Source: Ammoniphilus oxalaticus (GTDB taxonomy: Bacteria; Bacillota; Bacilli; Aneurinibacillales; RAOX-1). Taken from it: a stretch of DNA of 64,000 nt. A program made the translations under genes and the position numbers. Shown piece by piece: positions 1-64,000 of this stretch; the first letter of the stretch is position 1; each line of letters opens with the position of its first letter. The notes below the pieces were generated by a model, which searched no databases, was not told the DNA's origin, and worked only from the letters and a program-made list of their open reading frames with translations. The stretch spans positions 496,001-560,000 of the forward strand of contig NZ_MCHY01000008.1 of assembly GCF_003609605.1 (NCBI RefSeq). Direction: 5' to 3'.

Positions 1-1
1 T

Positions 2-217
2 GAAGACGAGACAACGAACGGTCAACAATTGGGGTTAGAGCGACGCTATGCGGACGTATTTCAGCTAGCGAAGCAGGGTTTGCCAAAAGAAGAGATCGCC
101 AAACAGTTAGAAATGGGTACAGGTGAAGTCGAATTAATCATGCAATTGAATCAATTGACCGATTCTGCGCAGTCAACTGAGAAAGTGGTTCGTGGGGAAC
201 GGAGGCGGAGAGGATGA
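2..217 (+). CDS. C-terminal end of a SwrB-like (DUF6115-type) protein, partial
   Basis: The reading frame is open from the window edge, so the start lies upstream; an in-frame TTG at position 29 is not needed as a start. The visible tail contains RRYADVFQLAKQGLPKEEIA followed by KQLEMGTGEVELIMQL. This is a short helix-turn-helix-like segment typical of the C-terminus of SwrB/DUF6115 proteins, which sit beside sigD and flagellar genes in Bacillales and help activate flagellar assembly. The stop overlaps the next start (ATGA), indicating co-transcription. Family assignment rests on the tail only. By synteny in relatives, sigD may lie just upstream (inference). Confidence 0.55.
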   Translation, partial: EDETTNGQQLGLERRYADVFQLAKQGLPKEEIAKQLEMGTGEVELIMQLNQLTDSAQSTEKVVRGERRRRG

Positions 218-678
218 ACAGACGAGCCGTGTTACTTGGAATCGGAATCGGGATCATCATCGGCGCTTCAATGATGAAACTAGGCACCTCATCACCCGCT
301 CAGTCCCAGCCTGCGGCAGCATCGCCAGTCGTTGCGGATGAACCAGCCCTGCTTGAACAACCGCAAGTGGAACAATGGTTGCAAGAAAACGGGTATGCCT
401 TTGTTAAGCAAAGTGACTGGGAAGCGCAAACGAAACGCGTAGCAGAACTGGAAAATGGCGCTCCTGCTCCGATACGGACGACGATCTATATTAACCCCGG
501 ATTAAGTGTGTCGGGAATTGAACACATGTTGGTCACGATGGAGGTACTGCCTGAACAAAACCAGTTTCGTAGTTTAATCGCCGAACAAGGCTTAACGAAA
601 AAAGTGCGGACCGGTTTTTTTACATTTGAAGGACCACAAACCGAACAATCGATTATTCAGCAAATTACAAAGCAATAG
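214..678 (+). CDS. Membrane-anchored protein of unknown function, flagellar locus
   Basis: The 154-residue protein starts with Met-Asn-Arg-Arg followed by a Gly/Ile-rich hydrophobic stretch (about residues 5-25), which is a signal anchor. A Pro/Ala/Ser/Gln-rich linker follows (about 27-45), then a soluble domain with an alpha-helical part (QVEQWLQENGYAFVKQSDWE) and a compact C-terminal part. The C-terminal layout resembles small MltG/YceG-related proteins found beside flhO/flhP in Paenibacillaceae, but I see no catalytic residue I can defend. The start overlaps the upstream stop by 4 nt, and flhO begins 21 nt downstream, so it belongs to the operon. Confidence 0.6.
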   Translation: MNRRAVLLGIGIGIIIGASMMKLGTSSPAQSQPAAASPVVADEPALLEQPQVEQWLQENGYAFVKQSDWEAQTKRVAELENGAPAPIRTTIYINPGLSVSGIEHMLVTMEVLPEQNQFRSLIAEQGLTKKVRTGFFTFEGPQTEQSIIQQITKQ

Positions 679-699
679 AGAAGGAAGGAGGAATGTAGC

Positions 700-1500
700 A
701 TGTTTAAAGGTTTAAATACAGCCACATCAGGGATGATCGCCCAACAACGACGCCAAGATGCGCTATCGCATAATTTAGCGAATATGAACACGCCAGGATT
801 TAAAAAGGACCAAGCAATGCTGCGTTCTTTTCCAGAGATGCTTACACATCGGATTGAAAACGGGCAACAAGGGTTACCCGGAGCGCCAAGGCAAGCTTCA
901 CAAATCGGTAGCTTGGCGACAGGTGTTTATGCGCAAGAACATATCCCGCTATTTGACACGGGAGACATCATTGAAACGGAAAAACCACACGATTTTGCAA
1001 TTGCAGACTATGCGTTAGCGCCGAACCAAATTGACGGTCGCGCGGTGAAACCCGCCATCTTTTTCGCCGTGCAAACGAGGGCAGGGGAGCTTGAATATAC
1101 GCGTAATGGAAACTTTACCGTTGATGCCCTCGGACAATTGGTTACATCAGACGGTTCCCGCGTGTTAGACACACAAGGAAACCCGTTGTTTATTGGCGAG
1201 GACGGGCGTGTCCAAGCGACTGAACTCGGGCTGGTACGCATTGAAAATCCTCACGACTTAATCCGCAGCGGCAGCGATCGGTATCGATATGAAGGTGACA
1301 ATCCACCTGGTTTATTACCGCCTGGCGTCGCGGACGGCTTTTCGGTTCGGAATGGGTTCATTGAGCGGGCGAATGTCGACCCAGGTCAAACGATCACGGA
1401 TATGATGGTCACGATGCGGGCTTATGAATCGAATCAAAAAGTAATCCAGTCGTATGATCGAACGATGGAATTGTTAAATTCGATCGGACGTTTAGGCTAG
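700..1500 (+). CDS. flhO: Flagellar hook-basal body (rod) protein FlhO/FlgF type
   Basis: The 266-residue protein is a distal-rod family protein of the axial flagellar structure, exported by the flagellar type III system. The N-terminus carries the rod/hook signature (QDALSHNLANMNTPGFKKDQ, about residues 20-40). The C-terminal helix (NVDPGQTITDMMVTMRAYESN and following) is the conserved D0 partner helix. A strong AAGGAAGGAGG lies just upstream of the ATG. It is followed 10 nt later by a paralogue (flhP), the same tandem arrangement as flhO-flhP in B. subtilis. The choice between FlhO and FlgF naming is by context. Confidence 0.88.
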   Translation: MFKGLNTATSGMIAQQRRQDALSHNLANMNTPGFKKDQAMLRSFPEMLTHRIENGQQGLPGAPRQASQIGSLATGVYAQEHIPLFDTGDIIETEKPHDFAIADYALAPNQIDGRAVKPAIFFAVQTRAGELEYTRNGNFTVDALGQLVTSDGSRVLDTQGNPLFIGEDGRVQATELGLVRIENPHDLIRSGSDRYRYEGDNPPGLLPPGVADGFSVRNGFIERANVDPGQTITDMMVTMRAYESNQKVIQSYDRTMELLNSIGRLG

Positions 1501-1510
1501 GAGGAAAAAG

Positions 1511-2344
1511 ATGAATACATCGTTATATATATCAAATGGGGCGTTACAAGCGTATCAACAGCGCTTGGATACCGTTTCGTATAATATCGCTAATGTGAAT
1601 ACAGTCGGGTATAAACAACGCGAAGCGAGCTTTGCGGAAAATTTAGCGACCGAAGTGGACAATCAGCCGAACCGCGACGAAGAAATCGGTCGGCGGTCAC
1701 CGCATGAAATCCGTGTCGGTTATGGAGCAAGACTTGGACAAACCTCGATCAATATGAAACAAGGCGGGGCCAAAGAAACAGGGCAACCGTTTGACATCAT
1801 GGTCGAGGGTGATGGTTTGTTTGTCGTCAGCGACGAAACCGGCGCCTTACGTTACACACGCGACGGAGCCTTTAAACAAAGCCCAGCAGAGGAAGAAGAC
1901 TTTTATTATTTGGTCACCGCTCAGGGCGACTATCTGCTTGATGATTTCGGAGAACCGCTTGAAATTGACACGGGTTACGATGTAAAGCTGTTGGAAAACG
2001 GAGACATTCAACTGACGAACCAAGCCGATCCAACCGATGCTTGGATTCATTGGCAACGAATTGGCTTGGTCCAGGTCAACAATCCGCAATTGTTACGTTC
2101 GGTTGGTGATAACCAATATGCTTTAGATGAGGAAGCGATTTCTGCGGGCGCAGTTGAACCATTAGACTTAGATGACGCTGATGCCCCGAAATTGCGACAA
2201 GGCTTTTTAGAAACGTCGAACGTCAATATTGCCAAGGAAATGAGCGAGCTGCTCATCTCGCAACGCGGCTTCCAGATGAATGCCAGAGCTGTTTCCTTTG
2301 CTGATCAAATGCTTGGTGTCGCCAATGGAATCATCAATCGCTAA
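1511..2344 (+). CDS. flhP: Flagellar hook-basal body (rod) protein FlhP/FlgG type
   Basis: The 277-residue paralogue of the preceding protein has the N-terminal motif DTVSYNIANVNTVGYKQREA (about residues 20-39). Its C-terminus reads GFLETSNVNIAKEMSELLIS then QRGFQMNARA, the conserved D0 helix shared by FlgG/FlgE/FlgF. It is a distal rod component. The SD (aggaggaaaaag) sits directly after the flhO stop, and fliW follows after 31 nt, so flhO-flhP-fliW-csrA read as one unit. Confidence 0.88.
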   Translation: MNTSLYISNGALQAYQQRLDTVSYNIANVNTVGYKQREASFAENLATEVDNQPNRDEEIGRRSPHEIRVGYGARLGQTSINMKQGGAKETGQPFDIMVEGDGLFVVSDETGALRYTRDGAFKQSPAEEEDFYYLVTAQGDYLLDDFGEPLEIDTGYDVKLLENGDIQLTNQADPTDAWIHWQRIGLVQVNNPQLLRSVGDNQYALDEEAISAGAVEPLDLDDADAPKLRQGFLETSNVNIAKEMSELLISQRGFQMNARAVSFADQMLGVANGIINR

Positions 2345-2375
2345 TCGTAAAATGGGAAGAAGGAGCTGAGAAGGC

Positions 2376-2810
2376 ATGAAATTAGCAACCACCTTATTCG
2401 GCGAACTAGAAATCGAGCAGAAGCAAATCGTTGAGTTTCCGTTAGGGTTGCCCGGCTTCGCTGACGAACAACGCTTTGTGTTCCTACCAATTCCCGATTC
2501 GCCGTTTTTCAGCATGCAATCGGTCACAAGCGAGCTGCAATTTTTCGTAATGAACCCGTTCGAGCTATTCAAAGATTACGAATTCAAAATACCGGGTTCT
2601 TCGATCGAATTATTACAATTGAGCGAACCTGAATCCGTTGCGACATGGGTGATCCTAACATTAAAAGATGAACTTGCCAATTCAACCGCGAACATGCAAG
2701 CCCCGATCATCGTCAACAGCCAGACGCGAATCGGCAAGCAGCTTGTCTTGGAGCACTACCAAATGCGCCAGCCGATCTTCACCATGCCGCCGCTGGCGTT
2801 ACTCGGATAG
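2376..2810 (+). CDS. fliW: Flagellar assembly factor FliW
   Basis: The 144-residue length is usual for FliW. The N-terminus (ELEIEQKQIVEFPLGLPGFA) and the FVFLPIPDSPFF block match the family. FliW binds the CsrA protein and flagellin in a partner switch: when unassembled flagellin accumulates, FliW is sequestered by it and CsrA is released to block hag translation. It is encoded immediately upstream of csrA (16 nt gap) and hag, and the CsrA target hairpin is visible in the hag leader, so the complete regulatory module is present. SD GAAGGAGCTGAGAAGG precedes the ATG. Confidence 0.95.
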   Translation: MKLATTLFGELEIEQKQIVEFPLGLPGFADEQRFVFLPIPDSPFFSMQSVTSELQFFVMNPFELFKDYEFKIPGSSIELLQLSEPESVATWVILTLKDELANSTANMQAPIIVNSQTRIGKQLVLEHYQMRQPIFTMPPLALLG

Positions 2811-2825
2811 GGGGCCCCGGACACC

Positions 2826-3071
2826 ATGTTAGTGCTCAGCCGTAAAACAAACGAGTCGATCATGATCGGCGATGATATCGAAATTACCGTCATAGCCATT
2901 GAAGGGGACCAAGTCAAACTTGGTATCAATGCACCCAAACACGTAGATATACATAGAAAAGAAATCCACCTCGCCATCCAACAAGCCAACCAAGAAGCAG
3001 CCACAGCGGTCAATCAAGTGGACCTGGCCAGCCTTTTAGGGCAACTTAGCGGTAAACGAGAGAAAGAATAG
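2826..3071 (+). CDS. csrA: Translational regulator CsrA
   Basis: The 81-residue protein begins with the canonical [20 protein letters not shown] and contains [18 protein letters not shown], which forms the RNA-binding strand and the dimer swap. The C-terminal extension of about 25 residues is within the range for Bacillales, where it contacts FliW. It binds GGA motifs in mRNA; two such sites lie in the hag leader about 100 nt downstream of this gene. Its stop codon lies inside the stem of a rho-independent terminator. Confidence 0.96.
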
Positions 3072-3096
3072 AGTCTGAAATTGGCTCTATTTTTTA
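3068..3096 (+). terminator. Rho-independent terminator after csrA
   Basis: An 8-bp stem ATAGAGTC / GGCTCTAT with a 7-nt loop is followed by a T-run. The left arm overlaps the csrA stop codon. It separates flhO-flhP-fliW-csrA transcription from hag. Confidence 0.85.
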
Positions 3097-3123
3097 TTCC
3101 ATAGAAAAAAGCGCAAAAAGCGC

Positions 3124-3150
3124 TAAACAATTCCAACCATCAGCCGATAA
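3124..3150 (+). promoter_or_regulatory. Sigma-D (flagellar sigma-28) promoter of hag
   Basis: TAAA (3124-3127), a 15-nt spacer and GCCGATAA (3143-3150) match the Bacillus sigma-D consensus TAAA-N15-GCCGATAT. Transcription should start near 3156, giving a leader of about 55 nt before the hag ATG. Confidence 0.92.
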
Positions 3151-3157
3151 CAATAAT

Positions 3158-3202
3158 GAGTTCAAATGGATGTGAACTCGAAAAAACCAAAAACATGGAG
3201 GT
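3158..3202 (+). promoter_or_regulatory. CsrA-binding leader of hag: GGA-loop hairpin plus GGA in the SD
   Basis: GAGTTCA (3158-3164) pairs with TGAACTC (3173-3179), exposing a loop with GGA at 3168-3170. A second GGA (3197-3199) lies inside the SD GGAGGT (3197-3202). This two-site arrangement, one in a hairpin loop and one on the ribosome-binding site, is the layout known for B. subtilis hag, where a CsrA dimer bridges both and blocks translation. csrA and fliW lie immediately upstream. Confidence 0.88.
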
Positions 3203-3210
3203 AACACATT

Positions 3211-5064
3211 ATGATTATTAATCACAACATCTCAGCATTGAACACACATCGTCAGTTAGGCGCAAACAACAATGCGGTATCTGCATCTTTGGAGAAACTT
3301 TCTTCAGGACTAAAGATTAACCGTGCAGGAGATGATGCTGCTGGGCTAGCAATCTCTGAGAAAATGAGAGGGCAGATTCGTGGGCTAGAGATGGCATCTA
3401 AGAATGCTCAAGATGGAGTCTCACTTATTCAGACTGCTGAAGGTGCATTAAATGAAACACACGCGATTTTACAACGTATGCGTGAACTAGCAGTACAAGC
3501 TAACAACGGTACTAACACTAACGATGATCTAGGGGAATTACAAAAAGAATTTGAAGAACTTTCTGATGAAATAACACGTATCGGAAACAAAACAGAATTT
3601 AATACTAAAACCCTTCTGAACGGATCCTTGGGTGTTCAGGCGGCTGATGGATCGGTTGACATTGCCGATTTAACAGCAGCTGGAATTTCCTTAGATGTAT
3701 CTGGAGTAGCTAAGGGTGCAACTTTAACTTTTGAATTGGATGGTAATGATTCAATTTCTGTATCAGATGGCACTACTACTCAGCAAATTAACATTGATCC
3801 AGAAGCGATTAAAGCTGGTCAAACGTTGAACTTTGATAAGATTGGATTAAAAATGAGCTTCACAGCGGATGTGGACCTATCCAGTGGGATCGATGGGAGT
3901 TCAATTGATGGAACCATTACAACTACTGGAGATGAAATATCATTCCAAATTGGAGCAAATGAGGGTACAACCCTTGACATATCAATAAGTGATATGCGTG
4001 CTGATGCTCTTGGAAAAGGGATAAGTGGAGGTGTAACCGATTTATCTGCTGTTAATCTAACAAATGCAGGTGCAGGATTTGATGAAAATATTAAAGTAAT
4101 TGATCAAGCTATAAAAGAGGTTTCAGCACAGCGCTCACAACTTGGAGCATGGCAAAACCGTTTAGAGCACACAATCAATAACTTAGGTGCTTCAGCTGAG
4201 AACTTAACAGCTGCAGAATCACGTATTAGAGACGTTGATCATACCGAAGCTGCTTAATGCAGCATAAGGTATAGTCGTCCTAACTGGTAACGGTTAGTGA
4301 GTATAATCGGGTGAATTGCTGGAAAATCCTTAGAGCTTGTCTTACCACAACGCAGTCGGAAACGGCAAACGTAAAGGTTTGAAAAAAGACGAGATTGGGC
4401 AATCAGCAGCCAAGCGCCTGTGGCAAAAGCCTGGCGAAGGTTCAACGACTAGGATAAACCATCTAAAAGCTATTAGCTCATGATGATGAAATCCGTAGGT
4501 GACCAAGGTACCTTCTTTTCCGCTTATCCTTGGAATCCGAAGCGCCCGACCCCTACTAGCATGCTAGAGGGTGAAGATATAGTCTAGTCATTTGTGAAAA
4601 CAAGTGTTCGCGCGATGGCGAAAGAGATGATGGACTTCACTAAGAACAACATCTTAACACAAGCGGCACAAGCAATGTTAGCTCAATTTGAACAGGTTGC
4701 ATAATCTGTTCCTAGGGCGTCCGATGAAGCGATTTGTCGGATTATCACTGGGTGAATTGCTGGAACATCCTTAGAGCTTCATGACCACAACATGACTGGA
4801 AACGGTGAGTGTGATGGTTTGAAAACATGAAGATTGGACAATCAGCAGCGAAGCTCCTTTAGAGAAATCTTGGAGAACGTTCAACGACTAGGATATACCG
4901 TCTAAGGCAATCGCTATGACGATGAAATCCATAGGGTGTCAATAGACATTCGAAGCGCCCAGCATCTCACAGAGATGAAGATATAGTCTATTCTATGATC
5001 GAAAGACATAGCGGCAAAGCAAGCCAACCAAACACCACAAGGGGTACTACAGTTACTACGTTAA
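3211..5064 (+). CDS. hag: Flagellin, gene split into three exons by two group I introns
   Basis: Flagellin is the filament subunit. Exon 1 (3211-4239, 343 codons) encodes the N-terminal D0/D1 helices ([20 protein letters not shown]), a variable centre, and D1 up to ESRIRDVD. Read straight on, it meets a stop at 4255-4257 after five intron-coded residues. Exon 2 (4615-4683, 23 codons) encodes [20 protein letters not shown] then MLA. Exon 3 (5020-5064) encodes [14 protein letters not shown] and the stop. Joining 3211-4239, 4615-4683 and 5020-5064 gives 380 residues with an uninterrupted, textbook flagellin C-terminus. Both splice sites follow the group I rule: U ends the upstream exon and G ends the intron. 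The C-terminal helix is needed for filament assembly, so correct splicing should be essential for function. Confidence 0.95.
4240..4614 (+). ncRNA. Group I self-splicing intron 1 in hag (375 nt, no ORF)
   Basis: The conserved core is visible: P element AATTGCTGGAAA (4314-4325), Q AATCAGCAGCC (4401-4411), R TTCAACGACTA (4441-4451) and S AAGATATAGTC (4574-4584). P4 pairs TGCTG (4317-4321) with CAGCA (4404-4408). P7 pairs GACTA (4447-4451) with TAGTC (4580-4584). P3 pairs CGGGTG with CGCCCG. P8 is a hairpin before S. At the 5' splice site, U4239 can form the expected U-G wobble with G4274, flanked by A-U and G-C pairs, and an ATACC/GGTAT stem extends P1. The last intron base is G4614. It encodes no endonuclease. 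The subgroup is probably IA, which I infer from the extra sequence between R and P3'. Confidence 0.93.
4615..4683 (+). CDS. hag: hag exon 2 (69-nt micro-exon)
   Basis: This coding part of hag, 23 codons, lies between the two introns. It encodes the first two thirds of the C-terminal D0 helix. Its first codon is an internal Met, not a start. Its last codon ends in T (GCT), as a group I 5' splice site requires. If intron 1 is removed but intron 2 retained, translation would run on for six residues (QFEQVA) and stop inside intron 2, giving a flagellin that lacks its last 14 residues. Confidence 0.92.
4684..5019 (+). ncRNA. Group I self-splicing intron 2 in hag (336 nt, no ORF)
   Basis: The core elements are P AATTGCTGGAAC (4755-4766), Q AATCAGCAGC (4840-4849), R TTCAACGACTA (4880-4890) and S AAGATATAGTC (4978-4988). 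P7 is GACTA (4886-4890) with TAGTC (4984-4988). P3 is CTGGGTG with CGCCCAG. P8 is the hairpin CATCT/AGATG before S. The 5' end carries a strong GAACAG/CTGTTC hairpin, and G4716 can wobble-pair with U4683 at the splice site. The final G is 5019. Long stretches match intron 1, so the two are paralogues; P1, P2 and P8 differ. No ORF is present. Confidence 0.92.
5020..5064 (+). CDS. hag: hag exon 3 (last 14 codons and stop)
   Basis: It encodes [14 protein letters not shown] plus TAA, which is the invariant extreme C-terminus of flagellins. It is in frame with exon 2 once intron 2 is removed (codon phase 0 at both junctions). Confidence 0.93.
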   Translation, partial: QANQTPQGVLQLLR

Positions 5065-5078
5065 TATTTTAGCCCAAT

Positions 5079-5112
5079 CAAGAAGTCAGTTTATAAACTG
5101 ACTTCTTGTATT
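5079..5112 (+). terminator. Rho-independent terminator after hag
   Basis: A perfect 30-nt palindrome (5079-5108, arms CAAGAAGTCAGTTT) is followed by TATTTT. It closes the hag transcript 14 nt after the exon 3 stop. Confidence 0.88.
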
Positions 5113-5129
5113 TTAAGGAGGGGTATCTT

Positions 5130-5411
5130 TTGAGAAATTTTCAACCAATCGTCAAAGCAGTAAAAGAATCGGGGGATTATGAAATCTTTTCTTTTGTTGT
5201 TGATGGAAGTATAAAAGTTGTTATAGAAGAAATGTGTGGATATAACTTCCGATCTGACGATATAAAAGAGGAGTTTATTATGGAGTTAGAAAAATTCAAA
5301 TCTTGCCTAGATAATGCACCAGACGATTTTAACGATAATGACAGGATGGAAGCTAAGGATTTTGTTGAGAAATTACTCAAAGTATATTTTAAATCTGGAA
5401 AGTTGATGTAA
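5130..5411 (+). CDS. Small acidic protein of unknown function
   Basis: I do not recognise this gene. An AAGGAGGGG (about 5115-5123) stands 6 nt before TTG at 5130, so I prefer this start (93 residues) to the upstream TTG at 5106, which lies inside the hag terminator. The product is acidic and Lys/Glu/Asp-rich with no Cys cluster, signal peptide or membrane segment (motifs such as FNDNDRMEAKDFVEKLL). Its AT content is higher than that of the neighbouring flagellar genes. It lies at the left edge of the accessory patch; a CdiI-like or SMI-type immunity protein is possible but unproven. Confidence 0.55.
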   Translation: MRNFQPIVKAVKESGDYEIFSFVVDGSIKVVIEEMCGYNFRSDDIKEEFIMELEKFKSCLDNAPDDFNDNDRMEAKDFVEKLLKVYFKSGKLM

Positions 5412-5813
5412 CCTTGAATCTAAATTATGGTTGAGTGAATAGTTAAATATTGCTGAGATTTTATGAATCACAATAGAAATGTGCTCGCCTCGGGGGATAC
5501 CCCTCGGGTAGGGATCGCATCCCTAGCGAATTTTGTCGAACACACAACTCTTCCGGGGTGCCATTCCTCTGCCGAATTTCCATCCATTTCAAATAGAGAT
5601 TCGATAGAGGTGTGGCACCCTTTATCGTTGCTCGCCAAAAGGGTCTGGGCCAAATTGAATAGATTAACGTTTGAAGTTTTAACATTTAGAGAATCTAAGG
5701 CATTCTAATGTTCATTAGTAATAAGAAGGAAGCTACTTTCCACATCGGGAACCAAAGTAAGATGTCTTAAAACGCCTAATATGCTGAAGTTTCTGCTTTT
5801 TTTCGGAGTTATG
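5412..5813 (+). other. Non-coding stretch with a cluster of strong hairpins
   Basis: I see no supported gene here. Three inverted repeats stand out: GGGG/CCCC around GATA (about 5492-5503), TAGGGAT/ATCCCTA with a 3-nt loop (5509-5525), and a long imperfect stem GGGTGCCA..CCTCT (5556-5570) pairing with AGAGG..TGGCACCC (5606-5620). The segment is GC-richer than its AT-rich surroundings. Short open frames across it on both strands look like by-products of the inverted repeats. Confidence 0.5.
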
Positions 5814-6853
5814 CTATAGGAATTCTGTTTTTCTTAGTTCCCTTAATTTATAGACTACTGACCAGTATGTCTGATTTAATTGCTGGGCAATGGCTTTATC
5901 TGTTGACCCTGACTTTTTCAATTTTATTAGAGTTTTTATTTCTGTATTTGAGTTGACTTTTCTACGTCCAGAAGAGCTTAACTTTATGCAAATATTATCT
6001 CCGAATTTCCCCTTGATATCGTGGGTTTTTAGCTGTATATTCTTACGTAGGCAGGTCTTGTATTCCATAGATGGTATTTCTTTCACAAAAGGATAAATAA
6101 TCTTTAGAAAGTGTAAAACTTCTTGCTCTTTGTTTATTTTTAATAAAGTTTTGTGACCATCAGGATGTCTTGAAACGACAAAATCTGTGCCAAATGTTAG
6201 ATTAAGATGAGTTGCAAGAGAGTGGTTTTCAGATTCAGTAAAATTCAAAGTATATAAAATAATGCTCGGATGACAATAAACCGTTTGTTTGCTCTTATTG
6301 TAATGGTAAGTGATAGTTAAACTACCGTCATCTAAGTACAGAGTCGCTAAGAAGATAGGATGAGTGCATTTGGCAAGATAGCAAGCAGTTATTGTTTTTA
6401 TTCCATTCGGGTATAGAACTTTATGCAATTTTGTGAAAAAAGGATGGCTTTTAGATCGAAGGTGGTTGCCGTTTATGGAGAAATTAAGGTTTCCTAATTT
6501 AGATTGTTTCCACTGTCTGTAATTTCTTTGACTTTCCCCAAAATGTTCTTGATAATAATAGTTAAGACTTCTTTGCGCCCCTTACTTATATAGCCATCAC
6601 CAAGTAGGCTACCTAAAATAATTTGTTCCTGTAAGTGAGTAGGTGAAAAGGGCGGTATGTTTGCTTCATACCACTTTCTCCGATCTTCGACTAGACGGTT
6701 CATTAAACTCTTCTTATAATCTTCACATTTCTTTAGATCAAGTCCTTTAGCGATACTACGAACCTTGCTGGGTGTTAAATTAAGTTTTCTTGCAACGTAG
6801 TCAGTTGAATTAGTTGGATAATGATTTATAATATACTCTATTTTATTTTTCAT
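5814..6853 (-). pseudogene. Free-standing LAGLIDADG homing endonuclease gene, broken by a single frameshift
   Basis: Read right to left, the gene begins at ATG 6853 after a GGAGGG SD. It encodes an N-terminal helix-turn-helix-like part (ARKLNLTPSKVRSIAKGLDL), then the first LAGLIDADG motif IILGSLLGDGYI. At about 6572-6574, in a run of A on this strand, one base is missing. One frame over, the protein continues without a stop: YYYQEHFGESQRNYRQWKQS, then the second motif FLATLYLDDGSLTI. A C-terminal helix-turn-helix segment (STDKAIAQQLNQTYWSVVYK) follows. The repaired length is about 346 residues, so it was a monomeric two-motif enzyme. It faces hag and lies 750 bp from intron 2, not inside an intron. 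Confidence 0.85.
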
Positions 6854-6984
6854 ACAACCCTCCAAAGAACACCTGTTCTCACTCTATTGTATCACAGCAT
6901 AGGTTGTTGAGGTAGGTAATTTGTATGTGTGTCATAGTTTATAATGATCTTTTCACCGTATTTAGGTTAGAAGAGGCGGGATAA

Positions 6985-7315
6985 TGGGAAGTTTATTTTC
7001 ATGAATTATGTGAAAGGCACTTGGATTCGGGAATATTTAAAGATATTAAAGGATTAATGCAGAAAAAATTGATGATTCGTTTAGTTATGAAAATTACAGT
7101 CAAAAGGAATACAAAGCTATATCCGACATAATAGTTTATTGCTTCATGAATTAGTTCATGTAAGACAAGTCAGAGACGGTTTAACAAGTGAAAAATATAA
7201 TGGATGTAAAACAAATATGAACAGCAGGCTAATGACCATATAGTTAAAATCGGGAAAATAGAAAAGTTTGTGATGGATAAGTTCTTGCCCGTCTTGTTGA
7301 GACTGTCTTCGCAAT
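6985..7315 (+). pseudogene. Decayed gene, possibly a zinc metallopeptidase-like protein
   Basis: Coding-like segments survive in different frames: DDSFSYENYSQKEYKAISDI, then LLLHELVHVRQVRDGLTSEK (an HExxH-type motif), then YEQQANDHIVKIGKIEKFVM followed by DKFLPVLL. They line up as one protein interrupted by at least two frameshifts. HELVH followed by Arg-Gln resembles the HELTHVxQ motif of metallopeptidase-like proteins, but the family is uncertain. The limits given are approximate. The rest of 6866-7366 shows no intact gene. Confidence 0.5.
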
Positions 7316-7366
7316 AGGGAGCGCAATTAGTTAAATTTGAGATTCGCTTAAAAGGGGGCGAACTTA

Positions 7367-7903
7367 TTGAAAGAGATATTAAAGAGTGCTACTCCAACAA
7401 TATCAGTGGCGATTTTATCTATTTTATTAACATACTTTACAACTGTTAAGAGGGAAAGAAGTCAACAGGTAAACAAACATAGATTAGAGATTTTACAAAA
7501 ATTATATACTCCTATCTATAGGGTTATATTCACATCTGTCTTTCCGGGCGGTGGTTATGATGGTTTAGACAAATGGAATGCATATTCTCTTGTTAACATT
7601 GTTGAGCAAAATATTGAATTGACTGATCCTATTCTAGAAGAGCTGTGCTGGGATCTTAAAGAAGAATTGTATTACAGCGATGAAAGAATGTTGTGTTTTG
7701 TGGACAAGGATAGGAGAGTACTCGATCACGTAGTTTATAATTACAATTTGTTAAGGAAGCAACTAAATCTTCCTTATGACTATGCTTATTTTTCGTTAAA
7801 TGAAAGGTTTAGAATTTTTCAAAGTAATCGTAAGAGAAGAAGGGACAGGGTTGAATCACTAAACGCAATAAGAAGGCAGCAACGGGAACAAGAGAGGGAA
7901 TAA
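7367..7903 (+). CDS. Membrane-anchored protein of unknown function
   Basis: I do not recognise this gene. The 178-residue protein starts at TTG 7367 after AAAGGGGG. An N-terminal hydrophobic segment (about residues 11-25, ISVAILSILLTYFTT) is followed by a basic stretch, suggesting a single membrane anchor with a cytoplasmic domain. The C-terminus is strongly basic (NRKRRRDRVES and a QQREQERE tail). It is AT-rich like the rest of the patch. The context gives no functional hint. Confidence 0.6.
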   Translation: MKEILKSATPTISVAILSILLTYFTTVKRERSQQVNKHRLEILQKLYTPIYRVIFTSVFPGGGYDGLDKWNAYSLVNIVEQNIELTDPILEELCWDLKEELYYSDERMLCFVDKDRRVLDHVVYNYNLLRKQLNLPYDYAYFSLNERFRIFQSNRKRRRDRVESLNAIRRQQREQERE

Positions 7904-8127
7904 ATAGTTGCCCATATCAAAAGGGTCAGTCCGTGGTGCGTCTGGGGAAGGGTTCGTGATTTAATGGGTAGACACCCCATCTGGTAAGGTGTTAGCCACT
8001 TCACCAGTAACGAGTTTTCGAGCACATGTACTCGCCCACAGTGAATCGCCTTATCATAGAGAATGGGCCCCTGTCAGAATTTGCCGAATCCAGGAATAGA
8101 TTTAAAATAGTTATTGGGGATGAATGA
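7904..8127. other. Intergenic region, possible gene remnant on the minus strand
   Basis: No intact gene is seen. On the minus strand one frame reads ARKLVTGEVANTLPDGVSTH followed by a stop near 7962, and continues as ITNPSPDAPRTDPFDMGNY. This looks coding-like but is too short to assign. Confidence 0.3.
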
Positions 8128-8367
8128 ATGGATAAGGATCAGCTAGAACAAAAAAGATTTTTGAAGGAGCAGGTTGAATGGTGTAAGAAGCAAGATGCTG
8201 TTTTAAAAAAGATAGAGGAAAAGCTTTATAAAATGAGAGTAATAGCAGAGTCCGCTCTCGATCAGGAATTAACACCATTGGAGGTTAGCCAGTTAAATAC
8301 TCAACTGAACACTTTACGAAGAGAAGTTCAATTTTTGGAACGGCAGTTGCGCTCTGACCTTCATTGA
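8128..8367 (+). CDS. Small coiled-coil protein of unknown function
   Basis: The 79-residue, charged, all-helical sequence (LKEQVEWCKKQDAVLKKIEE; LNTQLNTLRREVQFLERQLR) has heptad-like leucine spacing, so it is probably a short coiled coil. The ATG at 8128 follows GGGGATGAATGA, a weak SD. Similar short helical proteins are common in Bacillales as phage- or spore-associated hypotheticals. No function can be given. Confidence 0.5.
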   Translation: MDKDQLEQKRFLKEQVEWCKKQDAVLKKIEEKLYKMRVIAESALDQELTPLEVSQLNTQLNTLRREVQFLERQLRSDLH

Positions 8368-8799
8368 AAGAGCGCCTGCAAAATGAATGGGGTTCCACTT
8401 CAACCTTTCAGTGGTCAGAAATAATGCTAATTCTTACTAGGATTTAGCTAAACACTCAATCTCCGACTCAACTTTAAAAAACGCTTGTTTATGGTCTCGA
8501 ACTTAAACTCACTCGTATCACTTTGCCGATCGATCCTTTCTAATCGCGCGCTAACAGTCCTCACATCGTTTTTTTAATCTTCAACGTCTTCTTTTGTCGC
8601 GATGTTCATTGTAATCGTTTGAATTTCATTCAACAACAATTCAAGTGTATCTGACATCAGTTTTTGCCCTAATTGTCTTTTACTATTGTATCTTTGTATG
8701 TGTACCTCGTCCGTTTAATGCCCGATATGGGGGGCAGGCGGAAATCTCCATGGATTTCTATACAGTCCCCTTCACTTTTAAAAAAGATCAATCTAATAT
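8368..8799. other. Gene-poor stretch before the cold-shock gene
   Basis: The only coding-like content is the decayed minus-strand gene at 8437-8657. Between 8660 and 8800 I see AT-rich DNA leading into the csp promoter and no credible gene. Confidence 0.4.
8437..8657 (-). pseudogene. Decayed short helical protein gene
   Basis: On the minus strand it starts at ATG 8657 and reads MSDTLELLLNEIQTITMNIA then TKEDVED. An in-frame TAA replaces the expected TTA (Leu). The same frame continues KNDVRTVSARLERIDRQSDT then SEFKFETINKRFLK. A one-base shift then restores VESEIECLAKS and a stop. It thus carries one nonsense and one frameshift lesion. The sequence matches the style of short phage-associated helical proteins (TKEDVxxLK). 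Two independent lesions make sequencing error unlikely. Confidence 0.65.
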
Positions 8800-8828
8800 T
8801 TGCTATTTCTTTACGCCTATGTTATTAT
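8800..8828 (+). promoter_or_regulatory. Sigma-A promoter of the cold-shock gene
   Basis: TTGCTA (8800-8805), a 17-nt spacer and TATTAT (8823-8828). The predicted start near 8835 leaves a leader of about 110 nt, long as is usual for cold-shock mRNAs. Confidence 0.65.
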
Positions 8829-8913
8829 AAAGAAGAATTATTTTTGTTCTGTTTAGATTGTGAATATCAATTGGTGTTCGTCTAAGGTATTTGAGCAAGG
8901 ATAGTAACATATC

Positions 8914-8936
8914 GTGTGGATCATCACACTAGGAGG
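8914..8936 (+). promoter_or_regulatory. Hairpin abutting the csp ribosome-binding site
   Basis: GTGTG (8914-8918) pairs with CACAC (8925-8929), immediately before the SD AGGAGG. Cold-shock leaders commonly fold differently at low temperature; this hairpin is a candidate element of such a switch (inference). Confidence 0.45.
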
Positions 8937-8944
8937 AAACAATT

Positions 8945-9145
8945 ATGGAACAAGGTACAGTTAAGTGGTTTAATGCAGAAAAAGGGTTTGGATTCATCGA
9001 GCGTGAAGAAGGGGAAGACGTATTCGTACACTTCTCAGCAATTCAAGGCGACGGTTTCAAATCTTTAGACGAAGGTCAAAGTGTAACTTTTGAAGTAGAA
9101 CAAGGACAACGTGGTCCTCAAGCTACTAACGTTCAAAAAGTTTAA
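8945..9145 (+). CDS. Cold-shock protein (CspA/CspB family)
   Basis: The 66-residue protein is full length. The RNP1 motif KGFGFIE (residues about 14-20) and RNP2-type VFVHFSAI (about 27-34) are intact, in the usual cold-shock OB fold that starts with [15 protein letters not shown]. It acts as a single-stranded nucleic acid chaperone that melts mRNA structure. It has its own promoter and terminator, so it is monocistronic. Which paralogue (CspB, CspC or CspD) it is cannot be told from sequence alone. Confidence 0.95.
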
Positions 9146-9162
9146 TTTAAATTGATAAAAAG

Positions 9163-9187
9163 GACCCTATTTATAGGGTCTTTTTTT
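9163..9187 (+). terminator. Rho-independent terminator after csp
   Basis: GACCCTAT (9163-9170) pairs with ATAGGGTC (9173-9180), followed by seven T. Confidence 0.92.
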
Positions 9188-9200
9188 GCGTATATGCAAG

Positions 9201-9228
9201 AAAAATGGAGAGGGTACAATACCCTCTC
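9201..9228 (-). terminator. Terminator of the minus-strand stalk-domain gene
   Basis: GAGAGGGTA/TACCCTCTC with a 3-nt loop (9208-9228). On the minus strand it is followed by a T-run (A5 at 9201-9205). Confidence 0.75.
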
Positions 9229-9243
9229 TATCCCCATAATGAA

Positions 9244-10494
9244 CTACTTCTCCCATAACTCCTTACTAAACGGATCTGCAAAGACGGTCCAACCGCCTTT
9301 TCTGCTTGAGGAAAATACGGTGGCATGATAGACGCCGGTTTTTGAATCATAAAATAAGCGCTTCACGCTGACGTCTTTAAAATTCTGAGTTCGGTATCTT
9401 CTTTCAATTGCTGTAATCAATTCATCTTCTTTTACTCGTTCGCGATGATTTGTTTTTCGATCAACGATCCACTCCTTTTCATTTGACACCAGTTGATAGG
9501 TAACCGAATAACCCTCGCTGTCTGCGGATGGAGGAATAATAAAGTGAACGGTTGCTTTGCTTTCCTCTCTTTTTATCAATTGATAAGAAACCTTGTGTTG
9601 ATCGGATAAAAAGGGATCAAACTCCTTCGATGTTTTGATCGCTTCCATTATGGTGGTTGCTTCTTTATCAGAACTCCACTGCTCAACCATATGATTGTAG
9701 AGCGCCTGAGCGTTTTCTATGTGTTGATTGGCTTTGGTTCTGTATGAGCTGCTCCATCTAACTGCATCTTCGATCAAATCGACAGTGGTCGCGTATTCCC
9801 GCAAATACGATTGCAATCGGGCGTCCGCTTGGCTGTTGGATTCGGCGCGGTTAAAAATCGTTTTGTAGCTGCGGACTTGTTCACGGATTTCCAACCCCAG
9901 TGTATGGCGATCTATTTTATATAGGTCGCTTGTCGGATCAAAGAAACGGTCCATCTGATCTTTTAAATCGAGTAATTGCTCATGGAGCCATTTCATTTGA
10001 TAGCGGTGTTCGTCATTCCAGATGGTGACGGCCTGATCCGACTCAAGTTCTTTTTCTTCTGATTCTGTCACAATTGAAACGGTCCGAGTTTGTTCATCCC
10101 ACGTTACGCTGGCCCCTAACGCTTGTCCAATAAAGCGGAGCGGAACAAAGGTTATATCGTTAATCAGCCGAGCAGGTTCCTCTAGGTAAGCGAGTCGATT
10201 GTTCACATAAGCTTCGTTTGATCCTAATTTTAATTGAGCCGTTTGTCCCTGTTTAATCGCGGTTACGGTCCTTGTTTTGGGATCCCAACTAACGGTTGCA
10301 CCCAGTGATTCTAATGTTTCACGCATCGGTAAAAAAGTTCGCCCATTGATGATTCGCGGGGGATGCTGAAAGGCTTTTACATCTCCATTTAGCGTAATAA
10401 CGGGCAGTGTTGCCCCCGCGGCATCGGTTGAGTCAGATAGATAAGGGGTTAGTAAAAGACTGAGACAGAGCAAGGACTTCGTTACTATTCGCAT
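9244..10494 (-). CDS. Secreted stalk-domain (copper amine oxidase N-terminal-like) protein
   Basis: The 416-residue protein has a signal peptide (about residues 1-26, LLCLSLLLTPYLS core). It then has two tandem repeats of the copper amine oxidase N-terminal-like fold: INGRTFLPMRETLESLGATV with WDPKTRTVTA (about 49-80), and DITFVPLRFIGQALGASVTW with DEQTRTVSIV (about 112-142). In Bacillota these domains serve as cell-surface modules, not as amine oxidases. The C-terminal 270 residues are helical at first and then a beta-rich domain I cannot name. SD AGGAAAGGAATC precedes the ATG. It is divergent from the SLH gene at 10645. Confidence 0.82.
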   Translation of the reverse strand: MRIVTKSLLCLSLLLTPYLSDSTDAAGATLPVITLNGDVKAFQHPPRIINGRTFLPMRETLESLGATVSWDPKTRTVTAIKQGQTAQLKLGSNEAYVNNRLAYLEEPARLINDITFVPLRFIGQALGASVTWDEQTRTVSIVTESEEKELESDQAVTIWNDEHRYQMKWLHEQLLDLKDQMDRFFDPTSDLYKIDRHTLGLEIREQVRSYKTIFNRAESNSQADARLQSYLREYATTVDLIEDAVRWSSSYRTKANQHIENAQALYNHMVEQWSSDKEATTIMEAIKTSKEFDPFLSDQHKVSYQLIKREESKATVHFIIPPSADSEGYSVTYQLVSNEKEWIVDRKTNHRERVKEDELITAIERRYRTQNFKDVSVKRLFYDSKTGVYHATVFSSSRKGGWTVFADPFSKELWEK

Positions 10495-10644
10495 CGTATG
10501 ATTCCTTTCCTATTTTTTCTCGTTCTACCTATTGTATCTAAAAACTAGAAACATCTCTATAACTTTTGGATCAGACGCAGGAGATTTTATGCATAGTATA
10601 GAAGGTACTATATAGCTAGTTTTGTAGAAAAAGGAGAGACAACG
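10495..10644. promoter_or_regulatory. Divergent intergenic region between two surface-protein genes
   Basis: This 150-bp AT-rich segment must hold promoters for both 9244-10494 (minus) and 10645-12213 (plus). An SD AAAGGAGAG lies 9 nt before the plus-strand ATG. I could not find a convincing -35/-10 pair. Confidence 0.35.
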
Positions 10645-12213
10645 ATGTGGAAGAGAATCTTACTATGTATTTGTTTTTGCGTATTACTTACCCCAATCTG
10701 GGGCGGCGCTGCTCAAGCGACCTATAATCCGAGCGATGGTCGGCATTATTTTTTTGATAAGAGCAGCGGCTTTTATATTCGTCTCGATAACCCGAAGGAT
10801 ACCAACATTAGTACAAACTATTTGAAAGAGCTGAAATTTACACTGTTGTGGTATAACCGTCAAAATAGTAAGCCGAATTATGGCTACAATGGGATTGCGT
10901 TAGGTGTAGTCGATGTCGATTACAATGGAAGGGCCTCTTATTCTCGAATTACGGGAACGACCCATCATCAGTATACACTGCATGATCTAGATACGAAGTT
11001 AGAGAAAACAACAACAGGGTACAAAGTTCCGATTCAAATCAAGAACTTGGATCCAAAGGATAAATCGTTGCAAAACTTTTTAGGGGAAAGCGGAAAAATT
11101 GATATTGAACTGAATTATTATAATGTCGATCATCCGCATGCAAATGTGCTGCTTGATTTTCAGGATAACAAGGACATCACGACGTTTGGCAATAAATTGA
11201 GACTTCGTTTTCCTAAAGACAGCTATATTGCTGACCCAACTCTCGTTCAGTCATTAGTACCGGAGCAAAGATTGTCAGTGAATGTATTTGAAGCCCCACC
11301 GCAATCGGATGAGTATGTTTTTTTGAGCCGACAGTATTCGATCCGCGATGGGATGAGACGTTTATTTGCGGAGCCGAGCGCATCGGGGGATATTACGATT
11401 ACATATGAAGGCGTTGTGCCGAAACAAATGGAAGGCTACAATTTAACGATGTTAAAAGCGCATCATGAAAAGTGGGTTCCGATCGGCGGTGTTGTTGACA
11501 GCGCCAAACAAACGGTGACGGCCGAATTTGATGAGTTTGGCACTTATGCGATTGGTTTAGTCTATAAAGATTATGGAATCAAGCCGCATTGGGCCCGCAA
11601 AGATGTCCTCGGGCTTGCCTACAAAGGGATCTTACAACCGGAGATAAATGCAAAGGATCAATTTCTTATTTCCCAATTGGACCGTCCGATTGACCGTCTA
11701 TCTTATATCGTTTTACTGTCTAAAGCGTTAGGGTTTCAGCCGTTAGATTACCAAGGTTATTTTGCTGATGTATCCGAATTGAAGTACGGGAAAGACGATA
11801 CAGGTTATCTGATGGCAGCTGTTATGAATGGGGTTGTATTTGGAAAAGAAGCCGATCTCGCGGGATATAACATTATGGCCCCCGAGCAACCGTTAACCCG
11901 TCAAGAAGCAGCCGCCTTCTTAGCGCGCGCGGTTCAAGTCGAAACTGATCAAAACCAGAGCAGACAAGCAAGAACACGTAATACACGCAACAGAAATCAG
12001 CAGAATGTAGCAGCCGATCCGAACAGTGAATTGAGAAAGCATTATAGGGACGCTAATCGGATTGATGAGTGGGCGAAGCCTTCGGTGTTAGCCGTAACTA
12101 CGCAAGGACTAATGAAAGGGAACGGCACCCATTTTAATCCAAGAAGCAATTTGACGTTTGCCGAGGCGTCATCTCTTATTTATAACCTGATGCAAAAGAA
12201 AATGTTGAATTAA
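10645..12213 (+). CDS. S-layer homology (SLH) domain surface protein
   Basis: The 522-residue secreted protein has a signal peptide (about residues 1-25, ILLCICFCVLLTPIWGGAAQ). A large N-terminal beta-rich region of unknown fold follows (about 26-300). The C-terminal part carries SLH-type repeats: HWARKDVLGLAYKGILQP (about 315-332), the YFADVSELKYGKDDTGYLMA block (about 375), LTRQEAAAFLARAVQ (about 420), and WAKPSVLAVTTQGLMKGNGT with FNPRSNLTFAEASSLIYNLM (about 475-515). SLH domains bind pyruvylated secondary wall polymer. An Arg/Asn/Gln-rich low-complexity insert (about 433-452) separates the last repeats. A terminator follows. Confidence 0.87.
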   Translation: MWKRILLCICFCVLLTPIWGGAAQATYNPSDGRHYFFDKSSGFYIRLDNPKDTNISTNYLKELKFTLLWYNRQNSKPNYGYNGIALGVVDVDYNGRASYSRITGTTHHQYTLHDLDTKLEKTTTGYKVPIQIKNLDPKDKSLQNFLGESGKIDIELNYYNVDHPHANVLLDFQDNKDITTFGNKLRLRFPKDSYIADPTLVQSLVPEQRLSVNVFEAPPQSDEYVFLSRQYSIRDGMRRLFAEPSASGDITITYEGVVPKQMEGYNLTMLKAHHEKWVPIGGVVDSAKQTVTAEFDEFGTYAIGLVYKDYGIKPHWARKDVLGLAYKGILQPEINAKDQFLISQLDRPIDRLSYIVLLSKALGFQPLDYQGYFADVSELKYGKDDTGYLMAAVMNGVVFGKEADLAGYNIMAPEQPLTRQEAAAFLARAVQVETDQNQSRQARTRNTRNRNQQNVAADPNSELRKHYRDANRIDEWAKPSVLAVTTQGLMKGNGTHFNPRSNLTFAEASSLIYNLMQKKMLN

Positions 12214-12229
12214 ATGGTTCAGAGAGCTA

Positions 12230-12269
12230 AAACAAACCACTCCTTTCACGGGAATGGTTTGTTTTTTTT
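12230..12269 (+). terminator. Rho-independent terminator after the SLH gene
   Basis: AAACAAACCA (12230-12239) pairs with TGGTTTGTTT (12255-12264), followed by T-run. Confidence 0.88.
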
Positions 12270-12307
12270 GTAAGGTTTTTAATCTAAAAAATATTCCGAT
12301 AATATGC

Positions 12308-12334
12308 TAATCTCTTCTACTTCTCTGCCGATAC
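12308..12334 (+). promoter_or_regulatory. Sigma-D promoter of a chemoreceptor gene
   Basis: TAAT (12308-12311), 15 nt, GCCGATAC (12327-12334). Its placement 47 nt before the receptor ATG fits the rule that chemoreceptors belong to the sigma-D regulon. Confidence 0.82.
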
Positions 12335-12380
12335 TTACAGTATGGGGATTTATTTTATACATTTAAAGGGTGGGGAGTAG

Positions 12381-14078
12381 ATGGGAAGGATTTTTCAGTT
12401 TAAATCGATAAGAACCAAAATGTTGTTTGGTTTTTCGTTGGTGTTGTTGCTAACTACTTTCTTAGGTGTTTTCAATTTTTTAGCGACGAGCAACGGGAAT
12501 AAGCAAACGAAAACAATCGTGCAAGTGGATATGCCGATCCTGTCGACAGCGGATGATTTGGCTTTTAATACGGCAGAAATGCTTGCTAATGTCAGAGGTT
12601 ATGTGCTGAGTGGCGGCGACAGTAGTTACACTAATTTATTTAATGGGTATATAGAGGAAAGTAAGCAGTATCGGGAAACAATGCAAACGTTAACAGATTC
12701 GGTAGAAATTTTACAACTTGTAGATCGAAAAAGTGAATGGGAATCGTCTTTGGTTGAACGTGTCATTGATGAATACCAAAAAGGTAACACGGAAATGGCG
12801 ATTGAAAATTTAGCGGAAATGACAGTTTTCTCGAGAGAGATCAAAAACGGCTTCAAAGATATATCAATCGAACAGGGCGCGCGATTAATAGAGCGAGCGG
12901 ATCTGATTGTTGACAACGGGGAAGAAACATTAGTTTTAGGCGTTGTCGTCTCGATCTTAGTAGTGATCATTGGAATCGGGGCTGCGTTTGTGACCTCTCA
13001 TTCGATATCTAATCCGATTCAAACCCTTATTGAACGGATGCAAGTCATCGCTGAGGGCGACTTAAGCAAGGAACCGCTAGAGACAAAAGCAATTGATGAA
13101 ATAGGCCAACTCTATCAGACGACAAATGATATGAATTACCGCATGAGGGACTTATTAAGCGAGATCAATCGCGTATCCGAAACAGTCAGTAATCAAAGTG
13201 TCGAGTTGACGCAGGCGGCAAGCGAAGTGATGGCGGCCTCAGAACAAATTGCGGTAACGATGCAGGAGTTGGCTTCTGGCTCTGAGACACAGGCGGATCA
13301 CTCAAGCGAGCTTTCTGAGCTAACGGATGTTTTCACCGCAAAGGTGGAAGAGGCGAATGCAAATGGTCTTGATGTGCAACAATCATCCAATGATGTGTTA
13401 AAGATGACGCATGAAGGTTATCAATTGATGGAAGCATCGACGAAACAAATGAACCTGGTCGATGAAATTGTGCGTGACGCGGTGGAGAAAGTACGGAGCT
13501 TAGATAAGCAATCTGAAAGAATATCAGAACTTGTTTCCGTTATTCATCAAATTGCCAATCAGACGAACTTGTTAGCGTTAAACGCGGCAATTGAGGCGGC
13601 GCGGGCGGGAGAGCAGGGTCGGGGGTTTGCCGTTGTTGCTGATGAAGTGCGTAAACTTGCCGAAGGCGTATCAGTCTCAGTCACGGATATTACGGAGATT
13701 GTGCAGAGTATTCAACAAGAAACGCATAGTGTGACAGAATCACTGCAAACGGGCTATGAACAAGTTGAACAAGGCGCAAGGCATATGATGTCGACTGGAA
13801 AAACGTTTGGTGAAATAACGGAGGCGGTTGAGCATGTTGTTCAAAACATAGACGTTGTAACCACAAATTTATCAGACATTACAAAAGACAGTCAGGAGAT
13901 GAATCGTTCGATTCAAGAGATTGCGGCAATTTCAGAAGAATCAGCGGCAGGGATCGAACAAACATCCGCATCATCGCAACAGACAAGCAGTTCCATGGAA
14001 GAGGTAACGTCTAGTTCCAGTCAGTTAGCTCGTTTATCTGAAGAATTGAACGAATTGGCTCGCCGATTTAAAATTTAG
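12381..14078 (+). CDS. Methyl-accepting chemotaxis protein with a four-helix-bundle sensor
   Basis: The 565-residue transmembrane receptor has TM1 at about residues 13-33. Its extracellular helical domain (about 34-182) resembles the 4HB sensor ([20 protein letters not shown]). TM2 is about 185-205, followed by HAMP (about 207-258) and a cytoplasmic signalling hairpin. The tip reads [20 protein letters not shown] then [20 protein letters not shown], the CheA/CheW contact region, and is intact. No CheR-binding pentapeptide is evident at the C-terminus. The gene is monocistronic: a sigma-D promoter before it and a bidirectional terminator after it. The ligand is unknown. Confidence 0.93.
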
Positions 14079-14097
14079 AAAAGAACCTTATGTGAAT

Positions 14098-14135
14098 AAA
14101 AAATCGGCTCTCCTGCAAACGCGGAGAGCCGATTT
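14098..14135. terminator. Bidirectional terminator between convergent chemoreceptor and cheV genes
   Basis: A 12-bp stem, AAATCGGCTCTC (14101-14112) with GAGAGCCGATTT (14124-14135), has an A-run on the left and T-rich sequence on the right, so it can serve both strands. Confidence 0.88.
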
Positions 14136-14150
14136 CTTTGAGGTCTTTAT

Positions 14151-15059
14151 TTATAAAGCGAGTTGATCGATCAGTAAAATGAGTTCATTAATTTGCGGTT
14201 TACTGACTTGCGCGTCAGCCCCAACGAGTTCACCTTTATGCAGTAAACTATCGGTGATGAGCGATGAGAAGATGACAACGGGAAGTTTCGCTAACGTTGG
14301 GTCGTCTTTCACCCTTTTTGTTAAATGATGACCATCCATTTGCGGCATTTCAATATCGGTGATCATGAGTTGGACTTCATCTTCAATTGCCTTACCTTGA
14401 CTAACAATGCTCTCTAAATACTGGATGGCATCCTTTCCATTTTCAAAAAACTCAAGCTCTTGAAAACCGGCTTCTGTTAATGTTTCATGAAGTAGGCTAC
14501 GTAACAACGGCGAGTCCTCGGCGATCACCAGACGTTTATTGGCGCGGTCGCTCACCATGCCAAGTTTCTGAATCTGTTGAAGGTGTATCCCCGTTTTGGG
14601 ATTAATGTCGACCGCGATTTTTTCGAAATCTAACAACAGGACCATTTCGTTGTTCAATTTGATGACACCGATGACTTGTCCGTTTGCGCCTTGATACATT
14701 TCAGAAGGTTTCTCGATTTGTTCCCATGAAATACGATGAATTTGAGCAACAGAGTGAACATGGAAGACAATTTTCTGTTGATTGAATTCAGTTACCATAA
14801 ATTTATCCTGTTCAGGATTCGAGGATGGAGGAAATCCCAACGAATCAGCTAAATCAATGACAGGCAACACTTCACCGCGCAATTCAATAATCCCACTTAT
14901 CTGTTGGTGTGATTGAGGCACTTTCGTAATCGGAACGGGTTGAATGATTTCCCTTACTTTCATCACATTAATACCAAATCGATTATGACCAATCCCAAAT
15001 TCAATAATTTCGAGTTCATTGGTTCCGCTTTCGAGCAAGATTCCTTGATTGTTCTGCAT
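14151..15059 (-). CDS. cheV: Chemotaxis coupling protein CheV
   Basis: The product is about 302 residues. A CheW-like coupling domain occupies about residues 10-150 (GIIELRGEVLPVIDLADSLG is diagnostic). A response-regulator receiver domain occupies about 170-300, with the phosphoacceptor Asp in LMITDIEMPQMDG and a conserved Lys near VSKPQINE. CheV couples receptors to CheA and mediates adaptation in Bacillales. I chose ATG at 15059, because AAAGGTAGG then sits 9 nt upstream; the ATG at 15065 would be too close. It lies 22 nt after the receptor gene at 15082-17178, so the pair is probably an operon. Confidence 0.95.
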   Translation of the reverse strand: MQNNQGILLESGTNELEIIEFGIGHNRFGINVMKVREIIQPVPITKVPQSHQQISGIIELRGEVLPVIDLADSLGFPPSSNPEQDKFMVTEFNQQKIVFHVHSVAQIHRISWEQIEKPSEMYQGANGQVIGVIKLNNEMVLLLDFEKIAVDINPKTGIHLQQIQKLGMVSDRANKRLVIAEDSPLLRSLLHETLTEAGFQELEFFENGKDAIQYLESIVSQGKAIEDEVQLMITDIEMPQMDGHHLTKRVKDDPTLAKLPVVIFSSLITDSLLHKGELVGADAQVSKPQINELILLIDQLAL

Positions 15060-15081
15060 GTACATCAACCTACCTTTTGGA

Positions 15082-17178
15082 TTAATAACTGAATTTCGCT
15101 AATGACTGGTTTAAAGATTCAGCCATTTCAGCCAGTGTTCTTGCCATTCCGTCCACTTCTTGCATCGCCTGCGCTTGTTGCTCCATCGTAGCGGATAATT
15201 CTTCCGCGCCGGCAGAGGATTGTTGACTAATCGCCGCAATGTTTTCTACATCTTGCACCGATTCGTTCGTATCTTGTTCAATTCGTTTTGATGCGTCGGT
15301 CACTTTTCTGATTTGTTCGATCATCTCCGTAATATGTTGGGCGATTTCATTGAAAGCTTGGCGGTTTTGTCCAATCACATTAGCTCCAGACTGCACCTCA
15401 ACAACCACTTCATTCATCGCCGTTTCAGCTTCCTGCACTTCGTGAAGCACATTGTTGATGATACCCGCAATTTGATTGGTTGCTTGGGTCGATTGCTCGG
15501 CCAGCTTTCTAACTTCCTCGGCAACAACGGCAAAGCCTTTGCCCTGTTCTCCCGCCCGCGCGGCTTCAATTGCGGCATTGAGGGCCAGTAGATTTGTCTC
15601 CGCGGCAATATCATTAATGACATGGAGAATTTGATCAATCTCCTTTGATTTGACGCCTAATTCATCTACAATCCGCGCGGTCGAAGTGACTTTTTCAGCA
15701 ATCATTTCCATTTGATTAATCGATTGCTCCGCGTTATCTACGCCGCTTTGTGAAGAATCTTCCGTGATTTGTGATCGGTCATTCATTTCAACTGCGTATT
15801 CGTTGATCTGTTTCACTTCTTGGTCGATCAGTTGAATTTTGCCCAGTGTATCGGAGGCGCGCATCGCTTGATCTGTCGATCCAGCAGCTAGTTCTTCCGA
15901 CGTAGCGGAAACTTGCTCAATTCCATCTTTCATTTCATTCGTGGAGGCGAGAAGTTCTTGCCCGGCTGCGGCAACTTGATGTGAAATATCAGCGGCATCA
16001 CGGATTAACGATCGAATGTTAGAAGTCATTTCATTCATTGCCTGGGCTAATTGCCCAATCTCATCCTTTGTCTTCAGTTCAAGCGGTTCGACTATCAGGT
16101 TCCCGCCAGCGATCTCTGTCATCTGAACAACAACGGATTTAATCGGTTGAATTAACCTTTTGACGACGACAAAGATGATCAACGTAAGAATAATTGTTCC
16201 AACCGCGCCTAAGCAAATGGAGAAAACGAGCATTTTCGTAGATTCTTGTTTTACTTCGTTGACAGGGATTGAAACCATCAGCGACCACGGGGTACTTGCT
16301 TCTCCAACATGAATCGGGGTGTATGTTTTAAACACCTTACTGTCCGTCACGGGAGAATAATCGATCATCGTCAGCCCTTGCCCAGACTCAATCGCGTTTT
16401 GAATAGCCGCCGCGTCTGTTAGTCCTTCGACCGCATAGTTGCTCGCGCCAATCAAGTTCGTCCCTTTATGGGCGGCAAAAGTGCCCTGATGGGTCACAAT
16501 CGCTCCAAATCCGCTGTCGTACAGTTGAATCGTATTAGCAATCTCTTGTAAAAAGTCGAGACCAAGATTAACTCCGACGACCCCGATGGTGTTCCCGTTC
16601 ATAGTAATTGGCGCTGTAATTGATGTCAGCCATACGTCTTGGCCCTGTAAAGGATATGTATACGGTTCTAAGATGAATTCTTGGCCGTTTTCTTTTGATA
16701 ACAAATAATAGTCGCCTAATCCGGGTTGATCATATTTTTCAAGGGCGCTCAGTTGGATGTTGTCATTGACTCGGCTCCAATTTGGAACAAATCGGCCCGT
16801 TTCATCGTGCCCTTCCTGAAAAACAAATGCAGCGTCTTGTTGATCAAAAGTATTTGGTTCCCAAGCGGTCCAAACGGATAAAAATTGTTCATTTTCCAGC
16901 AGTGATTTTTTTAAAAATGCATTGGCCAAGCCGCGGTCTGCCTGATCTTCCTCTAGCATGGAAGCAAACATAGCAGCCAACGTTCTAGAAACGTCCATTG
17001 CGTCATTTAACTCGGCTTGAATTTGGAGCGCGTATTTTTCTCCTTCTGCCGCAGCGATTTCGTTTGCGCTATCTACGACAAGGTCGTTTGTCTTGCTCAA
17101 GTTATACAAGAAAACAGAGCCAAAAGTAATAAAACAAGCGCCTAAAATCGGTATGAGAAACCTTGCAAACAAATTCAA
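15082..17178 (-). CDS. Methyl-accepting chemotaxis protein with a dCache sensor
   Basis: The 698-residue receptor has an N-terminal TM (about residues 5-27) and a large extracellular double-Cache domain (about 35-310; [16 protein letters not shown] and [20 protein letters not shown] are typical dCache segments). TM2 is about 315-340 ([20 protein letters not shown]), followed by HAMP and the signalling domain with the tip [20 protein letters not shown]. It starts at TTG 17178 after AGGAAGGGAG. dCache domains usually bind small molecules such as amino acids; the ligand here is unknown. A sigma-A-like promoter is present, with no sigma-D promoter seen. Confidence 0.93.
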
Positions 17179-17258
17179 CGGATCGACTCTCCCTTCCTAT
17201 CAAGTTCTACAAAACGTAGAGTGTAACCAAAGACCTGGGTTGTTAGACTTACACCTTC

Positions 17259-17286
17259 ATTATAGACAATTTAAATAACATTCCAA
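17259..17286 (-). promoter_or_regulatory. Sigma-A-like promoter of the dCache receptor-cheV unit
   Basis: On the minus strand TTGGAA (17286-17281), 16 nt, TATAAT (17264-17259). Confidence 0.6.
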
Positions 17287-17334
17287 CTATTTCTAATAAA
17301 TTTTCAAAAAAACTTGCTGGTATGGTTGGTTTTC

Positions 17335-17368
17335 AAGAAAAAAAGCCCACTCGTTAAGCAGTGGGCTT
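17335..17368 (-). terminator. Terminator of the arylamine N-acetyltransferase gene
   Basis: AAGCCCACT (17343-17351) pairs with AGTGGGCTT (17360-17368). On the minus strand it is followed by a T-run. Confidence 0.82.
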
Positions 17369-17378
17369 GATTGATCTT

Positions 17379-18161
17379 TTAGGATAGGCCGAAAATTTGT
17401 TTGGCTAGTTGTTGAAATTGGGCATCATCGATTGTTTGTTTTTTCATTTCCCCGTTTTTCCATTCGGTGAACGTTGTGTCTGTTAGCGTTACATTTCCAC
17501 TCTCCGTGAGCTGTGTTACAAGCGGGGCTTTATTAAAGTGAGAGATTTCATGCTCAGCGACAATCGTTTGAATTTCGCTCAGCTCAGCCAAATTAGTTAC
17601 AGGGCGTTCACTATGAAAGGCGTGTCCCACCCTCCAAGCGGAATCTTTATGTTTCAATTTAAGTTCGAGAGCGTAGTCATATTCTGCTTCGTCTTGCATT
17701 GGTATGATGCGAAAAGAACCATTTGCAGAAGTGACCGTTTCACCGCTAAATGGGACGGGTTTTAACGGCAGGTTCCCGCCAAAGCCTGTCTCTAGTAAAT
17801 ACTTTTGTCCCTCATAACGTAATAGGATCGTCACATGCGTCTTCCCGAGTGGCGAAAAACGGTTTGTCTCGGCATTGAGCACGTTGGCTCGGATCAGCGT
17901 CACGTCAAATCCATTTTCTAATAGAAAGAAATAAAATAGAGGATTTAGCTCGTAACAGAGTCCGCCTTCTTGATTGATCAAAATTTTGGTTAGCAAACTG
18001 TCTCTGCTGACGGGTTCTACTTGATCGTTTAGAATTCTTAAATTTTCAAAGGGAATCGTCGTTGCAAATCTTTCAAGGATTAGATCCAATGTTTCAAAAG
18101 TAATCGCCTCGTTTTCCGAAAGCGCTAACCTTTTTCTAAATAAACGATTCAATTGACTCAT
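17379..18161 (-). CDS. nat: Arylamine N-acetyltransferase with Cys-His-Glu triad
   Basis: The 260-residue length is usual for the family. It transfers acetyl from acetyl-CoA to arylamines or hydrazines. The N-terminal FENL motif (FATTIPFENL, residues 32-41) and GGLCYELNPLF (Cys69) identify it. The triad is read as Cys69, His109 (KTHVTILL) and Glu124 (YLLETGFGGN). Most NATs have Asp in the last position (VDVGFG). A functional Cys-His-Glu triad is known from a Bacillus cereus NAT. SD GGAGGG precedes the ATG. It has its own terminator and stands alone between chemotaxis genes. Confidence 0.9.
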   Translation of the reverse strand: MSQLNRLFRKRLALSENEAITFETLDLILERFATTIPFENLRILNDQVEPVSRDSLLTKILINQEGGLCYELNPLFYFFLLENGFDVTLIRANVLNAETNRFSPLGKTHVTILLRYEGQKYLLETGFGGNLPLKPVPFSGETVTSANGSFRIIPMQDEAEYDYALELKLKHKDSAWRVGHAFHSERPVTNLAELSEIQTIVAEHEISHFNKAPLVTQLTESGNVTLTDTTFTEWKNGEMKKQTIDDAQFQQLAKQIFGLS

Positions 18162-18494
18162 CGTTAACTCCCTCCATAATTTAAAAGTTAATTTAATTGT
18201 AAGTAGACTTTATATCATATTTATATCGTATTCCTTATACAGTAGAAGTCATAGCAAACGTTGTCAAGGTTGAATGACAACCAACAAGAGTAGGTGTTTA
18301 GTAACAACCACTTTAGGGAAATTCAACTTAAGTAGACTAAAAGAACCTTGATTTTGTCTGGGGAATCGTTAAGTTGTTAGGGTAGAGGTAGATTTATAGT
18401 CATAAAGATTCACTTTGCGCTATAATTGGAGGAATAAAAATCCAAAAATGAAACGCGCTGATATACACTATATATGTAAGGAGTTTGAAGCGTT
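18162..18494. other. Divergent intergenic region (333 bp)
   Basis: It separates nat (minus) from the PilZ gene (plus). A TATAAT-like box occurs near 18420 without a good -35. The short inverted repeat TTGTC/GACAA (about 18262-18289) is unremarkable. I see no gene here. Confidence 0.35.
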
Positions 18495-19196
18495 GTGCCT
18501 AAAAGAAGGAATAAAAGTCCAAAAGAAATGTTAGTGGTCGGTCTTCCTCTGCAGATTACCACGTACGCTCAGGATTCCATGGAAGAAAAAGATGTGACAC
18601 TTAAATCAAGGGTTGCTGAGGATTTCGGACAGGAATTCGCGATTGAAATACCGATTGAAGAAGGTTCCGGTCGTATGCGGCACTTGTTGCAGGGCGATGA
18701 AATCTATGTTGTTTTCATAGGCGAAGATGGGGTTATGTATAGCTTTCCAAGTAAGGTAAAAGGAAAAGCATCTGATAATATTCCATTACTACGGATCGAA
18801 AAGCCGACGGATAGAATTATTTCTCGGATCCAACGTCGAAATTATTTACGTGTCCCGTTTGAATTAGACATTTCAATTATTATCCAAAACCCTGTAAAAA
18901 TGTTGGATCTAAAGACGATCGATCTAAGCGGGGGTGGATTAGCATTTAGGGTGACCGAAACGATTTCACTTGCAACTGGACAAATGGTAGCAGGCGTGCT
19001 TAACGCGCCTAACGGGAAAGACGCTCTAAGAGATATCCACTTTTCAGGCGTCGTTCTTCGAAAGTTGGAAGCCAATTCAGAACGGCCTTATCCGTTATAC
19101 GCCATTCAATTTATCGAAATTGATGAACGCGATCGGGATCATATCATTCGCATTTGCTTACAGCGTCAAATGGAATTACATAAAAGATTAAAATAG
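18495..19196 (+). CDS. PilZ-domain c-di-GMP receptor, YcgR/DgrA (YpfB)-like flagellar brake
   Basis: The 233-residue protein starts at GTG 18495 after AAGGAG. The N-terminal half is a YcgR-N/PilZN-like beta domain (about residues 10-105). The C-terminal PilZ domain starts with the RxxxR motif in IQRRNYLRVPFEL (about 112-120), followed by DLSGGGLAFRV (the D/NxSxxG motif, about 142). Both c-di-GMP binding motifs are intact. Such proteins slow or stop the flagellar motor when c-di-GMP is high. Its setting among chemotaxis genes and upstream of an HD-GYP protein fits this. No promoter consensus was found. Confidence 0.88.
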   Translation: MPKRRNKSPKEMLVVGLPLQITTYAQDSMEEKDVTLKSRVAEDFGQEFAIEIPIEEGSGRMRHLLQGDEIYVVFIGEDGVMYSFPSKVKGKASDNIPLLRIEKPTDRIISRIQRRNYLRVPFELDISIIIQNPVKMLDLKTIDLSGGGLAFRVTETISLATGQMVAGVLNAPNGKDALRDIHFSGVVLRKLEANSERPYPLYAIQFIEIDERDRDHIIRICLQRQMELHKRLK

Positions 19197-19206
19197 TAGT
19201 CATCTG

Positions 19207-19238
19207 GGACCCAATCGGTAAGGGGTCCTCTTTTTATT
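19207..19238 (+). terminator. Rho-independent terminator after the PilZ gene
   Basis: GGACCC (19207-19212) pairs with GGGTCC (19223-19228), followed by T-rich sequence. Confidence 0.72.
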
Positions 19239-19332
19239 TTCTTGCTAGAATATGCAAAGTTACTCTAAAGAAATTCAGCGAATCACCCGATATTATAAGA
19301 TAATAGGTAATAGAAAGAGGTTGATCCATCAT

Positions 19333-19965
19333 ATGGAACTGTCGACACGTTGGATGAACAATCATTTACTAATAGATGCGTTAGAAAAAAATCCAAAATT
19401 GAGAGATACAGTAGGTCAAGCATTACTAGAAGGAAAAGATACATTTCCTGAGTTATTACAATCCCTTCTAGAATCAGTTGATCAAGAAGTTGATCGGGGC
19501 ATCATCGAGGATCAAATGGTTCCGCGCGCAATTTTGCAAACCCCAACGGTGACTCTGGCGCCAACTGACCAACACGCTTCTCGTATGACAATTGAACATG
19601 CGATCGCCGAGGCCGCAAAAAAACACGGAGTCTCGGTTGCATTAATTAAAGCGGTTGTAAAGGCGGAGAGTAATTATAATCCACAGGCGGTTTCCCCCGC
19701 GGGAGCGGCTGGTTTGATGCAATTAATGCCAGCCACGGCGCGATCGTTAGGGGTTCAAGACCCATTTGACGCGCAGCAAAATATCGATGGCGGGGTACGA
19801 TACCTGAAACAAATGTTAACACGGTTCAAGGAAGTTCCATTAGCTTTAGCCGCTTACAATGCGGGACCAGGCAACGTTCAAAAATATGGCGGAATTCCAC
19901 CGTTTAAAGAGACGCAAAACTATGTCAATAAAATTTTAAAGGATGCTCAAAAAGGGTACGCGTAA
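19333..19965 (+). CDS. Lytic transglycosylase (SLT/goose-lysozyme-like fold)
   Basis: The product is about 210 residues. The C-terminal 110 residues form an SLT catalytic domain: [20 protein letters not shown] with the catalytic Glu in KAESNY, then [15 protein letters not shown], and [17 protein letters not shown]. It cleaves peptidoglycan glycan strands. The N-terminal half is helical and has no clear signal peptide. The start is uncertain: ATG 19252 has no SD, while ATG 19333 has AAAGAGG at a 12-nt distance, so I chose the latter. The flagellar/chemotaxis setting suggests a role in wall remodelling for flagella (inference). Confidence 0.85.
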
Positions 19966-19996
19966 TACGGCAAGTTCGAAAGGGGGGATAAATGAA

Positions 19997-20206
19997 ATGA
20001 AAGTGTCAGACCTAGCGGCAGTTCAATTAACGGACATGAAACAGACGTTGTCGATGAACTTGTTGAAATCAGCGCATGCCACGGCAAGCGCCCAGGCAAT
20101 CACCATGCTTGAAGATTTTCAGCAGCTGCAAAGGGAAGTTGGCCAGCGGACGATTAACCCGTCTCCACATCCGTATAGTGGACAACATGTCGATTTGCGC
20201 GCTTAG
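19997..20206 (+). CDS. YjfB family putative motility protein
   Basis: The 69-residue protein has the family pattern of YjfB/PF14070: short, rich in Gln/Ala, with KQTLSMNLLKSAHATASAQA in the middle. The ATG at 19997 follows AGGGGGGATAAATGAA. The upstream in-frame extension is part of the preceding gene's 3' end. In B. subtilis the relative belongs to the sigma-D regulon; its function is unknown. A strong terminator follows. Confidence 0.72.
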   Translation: MKVSDLAAVQLTDMKQTLSMNLLKSAHATASAQAITMLEDFQQLQREVGQRTINPSPHPYSGQHVDLRA

Positions 20207-20237
20207 TGTTACTCGCGCCGCCAGTAGGTTACAGCTG

Positions 20238-20266
20238 GAGAGCCTGTTTTCCACAGGCTCTCTTTT
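20238..20266 (+). terminator. Rho-independent terminator
   Basis: GAGAGCCTGT (20238-20247) pairs with ACAGGCTCTC (20253-20262), followed by TTTTC. Confidence 0.85.
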
Positions 20267-20294
20267 CAAAAGTAGGAGGTGAGGGAGGAAGTTC

Positions 20295-21389
20295 ATGAGA
20301 ATTGTCGCAACGGATCAATGCTTGCCAGGAACGATCCTGGCCAAACCGATTTATAACTCAGACGGCATTAAACTCATCGGAGCAGGAACGGAATTAACAA
20401 AGGCGATGATAGAACGTTTAAAGCTTTTAGGTATTTCTATTATTTACGCGCGAGATGAGTTATCAGAGGGGATCGAGGTGGTGGATGCGGTACCGCTAAA
20501 AACACGGATTGAAGCGATGCAAGTGATTCGTTCTGTTTTTTCATCGATTCAGGAGAGTAGCCGACAAGGCAGCAAGCGATTTTCATCGCAAGTAAAGGTG
20601 AATGATCTGACGCGTGTTTTTGAAAACCTGATAACAGTCATCAAAGACAGTAACCAAACAATGAGTCTTTTATCAGAGATTCACGATAAAGAGAGTCATG
20701 TTTTCTCTCATTCAATTAATGTTACAATTTATTCAATCGCGCTTGGTATACGTCTCGGTTTTAATGATGGACAGATCAAAGAGATCGGCATCGGCGCCCT
20801 ATTGCACGATATTGGAAAAATGCAAATACCAAGCACCATTTTACATAAACCTGGAAGATTAACGAACGATGAATTTTTCGAAATACAGAAACACCCCGCG
20901 TTTGGATTTGATCTCCTGAAAAAACAATATGAAATTTCGTATTTATCGGCCCATTGCGCTTTTCAGCACCACGAGCGGTGGGATGGTACAGGTTATCCAA
21001 GGGGATTAAAGGGGAAGGAGATCCATCCCTATGCCCGCTTAATGGCTGTGTGTGATGTTTATGACGCCATGACGACACAACGCGTCTATCGCAAGGCGCT
21101 TTTACCGAATGAATCGATGAATTGGATCCAATCACAATCATCGATTTTATTTGAGGAAAAAATGGTCGATGCGTTCCGACAGACGATTGCCCCTTTTCCA
21201 ATCGGACTGACTGTTCGTTTAAACACGGGTGAGACAGCGATCGTAAGCGAACCCCACCCTGATGCGCCTGATCGTCCCGTCGTTCGAATTATTAAAGAGC
21301 CTAATGGTGAAACATTAATCCAGTGGCGCGAGATAGATTTGAATCAATATCCGGAATTGGAAATTGTGGAAACCCATTCCTTAATTTAG
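20295..21389 (+). CDS. HD-GYP domain protein, probable c-di-GMP phosphodiesterase
   Basis: The 364-residue protein has an N-terminal DUF3391-like/regulatory part (about residues 1-110) and an HD-GYP domain (about 125-300). His171-Asp172 are the HD pair in LLHDIGKMQIP. HHERWDGTGYPRGLKG (about 231-246) contains the GYP motif, and DVYDAMTTQRVYRKAL is the conserved metal/substrate segment. All key residues are present, so it is predicted to hydrolyse c-di-GMP, opposing signals read by the PilZ protein 1.1 kb upstream. SD AGGAGGTGAGGGAGG precedes the ATG. Confidence 0.92.
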   Translation: MRIVATDQCLPGTILAKPIYNSDGIKLIGAGTELTKAMIERLKLLGISIIYARDELSEGIEVVDAVPLKTRIEAMQVIRSVFSSIQESSRQGSKRFSSQVKVNDLTRVFENLITVIKDSNQTMSLLSEIHDKESHVFSHSINVTIYSIALGIRLGFNDGQIKEIGIGALLHDIGKMQIPSTILHKPGRLTNDEFFEIQKHPAFGFDLLKKQYEISYLSAHCAFQHHERWDGTGYPRGLKGKEIHPYARLMAVCDVYDAMTTQRVYRKALLPNESMNWIQSQSSILFEEKMVDAFRQTIAPFPIGLTVRLNTGETAIVSEPHPDAPDRPVVRIIKEPNGETLIQWREIDLNQYPELEIVETHSLI

Positions 21390-21415
21390 CAGAGAAGTTA
21401 GTGAGGGATATGCTT

Positions 21416-21991
21416 ATGAGAATACCCCAGATACGCATGTCACAAACGTTTGCTCAACTTGGCATTGAAACTGAAAAGCCGCAGCAAACGATTCAACAAC
21501 CAAAAGCGGAAATGGCGATACAACAGCAACCGACCGAATTAAAAATTGAACGCTCCCCGTCTATATTAGAGATTGATCAAACGCGAGCATGGGAGGAAGC
21601 GAATTTAAAAGGCCCTGCTACGTTGGCGCGGGATTGGGCTAGCGCGAGTCGGCAGCAAGGTCTTGAAGGAATCGCTCGTCGAGCCGAGGAAGGTGGACAA
21701 CTAGCTGCGATCGAACGAGGTGGAAATGCGCTTGCAGATGTAGCTCAAACAAAGAGCCACCCCCCTCCTGCGCTTTTCAATATTACGTTTATACCCAGTT
21801 ATGGCTCCGTACAGTTCCGCTTTACCCCAACGAAACTAGACATGAATTGGACTCAAGGCGGGGTTAAGATCGATGCTAAGTCGCATCAACCACTCCACGA
21901 ATATAAGCCAGGTCATGTAAACATATATTTAAAACAACAAGAAAGCCTGACAATCGAAGTGATGGACCAAGGGCTGGATGTAAAGGTATAA
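21416..21991 (+). CDS. DUF6470 (YviE-like) flagellar-operon protein
   Basis: The product is about 191 residues and starts with the family signature MRIPQIRMSQTFAQLGIETE. A Gln/Pro-rich segment follows, and the C-terminus (ITFIPSYGSVQFRFTPTKLD, then IEVMDQGLDVKV) matches YviE/DUF6470 proteins, which lie next to flgK/flgL and fliW in Bacillales. Function unknown. I chose ATG 21416 over 21410 because GTGAGGGA then sits 7 nt away. Confidence 0.75.
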   Translation: MRIPQIRMSQTFAQLGIETEKPQQTIQQPKAEMAIQQQPTELKIERSPSILEIDQTRAWEEANLKGPATLARDWASASRQQGLEGIARRAEEGGQLAAIERGGNALADVAQTKSHPPPALFNITFIPSYGSVQFRFTPTKLDMNWTQGGVKIDAKSHQPLHEYKPGHVNIYLKQQESLTIEVMDQGLDVKV

Positions 21992-22011
21992 AAAAGAGGG
22001 AGGGCTCAAAT

Positions 22012-22437
22012 ATGTCTTTAAATCATTTGGATCATTGTGTTCGCTGCGATGCGTTGTTTGTGGTGGTGGGGAGTCGAATTTGTTCGAGTTGCTTAAAACA
22101 AATTGAAGAAGAATTTCAAGTTTGCGCCGCCTTTTTGCGAAAAAAGGAAAATCGAATGAGCACGTTACAGGAAATGAGTGAGCAGACCGGGGTTTCAGTC
22201 TATCAAATTACAGAATTTATCCGACAACAAAGGCTGATTGTCGACTCTTATACGAATATAGAGTACCCATGCGAGGGTTGTGGGAAATTGGTTCAAAAGA
22301 GCCGTTTTTGTAGTGACTGTAAGCGAGATTGGCAAGAAGAAGTGGATGCATTGGCGAACAAGCGAAGCGAAACAGAAGAGAAAGAAAGAAGATCAACTTA
22401 CCACATTAAGGATTATAGATGGGATCGGCATAGCTAA
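22012..22437 (+). CDS. yvyF: Flagellar operon protein YvyF (TIGR03826 type)
   Basis: The 141-residue protein has two Cys4-type zinc clusters: CVRCDALF with ICSSCLKQ at the N-terminus (about residues 9-32), and CEGCGKL with FCSDCKRDW (about 84-105). Between them is a helix-turn-helix-like segment (MSEQTGVSVYQITEFIRQQR). This is the arrangement of YvyF in the comF-yvyF-flgM-flgN-flgK-flgL cluster, and the downstream order here is identical. The ancestral role is unclear; a regulatory DNA- or RNA-binding role is likely. Confidence 0.85.
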   Translation: MSLNHLDHCVRCDALFVVVGSRICSSCLKQIEEEFQVCAAFLRKKENRMSTLQEMSEQTGVSVYQITEFIRQQRLIVDSYTNIEYPCEGCGKLVQKSRFCSDCKRDWQEEVDALANKRSETEEKERRSTYHIKDYRWDRHS

Positions 22438-22448
22438 AGCTAAAAGGC

Positions 22449-22476
22449 TAAACAGTATTTCGGTCCATGCCGATAC
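22449..22476 (+). promoter_or_regulatory. Sigma-D promoter upstream of flgM
   Basis: TAAA (22449-22452), 16 nt, GCCGATAC (22469-22476). As in B. subtilis, this would let sigma-D raise its own anti-sigma factor together with flgN-flgK-flgL. Confidence 0.85.
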
Positions 22477-22531
22477 TACTGATAAGATATAGATGATGGC
22501 GCGCGGGATTCATGGGAAGGGAGGGACCATC

Positions 22532-22813
22532 ATGAAAATTAATGATTTGAGTCGGATTTCGGCAATGAACAAATACCAACAAACCTCAGCCAACCCGAAG
22601 GATAAAAGATTAGTAAAAAAACAGGAAACCGATCAATTGGAAATTTCACCACAAGCCCAACAAAAACTAGAACAAAAACGTAACGATCAAGCGCCTGATG
22701 CGGCTGAAAGAGTCAGTGTGTTAAAAGCGCAGATTGAAACGGGAGCGTATAAACCAAATAGTGACCTAATCGCGAGCAAGCTTCTCTCCCTCTGGAATAA
22801 GGAGAATCGATGA
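22532..22813 (+). CDS. flgM: Anti-sigma-D factor FlgM
   Basis: The 93-residue protein has an N-terminus (MKINDLSRISAMNKYQQTSA) and a C-terminal sigma-binding region (ERVSVLKAQIETGAYKPNSD, then LIASKLL) that are typical of FlgM. It binds sigma-D until hook completion. I chose the ATG at 22532 because GGAAGGGAGGG precedes it; the longer reading frame lacks an SD. The stop overlaps flgN by 4 nt (ATGA). Confidence 0.93.
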   Translation: MKINDLSRISAMNKYQQTSANPKDKRLVKKQETDQLEISPQAQQKLEQKRNDQAPDAAERVSVLKAQIETGAYKPNSDLIASKLLSLWNKENR

Positions 22814-23337
22814 TGGGGACAGGGGTAAGTGAGATGGAACTGATCCAAGATGTAGTTGGTGTCATGGAAGAATTGAATTACGTTCATCAGAAACTTATAG
22901 ATATGGAGCAGTTGAAAACAGAAGCATTGATTCAAAACAACACAAGTGAGCTCGTAGAATATATTCATCAGCAGACCAAATTAGCCCGCAACGTAGATAC
23001 ATTGGAACAGAAACGACAACAGTTTGTGGAGAAATGGTTAGCGGCAAACAACCTAGTCTATCAACACCTGTCGCTGGTCGATCTAATTAAGATGATTCCA
23101 CATCATGAAGCTAAACAAGAATTGAGCCGCTTGGGCGAGCAATTGCAAACGCGAATGGATGAGCTACGCAACCTGAATCAATCTAATCAACAACTGATCG
23201 AACAATCATTGTCGTATATTAATTTTACACTACGGTTAGCCATGAATGATCCAAACGATCATTTAACATATGGACGTTCTAAACAGCCGGAAAGAACCGG
23301 TTCCGCTCAACGTGGCTTTTTCGATTCAAAGGCTTAG
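22810..23337 (+). CDS. flgN: Flagellar chaperone FlgN
   Basis: The 175-residue all-helical protein fits FlgN in length and position, between flgM and flgK, the proteins it chaperones being FlgK and FlgL. Coiled-coil segments include ELIQDVVGVMEELNYVHQKL and LGEQLQTRMDELRNLNQSNQ. The C-terminus ends in a short basic/Ser tail. AAGGAG precedes the ATG, and the start overlaps the flgM stop, implying translational coupling. Confidence 0.88.
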   Translation: MMGTGVSEMELIQDVVGVMEELNYVHQKLIDMEQLKTEALIQNNTSELVEYIHQQTKLARNVDTLEQKRQQFVEKWLAANNLVYQHLSLVDLIKMIPHHEAKQELSRLGEQLQTRMDELRNLNQSNQQLIEQSLSYINFTLRLAMNDPNDHLTYGRSKQPERTGSAQRGFFDSKA

Positions 23338-23366
23338 AGTTTTTAAACATAGAGAGGAGGATGAAC

Positions 23367-24728
23367 ATGAGCACATTTCATGGATTAGAAATAGGAAAAA
23401 GATCGCTATTCGCCCAACAAGCAGCTCTCAGTACGACGGGACACAACATCGCTAACTCGAATACGCTCGGATATACAAGACAGCGCGTTGAATTGGAGGC
23501 GGCTCGCTCGATTCACTATCCGGGTATGAACTCTGATCGTTCCCCGCAACAAATGGGGACAGGTGTAAGCCCCGCTCAAATTGTTCGGATTCGCGAAGAT
23601 TACCTTGATCTCCAATTTCGTAATGAAAACACAGCGTCAGGATATTGGGAAACAATGAGTGATGTGTATATGAAAATGGAAGGAATTTTGGCTGAACCGT
23701 CGAACACAGGTCTGCAAGCGGTGATGGACCAATTTTGGCAAGGTTGGCAAGAGTTAGCTAAGGATCCCAATAGTTCGGCTGCTAGAAAAGTCGTTGAGGA
23801 AAGAGGAGTCACCGTTGCCGACACGTTTAATCACATTGCCAAATCATTAACACGTCTGGAAACAGATTTGGAAAATGTGATGAAGACGAAAGTGAAAGAG
23901 GTAAATTCACTGGCTGAACAAATCAGTGAGTTAAATGATCAAATCGGTCGCTTGGTTCCACATGGGCATATTCCAAACGATTTATATGATAAACGCGATC
24001 TGCTTATTGATCAGTTGTCGAAGTTAGTGGATGTGGAAGTGAAACCGGCTAGTATACCAGGTATCCCTCCGGATAAGCACGGAATGATTACGGTATCGCT
24101 TGGTGGACAAACACTAGTGGATCCGAGCGATAATCCTAAATTTAATGAGTTGGTATATTCGGAGACAAGTGGCTTTACCCTTGATGGGGGGATTCCTGCG
24201 TTAATTTCTGGTGAATTAATGGGGATCGTCGAAGGCAAAGACGCGGTTAACTCCACGCTCAAAGATATAAACAGTTTAGCCACTGGTATTGCTAATGCTG
24301 TTAATACTAAAATCGGTAATGGTCCAGATTTTTTTAGTGGGGGAGATGCCATAAGTATTGAAGTCAAGCGTGACTCACTAGATGGTATTAATTTTGATGA
24401 AGGAAATCCAAATCTTGCCCAACGCATAGCAGATTTGAAGTTTGAGGATATAGATGAACTCGGGACCACCTTTGATGATGATTATCGCCAAATCATCTCG
24501 GGACTTGGCATTCGCTCACAACAAGCTTCGCGAATGGCGAACAACAGTGATGTTTTGCTGAATCAAATCGACCTTCAAAGGCAATCTGTTTCAGGTGTTT
24601 CTTTAGATGAAGAGATGGTAAACATGATTCGCTACCAACAGGCATACAATGCGGCTGCTCGATTTGTAACAACGATCGATGAGGTTTTGGATCGAGTTGT
24701 TAACGGAATGGGTCGCGTCGGATTATAA
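23367..24728 (+). CDS. flgK: Flagellar hook-associated protein 1 FlgK
   Basis: The product is about 453 residues. The N-terminus reads MSTFHGLEIGKRSLFAQQAA with the rod/hook motif TTGHNIANSNTLGYTRQRVE. The C-terminus (VSLDEEMVNMIRYQQAYNAA then ARFVTTIDEVLDRVVNGMG) is the FlgK D0 helix. It forms the first junction zone between hook and filament. The protein is somewhat shorter than enteric FlgK (about 550), as is common in Bacillales. I chose ATG 23367 because GAGGAGG lies 6 nt upstream. Confidence 0.95.
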   Translation: MSTFHGLEIGKRSLFAQQAALSTTGHNIANSNTLGYTRQRVELEAARSIHYPGMNSDRSPQQMGTGVSPAQIVRIREDYLDLQFRNENTASGYWETMSDVYMKMEGILAEPSNTGLQAVMDQFWQGWQELAKDPNSSAARKVVEERGVTVADTFNHIAKSLTRLETDLENVMKTKVKEVNSLAEQISELNDQIGRLVPHGHIPNDLYDKRDLLIDQLSKLVDVEVKPASIPGIPPDKHGMITVSLGGQTLVDPSDNPKFNELVYSETSGFTLDGGIPALISGELMGIVEGKDAVNSTLKDINSLATGIANAVNTKIGNGPDFFSGGDAISIEVKRDSLDGINFDEGNPNLAQRIADLKFEDIDELGTTFDDDYRQIISGLGIRSQQASRMANNSDVLLNQIDLQRQSVSGVSLDEEMVNMIRYQQAYNAAARFVTTIDEVLDRVVNGMGRVGL

Positions 24729-24755
24729 AGTGATGGATGAGGAGGTGGATGAAGA

Positions 24756-25637
24756 ATGTCTGTGCGCGTAACGCAAACAATGTTGAATCGAAACATGTTA
24801 AGTAATTTAAACCGAAGCTATCAAGTCCTTGATAAATATCAAAACCAGCTGTCAACTGGAAAGAAGTTAAACAAACCATCAGATGATCCGGTTAGCGTTT
24901 ATCAAGCGATGGCTCACCGCTCAAACGTGGTGGAGATCGAACAGTACAAACGAAATGCGAAAGATGGTTTAAGCTGGATTGAAGTTACAGATGAGGCGCT
25001 TGATCAGGTGACAAATGTGTTGCATCGAGTTAGGGAGTTAGTCGTATTGGCAAGCAATGGAACCAATGAAGATACTTCTATGGGTGCGATCAAAGCAGAG
25101 ATAGAACAGCTGAGGGATCATGTTGGTGAGATCGCGAATACGACCATTGGTGACAAGTATATTTTTTCAGGCACTGATACGAAAGAAAGGCCATACGGCG
25201 AGAATGGATTCTCAATTGACGACGATGCTGGTGAGATAGAATGGGAAGTAGGACAGCAGAGCATGATTAAAGTGAGTGTAAATGGCTCAAACATCTTTTC
25301 GGGCCTCTTGGGTGGATCCGGAGAAGGTATGTTTGATGAAATTCTCAATGATTTAGAAAATGGCAACCCTGGGAACTGGTTAGGAGAAATAGATGAGCAA
25401 CTAGATACAGTTCTAACTGAACGGGCAAGCGTCGGCGCGAATATGAATCGGATGGAATTGGTGTTGTCCAGGCTTGATCAAGTTGAAATTACAACGAAGA
25501 AGTTGTTGTCAAAGACAGAAGATGCTGATATCGCTGAGACGATTACGGAATTAATCACGCAAGAAAATGTGCATCGAGCCGCACTATCCGCGGGCGCTAG
25601 AATTATTCAACCGAGCCTGGTTGATTTCTTACGTTAA
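24756..25637 (+). CDS. flgL: Flagellar hook-associated protein 3 FlgL
   Basis: The 293-residue flagellin-like protein has MSVRVTQTMLNRNMLSNLNR at the N-terminus and YQNQLSTGKKLNKPSDDPVS (about residues 28-47), a classic FlgL segment. C-terminal helices with TEDADIAETITELITQENVH mirror the flagellin D1. It is the second hook-filament junction protein. GAGGAGGTGGATGAAGA precedes the ATG. Unlike hag in this genome, no intron interrupts its C-terminal region. Confidence 0.95.
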   Translation: MSVRVTQTMLNRNMLSNLNRSYQVLDKYQNQLSTGKKLNKPSDDPVSVYQAMAHRSNVVEIEQYKRNAKDGLSWIEVTDEALDQVTNVLHRVRELVVLASNGTNEDTSMGAIKAEIEQLRDHVGEIANTTIGDKYIFSGTDTKERPYGENGFSIDDDAGEIEWEVGQQSMIKVSVNGSNIFSGLLGGSGEGMFDEILNDLENGNPGNWLGEIDEQLDTVLTERASVGANMNRMELVLSRLDQVEITTKKLLSKTEDADIAETITELITQENVHRAALSAGARIIQPSLVDFLR

Positions 25638-25682
25638 TTAACTAGTTTATTATCCTCAATTACAGAAGGGTGGTGAATAAAT

Positions 25683-27017
25683 ATGCTCATTTCGGAATCG
25701 TTACAAACTCCCGTTCAAAACACGTCGCTACAGGTAGGTAAAGCGGGCGCGCCAGATTCAACGGCAACGAATGCTTTTTCAGTACTCTTCGGAGAGTTTC
25801 AGAGTCTAACAGAGTTAAGAGAACTAGATTCGCCTAAGACGATAGAACAAGAACAACTAGAAGAGATGAAAGATGAAATCGTAGCGTTGCTAGCCGTGTG
25901 GCTATCTAATTTTGATCATATAGCCGATGAACAGATTAAGGAAAGTATACGGTCCGCAAGGGAGACGCCTTTGTCTAAAGAAGGGATTCAATCGCTCCTA
26001 CAAGCATTAGGACAACAAGTAGATACGCCTGATGATCTTATTCAACAGTTCAAGGGAATAGCGGATAGAATTGAAGGTTCTTCGAACCAGAATGCAATAC
26101 TAGAAAGCATCTCGTCAAGTGTTTTCGAATATCTAGGAATGAACCAATCGGCTTCTGGTGAAGAAAATAGCAACAATCCGGAAAATCTCATCGATCAAAT
26201 AATGAGATCAATAAATAAAGAAACTTCAATAGAGTCTCAGAGGTGGATGCCTTTCTCTGCACAAGTCGGAGTACAGGGACGAACATTTAATGAAGTGCCG
26301 CTGAATATAACTGCGTCAGATGAATTGACCATTCAAGTCGAACATCAAGAGGCATCAATAGAAGAAATCGTTCAACAATCACCCGAAGAAATGGTGATAA
26401 TCGGTGAAGAGTTTCTTGACGTTAACGTGAATACTCAACGTTCAAACATGGGAACGACCTTCCCTGCTTTTAACTTATCATTCAACCATAGTATTCAATC
26501 ACAAGAGCAAAATGTGGATAGCGCTAAAATTCATCAGGAACGTTTGGTGCCAGAAATGACCGAATTCCTCGTTTCCAAGTTGCAGATTTCAAATTTGCTT
26601 AACGGGACCGAAGCAAGGGTTTCCCTATATCCAGAACATCTTGGTCATTTGGATGTCAGGGTTGTTCTGCAAGAGGGTCAAATGGTTGCGCAGTTTATCG
26701 CGGAAACAACGCTTGGTAAAGATCTCTTGGAAGCTCAACTTGCTGGTTTACGACAATCATTGCAACAAAACGGGATACAAGTAACAAAAATTGATGTGCA
26801 AACGGCTGCAGAAACTGGTTTGCAAAACCAACAGCAACAATCTCAGACTCGCTCTGGAACGTATCAACAACAGCACCAAGCGAAACAGCGTCAATCATCA
26901 GTTTCGAGGGTTGGACAACTAAATCAGGGAGAAGTAAGCGGTGTTTATGATCAAACGTTGACGAATTCAGGCAATAGGGCTCAGCATTCGGATACGAGCA
27001 TTGATCTAACTGCCTAA
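25683..27017 (+). CDS. fliK: Flagellar hook-length control protein FliK
   Basis: The 444-residue protein has a long, poorly conserved, Glu/Gln/Ser-rich N-terminal ruler region. The conserved C-terminal substrate-switch domain is at about residues 295-380 (LNGTEARVSLYPEHLGHLDV; GKDLLEAQLAGLRQSLQQNG, ending IQVTKIDV). A Gln-rich tail follows. It measures hook length and switches export to filament proteins. Its position directly before flgD and flgE matches the known order, but the usual upstream fliE-fliJ genes are absent; flgL precedes it instead. Confidence 0.88.
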   Translation: MLISESLQTPVQNTSLQVGKAGAPDSTATNAFSVLFGEFQSLTELRELDSPKTIEQEQLEEMKDEIVALLAVWLSNFDHIADEQIKESIRSARETPLSKEGIQSLLQALGQQVDTPDDLIQQFKGIADRIEGSSNQNAILESISSSVFEYLGMNQSASGEENSNNPENLIDQIMRSINKETSIESQRWMPFSAQVGVQGRTFNEVPLNITASDELTIQVEHQEASIEEIVQQSPEEMVIIGEEFLDVNVNTQRSNMGTTFPAFNLSFNHSIQSQEQNVDSAKIHQERLVPEMTEFLVSKLQISNLLNGTEARVSLYPEHLGHLDVRVVLQEGQMVAQFIAETTLGKDLLEAQLAGLRQSLQQNGIQVTKIDVQTAAETGLQNQQQQSQTRSGTYQQQHQAKQRQSSVSRVGQLNQGEVSGVYDQTLTNSGNRAQHSDTSIDLTA

Positions 27018-27033
27018 GGTAGGAGGTAAGCAA

Positions 27034-27447
27034 GTGCCAACTGTAAACAATGTCCAAGGTTCATATTATCAAAATGTAAGAACACATGAACAAAAAGAAA
27101 TCATGGGCAAGGAAGATTTCCTTAAAATTCTGATTGCTCAATTAAGGCATCAGGATCCGCTACAACCGATGGAGGACAAGGAATTTATCGGGCAAATGAC
27201 TCAATTTAGCTCCCTTGAACAAATGATGAATTTAAACGAAGCATTTTTGAAGTTTGCTGATTCACAGAACGGGTTGAATGCTCATGCATCAACGATCGGC
27301 AAAGAAATCAGTTGGTTTGATCCTGAAATCAATGATCTGAAGAGCGGCTTGGTAACAGGCGTAACGACCAAAGAGGGCAGTGTTTTTTACATAGGAGACG
27401 GATGGAAAGTACCCATTGAGCAAGTGAGTTCGATTCGACAACCATAA
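27034..27447 (+). CDS. flgD: Flagellar hook-capping protein FlgD
   Basis: The 137-residue protein starts at GTG 27034 after TAGGAGGTAAG. The conserved FlgD N-terminal segment is clear: GKEDFLKILIAQLRHQDPLQ then PMEDKEFIGQMTQFSSLEQM. The short length is normal for Bacillales FlgD, which lack the large C-terminal Tudor/Fn3 domains. It forms the cap for hook polymerisation. Confidence 0.93.
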   Translation: MPTVNNVQGSYYQNVRTHEQKEIMGKEDFLKILIAQLRHQDPLQPMEDKEFIGQMTQFSSLEQMMNLNEAFLKFADSQNGLNAHASTIGKEISWFDPEINDLKSGLVTGVTTKEGSVFYIGDGWKVPIEQVSSIRQP

Positions 27448-27465
27448 TATAAAGGGGGATATTCA

Positions 27466-28311
27466 ATGCTTCGTTCATTATATTCAGGAATTTCTGGGAT
27501 GCAAGGATTCCAAACAAAATTAGATGTGATCGGGAATAATGTTGCCAACGTTAATACTGTGGGTTATAAGAAAAGTAGAGTTATGTTTCAAGATATTTTA
27601 AGTCAAACGGTCGCTGGAGCGACTGCGCCTGGTGTCGCGGGAGGAGTCAATCCAAAACAGATTGGGTTAGGGGTTAATGCTGCGGCAATTGATGTGGTGC
27701 ATTCACCTGGCAGCCCGATGACTACGAACTTGTCGACAGATTTGAGTATCGATGGGGATGGTTTTTTCATTGTATCACCTGATGGGGGAAATGCCCAATA
27801 TTTAACAAGAGCTGGGAATTTTACCCGCGATGCAAATGGGGATCTTGTAACTGCTCAAGGTTACCACGTACTTGATGAAGATGGTAACGTAATCAATATT
27901 CCTCGGTATGATGAGTCAGCTTCAATCGGTTACACGTCCTTTTCAATTGATATGAATGGACAGGTGTGGGGGACACGTGGAGATGATGGTACGACAGAAT
28001 TAGTAAGTGTTGATGGAGGCGCAGGGGATACAATTGGAATAGCGACCGTAAATAATCCTGGTGGATTGCAGAAGTTAGGCGGTTCGCTTTACGAGGTTAC
28101 GACAAATGCTCACCCAGGTGGTGTACCTGTAATTGGCACTCCTGAAACCAGTTCCGTTCAAATTATCTCCGGCCAACTTGAGATGTCTAATGTAGAATTA
28201 ACAGAGGAGTTTGCGGAAATGATCGTAGCGCAACGCGGATTCCAAGCGAACGCGAGAACGATTACGACTTCCGACTCGATTTTAGAAGAAGTTGTGAACT
28301 TGAAACGATAA
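27466..28311 (+). CDS. flgE: Flagellar hook protein FlgE (FlgG-like)
   Basis: The 281-residue protein has MLRSLYSGISGMQGFQTKLD, then VIGNNVANVNTVGYKKSRVM, the hook/rod N-terminal signature. At the C-terminus it has VELTEEFAEMIVAQRGFQAN with ARTITTSDSILEEVVNLKR. It follows flgD, where the hook gene belongs. The length is short for a hook protein but usual for Bacillus hook genes (once called flgG). It is distinct from the flhO/flhP rod genes at the left of the window. Confidence 0.9.
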   Translation: MLRSLYSGISGMQGFQTKLDVIGNNVANVNTVGYKKSRVMFQDILSQTVAGATAPGVAGGVNPKQIGLGVNAAAIDVVHSPGSPMTTNLSTDLSIDGDGFFIVSPDGGNAQYLTRAGNFTRDANGDLVTAQGYHVLDEDGNVINIPRYDESASIGYTSFSIDMNGQVWGTRGDDGTTELVSVDGGAGDTIGIATVNNPGGLQKLGGSLYEVTTNAHPGGVPVIGTPETSSVQIISGQLEMSNVELTEEFAEMIVAQRGFQANARTITTSDSILEEVVNLKR

Positions 28312-28360
28312 GTTGATGTGGGTTAGACTTTAGTAGCAGATGAGGATGGTACGGTAAACG

Positions 28361-28786
28361 ATGCGAAGATTTTTGTTAATGATCATCAGCTTAATCCTAC
28401 TGCTCACCGTGTCTGGTGTGACGATCTGGCAAGTGTTTAAGCAACCGAACGACCCAGCTATGTCCGCAAATTTGAACGCAGATAAGTTGGAAGAAAATTC
28501 AATGGAAACAGATGAATTAACAGTGAACTTGGCGGAACACGGCTATATTCTTTTGAAATTTCAATTGCAGGCTGACTCCGTTAAAACGAAACGAGAACTG
28601 GAACTTCGTATGCCTCAAATTCGACATCATATTATTCGGATTGCTTCTGTCAAAACATTGGTTGAGTTGAAGGGGGAGCAGGGGATTGAAAATTTAGAGG
28701 AAACCCTTCGGGCAGAGCTAAACGAATTAGTCAATACGGGTCAGGTGATAAAAGTTTATACGACAAAGATCATAGCGCGCGATTAA
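28361..28786 (+). CDS. fliL: Flagellar basal body-associated protein FliL
   Basis: The 141-residue membrane protein has a single N-terminal TM (about residues 3-24, LLMIISLILLLTVSGVTIWQ). It also has a periplasm-facing stomatin-like domain with the family pattern around LELRMPQIRHHIIRIASVKT and LRAELNELVNTGQVIKVYTT. It stabilises stator units and torque. flbD (swrD), usually between flgE and fliL, is missing; the 49-nt gap cannot hold it. Confidence 0.9.
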   Translation: MRRFLLMIISLILLLTVSGVTIWQVFKQPNDPAMSANLNADKLEENSMETDELTVNLAEHGYILLKFQLQADSVKTKRELELRMPQIRHHIIRIASVKTLVELKGEQGIENLEETLRAELNELVNTGQVIKVYTTKIIARD

Positions 28787-28810
28787 TGATGTATGGGTAG
28801 GTGAGGATAG

Positions 28811-29803
28811 ATGGCTGATGTTTTGTCGCAACATGAAATAGATGCTTTGTTGACAGCCATATCGACGGGCGATTTAAAGGAACCCGAGCTCGAGGAGCCA
28901 AAAAAGATAAAAATATATGACTTCAAGCGGGCCGTTCGCTTTTCGAAGGACCAAATTCGAAATTTGGTCCGACTTCATGAAGGTTACGCGCGCTTATTAA
29001 CGAGTTTTTTTTCTGCGCAATTGCGGACATTTGCTAGGGTGAGCGTCGCATCCGTTGATCAACTTTCATATGAAGAATTTATGCGGTCTATTCCTGAGAA
29101 GACGGTTCTGTCAACGTTTGAAGGCAAAGGGATCCAGGGTCTGATGTTAATGGAGATGAGTCCCTACATTACTTATGCGATCTTAGATCGACTATTCGGC
29201 GGATCGGGATCACCTACCGATATGGAATTGAGCAATGGATTGACTGAAATCGAAGTGTCTGTATTAGAACGAATGAATAGCCGAATTTTGGACCTGTTTC
29301 ACGAATCTTGGCAGGACTTGATGGAAGTTGATCCTCAATTACTAGAATTAGAAACGAACCCGCAATTTGTGCAAATTGTTCCGCCAAATGAGACGGTCAT
29401 CGTCATCTCATTCAGTGTGGAAATCGGTGAGACTTCAGGATTATTAAACTTCTGTTTACCATATGTCGTGCTGGAACCGATTATACCGAAGTTGACAACT
29501 CAACAGTTATTTTCGATGAATCGACGAGAAAAAACGGAGCAGGAAGGCGAAGGTCTAAAAGACTCAATGCAACGGGTTGAATTACCGCTTGTTGCTGAGT
29601 TAGGCGCCACTCGGATTAGCATTCAGGACTTTTTAAATCTGGAGGCAGGTGATGTGATTCAATTGGATCAGCCAGTTGACAGTATGTTAAATCTCAAGGT
29701 GGGCCCCGAGGTGAAATTTCAAGGGTACCCTGGCGAGAGAAAAGGTCGATTGGCCATTCGGATTGAGCGGGCATTCAGTGAAGGGGTGGATAAGGATGAG
29801 TGA
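28811..29803 (+). CDS. fliM: Flagellar motor switch protein FliM
   Basis: The 330-residue protein has the N-terminal CheY-P binding helix LSQHEIDALLTAIS (residues 5-18). The middle domain (CheC/FliM fold) includes YDFKRAVRFSKDQIRNLVRL and GSGSPTDM. The C-terminal SpoA/FliN-like domain includes LEAGDVIQLDQPVDSMLNLK. It forms the C-ring with FliY and FliG and sets rotation direction. Its last codons overlap the fliY start by 8 nt, indicating coupled translation. Confidence 0.96.
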   Translation: MADVLSQHEIDALLTAISTGDLKEPELEEPKKIKIYDFKRAVRFSKDQIRNLVRLHEGYARLLTSFFSAQLRTFARVSVASVDQLSYEEFMRSIPEKTVLSTFEGKGIQGLMLMEMSPYITYAILDRLFGGSGSPTDMELSNGLTEIEVSVLERMNSRILDLFHESWQDLMEVDPQLLELETNPQFVQIVPPNETVIVISFSVEIGETSGLLNFCLPYVVLEPIIPKLTTQQLFSMNRREKTEQEGEGLKDSMQRVELPLVAELGATRISIQDFLNLEAGDVIQLDQPVDSMLNLKVGPEVKFQGYPGERKGRLAIRIERAFSEGVDKDE

Positions 29804-30929
29804 CAATCATATTTTGTCGCAAGATGAAATAAATGCGTTGTTGAGTGGGGGACTTGACAACGAGGAGACGGAACAAGAAAGTCAGACGGACGAGATTGAT
29901 CAGTGGCTAACTCTAATGGAGCAGGACGCTCTAGGTGAGATCGGGAATATCTCACTAGGTAACGCGGCGACAAGTCTGTCGATTTTGCTTGGACAAGATG
30001 TTGATATAACTACCCCAAAAGTACATACAGTTCACCAAAGTGAATTTAAGGATTTGTTTCCGACTCCACACGTCGGTATTCATGTCGATTATACAGATGG
30101 TTTTTTAGGGATGAATCTGTTTGTGTTGCAGGATCAGGATGCTAAAATTATTGCGGATTTGATGATGGGCGGGACGGGTCGACCGCAGGAAGAGGAATTA
30201 TCCGAGTTGCATCTTAGCGCTGTGCAAGAAGCGATGAACCAAATGATGGGATCTGCAGCAACATCCATGTCAACGCTATTTGATCGGCTTGTCAATATTA
30301 CGCCGCCCGCGATCCGTGTTTTGGATGCAGCAGAAGGGGAGCTGCCGTATTTTTCGGAGGATATCATTATCGGGGTTTCGTTTCGCTTAAAAATAGGCGA
30401 GCTTGTTGACTCAAATATGATTCAATTAATCCCTCTTTCTTTTGCAAAAGAAATGGTCGGAAGTTTACTAGGTGAGCCACAAACGCAAATGACTGAGGAA
30501 CCTGTTGTTGACACGGCGTCTTCCGTCGCGGAAGTTGAAACGGAAGCATCTGAACCTGTTGAATTTCCTATCGAAACAGACGAACCTAGCGCTCCAGCGA
30601 GTGAAGCAGCTCAAAAGCAGGTGACCCCTGTTTCTTTTCCCTCGTTTACGGAACTTGATCTATCCGCCGTTCATGAGGGAAACTTAAATCTGCTGATGGA
30701 TATTAAATTACAAGTATCAGTAGAATTAGGCAGATCGAAAAAGAAGATCAACGATATTTTAGGACTGCATAATGGATCCATAGTTGAATTAGAGCGATTG
30801 GCTGGAGAGCCTGTCGACGTTCTCGTTAATAATAAATTGATTGCAAAAGGTGAAGTGGTTGTACTAGGTGAAAATTTTGCTGTGCGCCTAACCGAAATCT
30901 TAAATTCCGCCGATCGTCTAAAAGATTAA
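29796..30929 (+). CDS. fliY: Flagellar motor switch phosphatase FliY
   Basis: The product is about 377 residues. The N-terminal CheY-P binding motif is ILSQDEINALLSGG. Two CheC-type phosphatase helices follow: ALGEIGNISLGNAATSLSIL (E..N intact) and LSAVQEAMNQMMGSAATSMS. A Pro/Glu/Ala-rich linker (about 235-275) is followed by a C-terminal FliN domain (VSVELGRSKKKINDILGLHN; LAGEPVDVLVNNKLIAKGEV). It is a C-ring component that dephosphorylates CheY-P. The next genes in B. subtilis (cheY-fliZ-P-Q-R-flhB-A-F-G) are not here; a terminator ends the operon. Confidence 0.95.
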   Translation: MSDNHILSQDEINALLSGGLDNEETEQESQTDEIDQWLTLMEQDALGEIGNISLGNAATSLSILLGQDVDITTPKVHTVHQSEFKDLFPTPHVGIHVDYTDGFLGMNLFVLQDQDAKIIADLMMGGTGRPQEEELSELHLSAVQEAMNQMMGSAATSMSTLFDRLVNITPPAIRVLDAAEGELPYFSEDIIIGVSFRLKIGELVDSNMIQLIPLSFAKEMVGSLLGEPQTQMTEEPVVDTASSVAEVETEASEPVEFPIETDEPSAPASEAAQKQVTPVSFPSFTELDLSAVHEGNLNLLMDIKLQVSVELGRSKKKINDILGLHNGSIVELERLAGEPVDVLVNNKLIAKGEVVVLGENFAVRLTEILNSADRLKD

Positions 30930-30938
30930 TAATCATTT

Positions 30939-30966
30939 GCCCTTTATTTTTAGAAGGGCGTTTTTT
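30939..30966 (+). terminator. Rho-independent terminator after fliY
   Basis: GCCCTT (30939-30944) pairs with AAGGGC (30954-30959), followed by G and six T. Confidence 0.88.
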
Positions 30967-31012
30967 AATCTCTGCTAAAATAAATTATCTTGCTGCTGCG
31001 CGCTCATTCAGT

Positions 31013-31040
31013 TAAACAAAATCCGATAAGTTGCCGATAA
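31013..31040 (+). promoter_or_regulatory. Sigma-D promoter of flaG-fliD-fliT-fliS
   Basis: TAAA (31013-31016), 16 nt, GCCGATAA (31033-31040), 42 nt before the flaG ATG. A second, imperfect CCGATAAG lies inside the spacer. Confidence 0.88.
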
Positions 31041-31081
31041 AACACAGTAGAATAGTTGGTAACGAATAGGAGGTTTCGCTG

Positions 31082-31432
31082 ATGGAAATCAATCGTGTTT
31101 CCCCTGTGACGAATAGACAATTACCGTTGGATCAACCTGATTCAAAAGAGCGATCGAAAGAAGAAAAGCAAGCTGATCGCGAGCAAGATATGGTTGCAAA
31201 ACAGCCTGCGACAGAGAAAGACATGGCTAGGGCAGTTGAAGGATTAAATAAAATGTTTGAATCGGCGCATACGCATATTCAATTTACTTATCACGAAGAA
31301 CTTGGCAAGTATTATGTACAAATTATTGATGAAAATGATGAAGTCATCAAAGAGATCCCCTCCAAAAAAATACTCGATATGGTTACGGAAATGGGTAAAG
31401 CGTTGGGCCTCATTTTCGATAGAAAAGTATAG
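31082..31432 (+). CDS. flaG: Flagellar protein FlaG
   Basis: The 116-residue protein has a charged, disordered N-terminal half (Lys/Glu/Asp/Gln-rich). The conserved C-terminal FlaG domain reads AHTHIQFTYHEELGKYYVQI then IDENDEVIKEIPSKKILDMV. It is found with fliD and thought to affect filament length. SD AGGAGGTTTCGCTG precedes the ATG. It is the first gene of a sigma-D operon. Confidence 0.92.
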   Translation: MEINRVSPVTNRQLPLDQPDSKERSKEEKQADREQDMVAKQPATEKDMARAVEGLNKMFESAHTHIQFTYHEELGKYYVQIIDENDEVIKEIPSKKILDMVTEMGKALGLIFDRKV

Positions 31433-31450
31433 AAAGGGCGGTGCTAAACA

Positions 31451-33064
31451 GTGATCAGTCAAGTCCGTTTTAGTGGACTCGCCTCCGGATTAGACACAGA
31501 GAATATTATTAAAAATTTAATGTCCGCTGAACGCATGCCGTTAAATAAAATGTTACAACAAAAACAATGGCAGGAATGGCAGCAAGAAGCGTATCGGGAA
31601 GCGAATAATAAGTTGCTAGATTTGCGCAGCTCAATGGAGAAATTGCGATTAAGCGGCTCGTTTAATCAATCGAAAGTAAGTTCATCGAATACATCTGCAG
31701 TTGATGTTAGTAGAGTGGGAAATCCAAGTTTGGAAAATTATACGATAACGGTTAATAAGCTTGCAGAACCCGCCCAACCCGCATCGGTGAAGTTTAATAA
31801 AATTAATATAGAAAATTCAAATATGGAATTAAAAGAGGAATTTAGCTTCAAGTTGAGCAATGGCGAAAAAAATAAAGATGGTTCGATCAAGGAAGATACA
31901 ATTAAAGTATTGAAAACGGATACGATTAATACAGTCATCTCTAAAATTAACGCCCAATCCAATAAGACGGGTGTTACCGCTTTTCTTTCTGAAGGGGACG
32001 AAGGAAAAAGAATTGTTTTGACTTCAACTGAATCCGGAAAGGATTCTAACATTATTGTAAGTGACATTGATTATACTGGTGAACAAGGGGAGAATCCGCT
32101 AGGAATAGTGGACGGAAAGATGACGATACCTTTTGAGGGTGAACCTTCGCATAATTTTAACCTGGAGGAAGGTTTAGGTGGTTCCGTAAACAGTGGAAAC
32201 GCTGGATCTGCTGGGATCATCACTATCAACGGGATGACGATTGAAACAAAAACTAACACCTTTACCTACGATGGAATGCGAATTAATTTAAAAAGCGCGA
32301 GTGACGGTCCGATCACGATCAACAAACAAACCGATACCGACGCTATTTTCAATGACATCAAAGGTTTTGTCGATAAATATAATGAAGTGATTGAGAGCTT
32401 AAATGGCAAATTAAGCGAAAAAAAATATAGAGATTTCCCGCCCTTGTTAGCAGAGCAAAAAGAAGATATGAAAGAAAAAGAAATCGAATTGTGGGAAGAA
32501 AAAGCAAAAAGCGGCTTACTCCGCAGCGATCCCCTTATTTCTAATGTGCTTACAAGTATGCGAACAAGCCTATATACATCCGTTTCTGTGATGGGAGAGG
32601 ATGGAGAAGTTGAGAAAAAGTTGTCGTTAAGTCAATTTGGAATCACGACGAGCGATGATTATTTCGAAAATGGCAAGCTGGTGCTGGATGAAAATAAGTT
32701 GAAGGAAGCGATCACCAATAATTTAGACGATGTGAAAGCATTCTTCGCTCAATCTTCTAAAGAGGACGGCACAACGCTAAACAATCGAAAAAAACATGAG
32801 GAAAGTGGAATCGGCTACAGAATTTATAATCAACTGAACGAGTCAATGAAAGAGTTGACCGCAAAGGCAGGTTCAACCTCGAAGGTAGATAATAGCGTCT
32901 TGGGCAAAAGCATTGGACGGATCAATGATCAAATTAGTGATTTTGAACGGCGATTATCTTTAGTTGAGAGTCGATACTGGAAACAGTTTACCGCGATGGA
33001 GAAGGCCATTCAACAGGCCAATTCACAAAGTGGTTGGTTAATGCAGCAATTCGGTGGAATGTAA
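31451..33064 (+). CDS. fliD: Flagellar filament cap protein FliD (HAP2)
   Basis: The 537-residue protein starts at GTG 31451. The N-terminus reads RFSGLASGLDTENIIKNLMS with MPLNKMLQQKQWQEWQQEAY, the FliD_N pattern. The C-terminal helices (NSVLGKSIGRINDQISDFER then RLSLVESRYWKQFTAMEKAI) are typical of FliD. It caps the growing filament and promotes flagellin folding, including folding of the spliced Hag C-terminus. Confidence 0.95.
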   Translation: MISQVRFSGLASGLDTENIIKNLMSAERMPLNKMLQQKQWQEWQQEAYREANNKLLDLRSSMEKLRLSGSFNQSKVSSSNTSAVDVSRVGNPSLENYTITVNKLAEPAQPASVKFNKINIENSNMELKEEFSFKLSNGEKNKDGSIKEDTIKVLKTDTINTVISKINAQSNKTGVTAFLSEGDEGKRIVLTSTESGKDSNIIVSDIDYTGEQGENPLGIVDGKMTIPFEGEPSHNFNLEEGLGGSVNSGNAGSAGIITINGMTIETKTNTFTYDGMRINLKSASDGPITINKQTDTDAIFNDIKGFVDKYNEVIESLNGKLSEKKYRDFPPLLAEQKEDMKEKEIELWEEKAKSGLLRSDPLISNVLTSMRTSLYTSVSVMGEDGEVEKKLSLSQFGITTSDDYFENGKLVLDENKLKEAITNNLDDVKAFFAQSSKEDGTTLNNRKKHEESGIGYRIYNQLNESMKELTAKAGSTSKVDNSVLGKSIGRINDQISDFERRLSLVESRYWKQFTAMEKAIQQANSQSGWLMQQFGGM

Positions 33065-33081
33065 AGGGTTGGTGAATAACT

Positions 33082-33429
33082 ATGTTACAAGAGAAAGAAG
33101 AGCTTTTTCAACAATATTATAAGACAACCTTTTTAGCCGTTTCTTCATCTGACCCTGAGGAAATTGTCACGTTCGTCAATAAACGAGAAGAGTTGATTGA
33201 GAAAATACAGGAGATCAATGCCACAGGGACGACGGAATTTAATGAGAAAACAAAGCAAATTATTCACAATATACTCGTGCTGGAAGCGGATTTGATCAGC
33301 AAGATGGAGAAGTTAAAGCAAGATGCCCAGGAACAAATTAGCTCGCTGAATGGCGCGAAAAAGTTACGAAGTCAATACGAACAAATGTATACAATGACAG
33401 ATGGAGCTTTTTATGATAAACGGGGATAA
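33082..33429 (+). CDS. fliT: Flagellar export chaperone FliT-like
   Basis: This 115-residue all-helical protein lies between fliD and fliS, the place of FliT, the FliD chaperone. Features fit: an amphipathic N-terminal helix (EELFQQYYKTTFLAVSSSDP), a turn, and helices such as ILVLEADLISKMEKLKQDAQ. FliT sequences diverge strongly, so the call rests on length, helicity and context. Confidence 0.75.
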   Translation: MLQEKEELFQQYYKTTFLAVSSSDPEEIVTFVNKREELIEKIQEINATGTTEFNEKTKQIIHNILVLEADLISKMEKLKQDAQEQISSLNGAKKLRSQYEQMYTMTDGAFYDKRG

Positions 33430-33446
33430 GGAGAGGTGTTAGGCAG

Positions 33447-33830
33447 ATGTTATCATCATCAACAAAGGCGCGCGAAACATACCAGAGAAACCAGGTTCAG
33501 ACAGCGTCGCCCGGTGAATTAACCCTCATGCTTTATAATGGACTTGTCAGGAATATAAAACAGGCTAAGCAGTCAATCGAGGCGAAGCAAATTGAGGCCT
33601 CTCATTCTTTTATAATACGCGCTCAGGACATTATTACGGAACTGATGATTACGTTAAACATGGAGTATGATATCTCGAAGCAACTGATGCCTCTCTATGA
33701 TTATATGAAGCAGTCACTCATCGAAGTGAATCTAAAGAAAGATCTGGATAAACTAGCTGAAGTAGAGGGAATGGCTGCGGAATTGAGAGAAACTTGGGCG
33801 CAAGCAATTAAATTAGCCAAGCAACCATAA
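33447..33830 (+). CDS. fliS: Flagellin export chaperone FliS
   Basis: The 127-residue length is typical. QRNQVQTASPGELTLMLYNG (about residues 13-32) is the FliS hallmark, followed by the helical bundle (LMITLNMEYDISKQLMPLYD). FliS binds the C-terminal D0 region of flagellin. This is exactly the part that hag exons 2 and 3 encode, so unspliced or half-spliced hag products should escape FliS. It is the last gene of the operon, with a strong terminator downstream. Confidence 0.95.
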   Translation: MLSSSTKARETYQRNQVQTASPGELTLMLYNGLVRNIKQAKQSIEAKQIEASHSFIIRAQDIITELMITLNMEYDISKQLMPLYDYMKQSLIEVNLKKDLDKLAEVEGMAAELRETWAQAIKLAKQP

Positions 33831-33873
33831 AATCTTGAACCTTCATCAAGTTACTGGAAATAGTTGACCATTT

Positions 33874-33907
33874 AAGGCCAACACCGTTGTGCTGGCCTTT
33901 TCGCTTT
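33874..33907 (+). terminator. Rho-independent terminator after fliS
   Basis: AAGGCCA (33874-33880) pairs with TGGCCTT (33893-33899), extended by CAC/GTG, then a T-rich tail. Confidence 0.85.
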
Positions 33908-33937
33908 TAAAAAGAAATAGGAATTAATAGAAGTTCA

Positions 33938-33966
33938 TTGTCTTTTCGTACATATTGCTCTATTAT
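33938..33966 (+). promoter_or_regulatory. Sigma-A promoter of the cheY-B-A-W-C-D operon
   Basis: TTGTCT (33938-33943), 17 nt, TATTAT (33961-33966). Transcription would begin near 33973, giving a leader of about 100 nt before cheY. Confidence 0.6.
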
Positions 33967-34076
33967 TTATATAATTAGAGACTTTATACACACATAAAAT
34001 GAATTGGCTCTCCTAATTGATCTAGATTCATTTATAGATGATTCAAAATATATTAATAGCATGATGGAGGGAAGGT

Positions 34077-34439
34077 ATGTCACACAAGGTTTTAGTCGTC
34101 GACGATGCTGCTTTTATGAGAATGATGATCAAGGAAATTTTAACTAAAAATGGTTTTACTGTTGTTGCCGAGGCGGGAGACGGCATTCAAGCCATTGAGA
34201 AATATAAGGAATACACTCCCGATCTAGTAACAATGGACATTACGATGCCGGAGATGGATGGAATTACGGCTGTGAAAGAAATACGCAAGATCAATCCAGA
34301 TGCAAAAATTATTATGTGTTCCGCAATGGGACAGCAAGCGATGGTCATTGACGCGATTCAGGCGGGGGCCAAAGATTTCATTGTAAAACCATTTCAAGCG
34401 GACCGCGTGCTGGAGGCCATTCGTAAAATACTAACTTAA
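34077..34439 (+). CDS. cheY: Chemotaxis response regulator CheY
   Basis: The 120-residue single receiver domain has its acid pocket in VVDDAAFMR (Asp9, Asp10), phosphoacceptor Asp54 in TMDITMPEMDG, Ser/Thr in CSAMGQQ, and Lys in FIVKPF. Phosphorylated by CheA, it binds FliM/FliY. SD GGAGGGAAGGT precedes the ATG. Here cheY heads the che operon, not the fliY-cheY-fliZ arrangement of B. subtilis. Confidence 0.95.
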   Translation: MSHKVLVVDDAAFMRMMIKEILTKNGFTVVAEAGDGIQAIEKYKEYTPDLVTMDITMPEMDGITAVKEIRKINPDAKIIMCSAMGQQAMVIDAIQAGAKDFIVKPFQADRVLEAIRKILT

Positions 34440-34463
34440 ATCTAGATTGGAGATGTTGATAGA

Positions 34464-35552
34464 ATGAGGAAGACAAAAGTATTGGTCGTCGATGATTCCG
34501 CCTTTATGAGAAAAGTGTTATCCGAGATTCTATCAACAGATGCAGGGATCGAAGTTGTTGGGACAGCAAGAAACGGTCAGGATGCGATCGCGAAGGTAGC
34601 GGAAATAAAGCCTGATGTTGTGACAATGGATATAGAAATGCCAAAAATGGACGGAATCGAAGCGTTGCGCTTTTTGATGGAAAACAATCCATTGCCAATT
34701 GTCATGATTAGTAGTTTAACGCAACAAGGCGCCGATGCGACAGTTCAAGCGTTGGAGTTAGGCGCGATTGACTTTATTTCTAAACCAAGCGGAGCTATCT
34801 CGCTAGATATACATAAGGTAAAAGAACAGATCATTGAAAAAGTTAAATCGGCTGCGCAAGCAAACCCCAAACGGATAATGGCTGTTTTAAAAAGGGATCA
34901 AACGAAGATCAACGTTTTGAACCAGCGGGAACCGCGCGGTTTGTTGCAAACGGCTACAACGAGCGCGCCGCACTTGATCGTGATTGGAGTTTCCACCGGC
35001 GGACCGAATGCGTTGAAATGTTTACTTGAGGAGCTGCCGGAAGATTTTCCAGCAGCTCTTTTTATCGTTCAGCACATGCCGGCTAGATTTACAAAGTCAC
35101 TGGCTCGTCGTCTTAATGACGTTTGTGAACTCCAAGTGCGGGAAGCTGAGCAAGGAGTCGTTGCGCAGGCTGGCTATGCTTATATTGCGCCGGGGGATTA
35201 CCATATGGAGATACGCGCTCGCCATCGAGGGGGATGGCAAATTGAGTTGAATCAAGATGATCCAGTTGGTAGTCATCGACCATCCGTCGATAAGCTCTTT
35301 GAATCGGTTTCAAAACTGAATCATCCAAGTAAAATCGCGATCATTTTAACCGGTATGGGTAGTGATGGCACGAAAGGCCTGGAATTGATGAAACAAAGCG
35401 GATGTCGGGAAGCGATTGCCGAGGCTGAAAGTTCTTGTGTTATTTTTGGAATGCCGCGGGCCGCGATCCATTCAGGCAATATTGACCGCATTTTGCCGAT
35501 TCATGAGATAGGACCGTATTTAACGAAAAAATTGATAAACAGAACTGAATGA
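34464..35552 (+). CDS. cheB: Chemotaxis response regulator protein-glutamate methylesterase CheB
   Basis: The 362-residue protein has a receiver domain (about residues 1-125; VVDDSAFMRKVLSEIL, TMDIEMPKMDG, FISKPSG). A linker leads to the methylesterase domain (about 170-355), with the Ser in VIGVSTGGPNAL, His in QHMPARFTKSLA, and Asp in LTGMGSDGTKGLE: the full Ser-His-Asp triad. It removes methyl groups from receptors and deamidates them. It lies 24 nt after cheY. No cheR is present in the window. Confidence 0.96.
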   Translation: MRKTKVLVVDDSAFMRKVLSEILSTDAGIEVVGTARNGQDAIAKVAEIKPDVVTMDIEMPKMDGIEALRFLMENNPLPIVMISSLTQQGADATVQALELGAIDFISKPSGAISLDIHKVKEQIIEKVKSAAQANPKRIMAVLKRDQTKINVLNQREPRGLLQTATTSAPHLIVIGVSTGGPNALKCLLEELPEDFPAALFIVQHMPARFTKSLARRLNDVCELQVREAEQGVVAQAGYAYIAPGDYHMEIRARHRGGWQIELNQDDPVGSHRPSVDKLFESVSKLNHPSKIAIILTGMGSDGTKGLELMKQSGCREAIAEAESSCVIFGMPRAAIHSGNIDRILPIHEIGPYLTKKLINRTE

Positions 35553-35583
35553 TGACTGCGTATCAATGGGGAGGAAACGGGGT

Positions 35584-37647
35584 ATGGAAATGAATCAGTA
35601 CCTGAATCTGTTTATTGAAGAATCGAGGGAGCATTTACAGGCGCTAAATGAACACTTGCTTTCTCTTGAAACAGAACCTAAAAATGAAGGCATGGTTCGG
35701 GAGATCTTTCGTTCGGCGCATACATTAAAAGGAATGTCCGCAACGATGGGTTATGAGGATATGGCAAGCTTGACCCATGAGATGGAAAATGTTTTGGACG
35801 AAGTGCGCAATGGGAAAATGTCGGTTAGTCCAGAAATGATGGACATTCTTTTTCAATGTGTCGATTACTTGGAAGAAATGGTCCACTCGATTTCAAATCA
35901 GGGTGATGGTCGTTTAGACGTCAGTTCCGTTGTAAGCGGGTTAAAAAGAATTTTGTCTGGGAAGGAGGTTGCTGCCTCATCCGCACTTCCTCCTGTAGGT
36001 TCTACTGATGTCTCCGAAGTAAATCTATTGCAAGATGAAGAGCTTGATTGGACCTTTGATGAATTTGAATTAACGGTTATTAGACAATCAATGGAAAGTG
36101 GCTTTACTGTATTTTGGGTTCGCACCGCCATTTCAATTGATTGTGTCATGAAGGCAGCGCGTGCTTACATTGTTTATAGTGGCTTAGAAGCGCACGGAGA
36201 AATCATCAAATGTGTTCCCCCTGTGGAAGAACTTGAACAAGAGAAGATGGATCGGCTATTCGACATTGTGCTCATTACGGATAAACAAAACGAAGATTTA
36301 GAAAAAGTTGTGCTTGAAGTTGCTGAAGTCGACTCAGTAACAATCAAGCAGCTCGACCCTCACCAATTTTTGTATTCCACTTCTAATGAAATAGATGTTG
36401 CGACGCCTGATGTAAATCCATTGGAAGAAGCTGTACAAGCGACGAAGGAAACGGCGCAGGTCCCTAAAAAAGAAACGAGAACTAAAACATCAAGTTTTCA
36501 TCAGACGATTCGAGTTGATATTGAAAAACTGGATATTTTGATGAACTTATTTAGTGAACTTGTCATTGATCGTGGCCGCCTGGAGCAAATCGCCCGAGAA
36601 TTACGTCACAACGGTTTACTCGAAACAGTCGAGCATATGAATCGTATTTCAGGCGACTTACAAAACACGATCTTAACGATTCGCATGATTCCGTTGGATT
36701 CTGTCTTTAATCGGTTTCCGCGCATGATCCGTGATTTAACGCGGGAACTAGACAAAAAGATTGAACTTGTGATCGAAGGTGCCGATACGGAATTAGACCG
36801 CACGTTGATTGATGAAATTGGCGATCCGCTTGTTCACCTGTTGAGAAATTCGGCCGATCATGGCATTGAGAATCCTAAGCAGCGACTTGAAGCGGGCAAA
36901 TCAGAAACGGGAACTATTTTTCTGCGCGCCTATTACAGCGGCAATCACGTGATGATTGAAGTAGAGGACAATGGGAAAGGAATCGGACGAGAAGGCGTTC
37001 TTAAAAAGGCGCTCGAGCAAAATTTGATTACCGAGCAGCAAGTTGGATCATTAACTGACAAGCAAGTACATGAACTGTTGTTTAATTCTGGTTTTAGCAC
37101 AGCAGAACAAATTTCTGGCGTGTCGGGACGCGGCGTTGGCCTTGATGTTGTTAAAACGGGAATTGAAGCGTTAGGCGGGACTATTTCCGTTGATTCAACA
37201 CCTGGTGTAGGGACACGTTTCCTCATTCAACTCCCATTAACGTTGTCGATCATTTCATCGATGCTGGTCCAAGTTGAGCATGAAGTATATGCTGTGCCGT
37301 TGAGTTCAATTATGGAAACAGCCGTGTTTAGTCGGGATCAAATTATGAGTGTTCAACAACGCGAAGTTATTGATTTCCGCGGGAAAATCGTTCCACTCAT
37401 TAATTTGAAAGAGATTTTCCAACTCCCGAATCAAGACGTCTCTCTTCAAGAAGAGGTGTCTGTGCTCATTATTCGTAAAGGGGAAAAAATGGCGGGTTTG
37501 ATCATTGATTCGTTCATTGGTCAGCAGGATATTGTTTTAAAATCGCTCGGAAAATACTTGCCAAATGTGTTTGCTATTTCTGGAGCAACGATACTTGGCA
37601 ACGGACAAGTGGCTCTGATCATTGATTGTAATCAATTGATTCGATAA
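35584..37647 (+). CDS. cheA: Chemotaxis histidine kinase CheA
   Basis: The product is about 687 residues. Its domains, in order, are: Hpt (IFRSAHTLKGMSATMGY, with the phospho-His), P2 CheY/CheB-docking region (about 160-285), dimerisation helices (IRVDIEKLDILMNLFSELVI), HATPase (LLRNSADHGIENPKQRLEAG, VEDNGKGIG, GRGVGLDVVKTG), and CheW-like regulatory domain (about 555-685). All key motifs are intact. I chose ATG 35584 because GGGGAGG lies 9 nt upstream; the ATG at 35566 lacks an SD. Confidence 0.96.
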   Translation: MEMNQYLNLFIEESREHLQALNEHLLSLETEPKNEGMVREIFRSAHTLKGMSATMGYEDMASLTHEMENVLDEVRNGKMSVSPEMMDILFQCVDYLEEMVHSISNQGDGRLDVSSVVSGLKRILSGKEVAASSALPPVGSTDVSEVNLLQDEELDWTFDEFELTVIRQSMESGFTVFWVRTAISIDCVMKAARAYIVYSGLEAHGEIIKCVPPVEELEQEKMDRLFDIVLITDKQNEDLEKVVLEVAEVDSVTIKQLDPHQFLYSTSNEIDVATPDVNPLEEAVQATKETAQVPKKETRTKTSSFHQTIRVDIEKLDILMNLFSELVIDRGRLEQIARELRHNGLLETVEHMNRISGDLQNTILTIRMIPLDSVFNRFPRMIRDLTRELDKKIELVIEGADTELDRTLIDEIGDPLVHLLRNSADHGIENPKQRLEAGKSETGTIFLRAYYSGNHVMIEVEDNGKGIGREGVLKKALEQNLITEQQVGSLTDKQVHELLFNSGFSTAEQISGVSGRGVGLDVVKTGIEALGGTISVDSTPGVGTRFLIQLPLTLSIISSMLVQVEHEVYAVPLSSIMETAVFSRDQIMSVQQREVIDFRGKIVPLINLKEIFQLPNQDVSLQEEVSVLIIRKGEKMAGLIIDSFIGQQDIVLKSLGKYLPNVFAISGATILGNGQVALIIDCNQLIR

Positions 37648-37676
37648 TCGATTGATTTAGTGAAGGGGGAAAAAAC

Positions 37677-38168
37677 GTGATAGGACAGGAGGAACAGGCA
37701 ACGCAACAAATGAAAGTCATCGTTTTTCAATTGTTTGAAAATCAATTTGGAGTGGATGTAAGTCAGGTCAGGTCAATTGAACGTGTCGTAGAGATTACAA
37801 AAGTGCCGCGCGTTCCAAGTTTTGTAAAAGGAGTCATTCATTTGCGGGGAGCCGTCATTCCAGTCATTGATCTTAAGGAGCGTTTGATGCTTGACGAGCA
37901 ACCATTGACAGATGATTCGCGTATCATCTTACTAATTGTAAATGGGTATGAAGTTGGGGCGATCGTTGATGCTGCAAGCGATGTCGTTGATATTCCGTTG
38001 GAAGCAATTGAGCCCCCGCCCCAAATGATGGCCGCGGGAGTCGATATGAAGTTTCTTCGCGGTATCGCCAAATTGTCAGATCAATTATTGGTTTTGCTTG
38101 ATTTGGATCGGGTATTGAATACGGAAGAGATCGAACAGATTTTCGAAGGAGAAGGTCTGGGCACATGA
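37677..38168 (+). CDS. cheW: Chemotaxis coupling protein CheW
   Basis: The 163-residue protein starts at GTG 37677 after GAAGGGGGAAA. The core CheW fold includes VIVFQLFENQFGVDVSQVRS, VPRVPSFVKGVIHLRGAVIP with VIDLKERL, and LRGIAKLSDQLLVLLDLDRV. It bridges receptors and CheA. The stop overlaps the cheC start (ATGA), indicating coupled translation. Confidence 0.95.
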   Translation: MIGQEEQATQQMKVIVFQLFENQFGVDVSQVRSIERVVEITKVPRVPSFVKGVIHLRGAVIPVIDLKERLMLDEQPLTDDSRIILLIVNGYEVGAIVDAASDVVDIPLEAIEPPPQMMAAGVDMKFLRGIAKLSDQLLVLLDLDRVLNTEEIEQIFEGEGLGT

Positions 38169-38794
38169 AAAGGACAAAAAATATATTTGGGGAATTGCAG
38201 TTAGATGTGTTAAGGGAAATTGGAAACATTGGTTCGGGGCACGCGACGACGGCCCTTGCCCAGTTGACGGGCAAGCCGATTGAAATGATGGCGCCGACGG
38301 CGCGAATCTTGGATTTTAATGAAGTGGCAAATTTGGCTGGGGGTCCTGAGGCCGTCGTTGTAACCGTATATTTGCGGGTGATTGGCGATTTGAAAGGGAG
38401 TATGTTTTTCACCTTAAGCGATGACCTAGCAAAACAGTTGTTAGAAACGTTATTAGCTTCATCTCCAGTCGAAAATAAGTTTTCTGAAATGGAAATTTCA
38501 GCGCTGAATGAAATCGGTAATATTTTAATCGGTTCCTATTTGAGCGCCTTGGTTGATTTGACCCAATTGAACGCGCAACCGTCAGTTCCGTCTTTAGCCG
38601 TTGATATGGCTGGGGCAATCTTAAGTATTGGTTTGATTGAATTAAGTCAAACGAGTGACTTTGCGATTGCGATCGATACGTCATTTCTTGATGGTCAAAA
38701 AGCTTTGGAGGGACATTTCTTTTTTATGCCTGACCCTCATTCAATCGAAAAAGTTTTTACCTCTCTAGGAGTACCTTTTGATGAATGTAGTTAA
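38165..38794 (+). CDS. cheC: CheY-P phosphatase CheC
   Basis: The 209-residue protein has two CheC phosphatase helices with E..N pairs: LDVLREIGNIGSGHATTALA (about residues 14-33) and MEISALNEIGNILIGSYLSA (about 110-129). It dephosphorylates CheY-P, and its activity is raised by CheD, whose gene overlaps its 3' end by 14 nt. There is no FliN domain, which separates it from FliY. Confidence 0.95.
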   Translation: MKRTKNIFGELQLDVLREIGNIGSGHATTALAQLTGKPIEMMAPTARILDFNEVANLAGGPEAVVVTVYLRVIGDLKGSMFFTLSDDLAKQLLETLLASSPVENKFSEMEISALNEIGNILIGSYLSALVDLTQLNAQPSVPSLAVDMAGAILSIGLIELSQTSDFAIAIDTSFLDGQKALEGHFFFMPDPHSIEKVFTSLGVPFDECS

Positions 38795-39263
38795 AGTCGG
38801 CATGGCTGATTTGAACGTCGCTCGCTCGCCGGATAAAATTAGAACGATCGGTCTCGGATCGTGTGTTGGGATCACGTTATATGATCATGTTGCAAAAATC
38901 GGCGGGATGGCCCACATTATGTTGCCATCCGCCAGTTTAGTCAAAGAAGGATTGAACCCCGCCAAGTTTGCGGATACGGCTATTCCCGTTTTGATTGACC
39001 GTTTGGTTAGGATGGGTGTAGATCGGCGACGCTTAATTGCTAAAATTGCGGGCGGAGCCCAGATGTTTCCATTTGCTGGAGCGAGTGATATTATGCGAAT
39101 TGGTCCGCGTAATGTCGAGGCCTGTAAACAAGCGTTAAAAAATGCTGGAATTCCATTGCATGCGGAAGATACTGGGGGCAATTGGGGGCGCACCTTGGAA
39201 ATGGATTGTATGACAGGGAAATTAGAGGTTAAATCCTTTAATCGTGGCGTAAAGCTGATTTAA
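38781..39263 (+). CDS. cheD: Chemoreceptor glutamine deamidase CheD
   Basis: The product is about 160 residues. The catalytic Cys is in TIGLGSCVGITLYD (about residue 32) and the His in GGMAHIMLPSA (about residue 49); a further conserved block is IAGGAQMFPF. It deamidates receptor glutamines and regulates CheC. ATG 38781 follows AGGAG at 9 nt. In B. subtilis sigD and swrB follow cheD; here the next gene is rpsB after 164 nt. Confidence 0.95.
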   Translation: MNVVKVGMADLNVARSPDKIRTIGLGSCVGITLYDHVAKIGGMAHIMLPSASLVKEGLNPAKFADTAIPVLIDRLVRMGVDRRRLIAKIAGGAQMFPFAGASDIMRIGPRNVEACKQALKNAGIPLHAEDTGGNWGRTLEMDCMTGKLEVKSFNRGVKLI

Positions 39264-39271
39264 CCGCTTAG

Positions 39272-39300
39272 TTGCAATCCTAAAATACATATGGTATATT
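39272..39300 (+). promoter_or_regulatory. Sigma-A promoter of rpsB
   Basis: TTGCAA (39272-39277), 17 nt, TATATT (39295-39300). Transcription is expected to start near 39307. Confidence 0.72.
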
Positions 39301-39323
39301 TAACAACAGTGTGAAAATACACA

Positions 39324-39392
39324 CGCTAAACAGATTCAAGTAAGGGTGCTATTTTGAACTGAAATAGTCTTAGTTGAAGTGGATGTTTAGCG
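39324..39392 (+). promoter_or_regulatory. Structured rpsB mRNA leader, candidate ribosomal-protein autoregulation element
   Basis: Nested pairings: CGCTAAACA (39324-39332) with TGTTTAGCG (39384-39392), TTCAA (39335-39339) with TTGAA (39374-39378), and CTATTT (39349-39354) with AAATAG (39362-39367). Position between promoter and SD and the closed, bulged shape resemble ribosomal-protein leaders bound by their own product. The identity of the ligand (S2) is inference. Confidence 0.6.
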
Positions 39393-39427
39393 GAGGAACA
39401 TAAAACCATGAAGGAGGTGTTGTGAAG

Positions 39428-40126
39428 ATGGCAGTAATCTCGATGAAACAATTGCTTGAGGCTGGGGTTCATTTTGGACACCAAACTCGACGTTGGAATC
39501 CAAAGATGGCTAAATATATCTTCACTGAGCGAAACGGTATTTACATTATTGATTTACAGAAGACAGTTAAGAAAGTGGAAGAGGCTTATAACTTCATTCG
39601 CGAAACAGCGGCAAACGGCGGTAAGATTCTGTTTGTTGGAACGAAGAAACAAGCGCAAGAATCAGTAAAGGACGAAGCGGAACGCTGCGATATGTTTTAC
39701 ATTAACCAACGTTGGTTGGGCGGAACGTTAACGAACTTCTCGACGATTCAAAAGCGTATCAATCGTTTACATGAATTGGAATCTTGGGGTACAGACGGAA
39801 CATTCGATGTTCTTCCTAAGAAAGAAGTTGTTCTACTTAACAAAGAGCAAGATCGCCTTGAAAAATTCTTAGGCGGAATCAAGCATATGCGCGCGCTTCC
39901 TGACGCTGTATTTATCATCGACCCTCGCAAAGAGCGGATCGCTGTTGCAGAAGCTCGGAAATTAGGTATTCCGATCATCGCGATTGTAGATACAAACTGT
40001 GATCCAGACGAAATTGATTATGTAATTCCAGGTAATGATGACGCGATTCGAGCGGTCAAACTATTGACGGCGAAAGTTGCGGATGCCATTATCGAAGGAA
40101 ATCAAGGTGAACAAACAACCGCGTAA
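39428..40126 (+). CDS. rpsB: 30S ribosomal protein S2
   Basis: The 232-residue protein reads [40 protein letters not shown] and [17 protein letters not shown], all signature S2 segments. I chose ATG 39428 because AAGGAGGTG (39411-39419) is then 8 nt upstream; GTG 39422 would be too close. A terminator separates it from tsf, so some read-through or a second promoter is needed for tsf. Confidence 0.97.
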
Positions 40127-40131
40127 TCTCT

Positions 40132-40173
40132 AAGGGTGGCCTAAGGGTGATAAAACCCTTGCCACCCTTTTTT
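40132..40173 (+). terminator. Rho-independent terminator between rpsB and tsf
   Basis: AAGGGTGGC (40132-40140) pairs with GCCACCCTT (40161-40169), and an inner AAGGGT/ACCCTT stem lies within. A T-run follows. Confidence 0.92.
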
Positions 40174-40257
40174 AACTGAATTTCAGCACATGCCTTTAGC
40201 GAGGCGTACAATCGATTTTACACTTTAAAATAATACATATGATGAAGGAGGATCTTT

Positions 40258-41142
40258 ATGTCTATAACTGCCAGTATGGTAAAAGAGTTACGTGAAAAAA
40301 CAGGCGCTGGAATGATGGATTGTAAGAGGGCATTACAAGATGCTGAGGGGGATATGGATCGCGCAGCAGAGATTCTTCGTGAAAAAGGAATGGCTCAAGC
40401 TGCAAAGAAATCGGATCGAATTGCTGCGGAAGGACTTGCTGTTGTTGAAGTGAGCGGGGACTACGCCATTGCAGTTGAAATTAACTCCGAAACCGATTTC
40501 GTTGCGAAAAATGAAGGTTTCCAAGCTTTAACAAAGGAAATTGCGACTCATTTAGTTGAAACGCGTCCTGCTGATGTTGAGGCTGCATTAGCCGCTCCAA
40601 TTGGGGATAGCGCAACGTTACAAGAATACTTAAATGCAAAAGTAGCGCAAATCGGTGAAAGAATTGACCTACGACGTTTTGCAATCTTAGAAAAGCCTGA
40701 ATCTGGTGTTTGTGGAAGCTACGTACATATGGGCGGAAGTATCGCAGTTATTGTCGCTGTAGATGGTTCGACAGACGAAGGGCTAGCTAGAGATATGGCT
40801 ATGCATATTGCCGCTGCAAAACCTCGTTACGTTTCTCGCGATCAAGTAAGCGCGGAAGAGGTTGAGAAGGAAAGAGAATTCCTGAAAACACAGGCGTTAA
40901 ACGAAGGGAAATCAGCTAACATCGTTGAAAAGATGGTAGAAGGACGACTCGGAAAGTTCTTTGAAGATATTTGTGTAAACGATCAAGCCTTTATTAAGGA
41001 CCCTGATAAAAAGGTTGGGAAATTATTAAGCGAGCAAGGCGCGTCAATCGTTTCCTTTGTCCGTTATGAAGTAGGAGAAGGGCTAGAAAAACGTGAAGAA
41101 AACTTCGCTGAAGAAGTATTGGCCCAAACGAAGAAAGACTAA
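40258..41142 (+). CDS. tsf: Elongation factor Ts
   Basis: The 294-residue protein starts with the UBA-like domain (MVKELREKTGAGMMDCKRAL), then VEINSETDFVAKNEGFQAL, the TDFV motif that inserts into EF-Tu. It is the nucleotide-exchange factor for EF-Tu. SD AAGGAGGATCTTT precedes the ATG, and a strong terminator follows. Confidence 0.97.
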   Translation: MSITASMVKELREKTGAGMMDCKRALQDAEGDMDRAAEILREKGMAQAAKKSDRIAAEGLAVVEVSGDYAIAVEINSETDFVAKNEGFQALTKEIATHLVETRPADVEAALAAPIGDSATLQEYLNAKVAQIGERIDLRRFAILEKPESGVCGSYVHMGGSIAVIVAVDGSTDEGLARDMAMHIAAAKPRYVSRDQVSAEEVEKEREFLKTQALNEGKSANIVEKMVEGRLGKFFEDICVNDQAFIKDPDKKVGKLLSEQGASIVSFVRYEVGEGLEKREENFAEEVLAQTKKD

Positions 41143-41150
41143 AGGAGAAG

Positions 41151-41177
41151 AGGGGAACACAAAGTGTTCCCCTTTTT
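41151..41177 (+). terminator. Rho-independent terminator after tsf
   Basis: A 10-bp stem AGGGGAACAC/GTGTTCCCCT with a 3-nt loop and a T-run. Confidence 0.93.
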
Positions 41178-41271
41178 ATCAATTACGCTTTGGCTAATGG
41201 ATGAATCAGTTAAAATAGATGTATTGAGACCTAAGCTTGCATACATATAGAACATTAGAAACGGAGGGTGA

Positions 41272-41994
<723 letters not shown>

Positions 41995-41999
41995 TGGAT

Positions 42000-42557
42000 A
42001 TGCCGCAAAATATAATAAAAGACGCAGAAGATCGTATGAGTAAATCAATCGATACGTTAAGAAGAGACTTAGCTTCCTTACGCGCCGGCAGAGCAACTCC
42101 AGCTCTATTGGATAAAGTGCAAGTCGACTATTATGGGACACCTACACCTGTGACGCAAATGGCGAATGTGTCCGTTCCTGAGCCACGTATGATTACGATC
42201 CAACCATGGGATAAAACCCAGTTGAGCGAGATCGAAAGGGCGATTCAAAAATCCGATCTTGGTTTGACGCCTTCCAACGATGGAAATATCATTCGTTTGA
42301 GCATCCCAGCGTTAACAGAGGAGAGAAGAACGGATTTAGTAAGATTGGTGAAAAAAGAAGGCGAAGAAGCGAAGGTTGCGGTGCGAAATGTGCGTCGCGA
42401 CGTTAACGATTCCTTTAAAAAGCTGGAAAGAGACGGAGAACTCTCTGAAGATGATCTGAAACGCACGCAAGAACAAGTACAAAAGACGACCGATTCGTTT
42501 ATTTCCCAGGTGGATCAAATTGTCCAAGATAAAGAAAAAGAGATTATGGAAGTATAG
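42000..42557 (+). CDS. frr: Ribosome recycling factor
   Basis: The product is 185 residues, the usual length. [40 protein letters not shown] and [20 protein letters not shown] match RRF. It splits post-termination ribosomes together with EF-G. I chose ATG 42000 over 41994 because AAAGGGG then sits 9 nt upstream and the N-terminus matches homologues. Confidence 0.96.
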
Positions 42558-42569
42558 CTTAGAAGCGCA

Positions 42570-42610
42570 ATATGCCCCCGTTTGGGGGCATATGTATATT
42601 GCCTTTTTTT
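42570..42610 (+). terminator. Probable terminator between frr and uppS
   Basis: A 10-bp stem ATATGCCCCC (42570-42579) / GGGGGCATAT (42584-42593). The T7 tract comes 10 nt after the stem, so termination may be partial. Confidence 0.6.
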
Positions 42611-42622
42611 GGGGGAAAACTT

Positions 42623-43384
42623 ATGTTAAACAGGTTTAGCAAATGGATCCAAGGTCAAGAAAGCGAGTCGTTTCCGCTTGATCTTGATAAGATTCCGAGC
42701 CATATTGCGATTATTATGGATGGGAATGGACGTTGGGCAAGAAAACGAGGCCTGCCGCGGGTCGCTGGACATCGGGCGGGCATGCGAACCGTGCGGGAAA
42801 TCACAAGAGCCGCGAGTGATCTCGGAGTCAAATATTTAACGTTGTACGCTTTCTCAACGGAAAATTGGAAAAGACCCAAGGATGAAGTGGAATTTTTAAT
42901 GCGTCTTCCGCAAGAATACCTGTTAACTGAATTGGAAGAATTGATTGAACAAAACGTGCAGGTGCGAATGTTGGGAAAACAAGAGCAATTGCCGAATGAC
43001 ACATTAGACGCTGTTTATCAGGCGCAAGAAAGAACAAAGGAAAATACAGGGCTTATTTTAAATTTTGCGCTAAATTACGGTAGTCGCGATGAATTATTGC
43101 ATGCAATTCAACAAATTGCCAGTGAAGCGCAATCAGGGAATTTGAATCCTGAGGACATCACAGCACAAGCTCTAAACCGTTTTCTGTATACAGCTGGTAT
43201 GCCTGATCCTGATTTGTTGATCCGAACAAGCGGCGAGTTGCGGTTAAGCAACTTCATGTTATGGCAGTTAGCCTATGCCGAAATGTTTTTCTGTGAGGTG
43301 TTATGGCCTGATTTCTCCAAAGAGGAATTTTATAAAGCAATATCCGAATATCAACACCGAAACCGCCGTTACGGTGCTCTCTAA
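42623..43384 (+). CDS. uppS: Undecaprenyl diphosphate synthase
   Basis: The product is about 253 residues. IPSHIAIIMDGNGRWARKRG contains the catalytic Asp and the Asn-Gly-Arg motif; RTSGELRLSNFMLWQLAYAE is the C-terminal signature. It makes the C55 lipid carrier for cell-wall synthesis. I chose ATG 42623 (GGGGGAAAACTT upstream) because the longer frame starting at 42572 runs through the terminator hairpin. Confidence 0.96.
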   Translation: MLNRFSKWIQGQESESFPLDLDKIPSHIAIIMDGNGRWARKRGLPRVAGHRAGMRTVREITRAASDLGVKYLTLYAFSTENWKRPKDEVEFLMRLPQEYLLTELEELIEQNVQVRMLGKQEQLPNDTLDAVYQAQERTKENTGLILNFALNYGSRDELLHAIQQIASEAQSGNLNPEDITAQALNRFLYTAGMPDPDLLIRTSGELRLSNFMLWQLAYAEMFFCEVLWPDFSKEEFYKAISEYQHRNRRYGAL

Positions 43385-43400
43385 GGGTGAGTGAAGCGCA

Positions 43401-44174
43401 TTGACAAAAAGAATTATAACGGGGGCGATAGGGGGAATTGGATTCCTTTCCCTCCTTTATCTTGGAGGAACGGCTTACGGAGTCCTCCTTTTTTTCATCG
43501 TTTTTTTAGGCTTTTATGAATGGTTACGTATGAATAGCATACATATTTGGGACATATCTTCTATCATAGGTTTTATATTTACGATCTATTATTTTTTACC
43601 AACCCGTTTCTACGGTGGACCGACAATCGAAGCGGTCCTGTTGGAGGTGCTGCTCCTTCTACTCGTTCCCGTCATGACAAAAAACAAGAGCTCCATTCAT
43701 GAAGTGGCTTACATCTTGTTGGGCTCCCTTTATTTAGGAACATCTTTTCATTTAATGATGGAGACCAGGTTGCTAACGGAAGGATTCGCTATTACATTAA
43801 CGATCTTAATTGCCGTTTGGACAACCGATTCTGCCGCATATTTTGTTGGTAAAGCAATTGGAAAACATAAGCTTTGGCCAGCGATTAGTCCGAATAAAAC
43901 GATTGAAGGTTCGTTAGGCGGTATTGTTTTTGCGATTGTTTTTGTGGCGGTGGTCAATTTGTTCGTTGGCGGAGCAACTTTTTTCCATGCCATCTTAATT
44001 GCGTTAACTGTGGCGATAAGCGGACAGTTGGGAGATTTGGTTGAATCGGCTGTGAAACGGGCATTGGATGTAAAAGATTCTGGAAGAATCTTACCGGGGC
44101 ATGGGGGGATCTTGGACCGTTTCGATAGTCTAATCTTTGTTTTCCCGGTGCTCTATCTTTTCACGTTAATCTAA
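43401..44174 (+). CDS. cdsA: Phosphatidate cytidylyltransferase
   Basis: The 257-residue polytopic membrane protein starts at TTG 43401 after GGTGAG. Several hydrophobic segments are seen (for example GVLLFFIVFLGFYEWL). The C-terminal CdsA signature is KRALDVKDSGRILPGHGGIL followed by DRFDS. It makes CDP-diacylglycerol for phospholipid synthesis. It lies between uppS and dxr, the conserved Bacillota order. Confidence 0.95.
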   Translation: MTKRIITGAIGGIGFLSLLYLGGTAYGVLLFFIVFLGFYEWLRMNSIHIWDISSIIGFIFTIYYFLPTRFYGGPTIEAVLLEVLLLLLVPVMTKNKSSIHEVAYILLGSLYLGTSFHLMMETRLLTEGFAITLTILIAVWTTDSAAYFVGKAIGKHKLWPAISPNKTIEGSLGGIVFAIVFVAVVNLFVGGATFFHAILIALTVAISGQLGDLVESAVKRALDVKDSGRILPGHGGILDRFDSLIFVFPVLYLFTLI

Positions 44175-44262
44175 TAAATCAAAGCCTACGATGTAATTGT
44201 TAGGTATTGTTTTGTCGATTGCAAACGCTGGGATGCTATAGATAGAAGGGAGTTTACAAAAG

Positions 44263-45402
44263 TTGAAGCATATTTCGATCCTCGGATCAACTGGATCTAT
44301 CGGGAAACAGACGCTTGACGTTGTTCGGGAACATCCAGATTTATTTCGTGTTGTAGGTTTAGCGGCGAGTAATAATTGGGAAGAGTTATTAGAGCAGATT
44401 CGGGAGCACAAGCCGCTGATTGTTTCCGTAGCAACGAAGGAGTTAGCGGATCGGATAAAGCTCAACTGCCCATCGGACGTGACAGTGCTATACGGCCAAG
44501 AAGGGGCTTGTGAAGTGGCTATACACCCTGAATGTAACTTTGTACTCTCAGCAATTGTTGGCAGCGCAGGTCTATTTCCGACACTACAAGCCATTGAAGC
44601 GGGTAAAACAATTGGTTTAGCGAACAAAGAAACGCTGGTGACAGCGGGTCATATTGTCATGGACAAGGCCAAGGAGCACAATGTAACGATTATTCCTGTA
44701 GATAGTGAACATTCAGCTATTTTTCAATGTTTACAAGGTGAAGATGTAACATCTGTCAAGCGTGTCATCCTAACTGCGTCCGGCGGTTCTTTCCGAGACC
44801 TATCCAGAGATGATCTAAAGCAGGTGACGGTTGAGCAAGCGTTAAATCATCCCAATTGGAAAATGGGCGAGAAAATTACGATTGATTCCGCTACAATGAT
44901 GAACAAAGGACTCGAAGTGATCGAGGCGCATTGGTTATTTGGGCTTACGTTCGAACAAATTGATTGCGCGCTGCATCGTGAAAGCATTATTCATTCTTTA
45001 GTGGAATATCATGATTCCGCGCTGATCGCTCAATTAGGCACGCCTGATATGCGCGTTCCGATTCAATATGCATTAACTTTTCCAAAGCGGGTTACGTTAC
45101 AAACGCCGCCATTAGATTTTTCCAAGCTACTTTCGTTGCAGTTTGAACCCGTTGATTTCGAACGCTATCCCGCGTTGAAACTTGCTTACGAATGCGGGCG
45201 AGCAGGAGGAACGATGCCGACTGTTTTGAATGCCGCGAATGAAATTATGGTCGAGCGATTTTTAAATGGAGAAATTCCCTTTCTGGATATAGAAAGTCGA
45301 ATTGAAGCGGTGCTAGCCAAACACGTGAAAAGCGCGCAACCGTCTTTAGAAGAAATTTTAACTGTGGATCAATGGGCTCGAAACGAAGCAAGCGGCGTCT
45401 AA
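44263..45402 (+). CDS. dxr: 1-deoxy-D-xylulose 5-phosphate reductoisomerase
   Basis: The 379-residue protein starts at TTG 44263 after GAAGGGAG. The NADPH-binding motif is [16 protein letters not shown]. Metal/substrate residues are in [14 protein letters not shown] and [14 protein letters not shown]. It is the second enzyme of the MEP isoprenoid pathway, feeding UppS encoded two genes upstream. Length is normal. Confidence 0.96.
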
Positions 45403-45435
45403 TGTTTTGATCTCCAATTGGAAAGGTGGTTTATT

Positions 45436-46671
45436 ATGTTCAAAGTTATCGCGATTATTATTGTTTTTGGCGTCCTTGTTTTCTTCCATGAGCTTGGACA
45501 CTTATTATTAGCGAAACGCGCAGGAATTTTATGCCGCGAATTCGCAATCGGGATGGGCCCTAAATTATTTTCGATAAAAAAGGGTGAAACCACCTACACC
45601 CTTCGCTTGTTACCGATCGGCGGGTTCGTCAGAATGGCGGGTGAAGATCCGGAAGTTGTAAAAATCAACCCTGGACAAGAAGTCGGGATTATAGTGGAAG
45701 GCGATAAAGTCAGCAAAATCATCGTTGATCAATTACAGTCTTACCCACAGGCTGAAGTGGTAACGGTTGAAAAGATTGATTTGGAGCAAGAACTCATTTT
45801 AGAAGGAAACTTGGCTGGCGAATATAAGACCTGGAAGATTGACCCAGCCGCTTACTTAATTAATCAAGGACAAGAATTTCAAATTGCCCCTTGGAATCGA
45901 CAATTTGGCAGTAAAACGCTTGGCCAACGAGCAGCGGCGATTTTCGCCGGTCCAGCGGCCAACTTTATTTTAGCGTTTGTGTTGCTGTTAATTATGGGCC
46001 TTTCCTATGGGACACCAACGAACGAACCGATCTTAGGAAAGTTAAGTGAAGATGGGCCTGCTCAGGCGGCTGGACTTGCCCAAGGTGATCGTATTTTGAG
46101 CATTGATGGGAAAGAAATGCATTCGTGGGAAGAGATCGTGGCGATTGTCAGTCAAGCGCCAGATCAAGAGCTTGAGCTAATCATTGAACGTGAACATGAA
46201 CAAGCAACGCTTACCTTAACGACAGATAACATGGAGAATGTCGGGAAGATAGGAGTTTACCAACCGATTAGTAAGGATCCAACAAAATCTGTGAAATTTG
46301 CTGGAGACACGACGTGGGAGTTTTCTACAATGTTATTTAAAGGGCTTGGTATGCTGTTCACGGGTAAAGTGTCGTTAGATGAGCTTTCTGGACCGGTCGG
46401 AATCTCCAAGTTTACGTATGAAGCCGCGGAACAAGGGGTTGGATTCTTGTTGCAATGGGCTGCCTTGCTCAGTATTAACTTAGGAATTGTGAACCTGCTG
46501 CCACTACCTGCGCTAGATGGAGGCAGATTGGTTTTTCTATTGTTAGAAGGATTGCGCGGTCGTCCGATCGATCCGCAAAAAGAAGGAATGGTTCACTTCC
46601 TTGGCTTTGCCTTTTTAATGTTATTAATTTTAGTCATCACCTGGAACGACATTCAAAGATTTTTCTTTTAA
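45436..46671 (+). CDS. rasP: Site-2 (intramembrane) metalloprotease RasP/RseP
   Basis: The product is about 411 residues. The zinc motif HELGH is in VLVFFHELGHLLLAKRAG (about residues 12-29). A PDZ domain is at about 190-275 (LGKLSEDGPAQAAGLAQGDR with ILSIDGKEM). The second catalytic motif is NLLPLPALDGGRLVFLLLEG near the C-terminus. TM segments are at about 3-22, 175-195, 340-360 and 385-405. It cleaves anti-sigma factors and signal-peptide remnants in the membrane. I chose ATG 45436 because AAAGGTGG precedes it. Confidence 0.95.
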   Translation: MFKVIAIIIVFGVLVFFHELGHLLLAKRAGILCREFAIGMGPKLFSIKKGETTYTLRLLPIGGFVRMAGEDPEVVKINPGQEVGIIVEGDKVSKIIVDQLQSYPQAEVVTVEKIDLEQELILEGNLAGEYKTWKIDPAAYLINQGQEFQIAPWNRQFGSKTLGQRAAAIFAGPAANFILAFVLLLIMGLSYGTPTNEPILGKLSEDGPAQAAGLAQGDRILSIDGKEMHSWEEIVAIVSQAPDQELELIIEREHEQATLTLTTDNMENVGKIGVYQPISKDPTKSVKFAGDTTWEFSTMLFKGLGMLFTGKVSLDELSGPVGISKFTYEAAEQGVGFLLQWAALLSINLGIVNLLPLPALDGGRLVFLLLEGLRGRPIDPQKEGMVHFLGFAFLMLLILVITWNDIQRFFF

Positions 46672-46682
46672 ACAAAATAATT

Positions 46683-46756
46683 GACGCGATTCAATGCGCG
46701 TCTTTGATTTGCATAAAGTCCCTGGCGCCTCGTTGCTTTTACCAGGGACTTTATGC
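46683..46756 (+). repeat. Two hairpins between rasP and proS, including a 15-bp perfect inverted repeat
   Basis: GACGCG/CGCGTC (46683-46702) is followed by a T-rich stretch and may end rasP transcripts. GCATAAAGTCCCTGG (46711-46725) then pairs perfectly with CCAGGGACTTTATGC (46742-46756) across a 16-nt loop, with no T-run after it. The -10-like TATACT at about 46777-46782 for proS follows. The role of the second hairpin is unclear. Confidence 0.6.
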
Positions 46757-46826
46757 GGTTACATAAACATTGTATACTTAAAAAATAACAACCATGTTAA
46801 GTGAATGGATTGAAGGAGGATTTTTT

Positions 46827-48539
46827 GTGCGTCAATCAAGCTTGTTTCTTCCGACGTTAAGAGAAGTGCCATCGGAAGCGGAAATTGCAAGTCATCAATT
46901 AATGGCCAGGGCTGGGTTTATTCGACAGTTGGTTTCTGGCGTTTATTCCTATCTCCCGTTAGGTCATCGCGTATTGCGTAAGGTGAAACAAATTACGCGT
47001 GAGGAAATGGATGCGGCAGGGGGACAGGAAATCTCCATGCCTGCGATTCAACCCTCCGAACTGTGGAGGGAGACAGGCAGATGGGAAGCGTACGGACCAG
47101 AGTTAATGAGATTGAGAGATCGGCATGATCGGGAATTTGTGCTAGGTCCAACACATGAAGAAGTCGTAACCAGCCTTGCCAGAGACGGTATCCGTTCATA
47201 TAAAAGGTTGCCAATGAATTTGTATCAGATTCAAACGAAGTATCGGGATGAAGTACGTCCGCGATTCGGTGTCATTCGCGCCCGTGAATTCATTATGAAG
47301 GACGCTTATTCGTTTGACTTAGATCAAGAGGGATTGGACCGCAGTTATGAAGCTATGTATAATGCGTATCAACGTATTTTTACGCGATGCGGTTTGGATT
47401 TTCGAGCGGTAGAAGCGGATGCTGGCGCAATCGGCGGAAAAGGATCGCATGAGTTTATGGCTTTATCGGAAATCGGAGAAGATACGATTGCTTATTGCGA
47501 AAGTTGTAACTACGCAGCCAACATAGAGAAAGCGGAAGTTGTGTATCGTGGACAAGCTCCCGCAACAGAAGAAGTAGCCAAGGCTGAGAAAATTCATACC
47601 CCAGCGATTCGAACGATCGATCAGTTGGCAGAGTTTTTAGACGTTCCCGCGACGCAAACGATTAAATCGTTATTATTTAAAGCGGATGATCAATTTGTGC
47701 TCACCCTTGTTCGCGGTGATCATGAATTGAATGATATTAAGCTGAAAAACATGTTAGATGCCAACGTAGTTGAACTCGCTTCAGAACAAGATGTTGAAGA
47801 GACGCTTGGCGTTCCGACTGGTTTTGTTGGACCGCAAGTCTCGCAAGGGCGGAATGTAAAGGTTGTCGCTGACGTAGCGGTCCAACATATTGTGAATGGA
47901 ATTGTCGGGGCAAACGAGATCGACTATCACTTTAAAAATGTAACACCAGGTAAAGATTTTGAAGTGGAACAATATGCCGATTTGCGTGATATAGAAGAAG
48001 GAGATCCGTGTCCGCAATGCGGCGGGACGATTCATTTCGCGCGCGGCATTGAAGTCGGACATGTGTTCAAGCTAGGGACCACGTACAGTGAGCAGATGAA
48101 AGCGACCTTTTTAGATGAGCAAGGGAAAGCTAAGCCAATGATCATGGGCTGTTATGGCATTGGAATTTCTCGGACGGTAGCTGCCGCTGTAGAACAAAAT
48201 CATGACGAGCATGGCATTATTTGGCCTGTTGCGATTGCGCCGTTCCACGTTCATATTATCGCTGTGAATGTGAAAAATGCGGATCAAGAACAAGTTGCGG
48301 AATCACTTTATGAGCAATGTTTAGCCGCTGGATTCGAGACGTTGCTGGATGATCGTTCGGAACGAGCGGGCGTGAAATTTAACGATGCCGATCTGATAGG
48401 CATTCCGTTGCGGATTACCGTTGGTGGAAAGGCGAAAGACGGAATCGTTGAATGTAAACTTCGCAAGTCCGGTGAAGTTGTCGAAATTGCGCAAGATGAA
48501 GTTGTTTCTTATATCAAAGAAACGTTACCTTCGCTATAA
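46827..48539 (+). CDS. proS: Prolyl-tRNA synthetase (bacterial type, with editing insertion)
   Basis: The product is about 570 residues. GTG 46827 after AAGGAGG gives the standard N-terminus [20 protein letters not shown]; the longer frame from 46794 has no SD. Class II motifs: motif 2 region [20 protein letters not shown], motif 3 [17 protein letters not shown]. The editing (INS) domain is at about 225-390, and the C-terminal anticodon-binding domain ([20 protein letters not shown]) is intact. Confidence 0.96.
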
Positions 48540-48558
48540 TAATATTGAACCATCGTTG

Positions 48559-48592
48559 ATGAGTTCCGTTTCTATATCGGGACTCATTTTAC
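48559..48592 (+). terminator. Rho-independent terminator after proS
   Basis: ATGAGT-CCG pairs with CGG-ACTCAT (48559-48587) with one mismatch, followed by TTT and T-rich sequence. Confidence 0.7.
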
Positions 48593-48622
48593 GTTAAAAG
48601 ATAAAGCAGGGGTGGTAGGAGG

Positions 48623-51600
48623 ATGCAGCAACGGTTGGAACAAAGGGAGAGGTTTCAACTTCTTTTAAAGCAAGCAGAAATACCGGAAGAATATCAAACG
48701 CGCTATTTTGCTGATGGGATTATCGACCGCTTAGAGTTAAGCAGGCAAAACAAGCAATGGACTTTTCATTTTTGTCTAGAAAGTTTGCTTCCTTGTCCGG
48801 TTTATCGGGCTTTTCTGCAAAAGCTACAAATGACTTTTTCCCACATCGCAGTTGTCGATTGTTGTGTCTCTTATATAGAACAACCTGATTTAACCCATTT
48901 TTTCGAAGAGTATTGGGAGTTTATCGTTGACGAATTGGCTGAAAGCCTAAACTCATTGGCTAGTACGCTGAGGGCCGCTGTACCGATTATTGAAGGGGAT
49001 CGTATCATCATTACCGTTAACAATGAAATTGCGGGAAAAATGATGAAAAAGAAAGAAATTGATCGTGAGATTTCGCATATAGTAGAAAAATTAATAGGCA
49101 TTAGCTTGGCGATTGAAATCAAGGTAGAAGAATCGGAAGAACAATACCAGTCTTTCTTTGAAGAAACAATGGAAGAAGATCGGACGCGGGCGATGGATAT
49201 GCTGGATGCGATGTTAGAACAAGAGAAACAAAAAGCCCAGTCGCCTGTATTGTCAGAGTCAAATCAGGAATTTTTAATCGGACAAAGAATTCAAGATGAA
49301 CCTGTTCCGATTCAGCAGATCACCGAGGAAGAACGAAGAATGACAGTGCAAGGCCAAGTTTTCATTTCCGAAATCCGAGAGTTAAGAAGTGGACGATCTT
49401 TGCTCACATTTAAAATGACAGATTATACGGATTCGATCACCGTTAAAATATTCTCAAGAGATAAAGAAGACTTGTCGATGATGCAAGCAGTCAAAGAGGG
49501 GATGTGGGTCAAGGTCCGCGGGCGGATCCAATATGATCAGTATATCCGTGAGTTGGCGCTTGAAGCAAACGACGTAAACTTGATTAGACCAAAACAACGG
49601 GAAGATACAGCGGAACAAAAACGGATTGAGTTGCATTTACATACGCCAATGAGTAGTATGGACGCAATCACTCCTGTCAAAAAATTAGTGCAGCAAGCGG
49701 CTGATTGGGGACACAAAGCGGTTGCGATCACAGATCACGCCGTCGCGCAAAGTTATCCAGAGGCTTATCGCGCGGGAAAGCAGGCGGGAATTAAAATTAT
49801 TTTTGGAGTAGAAATAAATCTCGTGAACGACGGGGTGCCACTTGCTTATTCTCCAATCGACCTGCCGCTCAAAGATGCTACCTATGTAGTGTTTGACGTG
49901 GAAACAACTGGGCTTTCCGCCGTCTATAATACGATCATCGAATTAGCGGCTGTTAAGGTCAAAGACGGGGAAGTGATCGACCGCTTTGAACGATTTGCAA
50001 ATCCCCATGAACCGTTAACGAATACGATCATTGAATTAACAGGGATTACGGATGATATGCTCGTTGACGCCCCGGAAGTCGATCAAGTCTTGCGTGAATT
50101 CAAGGAGTTTATTGGGGATTCTGTGCTCGTTGCTCACAATGCTCGTTTCGATATGGGCTTTTTAAATGCGGGGTTGCGAAAAATGAATGAAGCGGAACTA
50201 ACAAATCCGGTTGTTGACACGTTGGAATTGTCGCGCTTCATTCTCCCAGAATTACGTAATCACCGTTTGAATACGTTATGTAGGCATCTCGATGTCGAAT
50301 TGGTTAGTCATCACCGCGCGGTTTATGATGCGGAAGCGACAGCAAATGTGCTCTGGAAACTGATCCAAGGGTTAGAGGAGCGTAACGTTCATAATTTAAT
50401 CGAATTGAATGATTGCAGACCAAGTGAAGAATGGAAGCGTCAGCGTCCATTGCATGCGATCTTGCTTGTCAAAAATCAAGTAGGATTACGTAATCTTTAT
50501 ATTTTAATCTCAAAGGCGCATACTGAATACTTCCACCGGGTGCCTCGTATTCCGCGCAGCGAATTGGTCAAACACCGCGAGGGATTGGTGATCGGTTCCG
50601 CGTGCGAGCGAGGCGAGTTGTTTGAAACCGTGATGCAAAAACCGTTGGATGAAGCGGAGGAAGTCGCTAAATTTTACGATTATTTAGAGATTCAACCTAC
50701 TTACTATAATCGTCATTTAATAGAAAGAGAGTTTGTCAAAGACGAACAAGCGTTGCAAGAAATAAATAGGAAGATTACGCAACTCGGTCAAAAGCTGAAC
50801 AAGCCTGTTGTCGCTACGGGTAACGTCCATTACTTAGAGCCACATGAAAAGATCTATCGCCAAATATTGGTCAAAGGGATGGGCGGAGCCAGCATGTTAA
50901 ACGCCGATAAGTTGCCGGACGCTTATTTCCCAACGACCAATGAGTTTTTAGATGAGTTCTCTTATTTAGGGGAGGAGTTAGCCCATCAAGTCGTTGTGCA
51001 AGGACCGCATCAGGTCAACGAGTGGATCGAAGAAGTGCATCCGGTTCCTGATAAGTTATATACGCCTGTGATTGAAGGGGCCAATGAAGATGTAGAGAGA
51101 ATGAGTTATGAGCAGGCCCGTAAAATTTATGGCGAAGATTTGCCGGATCTTGTTGAAAAACGATTGAAGCGAGAATTAGGCAGTATTATTGGGCATGGTT
51201 TTGCGGTTATTTACCTGATTTCTCATAAACTTGTGAAGAAATCGCTTGATGACGGATATCTTGTTGGTTCCAGGGGTTCGGTTGGTTCCTCATTTGTGGC
51301 GACAATGATGGAAATTACCGAGGTGAATCCGCTGCCGCCGCATTACGTTTGTCCAAACTGTCAATATTCTGAATTTATTTCTGACGGATCCGTCGCTTCG
51401 GGATACGATTTAGCGGACAAAGATTGTGTCGCATGCGCAACACCCTATATGAAGGATGGACATGATATCCCGTTTGAAACGTTCCTCGGTTTTGATGGAG
51501 ATAAGGTGCCGGATATTGATCTCAATTTTTCCGGTGATTATCAATCGATTGCTCATAATTATACCCGTGAGTTATTTGGCGAGAAATATGTGTATCGCGC

Positions 51601-52930
51601 GGGCACAATTGGTACGGTTGCTGATAAAACAGCATATGGCTTTGTGAAAAAATTTGAAGAGGAAAAAGAACTTCAACTAAAAAATACGGAAATTCTACGA
51701 TTAGCGTCTGGTTGCACAGGCGTCAAACGGACAACAGGTCAGCATCCAGGCGGAATCATCGTTGTTCCGAACGATATGGACATATATGATTTCTCGCCGA
51801 TTCAATACCCGGCGGATGACCGCGAGTCGGAATGGAAAACAACTCATTTTGATTTCCATTCGATTGACGAAAATTTATTGAAATTGGATATTCTCGGTCA
51901 CGATGATCCGACGATGATTCGGATGTTGCAAGATTTGACAGGCATTGATCCGCTCGATATTCCGATCGATGATTCGAAAGTGATGGGAATCTTTAGCGGA
52001 ACCGAACCGCTAGGGGTTACTCCGGAACAAATCAAATCTAAAATCGGTTCATTGGGAATCCCTGAATTTGGAACTCGGTTTGTGCGGCAAATGTTAGAGG
52101 CAACGGGTCCGTCGACATTTGCGGAATTGGTTCAGATTTCGGGACTATCCCATGGAACAGACGTTTGGCTGAACAACGCCCAAGAATTAATTCAAAACGG
52201 GACATGTACGCTTAAAGATGTAATCGGTTGTCGTGACGATATTATGGTTTATTTAATGTACCGTGAAGTGGAGCCAAGTATGGCCTTTAGAATTATGGAG
52301 AGTGTGCGTCGTGGACGAGGGTTGACGCCTGAAATGGAAGAAGCGATGAAACAAAATAATGTGCCGGATTGGTATATTTGGTCATGTAAACAAATTAAAT
52401 ATATGTTCCCGAAGGCGCACGCGACAGCCTATGTACTGATGGCGGTTCGCATTGCTTACTTTAAAGTGCATCATCCGATCGAATATTATGCCGCTTATTT
52501 TACGGTTCGGGCGGCTGATTTTGATATTCCGACCATGATTCGAGGCAGCGCGGCGATACGCAGTAAAATTGAAGAGGTTGAAAGGAAAGGACACGATGCT
52601 TCTCCGAAGGAACGAAACACGCAAACGGTGTTAGAATTGGCTTTAGAAATGTGCGAACGCGGCTTTCATTTCAAGAACATTGATCTTTATCGTTCAGACG
52701 CGACCCAATTTCTCGTCGATGGCGACGGATTACTGCCGCCGTTTAATTCTTTGCCAGGGGTTGGAACGAATGCGGCGATCAATATTGCGAAATCGCGGGA
52801 AGCGGGAGAATTCCTTTCGATAGAGGATTTACAGCAGCGTTCAAAAGTCTCCAAAACAGTTTTGGAGTTTCTTGAGGAACAAGGTTGCTTAGAAGGATTA
52901 CCCGCGACGAACCAGCTATCCTTGTTTTAG
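48623..52930 (+). CDS. polC: DNA polymerase III PolC (Gram-positive replicative polymerase)
   Basis: The 1435-residue length is typical. Domain order: N-terminal domain (1-230), OB fold (about 235-330), PHP (LHLHTPMSSMDAITPVKKLV; AITDHAVAQSY, about 340-420), the inserted proofreading exonuclease (VVFDVETTGLSAVYNTIIEL; HNARFDMGFLNAGLRKMNEA, about 420-590), and the palm (PDIDLNFSGDYQ, about 970). Also present are a zinc-binding element (CPNCQYSEF with DKDCVACATP), and the C-terminal finger and duplex-binding regions. It is intact, with no frameshift. The gene follows proS as in other Bacillales. Confidence 0.97.
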   Translation: MQQRLEQRERFQLLLKQAEIPEEYQTRYFADGIIDRLELSRQNKQWTFHFCLESLLPCPVYRAFLQKLQMTFSHIAVVDCCVSYIEQPDLTHFFEEYWEFIVDELAESLNSLASTLRAAVPIIEGDRIIITVNNEIAGKMMKKKEIDREISHIVEKLIGISLAIEIKVEESEEQYQSFFEETMEEDRTRAMDMLDAMLEQEKQKAQSPVLSESNQEFLIGQRIQDEPVPIQQITEEERRMTVQGQVFISEIRELRSGRSLLTFKMTDYTDSITVKIFSRDKEDLSMMQAVKEGMWVKVRGRIQYDQYIRELALEANDVNLIRPKQREDTAEQKRIELHLHTPMSSMDAITPVKKLVQQAADWGHKAVAITDHAVAQSYPEAYRAGKQAGIKIIFGVEINLVNDGVPLAYSPIDLPLKDATYVVFDVETTGLSAVYNTIIELAAVKVKDGEVIDRFERFANPHEPLTNTIIELTGITDDMLVDAPEVDQVLREFKEFIGDSVLVAHNARFDMGFLNAGLRKMNEAELTNPVVDTLELSRFILPELRNHRLNTLCRHLDVELVSHHRAVYDAEATANVLWKLIQGLEERNVHNLIELNDCRPSEEWKRQRPLHAILLVKNQVGLRNLYILISKAHTEYFHRVPRIPRSELVKHREGLVIGSACERGELFETVMQKPLDEAEEVAKFYDYLEIQPTYYNRHLIEREFVKDEQALQEINRKITQLGQKLNKPVVATGNVHYLEPHEKIYRQILVKGMGGASMLNADKLPDAYFPTTNEFLDEFSYLGEELAHQVVVQGPHQVNEWIEEVHPVPDKLYTPVIEGANEDVERMSYEQARKIYGEDLPDLVEKRLKRELGSIIGHGFAVIYLISHKLVKKSLDDGYLVGSRGSVGSSFVATMMEITEVNPLPPHYVCPNCQYSEFISDGSVASGYDLADKDCVACATPYMKDGHDIPFETFLGFDGDKVPDIDLNFSGDYQSIAHNYTRELFGEKYVYRAGTIGTVADKTAYGFVKKFEEEKELQLKNTEILRLASGCTGVKRTTGQHPGGIIVVPNDMDIYDFSPIQYPADDRESEWKTTHFDFHSIDENLLKLDILGHDDPTMIRMLQDLTGIDPLDIPIDDSKVMGIFSGTEPLGVTPEQIKSKIGSLGIPEFGTRFVRQMLEATGPSTFAELVQISGLSHGTDVWLNNAQELIQNGTCTLKDVIGCRDDIMVYLMYREVEPSMAFRIMESVRRGRGLTPEMEEAMKQNNVPDWYIWSCKQIKYMFPKAHATAYVLMAVRIAYFKVHHPIEYYAAYFTVRAADFDIPTMIRGSAAIRSKIEEVERKGHDASPKERNTQTVLELALEMCERGFHFKNIDLYRSDATQFLVDGDGLLPPFNSLPGVGTNAAINIAKSREAGEFLSIEDLQQRSKVSKTVLEFLEEQGCLEGLPATNQLSLF

Positions 52931-53051
52931 ACGCAAGTTTCATTTTATGTGTTGTAATTCGTTCTAAATGGGCTGTTAAGCCTGTTATTGCTAGTAAGGT
53001 TGGATTATGGTATAATTTTTTTGGAAATACTGATAGATACACGAGTGATCA
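52931..53051 (+). other. Spacer between polC and the rimP leader
   Basis: No gene is seen. It carries the rimP promoter listed separately; no clear polC terminator was found. Confidence 0.4.
52988..53016 (+). promoter_or_regulatory. Sigma-A promoter of the rimP-nusA-infB operon
   Basis: TTGCTA (52988-52993), 17 nt, TATAAT (53011-53016): a near-perfect -10. Predicted start near 53023, giving a 250-nt leader. Confidence 0.82.
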
Positions 53052-53167
53052 AGAGTGGGGCAACCCACTCTTTCGTTGTTACTGAAATGATTACACAGCT
53101 ATGAAAATTTCTACTGTAAAGGAAAGTTGACGTTCTCAAGCGCAAGGAGGAGAACTGACTTTCCTTT
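53052..53167 (+). promoter_or_regulatory. rimP leader with two strong hairpins (possible attenuator)
   Basis: Hairpin 1: AGAGTGGG (53052-53059) with CCCACTCT (53064-53071), GCAA loop, then T-rich: a terminator-like structure about 30 nt after the predicted start. Hairpin 2: AAAGGAAAGT (53118-53127) with ACTTTCCTTT (53158-53167), containing the inner pair GTTCTC/GAGAAC (53132-53137 and 53150-53155). Together they suggest early attenuation of the nusA operon, perhaps by NusA itself (inference). Confidence 0.6.
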
Positions 53168-53272
53168 CGCCTTAAATGCCAATTAATCAGGCCAACATTT
53201 GGATGTCGGGCTACATATAGATGAAATCATTAGCTAGGACCAAGCTCAATGATTAAAGGAGGGCTTATTGAT

Positions 53273-53731
53273 TTGAGTAAAAGGGTTACATCCAGAGTCG
53301 GGGAGTTAGCCGAACCGATTTTAGAAGAGATGAATTTAGATTTAATTGATATTGAGTTTCAAAAAGAAGGAAGCAACTGGTTCTTGCGCGTTTTTATCGA
53401 TAAAGAGGGCGGAGTGGATATCGATGATTGCGGGATTGTCAGTGAGAAATTAAGCAAACGGTTAGACGAGGTTGATCCGATTCAACAAGCTTATTTCCTC
53501 GAAGTGTCGTCGCCTGGCATTGAGCGTCCGTTAAAAAATGAAAAGGATATCCATTGGGCTGTCGGTAAACGCGTGAATCTGAGCACATATGAGCCGATTG
53601 AAAATATGAAGATCTTTGAAGGCACATTAACGGAATTTGACGGGACGGCGTTATCGGTTTTGGAAGGGAAGAAGACCTATCAAATCCCTTACGACAAAGT
53701 GGCCAAAGCGAGGATCGCGGTTGTTTTTTAA
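53273..53731 (+). CDS. rimP: Ribosome maturation factor RimP
   Basis: The product is about 152 residues. [40 protein letters not shown] and [15 protein letters not shown] are the RimP signatures. It assists 30S subunit assembly. I chose TTG 53273 because AAAGGAGGG (53255-53263) lies 9 nt upstream and homologues start with Met-Ser-Lys. It is the first gene of the conserved rimP-nusA-rnpM-ylxQ-infB-rbfA operon. Confidence 0.94.
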
Positions 53732-53750
53732 AATGTCCGCAGGGGCTCGT

Positions 53751-53888
53751 CTTCAAGGACAACGGAACTCCGACGAAAGTAAGCTTACTTGATGTAGCGC
53801 GTCGGAAATATAGGACGTCCCCTTCGAGGACAACGGATCTCTGGTGAAAGAAAGTTAACTCGACGTAGTTCACCAGAAATATAGGACG
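53751..53888 (+). ncRNA. Tandem 67-nt structured element between rimP and nusA
   Basis: Two copies of equal length, 53751-53817 and 53822-53888, share the frame CTTCxAGGACAACGGA at the start and AAATATAGGACG at the end. Inside each, a 7-bp stem is kept by compensatory changes: TCCGACG/CGTCGGA in copy 1 and TCTGGTG/CACCAGA in copy 2. A palindromic core (AAGTAAGCTTACTT; AGTTAACT) lies within the loop. GTCC segments before each copy can pair with GGAC. The end of copy 2 runs into the nusA SD (GGAGG). This points to a conserved RNA fold, not protein coding. I do not recognise the family. Confidence 0.75.
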
Positions 53889-53899
53889 GAGGTATATAG

Positions 53900-55018
53900 G
53901 TGAATCCAGATTTTATAGAAGCCTTAAATGACATACAGAAAGAAAAAGGGATTGATAAGGAAATCCTAATTGAGGCGATTGAAGCGGCTTTAATTTCGGG
54001 GTATAAACGAAATTTTAATTCAGCGCAAAATGTGCGGGTCGATGTTAATCGCATGACAGGCGCAGTTCGTGTTTACGCAAGAAAAACGGTTGTCGAAGAA
54101 GTCGAAGATGCTCGACTTGAAATCTCGTTGGAGGCAGCCCAAGAAATTGATCCGAATTATCAGTTGGAAGATATTGTTGAAATAGAGGTAACACCGCGCG
54201 ATTTCGGTAGGATTGCCGCCCAGACAGCGAAACAGGTCGTGACGCAACGGATCCGCGAAGCGGAGCGAGGCATTATTTTTAGTGAATTCATCGATCGCGA
54301 AGATGATATTATTACAGGAATTGTACAACGTCAAGATGCCCGGAATTACTACATCGATCTAGGGAAAGTTGAAGCGATTATGCCGATCAATGAAAAGATG
54401 CCAGACGATGATTTTAAACAGGGTGATCGGATTAAAGCGTATATTACAAAAGTCGAAAAGACGACAAAAGGCCCTCAAATTTTTGTGTCGCGCACGCATC
54501 CGGGGTTGTTAAAGCGATTGTTTGAACTGGAAGTGCCTGAAATTTTTGATGGCGTTGTTGAGCTTAAATCGGTCGCTCGCGAAGCGGGTGATCGTTCTAA
54601 AATTGCTGTTCATTCGATTGATCCAAATGTAGACCCCGTAGGAGCCTGTGTAGGCCCTAAAGGTGTCCGCGTACAGACGATTGTGGGCGAATTGAATGGG
54701 GAAAAGATAGACATCGTGCGCTGGTCGGAAGACCCGAAAGAGTTTGTTGCCAACGCATTGAGCCCATCCAAAGTGCTCGCGGTTGAAGTCGAGGAGGATC
54801 AGAAGGTAACAAGCGTGGTTGTGCCTGATTATCAGCTGTCTTTAGCAATTGGAAAACGCGGTCAAAACGCCCGATTGGCGGCGAAACTTACGAGTTGGAA
54901 AATCGATATTAAAAGCGAGTCTCAGGCAGTTAAAGAAGGATATGAAATCCCTGAGTCAGCCTATGATATACTAGAGTCAAAAGACACGCGCGCTGAGGAT
55001 GAACAGGTCACTGAGTAA
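53900..55018 (+). CDS. nusA: Transcription termination/antitermination protein NusA
   Basis: The 372-residue protein starts at GTG 53900 after GGAGG. The N-terminal RNAP-binding domain is followed by S1 (about residues 135-200; GIVQRQDARNYYIDLGKVEA), KH1 and KH2 (GPKGVRVQTIVGELNGEKID; LAIGKRGQNARLAAKLTSWK). The enteric C-terminal acidic repeats are absent, as in other Bacillota. It promotes pausing and intrinsic termination; leader hairpins upstream of this operon could be its targets. Confidence 0.97.
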   Translation: MNPDFIEALNDIQKEKGIDKEILIEAIEAALISGYKRNFNSAQNVRVDVNRMTGAVRVYARKTVVEEVEDARLEISLEAAQEIDPNYQLEDIVEIEVTPRDFGRIAAQTAKQVVTQRIREAERGIIFSEFIDREDDIITGIVQRQDARNYYIDLGKVEAIMPINEKMPDDDFKQGDRIKAYITKVEKTTKGPQIFVSRTHPGLLKRLFELEVPEIFDGVVELKSVAREAGDRSKIAVHSIDPNVDPVGACVGPKGVRVQTIVGELNGEKIDIVRWSEDPKEFVANALSPSKVLAVEVEEDQKVTSVVVPDYQLSLAIGKRGQNARLAAKLTSWKIDIKSESQAVKEGYEIPESAYDILESKDTRAEDEQVTE

Positions 55019-55030
55019 GGGGGGAATCAT

Positions 55031-55309
55031 TTGAAACGAAGAAAAATACCGCTGCGTAAATGCGTAGCCTGCCAGGAAATGATCCCTAAGCAACAATTGA
55101 TTCGTGTCGCTCGCAGTCCGCAAGGGGAAGTGTCGATGGATCCAACTGGGAAAGCGGCTGGCAGGGGCGCTTATCTTTGCGGGAACAAGGACTGCTTTTC
55201 CCTAGCAAAAAGTCGTAAGGCATTAGATCGAGCGTTGAATACTGCGATTCCTGAAGAAGTCTATGAACGCTTAGAATTGGAATGGATCGAGTTGAAGGAC
55301 CCTGAATAA
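55031..55309 (+). CDS. rnpM: YlxR family RNA-binding protein RnpM
   Basis: The 92-residue protein starts at TTG 55031 after GGGGGG. KIPLRKCVACQEMIPKQQLI, with the Cys pair and RVARSPQGEV, and GKAAGRGAYLCGNKDCFSLA match the YlxR fold. Family members have been reported to bind RNase P RNA. Its last codons overlap the proposed ylxQ start. Confidence 0.94.
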   Translation: MKRRKIPLRKCVACQEMIPKQQLIRVARSPQGEVSMDPTGKAAGRGAYLCGNKDCFSLAKSRKALDRALNTAIPEEVYERLELEWIELKDPE

Positions 55310-55619
55310 AGTTGAACAATTTTTAGGTCTAGCCACAAAAGCTGGTGGGCTCATCACTGGCGAACAAATAGTCGTTAAAGCTATCACGAGTAAGCAAGTA
55401 TACCTGGTAATCTTGGCGGCGGATGCATCTGAGAATACAAGGAAGAAATTTCAAGACAAGTGTAGAAGCTACAGCATCCCTTTACGTTTCTATGCAGACA
55501 GGTATCGCTTAGGGCATTGTATTGGAAAAGAACAAAGAGTAGTTGTCGGTGTTAAAAATGATGGATTTGCCCGTGAACTGATGAAGCATATGGATAACGA
55601 AGAAGGGGGAAACATATGA
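55302..55619 (+). CDS. ylxQ: L7Ae-type ribosomal/K-turn-binding protein YlxQ, unusual start codon
   Basis: The frame encodes [40 protein letters not shown] and [20 protein letters not shown], a clear YlxQ/L7Ae protein of about 105 residues. No ATG, GTG or TTG exists in frame between the upstream stop (55293-55295) and this conserved N-terminus. The only near-cognate codon that gives a natural N-terminus is CTG 55302 (then Asn-Lys-Val-Glu), overlapping the rnpM stop by 8 nt. The TTG at 55312 is out of frame. AAGGA lies only 2 nt upstream, so re-initiation from rnpM or a one-base sequence error must be considered. The stop overlaps infB by 4 nt. Confidence 0.75.
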
Positions 55620-57853
55620 GTAAAATGAGAGTGTACGAATTAGCGAAACAAACAAATTTAGCGAGTAAAGAACTGATCACCATTTTAAAGCAGCTTAATA
55701 TTCAGGTTTCGAATCATATGAGCGCTTTAGACCGCGATCAAATCAATCAGGTTGAGCAGCATCTAAAGCAGGGTCGAACCCAGAAGGTGGATGGTCAGTT
55801 GGATCAAAAATCGGAGGCAACGCAGCAAAAGCAAAGTCCTCAAGGTCAACAGAACAAGCAGCAAGGCAGTAACAACAAGCCTAGACAAGGCGAGACAGAA
55901 AAGAGTGGTAATTTGGTGGAGAAAAAGGGAACGAATCAGCAAAAAAGTCAATCGCCAAGCGGCGGCGGAAGCAATCAAGGACGCGGGAAATCGAACACGA
56001 GAGGCAGAGGCGGCAATCAAAGACGTTCAGACAACCGCAATGCGAATAGACAAAAAGGCAGAAGGCCTCAAACACAACAACAACCGAGAATGCTAAAGCC
56101 ATTACCGGAAAAGATTACGTTTAGTGAAGGAATGACGGTTGGCGAACTAGGCAAAAAATTAGGTCGTGACGCATCAGAAATCATTAAGAAGTTACTTCTG
56201 TTAGGGGTGCCGTCCACGATTAATCAAGAATTAGACAGCGAAACAATCATGTTGCTTGCGACAGATTACGGTGTTGAAACAGAAGAAATCATTTTAATAA
56301 ATGAGCTGGAATTTGAAACGATCGAGGAAGTCGATGATCCCGCGGATCTACAAGAACGTCCGCCTGTTGTGACGATTATGGGACACGTTGACCATGGAAA
56401 AACAACATTATTGGATACAATCCGAGAAGCGAATGTTGTTACATCGGAAGCCGGCGGGATTACGCAACACATTGGAGCGTATCAAGTTGAAGTAAACGGT
56501 AAAAGAATTACGTTTTTGGACACACCAGGTCACGCCGCCTTTACGACAATGCGGGCGCGCGGAGCCGAAGTAACAGATATTACAGTGCTTGTTGTAGCGG
56601 CTGATGATGGAGTCATGCCTCAGACTGTGGAGGCGATTAGTCACGCTAAAGCAGCGGGTGTGCCGATTATCGTTGCTGTGAACAAGATGGATAAACCGAC
56701 AGCGAATCCAGAACGTGTGATGCAAGAATTAACAGAGCACGGTCTTGTTTCCGAGGAATGGGGCGGAGACACGATCTTTGTTAAACTTTCGGCTTTACAA
56801 AAAGAAGGATTAGATGACCTGTTAGAAATGATTCTGCTTGTGTCGGAAGTTCAAGAGTATAAGGCGAATCCAAACAAACGAGCGCGCGGTACCGTAATTG
56901 AAGCGGAGCTAGACCGTGGTCGCGGTTCTGTGGCGACAATCTTAGTTCAACACGGCACATTGAAAGTTGGCGATCCAATCGTTGTCGGCAGCGCTTATGG
57001 ACGCGTGCGGGCGATGGTTAATGACCAAGGTCGTCGAATTAAAGAAGCGCCGCCTTCAACTCCAATTGAAATTACAGGACTGAACGATGTTCCGCAAGCC
57101 GGAGATCAATTCATGGTGTTTGAAGACGAGAAGAAAGCAAGATCAATCGGTGAAAAACGAGCGTCTGTTAAGCGGGAAAGCGAATTAAGAGCGTCCGCTC
57201 GCGTTACGTTGGATGATCTATTCAGTCAAATCCAAGAAGGCGAAGTGAAAGAGGTCGGCGTCATTGTAAAAGCTGACGTGCAAGGTTCCGTTGAAGCGTT
57301 GCGTGATTCACTCGAAAAGATTGAAGTGCAGGGTGTTCGCGTACAAACGATTCACGCTGGCGTTGGCGCAATTACAGAATCGGATGTCATCTTGGCTAAT
57401 GCATCGAACGCAATCATCATTGGTTTTAACGTGCGCCCTGAGGCAAATGCGAGACTTGTTGCGGAACAAGAGAAGGTTGATATTCGACTGCATCGTGTTA
57501 TTTATAAAGCGATGGAAGAAATCGAAGCGGCGATGAAAGGAATGCTCGATCCCGAATATGAAGAGAAAATTATTGGTCAAGCAGAGATTAGACAAGTATT
57601 TAAAGTGTCCAGAATTGGTAATATTGCAGGTTGCTATGTAACCGAAGGGAAAATTTCGCGAGATGCGGGTGTGCGTGTGATCCGTGATAGCATCGTTATT
57701 TTTGAAGGTAAGTTGGATACGCTGAAGCGCTTTAAGGATGATGCGCGAGAAGTTGCGCAAGGGTATGAGTGCGGGATTACGATTGAAAGGTACAACGATA
57801 TCAGGGAAGGCGATGTCATTGAAGCCTTTGTTATGGAAGAAATTAAAGTCTAG
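55616..57853 (+). CDS. infB: Translation initiation factor IF-2
   Basis: The 745-residue protein has an IF2N domain ([20 protein letters not shown], about residues 4-50). A long Gln/Asn/Lys/Arg-rich linker is next (about 58-160), followed by a second IF2N (about 170-230). The G domain has [16 protein letters not shown] (G1), DTPGHAAF (G3) and NKMDKPTAN (G4). Domains II, III and IV follow to the C-terminal fMet-tRNA-binding domain. It places initiator tRNA on the 30S subunit. ATG overlaps the ylxQ stop. The basic linker is longer than average but within the known range. Confidence 0.97.
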
Positions 57854-57952
57854 CGTGTTTTTTGAGTAATGCTGACCATTTTAATAGATACTAAGTCAAT
57901 AAATTGATCTGTCGCGTTTGCGGCAGATCAAGACTGTTTAGAGGTGAGAAAA

Positions 57953-58312
57953 TTGAGTAGAGTACGCAATAGTCGAATCGGCGAACAGATGAAAAAAGAG
58001 TTAAGCCAAATCATTCAGCTTGAACTAAAGGACCCGCGCGTTGGTTTTGTGACGGTGACCGCCGTTGACGTAACGGGTGATTTGCAAGAAGCGAAAGTGT
58101 ATATTAGTGTGATGGGCAGCGACGAACAAAAAGAAGAATCTGTTCAGGCCTTACAAAAAGCAAAAGGATTTATTCGATCTGAGCTAGGCAAACGTATTCA
58201 GTTGCGCCATACACCTGACTTGCTGTTTCGAATGGACGAGTCGATTGAGTATGGAAATAAAATTGAAACGTTGTTAAAAGATATCAAAAAGGACTCGGAT
58301 GATGGAATATAG
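57953..58312 (+). CDS. rbfA: Ribosome-binding factor A
   Basis: The product is about 119 residues. [20 protein letters not shown], the [20 protein letters not shown] block and [20 protein letters not shown] are typical. It acts on the 5' region of 16S rRNA during 30S maturation and cold adaptation. I chose TTG 57953 (AGAGGTG 6 nt upstream) over GTG 57944, which lies inside that SD. Confidence 0.95.
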
Positions 58313-59288
58313 CGATCAATTAGCGGCAGCGAGTCGTTTTCTAAATGAAAACGACCATTTTCTTGTTGTCAATCATGTTAATCCGGATGGTGACGCGACG
58401 GGATCCATTTTGGCAATGGGGTATTTGCTTCGATTATTAGGTAAGCAATTTACGCTAGCGAATGAAGGAGCAACTCCCGCTAAATTTTTTGCGGCGACGC
58501 CAAGTAGCTTGACGGTTCAAAACGTAAGTGAATCTCCGTTGCAACAGAAATATAAATATGTCATTACGTTAGATTGCGGGGATTTAGCTCGCGTTGGCGC
58601 TGTGGAGCAATATTTTGCGGATGATGTTCAAATTTTGAACATTGATCACCATGCGACAAATGATCATTTTGGCGCGGTTAATGTTGTACGTCCGCTTGCT
58701 TGCGCAACAGCTGAAATTTTGCTTGATTTATCCGCGCATAATCAATTTCCAATGAGCGTTGAATTAGCTTCGTTTCTTTACATGGGGATTTTAACGGATA
58801 CAGGCGGGTTTCGATATGCGAATACGACGGCAGACGTGATGGAGAAGGTCGCTGAATTGTTGCGGATTGGGGTAGACCCAGGAGCGATTGCCGATCGTTG
58901 TTTAGAAACAATTCGTCGTTCCCATTTGGACTTACTACAACTCGTCTTGCCAACTTTGTCATTGCACCGACAGGACCAAATTGCTTTTTTGTCCATCTCA
59001 CTGCAGGCGCGAGAACAGAGTCAGGCGGTTGATGAGGACATGGAACAAATCGTTAATTATGCCCGAAATATTGAAGGAGTAGAGGTCGGCGTTCTATTCA
59101 AGCAAATGGATCAACAAACGGTAAAAATTAGCTTCCGTTCCAGACAAGATGTCGATGTGTCGTTAATCGCCAAACAACTAGGCGGAGGAGGACATGCCAG
59201 AGCAGCTGGTTGTACCGCGCAGGGAAGTCTAGAGGAGGTCCAACGTCTCGCTTTACAGAAGATTGAAAATCTGTGGGGGGAAAAATGA
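58299..59288 (+). CDS. nrnA: Bifunctional oligoribonuclease/pAp phosphatase NrnA
   Basis: The 329-residue DHH-DHHA1 phosphoesterase has [20 protein letters not shown] (catalytic Asp cluster), [23 protein letters not shown] (the DHH motif), and the DHHA1 [11 protein letters not shown] motif near the C-terminus. It degrades nanoRNA and pAp. It starts within the 3' end of rbfA (14-nt overlap), a common arrangement in this operon. Confidence 0.95.
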
Positions 59289-60199
59289 GTCAAATTAGAG
59301 GCATTATCCCGTTACTCAAGCCGCCTGGATTTACCTCCCATGACTGTGTGGGGAAATTAAGAAGGTTGTTGAAGATAAAACGAATTGGACATACGGGCAC
59401 ACTCGATCCCTCTGTAACAGGGGTGTTGCCGCTCTGTATCGGTCAAGCGACAAGGATTGTCGAGTATTTGCAGGAGCTGCCAAAAGAGTACGTGGGGACA
59501 GTCGTGTTTGGACAAGCAACGGACACGGAAGACGCTGACGGCGAAATTATCGTTGATCAGCCGCTCGATACCGCTATTACGGGAGAACAGATCCATGAAG
59601 CGTTAGCGTCTTTTGTTGGGGTAATTCAACAAGTGCCCCCAATGTATTCCGCCGTAAAAATTGACGGTGTTCGTTTGCATAAGCTGGCTCGTGAGGGCAA
59701 AGAGGTGGAACGACCGCCGCGGGAAGTGGAAATTTACGAACTAGAATCATTATCGATGTCCTTGCAGCCGCCTTATCCTGAGGTGACGATGCGGGTGAAG
59801 TGTTCAAAAGGAACCTACATAAGAACGTTATTTGTTGATATCGGAAAAAAGTTAGGGTACCCTGCTCATATGAATGTATTGCAGAGAACGGCGAGCGAGC
59901 CATTTAAGTTGCAAGACTGTTATACGTTTGAACAGGTAGAGGAAGCTATTGCGCAAAAACGTTTTCATGAACTATTGAAGCCGCTCGATCTTGCTTTAAT
60001 GCGCTTTCCGGCCTGGTCCGTTGAGAAGGAGCAAGCTGAGCGTGTGTTAAATGGGCAACAGATAAAATTAGATTTAGCTGTTGAGGCGGGGCAACTGGTT
60101 CGCATATATGGACCGAATCAACAGTTCCTCGGCTTATATCGTAGTTTTTATGAGAGGGATCAAGTGTGGGGGAAAGCGGAAAAAGTATTTCATGACTAA
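59285..60199 (+). CDS. truB: tRNA pseudouridine(55) synthase TruB
   Basis: The product is about 304 residues. GIIPLLKPPGFTSHDCVGKL, RIGHTGTLDPSVTGVLPLCI (catalytic Asp) and CSKGTYIRTLFVDIGKKLGY match TruB. It makes pseudouridine 55 in the T-loop of tRNAs. ATG 59285 overlaps the nrnA stop; GGGGGG precedes it. Confidence 0.96.
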   Translation: MSQIRGIIPLLKPPGFTSHDCVGKLRRLLKIKRIGHTGTLDPSVTGVLPLCIGQATRIVEYLQELPKEYVGTVVFGQATDTEDADGEIIVDQPLDTAITGEQIHEALASFVGVIQQVPPMYSAVKIDGVRLHKLAREGKEVERPPREVEIYELESLSMSLQPPYPEVTMRVKCSKGTYIRTLFVDIGKKLGYPAHMNVLQRTASEPFKLQDCYTFEQVEEAIAQKRFHELLKPLDLALMRFPAWSVEKEQAERVLNGQQIKLDLAVEAGQLVRIYGPNQQFLGLYRSFYERDQVWGKAEKVFHD

Positions 60200-60237
60200 A
60201 AATTAGAAACAAAGAAGAGCAGTCAGGGGGGATTGAT

Positions 60238-61170
60238 ATGATCATTGAACATTTACAATATCCGCTGAAAGAGGGACAATTCGAACCGAATGTGATGGCG
60301 ATTGGCTATTTTGATGGTGTGCACCAAGGGCACCGTCGTGTCATTCAAATGGCAATTGACAAAGCCAAGCAAAAGGAAGTCATGTCCGCGGTTATGACGT
60401 TTCATCCCCATCCGCGAGAAATATTAGGACAGAGCGGATACACGCGCTATTTAACACCGCTGGAAGCGAAGCTAGCTTTGTTTAAACAGCTTGGCGTACA
60501 GCGAGCCTATGTTGTTCATTTTGATATCCCTTTCTCCTCTATTTATCCTGAAGAATTCGTGAATGAATTTTTAATTCCGCTTCAAGCCCGTCAGCTTGTT
60601 GTCGGATTCGATTATACGTTTGGTTATAAGGGCAAAGGGACGGCGTACACGTTGAAAGAATTGAGCGAAGGACGGTATGAAGTAGATGTCATTTCTCCGA
60701 TCGCGCTGTTAGGGGAAAAAGTAAGCAGCACGATGATCCGAGAATATCTGTATGGTGGACGCGTGGAGGAAGCAAATGATTTTTTAGGGCGTCCTTATCG
60801 TGTTCAAGGCCGAGTCATCCACGGGGAAAAGAGAGGCAGGCAAATTGGTTTTCCAACCGCCAATCTGCAGCTTGATGATCCTTATCTCATTCCAAAAACG
60901 GGCGTTTATGGCGTCAATGTTTCTGTTGACGATCAGAACTATTTTGGCGTCATGAATATTGGAATTAAACCGACTTTCGAGCATGAAAAAATAGAAAAAA
61001 GTCTTGAAGCTCATCTGTTCGACTTCAACGGAGATCTCTATGAACGGGAGATTAAAGTTGATTTTCTCTTTTTTATTCGGGAGGAGCAAAAATTTGCGGG
61101 TGTGGACCAATTGGTCGCCCAGATTCAGCTCGATGTAGCCTATGCAAAGCAAAAACGAACGGAATGTTGA
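60238..61170 (+). CDS. ribF: Bifunctional riboflavin kinase/FAD synthetase
   Basis: The 310-residue protein has an N-terminal nucleotidyltransferase domain (VMAIGYFDGVHQGHRRVIQM; MTFHPHPREILG; VVGFDYTFGYKGKG; SSTMIREYL). The C-terminal riboflavin kinase domain reads VIHGEKRGRQIGFPTANLQL and FGVMNIGIKPTF. It produces FMN and FAD. SD AGGGGGGATTGAT precedes the ATG. Confidence 0.96.
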   Translation: MIIEHLQYPLKEGQFEPNVMAIGYFDGVHQGHRRVIQMAIDKAKQKEVMSAVMTFHPHPREILGQSGYTRYLTPLEAKLALFKQLGVQRAYVVHFDIPFSSIYPEEFVNEFLIPLQARQLVVGFDYTFGYKGKGTAYTLKELSEGRYEVDVISPIALLGEKVSSTMIREYLYGGRVEEANDFLGRPYRVQGRVIHGEKRGRQIGFPTANLQLDDPYLIPKTGVYGVNVSVDDQNYFGVMNIGIKPTFEHEKIEKSLEAHLFDFNGDLYEREIKVDFLFFIREEQKFAGVDQLVAQIQLDVAYAKQKRTEC

Positions 61171-61197
61171 GAGGGAAACAACTTTTTACAGGGTGTC

Positions 61198-61230
61198 ATA
61201 ACATTCCTGTGAACCTCATAGGAATGTTAT
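61198..61230 (+). repeat. 11-bp inverted repeat after ribF
   Basis: ATAACATTCCT (61198-61208) pairs with AGGAATGTTAT (61220-61230). It has no T-run, so it may be an mRNA 3'-end stabiliser or a weak terminator. Confidence 0.55.
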
Positions 61231-61358
61231 TGAAAATCTCAGTAGCAAACATTTACTTGCTCATGTTATTATGTTACACTATTCGTGGTAATTTCATAGT
61301 TAGCAACCTTGTTGAATGAGAGTTCATTTGAACATCAACCTGAAAGGGAGCGATCGGT

Positions 61359-61589
61359 TTGGAATTACCGAAGGCCGATGATTATGATCGGCGTCTTAGT
61401 CTGTTATGCCAACACGTAGCTACGATTTGTTGTAGCAATGAATTTAAGAAACTCCATAAAGAAATGTCTAGAATCTATCGGAGGAATGGATTAAGAGATG
61501 CAACCCGCATTGCATTTCAGGATAGTTTGTTTTCGATATACTTAGAACAGGTTCAACCTGAAGCTGGGGAAGAGTTATTATCTCCGTAG
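61359..61589 (+). CDS. Small protein of unknown function
   Basis: The 76-residue protein starts at TTG 61359 after GGGAGCGATCGG. It is charged and helical, with a Cys-Cys pair (ATICCSNEFKKLHKEM). I do not recognise it. It stands between ribF and rpsO, which are usually adjacent, together with the next gene (3-nt gap), so the two look like an inserted two-gene cassette. Confidence 0.55.
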   Translation: MELPKADDYDRRLSLLCQHVATICCSNEFKKLHKEMSRIYRRNGLRDATRIAFQDSLFSIYLEQVQPEAGEELLSP

Positions 61590-61592
61590 TCC

Positions 61593-61814
61593 ATGCATGT
61601 GATCATAACATCGCATGTGAAACAAAGACTGCGCGAACAGCGACAACAACGTATTTCGGTACAAGACATCATCCGCCAAGCTAAATCCATTCCAGGAACG
61701 ATTCCAGTCGCTACCCGATTTCGCGGGTTTTCGTCTCACGCTGGCAGGACATATGATATGGTGGTTAAGGACATTGCGAAAGGACGTCTGGTCATTACCG
61801 TGATTGGCAAGTAA
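61593..61814 (+). CDS. Small DUF4258-like protein
   Basis: The 73-residue protein reads SHVKQRLREQRQQRISVQDI, then GTIPVATRFRGFSSHAGRTY and GRLVITVIGK. The pattern of SxHxxxRxxxR followed by a short beta-sheet (ending in a strand such as LVITVIG) resembles DUF4258/RelE-like small proteins, but the match is weak. There is no strong SD; it is probably translated by coupling with the upstream gene (3-nt gap). A toxin-antitoxin pair is possible but not shown. Confidence 0.5.
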   Translation: MHVIITSHVKQRLREQRQQRISVQDIIRQAKSIPGTIPVATRFRGFSSHAGRTYDMVVKDIAKGRLVITVIGK

Positions 61815-61817
61815 CCT

Positions 61818-61858
61818 TAGCTTGGATGATCGAGCGCACCGACGATGGATCTAGGCTA
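61818..61858 (+). promoter_or_regulatory. rpsO leader hairpin, candidate S15 autoregulation site
   Basis: TAGCTTGGAT (61818-61827) pairs with ATCTAGGCTA (61849-61858) using two wobbles, with an inner ATCG/CGAT pair. It ends 14 nt before the rpsO SD AAAGGAGGTG. S15 commonly regulates its own mRNA through a leader structure in Bacillota; here the specific fold is inferred. Confidence 0.55.
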
Positions 61859-61887
61859 TGGGGATTATTTAAAGGAGGTGAAGAAGG

Positions 61888-62157
61888 ATGGCATTGACAC
61901 AAGAACGAAAGTTACAGTTGATTGAAGAATTTCGTACTCACGAGTCCGATACAGGTTCTCCTGAAGTACAAGTTGCTATCCTCACGGAAAAGATTAACTA
62001 TCTGAATGAGCACTTGCGCGAGCATAAGAAGGATCACCATTCTCGCCGCGGGCTTCTTAAAATGGTAGGACAACGCCGTAATTTGTTGAACTACTTAAGA
62101 AATTCCGATGTGACTCGTTACCGTGATTTAATCAATAAGCTTGGTTTGCGTCGATAG
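61888..62157 (+). CDS. rpsO: 30S ribosomal protein S15
   Basis: The product is 89 residues, the usual length. [20 protein letters not shown] then [20 protein letters not shown], and [20 protein letters not shown] are the invariant S15 segments. It binds 16S rRNA early in assembly. AAAGGAGGTGAAGAAGG precedes the ATG. A strong terminator separates it from pnp. Confidence 0.98.
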
Positions 62158-62160
62158 AAC

Positions 62161-62185
62161 AAAAGCGGGGAAATCCCCGCTTTTT
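62161..62185 (+). terminator. Rho-independent terminator after rpsO
   Basis: AAAGCGGGGA pairs with TCCCCGCTTT, followed by a T-run. Confidence 0.93.
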
Positions 62186-62342
62186 CTGTTGTTGCAGTGA
62201 CTGGAGGAAAATGGCTAATCAGCCAGTTTTTTAGCTAATAAAGTGAAATGAACGATTTCCTCTTTAATTTTTGGGTTAGCAGGAAATACTAGCTTAATGA
62301 AGAAGTGCTTATATGATAATAGAAATGAAGGGAGGCACTATC

Positions 62343-64000
62343 ATGGAGATTTTTGAATACGAGTTAGGTGGTCGTAAATTGACCATCGAATATGGAAAAG
62401 TGGCCAAACAAGCGAATGCGTCGGTATTAGTGCGTTATGGTGATACGGTTGTGTTGTCGACTGTGACCGCATCAAACGATCCATCCCATTTAGACTTTTT
62501 CCCATTAACGGTTAACTATGAAGAACGTCTGTATGCTGTCGGGAAAATTCCAGGGGGGTTCATTAAGAGAGAGGGCAGACCCAGCGAAAAAGCAATTTTA
62601 GCAAGTCGTTTGATCGATCGCCCGATTCGCCCGCTTTTCCCAGAAGGTTTCCGTAATGAAGTGCAAGTTGTGAATGTTGTAATGTCAGTTGATCAAGATT
62701 GTTCCTCCGAGATTGCGGCAATGATTGGAACGTCCGCGGCGTTATCTATTTCTGATGTTCCGTTTAGCGGGCCGATCGGTGGAGTGATTGTTGGACGGAT
62801 TGACGGCGAATTCGTGCTGAATCCGACGATTGAACAGCTTACGCAAAGTGATATTCATCTTGTCGTAGCTGGAACGAAAGAAGCAATCAACATGGTGGAA
62901 GCGGGGGCTGAAGAAGTCTCTGAGGAGGTCATGTTGGAGGCAATTATGTTCGGTCATGATCACATTCGTTCGATTGTTAGCTTTGTTGAAGACATCCAGG
63001 CGAAGATTGGTAAACCGAAAATGAATGTTGTTTTACACGGTGTGGATGAGGAGATTGATCAGGCCGTTCATACGTTTGCAAAAGATCGTCTAATTGAAGC
63101 CATTAAGATTGAAGAGAAGCATGCCCGTCAAGAGGCGATCGATGCGATTGATGAGGAAGCAAAGGAGCATTTTGCGGAACAGTTCCCAGAACAAGAAAAG
63201 GCCATTTCAGAAGTGATCCAGACGATTGTGAAGGAAGAGGTTCGTCGTCTGATTACGGAGGAGAAGGTTCGCCCAGATGGTCGTTCAATAGAAGAGATTC
63301 GTTCGATTTGCTCTGAGGTTAACTTGTTGCCGAGAACGCATGGATCTGGATTGTTTACACGGGGTCAAACACAAGCGATGAGCATTTGTACGCTTGGAGC
63401 GTTAGGCGATGTGCAGATCCTAGATGGTCTTGGTATCGAAGAGACGAAGCGTTTTATGCACCATTATAACTTCCCGCCATTTAGTGTCGGTGAAGCAAGA
63501 CCTTTGCGGGCGCCTGGAAGACGTGAGATTGGACATGGGGCGCTAGGTGAAAGAGCGTTAGAACCCGTTATCCCTTCGGAAGAAGAATTCCCATATACGA
63601 TTCGCCTTGTCTCTGAAGTCCTAGAGTCAAATGGTTCAAGTTCGCAAGCAAGTATCTGCGCTAGCGTCTTGGCGATGATGGATGCTGGTGTTCCGATTAA
63701 AGCGCCTGTCGCTGGGATAGCAATGGGACTTGTTAAAGAAGGCGGGAACGTTGCGATCTTATCTGATATCCTTGGTCTGGAAGATCACCTTGGCGATATG
63801 GACTTTAAAGTTGCGGGTACGCGTCAAGGGATTACAGCCTTACAGATGGATATCAAAATTGAAGGAATCGATCGCGCTATTTTGGAACAAGCGTTGCAAC
63901 AAGCAAAAGAAGGCCGTATGCACATTTTAGACAAGATGCAAGAAGCGATCACAGCCCCAAGGGAACAGTTATCCCCGTTCGCGCCTAAAATTACAACGAT
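62343..64000 (+). CDS. pnp: Polyribonucleotide nucleotidyltransferase (PNPase), 3' end beyond the window
   Basis: The frame is open from ATG 62343 (GAAGGGAGGCACTATC upstream) to the window edge, giving 552 codons of about 700. The N-terminal RNase PH domain reads [20 protein letters not shown], then [20 protein letters not shown] and [20 protein letters not shown]. The helical middle domain follows, then the second RNase PH domain ([36 protein letters not shown]). The KH and S1 domains lie outside. It is a phosphorolytic 3'-5' exoribonuclease of the RNA degradosome. The rpsO-pnp order is universal. Confidence 0.96.

Follow-up and report, generated by a model that had tools for sequence, protein, structure and literature searches.

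The hag gene of Ammoniphilus oxalaticus raises the question of how a flagellin gene that is interrupted twice in its conserved C-terminal coding region can still yield a complete flagellin, and where its interruptions come from. The gene lies in the stretch of 64,000 nucleotides analyzed here (the window), in which the following features were delimited.

2376-2810, plus strand: fliW, upstream of hag (name by ORF reading)
2826-3071, plus strand: csrA, just upstream of hag (name by ORF reading)
3124-3150, plus strand: sigma-D type promoter-like sequence, TAAA-N15-GCCGATAA (letters compared with the consensus)
3211-4239, plus strand: hag exon 1 (ORF reading, Pfam, exon joining)
4240-4614, plus strand: group I intron 1, 375 nt (RF00028, P1 fold, grouping with site-1 introns)
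4615-4683, plus strand: hag exon 2, 69 nt (sequence reading)
4684-5019, plus strand: group I intron 2, 336 nt (RF00028, P1 fold of GCU/C with GGGC; a slash marks a splice site here and below)
5020-5064, plus strand: hag exon 3 (sequence reading, Pfam on the joined protein)
5079-5108, plus strand: intrinsic terminator-like hairpin of 13 pairs, 3' of exon 3
5814-6865, minus strand: gene for a free-standing LAGLIDADG_2 homing endonuclease, antisense to hag and broken into two reading frames

The promoter-like element is named sigma-D-like by comparison with the sigma-D consensus, and four terminator-like hairpins were present in 2800-5500 against 2.3 expected. An ORF at 5106-5411, between hag and the broken endonuclease gene, had no Pfam match at E 0.1.

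The window hag is a flagellin gene containing group I introns, as assigned by RF00028 and Flagellin_C. A preliminary description of the window had proposed two such introns and a search with the Rfam group I model. In that search (cmscan, cut-off 50 bits) both introns matched over the full model, intron 1 at 4245-4606 with 82.4 bits (E 2e-19) and intron 2 at 4686-5011 with 79.2 bits (E 1.7e-18), and the two share 78% identity across 192 nt of core. Intron 1 is bounded by GAT/CATACC...CGCGCG/ATGGCG, placing site 1 after RDVD and before MAKE, and intron 2 by GCT/CAATTT...GCAAAG/CAAGCC, placing site 2 after MLA and before QANQ. The proposed U before each 5' site and G as the last base of each intron were exact. 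When the exon-intron stretch alone is folded, the two U residues form U.G pairs exactly at the 5' sites, U4239.G4274 in a fold with z -3.2 (2/200 shuffles as good) and U4683.G4716 in a fold with z -1.3 (22/200 shuffles as good), which is weak when taken alone. Joining 3211-4239, 4615-4683 and 5020-5064 gave, precisely as proposed, an in-frame reading of 380 codons plus stop, the product of which covers positions 1-86 of the 86 of Pfam Flagellin_C, compared to 1-54 of 86 in the unspliced ORF, a truncated reading of 348 residues at 3211-4257 that had also been correctly described. Direct joining of site 1 to site 2, which skips the 69-nt exon 2, would also keep the frame, at the cost of 23 residues.

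Unspliced RNA reads RDVD-HTEAA and then meets an in-frame stop five codons into intron 1, and RNA from which only intron 1 has been removed reads MLA-QFEQVA and stops. A complete flagellin requires the removal of both introns, since a ribosome entering intron 1 meets a stop after five codons and one entering intron 2 after six. The preliminary description had named an intact hag copy elsewhere in the genome as another possible source of the filament; such a copy was looked for throughout the genome (3.32 Mb in 13 contigs, 99.93% complete, the window being on contig 8) and no further flagellin gene was found. The one remaining protein match of the flagellin search (C8:520828) falls in an ORF at window positions 24756-25637, which we read as the hook protein FlgL. 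Because this search found no other flagellin gene, the two splicings look obligatory for full-length flagellin in the window strain.

RF00028 had four matches in this genome. The fourth is a relic consisting of the 3' part of intron 2 followed by exon 3 (L006:2263-2518; C6:539812-540017, minus strand), with 86% identity over 144 nt to intron 2 plus exon 3 of the window; a second hag with intron 2 therefore probably once existed in the same genome. The third (52.9 bits) lies in a ribonucleotide reductase gene, named by ORF reading (C6:39021; L005:1557-2772), and this intron holds a 304-residue ORF (L005, 1667-2581) that looks like an intron-encoded nuclease.

The origin of the introns was examined in a comparison set of 4 genomes of the family and 15 of the order, the strain's own genome included. 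RF00028 matched in 9 of the 14 other genomes of the order, with 14 matches in all, and none of these 14 loci had a flagellin match; the flagellin C-termini of three family members (G001-G003) are uninterrupted. On the evidence of these genomes, inheritance of the hag introns within the order was ruled out. A known phage carrying whole introns was also ruled out, since distant blastn searches, in which 90 and 108 phage records matched parts of the two intron queries, gave no phage record where one place covers 80% of either query. We also considered that hag and its introns may have been gained together from other Bacilli. In favor of such a transfer, GC3 is 25.7% in exon 1 but 47-61% in three genes a short way upstream, and the N-terminus of hag matches other Bacilli at 75-80% (best 12) and its own family at 63-74%. 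On the other hand, rpsB of the window has a GC3 of 39.9%, and when the C-terminal part of exon 1 is compared, L010, a member of the family, comes 8th.

Public genomes were then scanned with a pattern in which either exon follows the 3' end of a group I intron, which returned at least 119 stretches. Outside the window the pattern matched at least 64 times at site 1 (before MAKE), at least 73 times at site 2 (before QANQ) and at least 7 times elsewhere, so that 137 of the 144 matches listed, from at least 119 public loci, sit at the two sites of the window. Of 36 loci scanned, 34 gave at least one RF00028 match at the gathering score (the misses being L073 and L075). A site-2 intron of the Rossellomorea aquimaris locus L056, used as a query that includes the spare C-terminus described below, had matches in 68 of 398 genomes drawn evenly from the class, not all of them in hag; most genomes of the class are therefore without the site-2 intron. 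Both C-termini were visible in 25 of the 30 loci fetched from this search.

In a tree of intron cores (L134, which has no recognised core, was left out) the introns formed two groups by site, with two label changes. Three of 64 site-2 introns (L038, L045 of Exiguobacterium antarcticum and L049) fell among the site-1 introns, a placement flagged as a long-branch join and a caution against assuming a single origin per site. The site labels derive from one pattern; in L095, to which it gave the label site-2-only, RF00028 also matches immediately upstream of exon 2. Closely alike inserts of 280-283 nt were also present at a third flagellin site, close to residue 69 in the N-terminal part of the coding sequence. 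They occur in 4 loci of the 119, a set in which some loci do not include the N-terminal region:

L059, 1325-1605: third-site insert
L076, minus strand, 7190-6910: third-site insert
L080, 5759-6038: third-site insert
L142, 4838-5120: third-site insert

The L059 insert, the only one tested, matches RF00028 with 56.6 bits and is thus a group I intron, one that a faster whole-locus scan had missed. The window gene is uninterrupted at this position.

Record titles among the matches listed include Exiguobacterium antarcticum, Psychrobacillus, Planococcus halocryophilus, Oceanobacillus, Halobacillus and Clostridia. Psychrobacillus, E. antarcticum and P. halocryophilus are not known as thermophiles, so that the hag intron family does not appear confined to thermophiles. 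With the two sites also occupied in records so named, a heat switch is unlikely as a general explanation of the hag introns.

Most site-2 introns of the family carry a second ending for the gene they interrupt. Of the 65 readable site-2 introns, window included, 61 open with a copy of the C-terminus of flagellin, in frame and closed by a stop (in 9 of the 74 site-2 matches the 5' exon could not be read, and these were left out). The copy comprises the last 14 codons of hag plus the stop and is followed by the intron core and then by the exon 3 end; as it is in frame and ends in a stop, the unspliced RNA also encodes a full-length flagellin. Locus L051 is counted among the 61 and in the pN/pS analysis, though it is doubtful, its C-termini being 901 nt apart. 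The copy is absent from the window, from Oceanobacillus luteolus L074 (QFEQIAA, then stop), from L038, the 5' site of which is unsure because no U stands at the assumed position, and from L066, where a copy of the same length is broken by stops and the upstream exon is broken too. No equivalent copy was found at site 1, where each of the 62 readable introns brings a stop within 5 or 6 codons. Among 12 public genomes with the copy, a single flagellin N-terminus (E 1e-20) was present in eight and two in three; in the genome of L076 (G409) one N-terminus is in two pieces, split by a further intron.

Both C-terminal endings are under purifying selection. The pN/pS ratio was 0.235 for the intron copy (60 distinct sequences) and 0.154 for exon 3 (48 distinct), compared to 0.243 for exon 2, and the two wrong frames of the intron copy gave 0.77 and 3.6. 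The copy and exon 3 are alike at a mean of 29 of 42 nt within a locus and 28 between loci. Their last residue agreed in 58 of 61 loci against a shuffled mean of 45.5, with 0/10000 shuffles as high, a figure that serves as a guide only since the loci are related and shuffles and exact tests therefore overstate their independence. The exon 3 ratio bears on the possibility that intron and exon 3 of the relatives form a 3'-UTR remnant that does not splice, the window gene itself being in decay in cells that do not swim. The broken copy and exon of L066 and the decay of the second hag of this genome to a relic would fit such a history, but selection acts on exon 3 behind the intron, RF00028 reaches the gathering score in nearly all loci scanned, the 5' site GCT/C is kept in 63 of 65 site-2 introns and the exons of the window are intact; we regard this history as very improbable.

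The copy also appears to be accommodated by the structure of the intron. The guide GGG[C/T] was found in 60 of the 61 copy loci, 7-18 nt past the stop of the copy (8-10 nt in 48 of the 60), and the one copy without GGG[C/T] in reach was left out of the P1 test. Bases at the beginning of the copy pair with those just past its stop. A single fixed register for this P1 extension did not fit all loci, and the strands were therefore compared by duplex energy, which averaged -5.63 over the 60 loci against -3.72 (sd 0.21) when strands were exchanged between loci, with 0/5000 exchanges as low. The locus-specific pairing, the kept guide and 5' site and the selection on both endings together place the copy in the loop of P1, with the 5' splice site still able to form, and indicate that both endings are kept as protein.

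The pairing between the start of the copy and the bases past its stop, specific to each locus, would also be expected if the copy were RNA structure only, shaping the P1 loop, never translated and always removed by complete splicing. The last 7 codons of the copy, which lie in the loop, argue against this, as they have a pN/pS of 0.135 with variable third positions (mean minor-allele share 0.37 at position 3, 0.18 at position 1 and 0.04 at position 2), and frame, length and stop of the copy are kept in 61 of 65 introns. A purely structural role thus seems improbable. Our reading is that in the copy-bearing relatives unspliced and spliced RNA would both be translated.

The preliminary description further held that hag expression needs two splicing events, which would add a checkpoint after sigma-D and CsrA control. 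The need for two removals stands, but the sequence gives no sign of regulation. A broader proposal is that the introns are regulators, temperature or translation setting the fraction of spliced hag, and that in the window two of them serve as a checkpoint; it is weakened by this same lack of a regulatory sign and by the presence of the same introns in genera not known as thermophiles. In its favor, the stop of the copy lies so close before the guide that a terminating ribosome should cover the latter. Temperature-dependent splicing of flagellin introns in thermophilic Firmicutes, which the preliminary description had stated for thermophilic Bacillus/Geobacillus, is in print (PMC3984707, PMC4853749). 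On balance we consider a regulatory role doubtful.

Intron 2 of the window, which reads QFEQVA and stops, lacks the spare C-terminus and belongs to the family by its core only. It joins the intron of L074 (SH-aLRT 90) inside the copy-bearing site-2 introns, and for this reason it has probably lost its copy, which would have reduced the P1 hairpin and made the splice obligatory; the loss depends on branches with SH-aLRT 90. Odder than the presence of two introns is that splicing, which looks optional for most relatives of intron 2, is not so in the window.

The broken gene behind hag points to how the introns may have spread. Its larger piece, 753 nt from the hag stop, matched PF03161 with 39.4 bits (E 7.8e-10, cut-off 25 bits), and its smaller piece gave 13.0 bits (E 0.099), below the cut-off. 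Of 92 intron-bearing hag ends, the window among them, 36 are followed within 1.5 kb by a LAGLIDADG gene, compared to 1 of 28 uninterrupted hag genes (p 1.4e-4, with control and intron loci sampled in different ways); the other 56 of the 92 ends have no endonuclease within 1.5 kb. Hag ends followed by less than 1.3 kb (24 of 116) were left out. The controls began as 33 loci, from which L188, L196 and L199 were dropped for site-2 introns (L196 also has an endonuclease) and L181 and L201 because too little DNA follows; intron absence in the other controls was judged by a short motif and the listing from the L056 search. In control L200 hag is uninterrupted and is followed, after about 90 nt, by a LAGLIDADG gene in antisense orientation; here the intron has perhaps been lost or not yet gained.

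The endonuclease is antisense to hag in all 48 ORF pieces and ends 25-68 nt from the hag stop in 22 of the 41 hag ends that have one, and Pfam LAGLIDADG_2 was found in 10 of 10 tested. In the endonuclease tree (58 rows) one clade contained all 16 site-1-only rows together with the site-2-only L094, the gene of which is 2.3 kb away, and the other contained 16 of the 17 site-2-only rows; loci with both introns and unlabelled rows occurred in either. The larger piece of the window falls in the site-2 clade and the endonuclease of L074 in the site-1 clade. This pattern fits free-standing endonucleases that mobilise the intron of a neighboring gene, by analogy with phages (PMC2988022). The preliminary description had mentioned neither the broken LAGLIDADG gene nor the relic of a second hag nor the spare C-terminus of the family.

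Taken together, it is very probable that hag of the window is split by two self-excising introns of this family, probably spread by endonucleases, and that here the copy has been lost and the endonuclease broken. In such a mechanism P1 would pair GAU or GCU, the last bases of the 5' exon, with the guide of the intron, guanosine would attack the 5' site and the exons would then join, each intron excising itself from the mRNA. Introns of this large family occupy these sites in hag genes of Bacillota and were probably spread by the free-standing antisense LAGLIDADG endonucleases, the subfamilies of which match the intron site. The usual site-2 intron, with the copy in its P1 loop, would allow unspliced and spliced mRNA both to give full-length flagellin. 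Loss of the copy and breakage of the endonuclease would leave the window with fixed introns reliant on splicing. A bolder view, for which we find the case evenly balanced, is that site-2 introns throughout Bacillota are maintained two-way elements: either the ribosome ends flagellin on the copy in the P1 loop or the RNA splices to exon 3, selection keeps both endings, and the window represents a lineage that has lost the fallback and come to need splicing. If true, this would be a widespread alternative splicing by a bacterial group I intron, kept by selection, in which translation and splicing compete for one hairpin.

Few proteins of a swimming cell are produced in larger amounts than flagellin, and annotation of flagellin genes relies on ORF finders. 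In the window the ORF comes out short. Among the relatives whose site-2 intron could be read, most have an ORF without visible fault, with the intron hidden past its stop, so that the arrangement is easily overlooked. The system offers a test of the competition between ribosome and self-splicing RNA on one bacterial mRNA, and bears on how a mobile intron can be harmless whether spliced or not and on how endonucleases outside introns may move introns between genera.

Hayakawa and Ishizuka reportedly described flagellin-gene group I introns from Geobacillus stearothermophilus and thermophilic Bacillus in 2009 and 2012. Such introns are documented for these organisms (PMC3984707, PMC4853749), and the introns of the window are likewise group I introns in a bacterial flagellin gene. 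Two introns at two conserved sites are present here, and the passages on flagellin introns in PMC3984707 and PMC4853749 speak neither of a spare C-terminus nor of an endonuclease next to hag. The two-intron flagellin gene is thus of an already-known kind. For the family variant that seems to bring its own ending for the interrupted gene, no description was found in the open-access literature; that search, which took in few subscription papers, concerned a spare host-gene end in a flagellin group I intron and endonucleases behind hag.

The free-standing endonuclease F-CphI of cyanophage S-PM2 has psbA as its target. It acts on the intron of a neighboring gene (PMC6083498), as do the free-standing endonucleases of collaborative homing and mobE with the nrdB intron of phage T4 (PMC2988022). 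As in these cases, the endonuclease genes behind hag lie outside the intron and near the intron-bearing gene, a likeness of position and subfamily association only. In contrast to the phage cases, the genes behind hag are chromosomal and bacterial, belong to LAGLIDADG_2, run antisense and form subfamilies in line with the two intron sites. In phage Twort orf142, tandem similar group I introns are associated with exon skipping (PMC10136302). There as here two related group I introns flank a short exon; the hag exon 2, on the other hand, is 69 nt long and its in-frame skipping would remove 23 residues. The closest likeness to the copy-bearing relatives is to C.te.I1, a group II intron in the surface-layer gene of Clostridium tetani, where unspliced and spliced mRNA each encode an isoform of a surface protein, as the hag relatives are predicted to do. 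Alternative splicing of C.te.I1 was shown by experiment in one species (PMC3919590), whereas the hag introns are of group I, occur in many genera and would give near-identical C-termini from a copy placed inside the intron itself.
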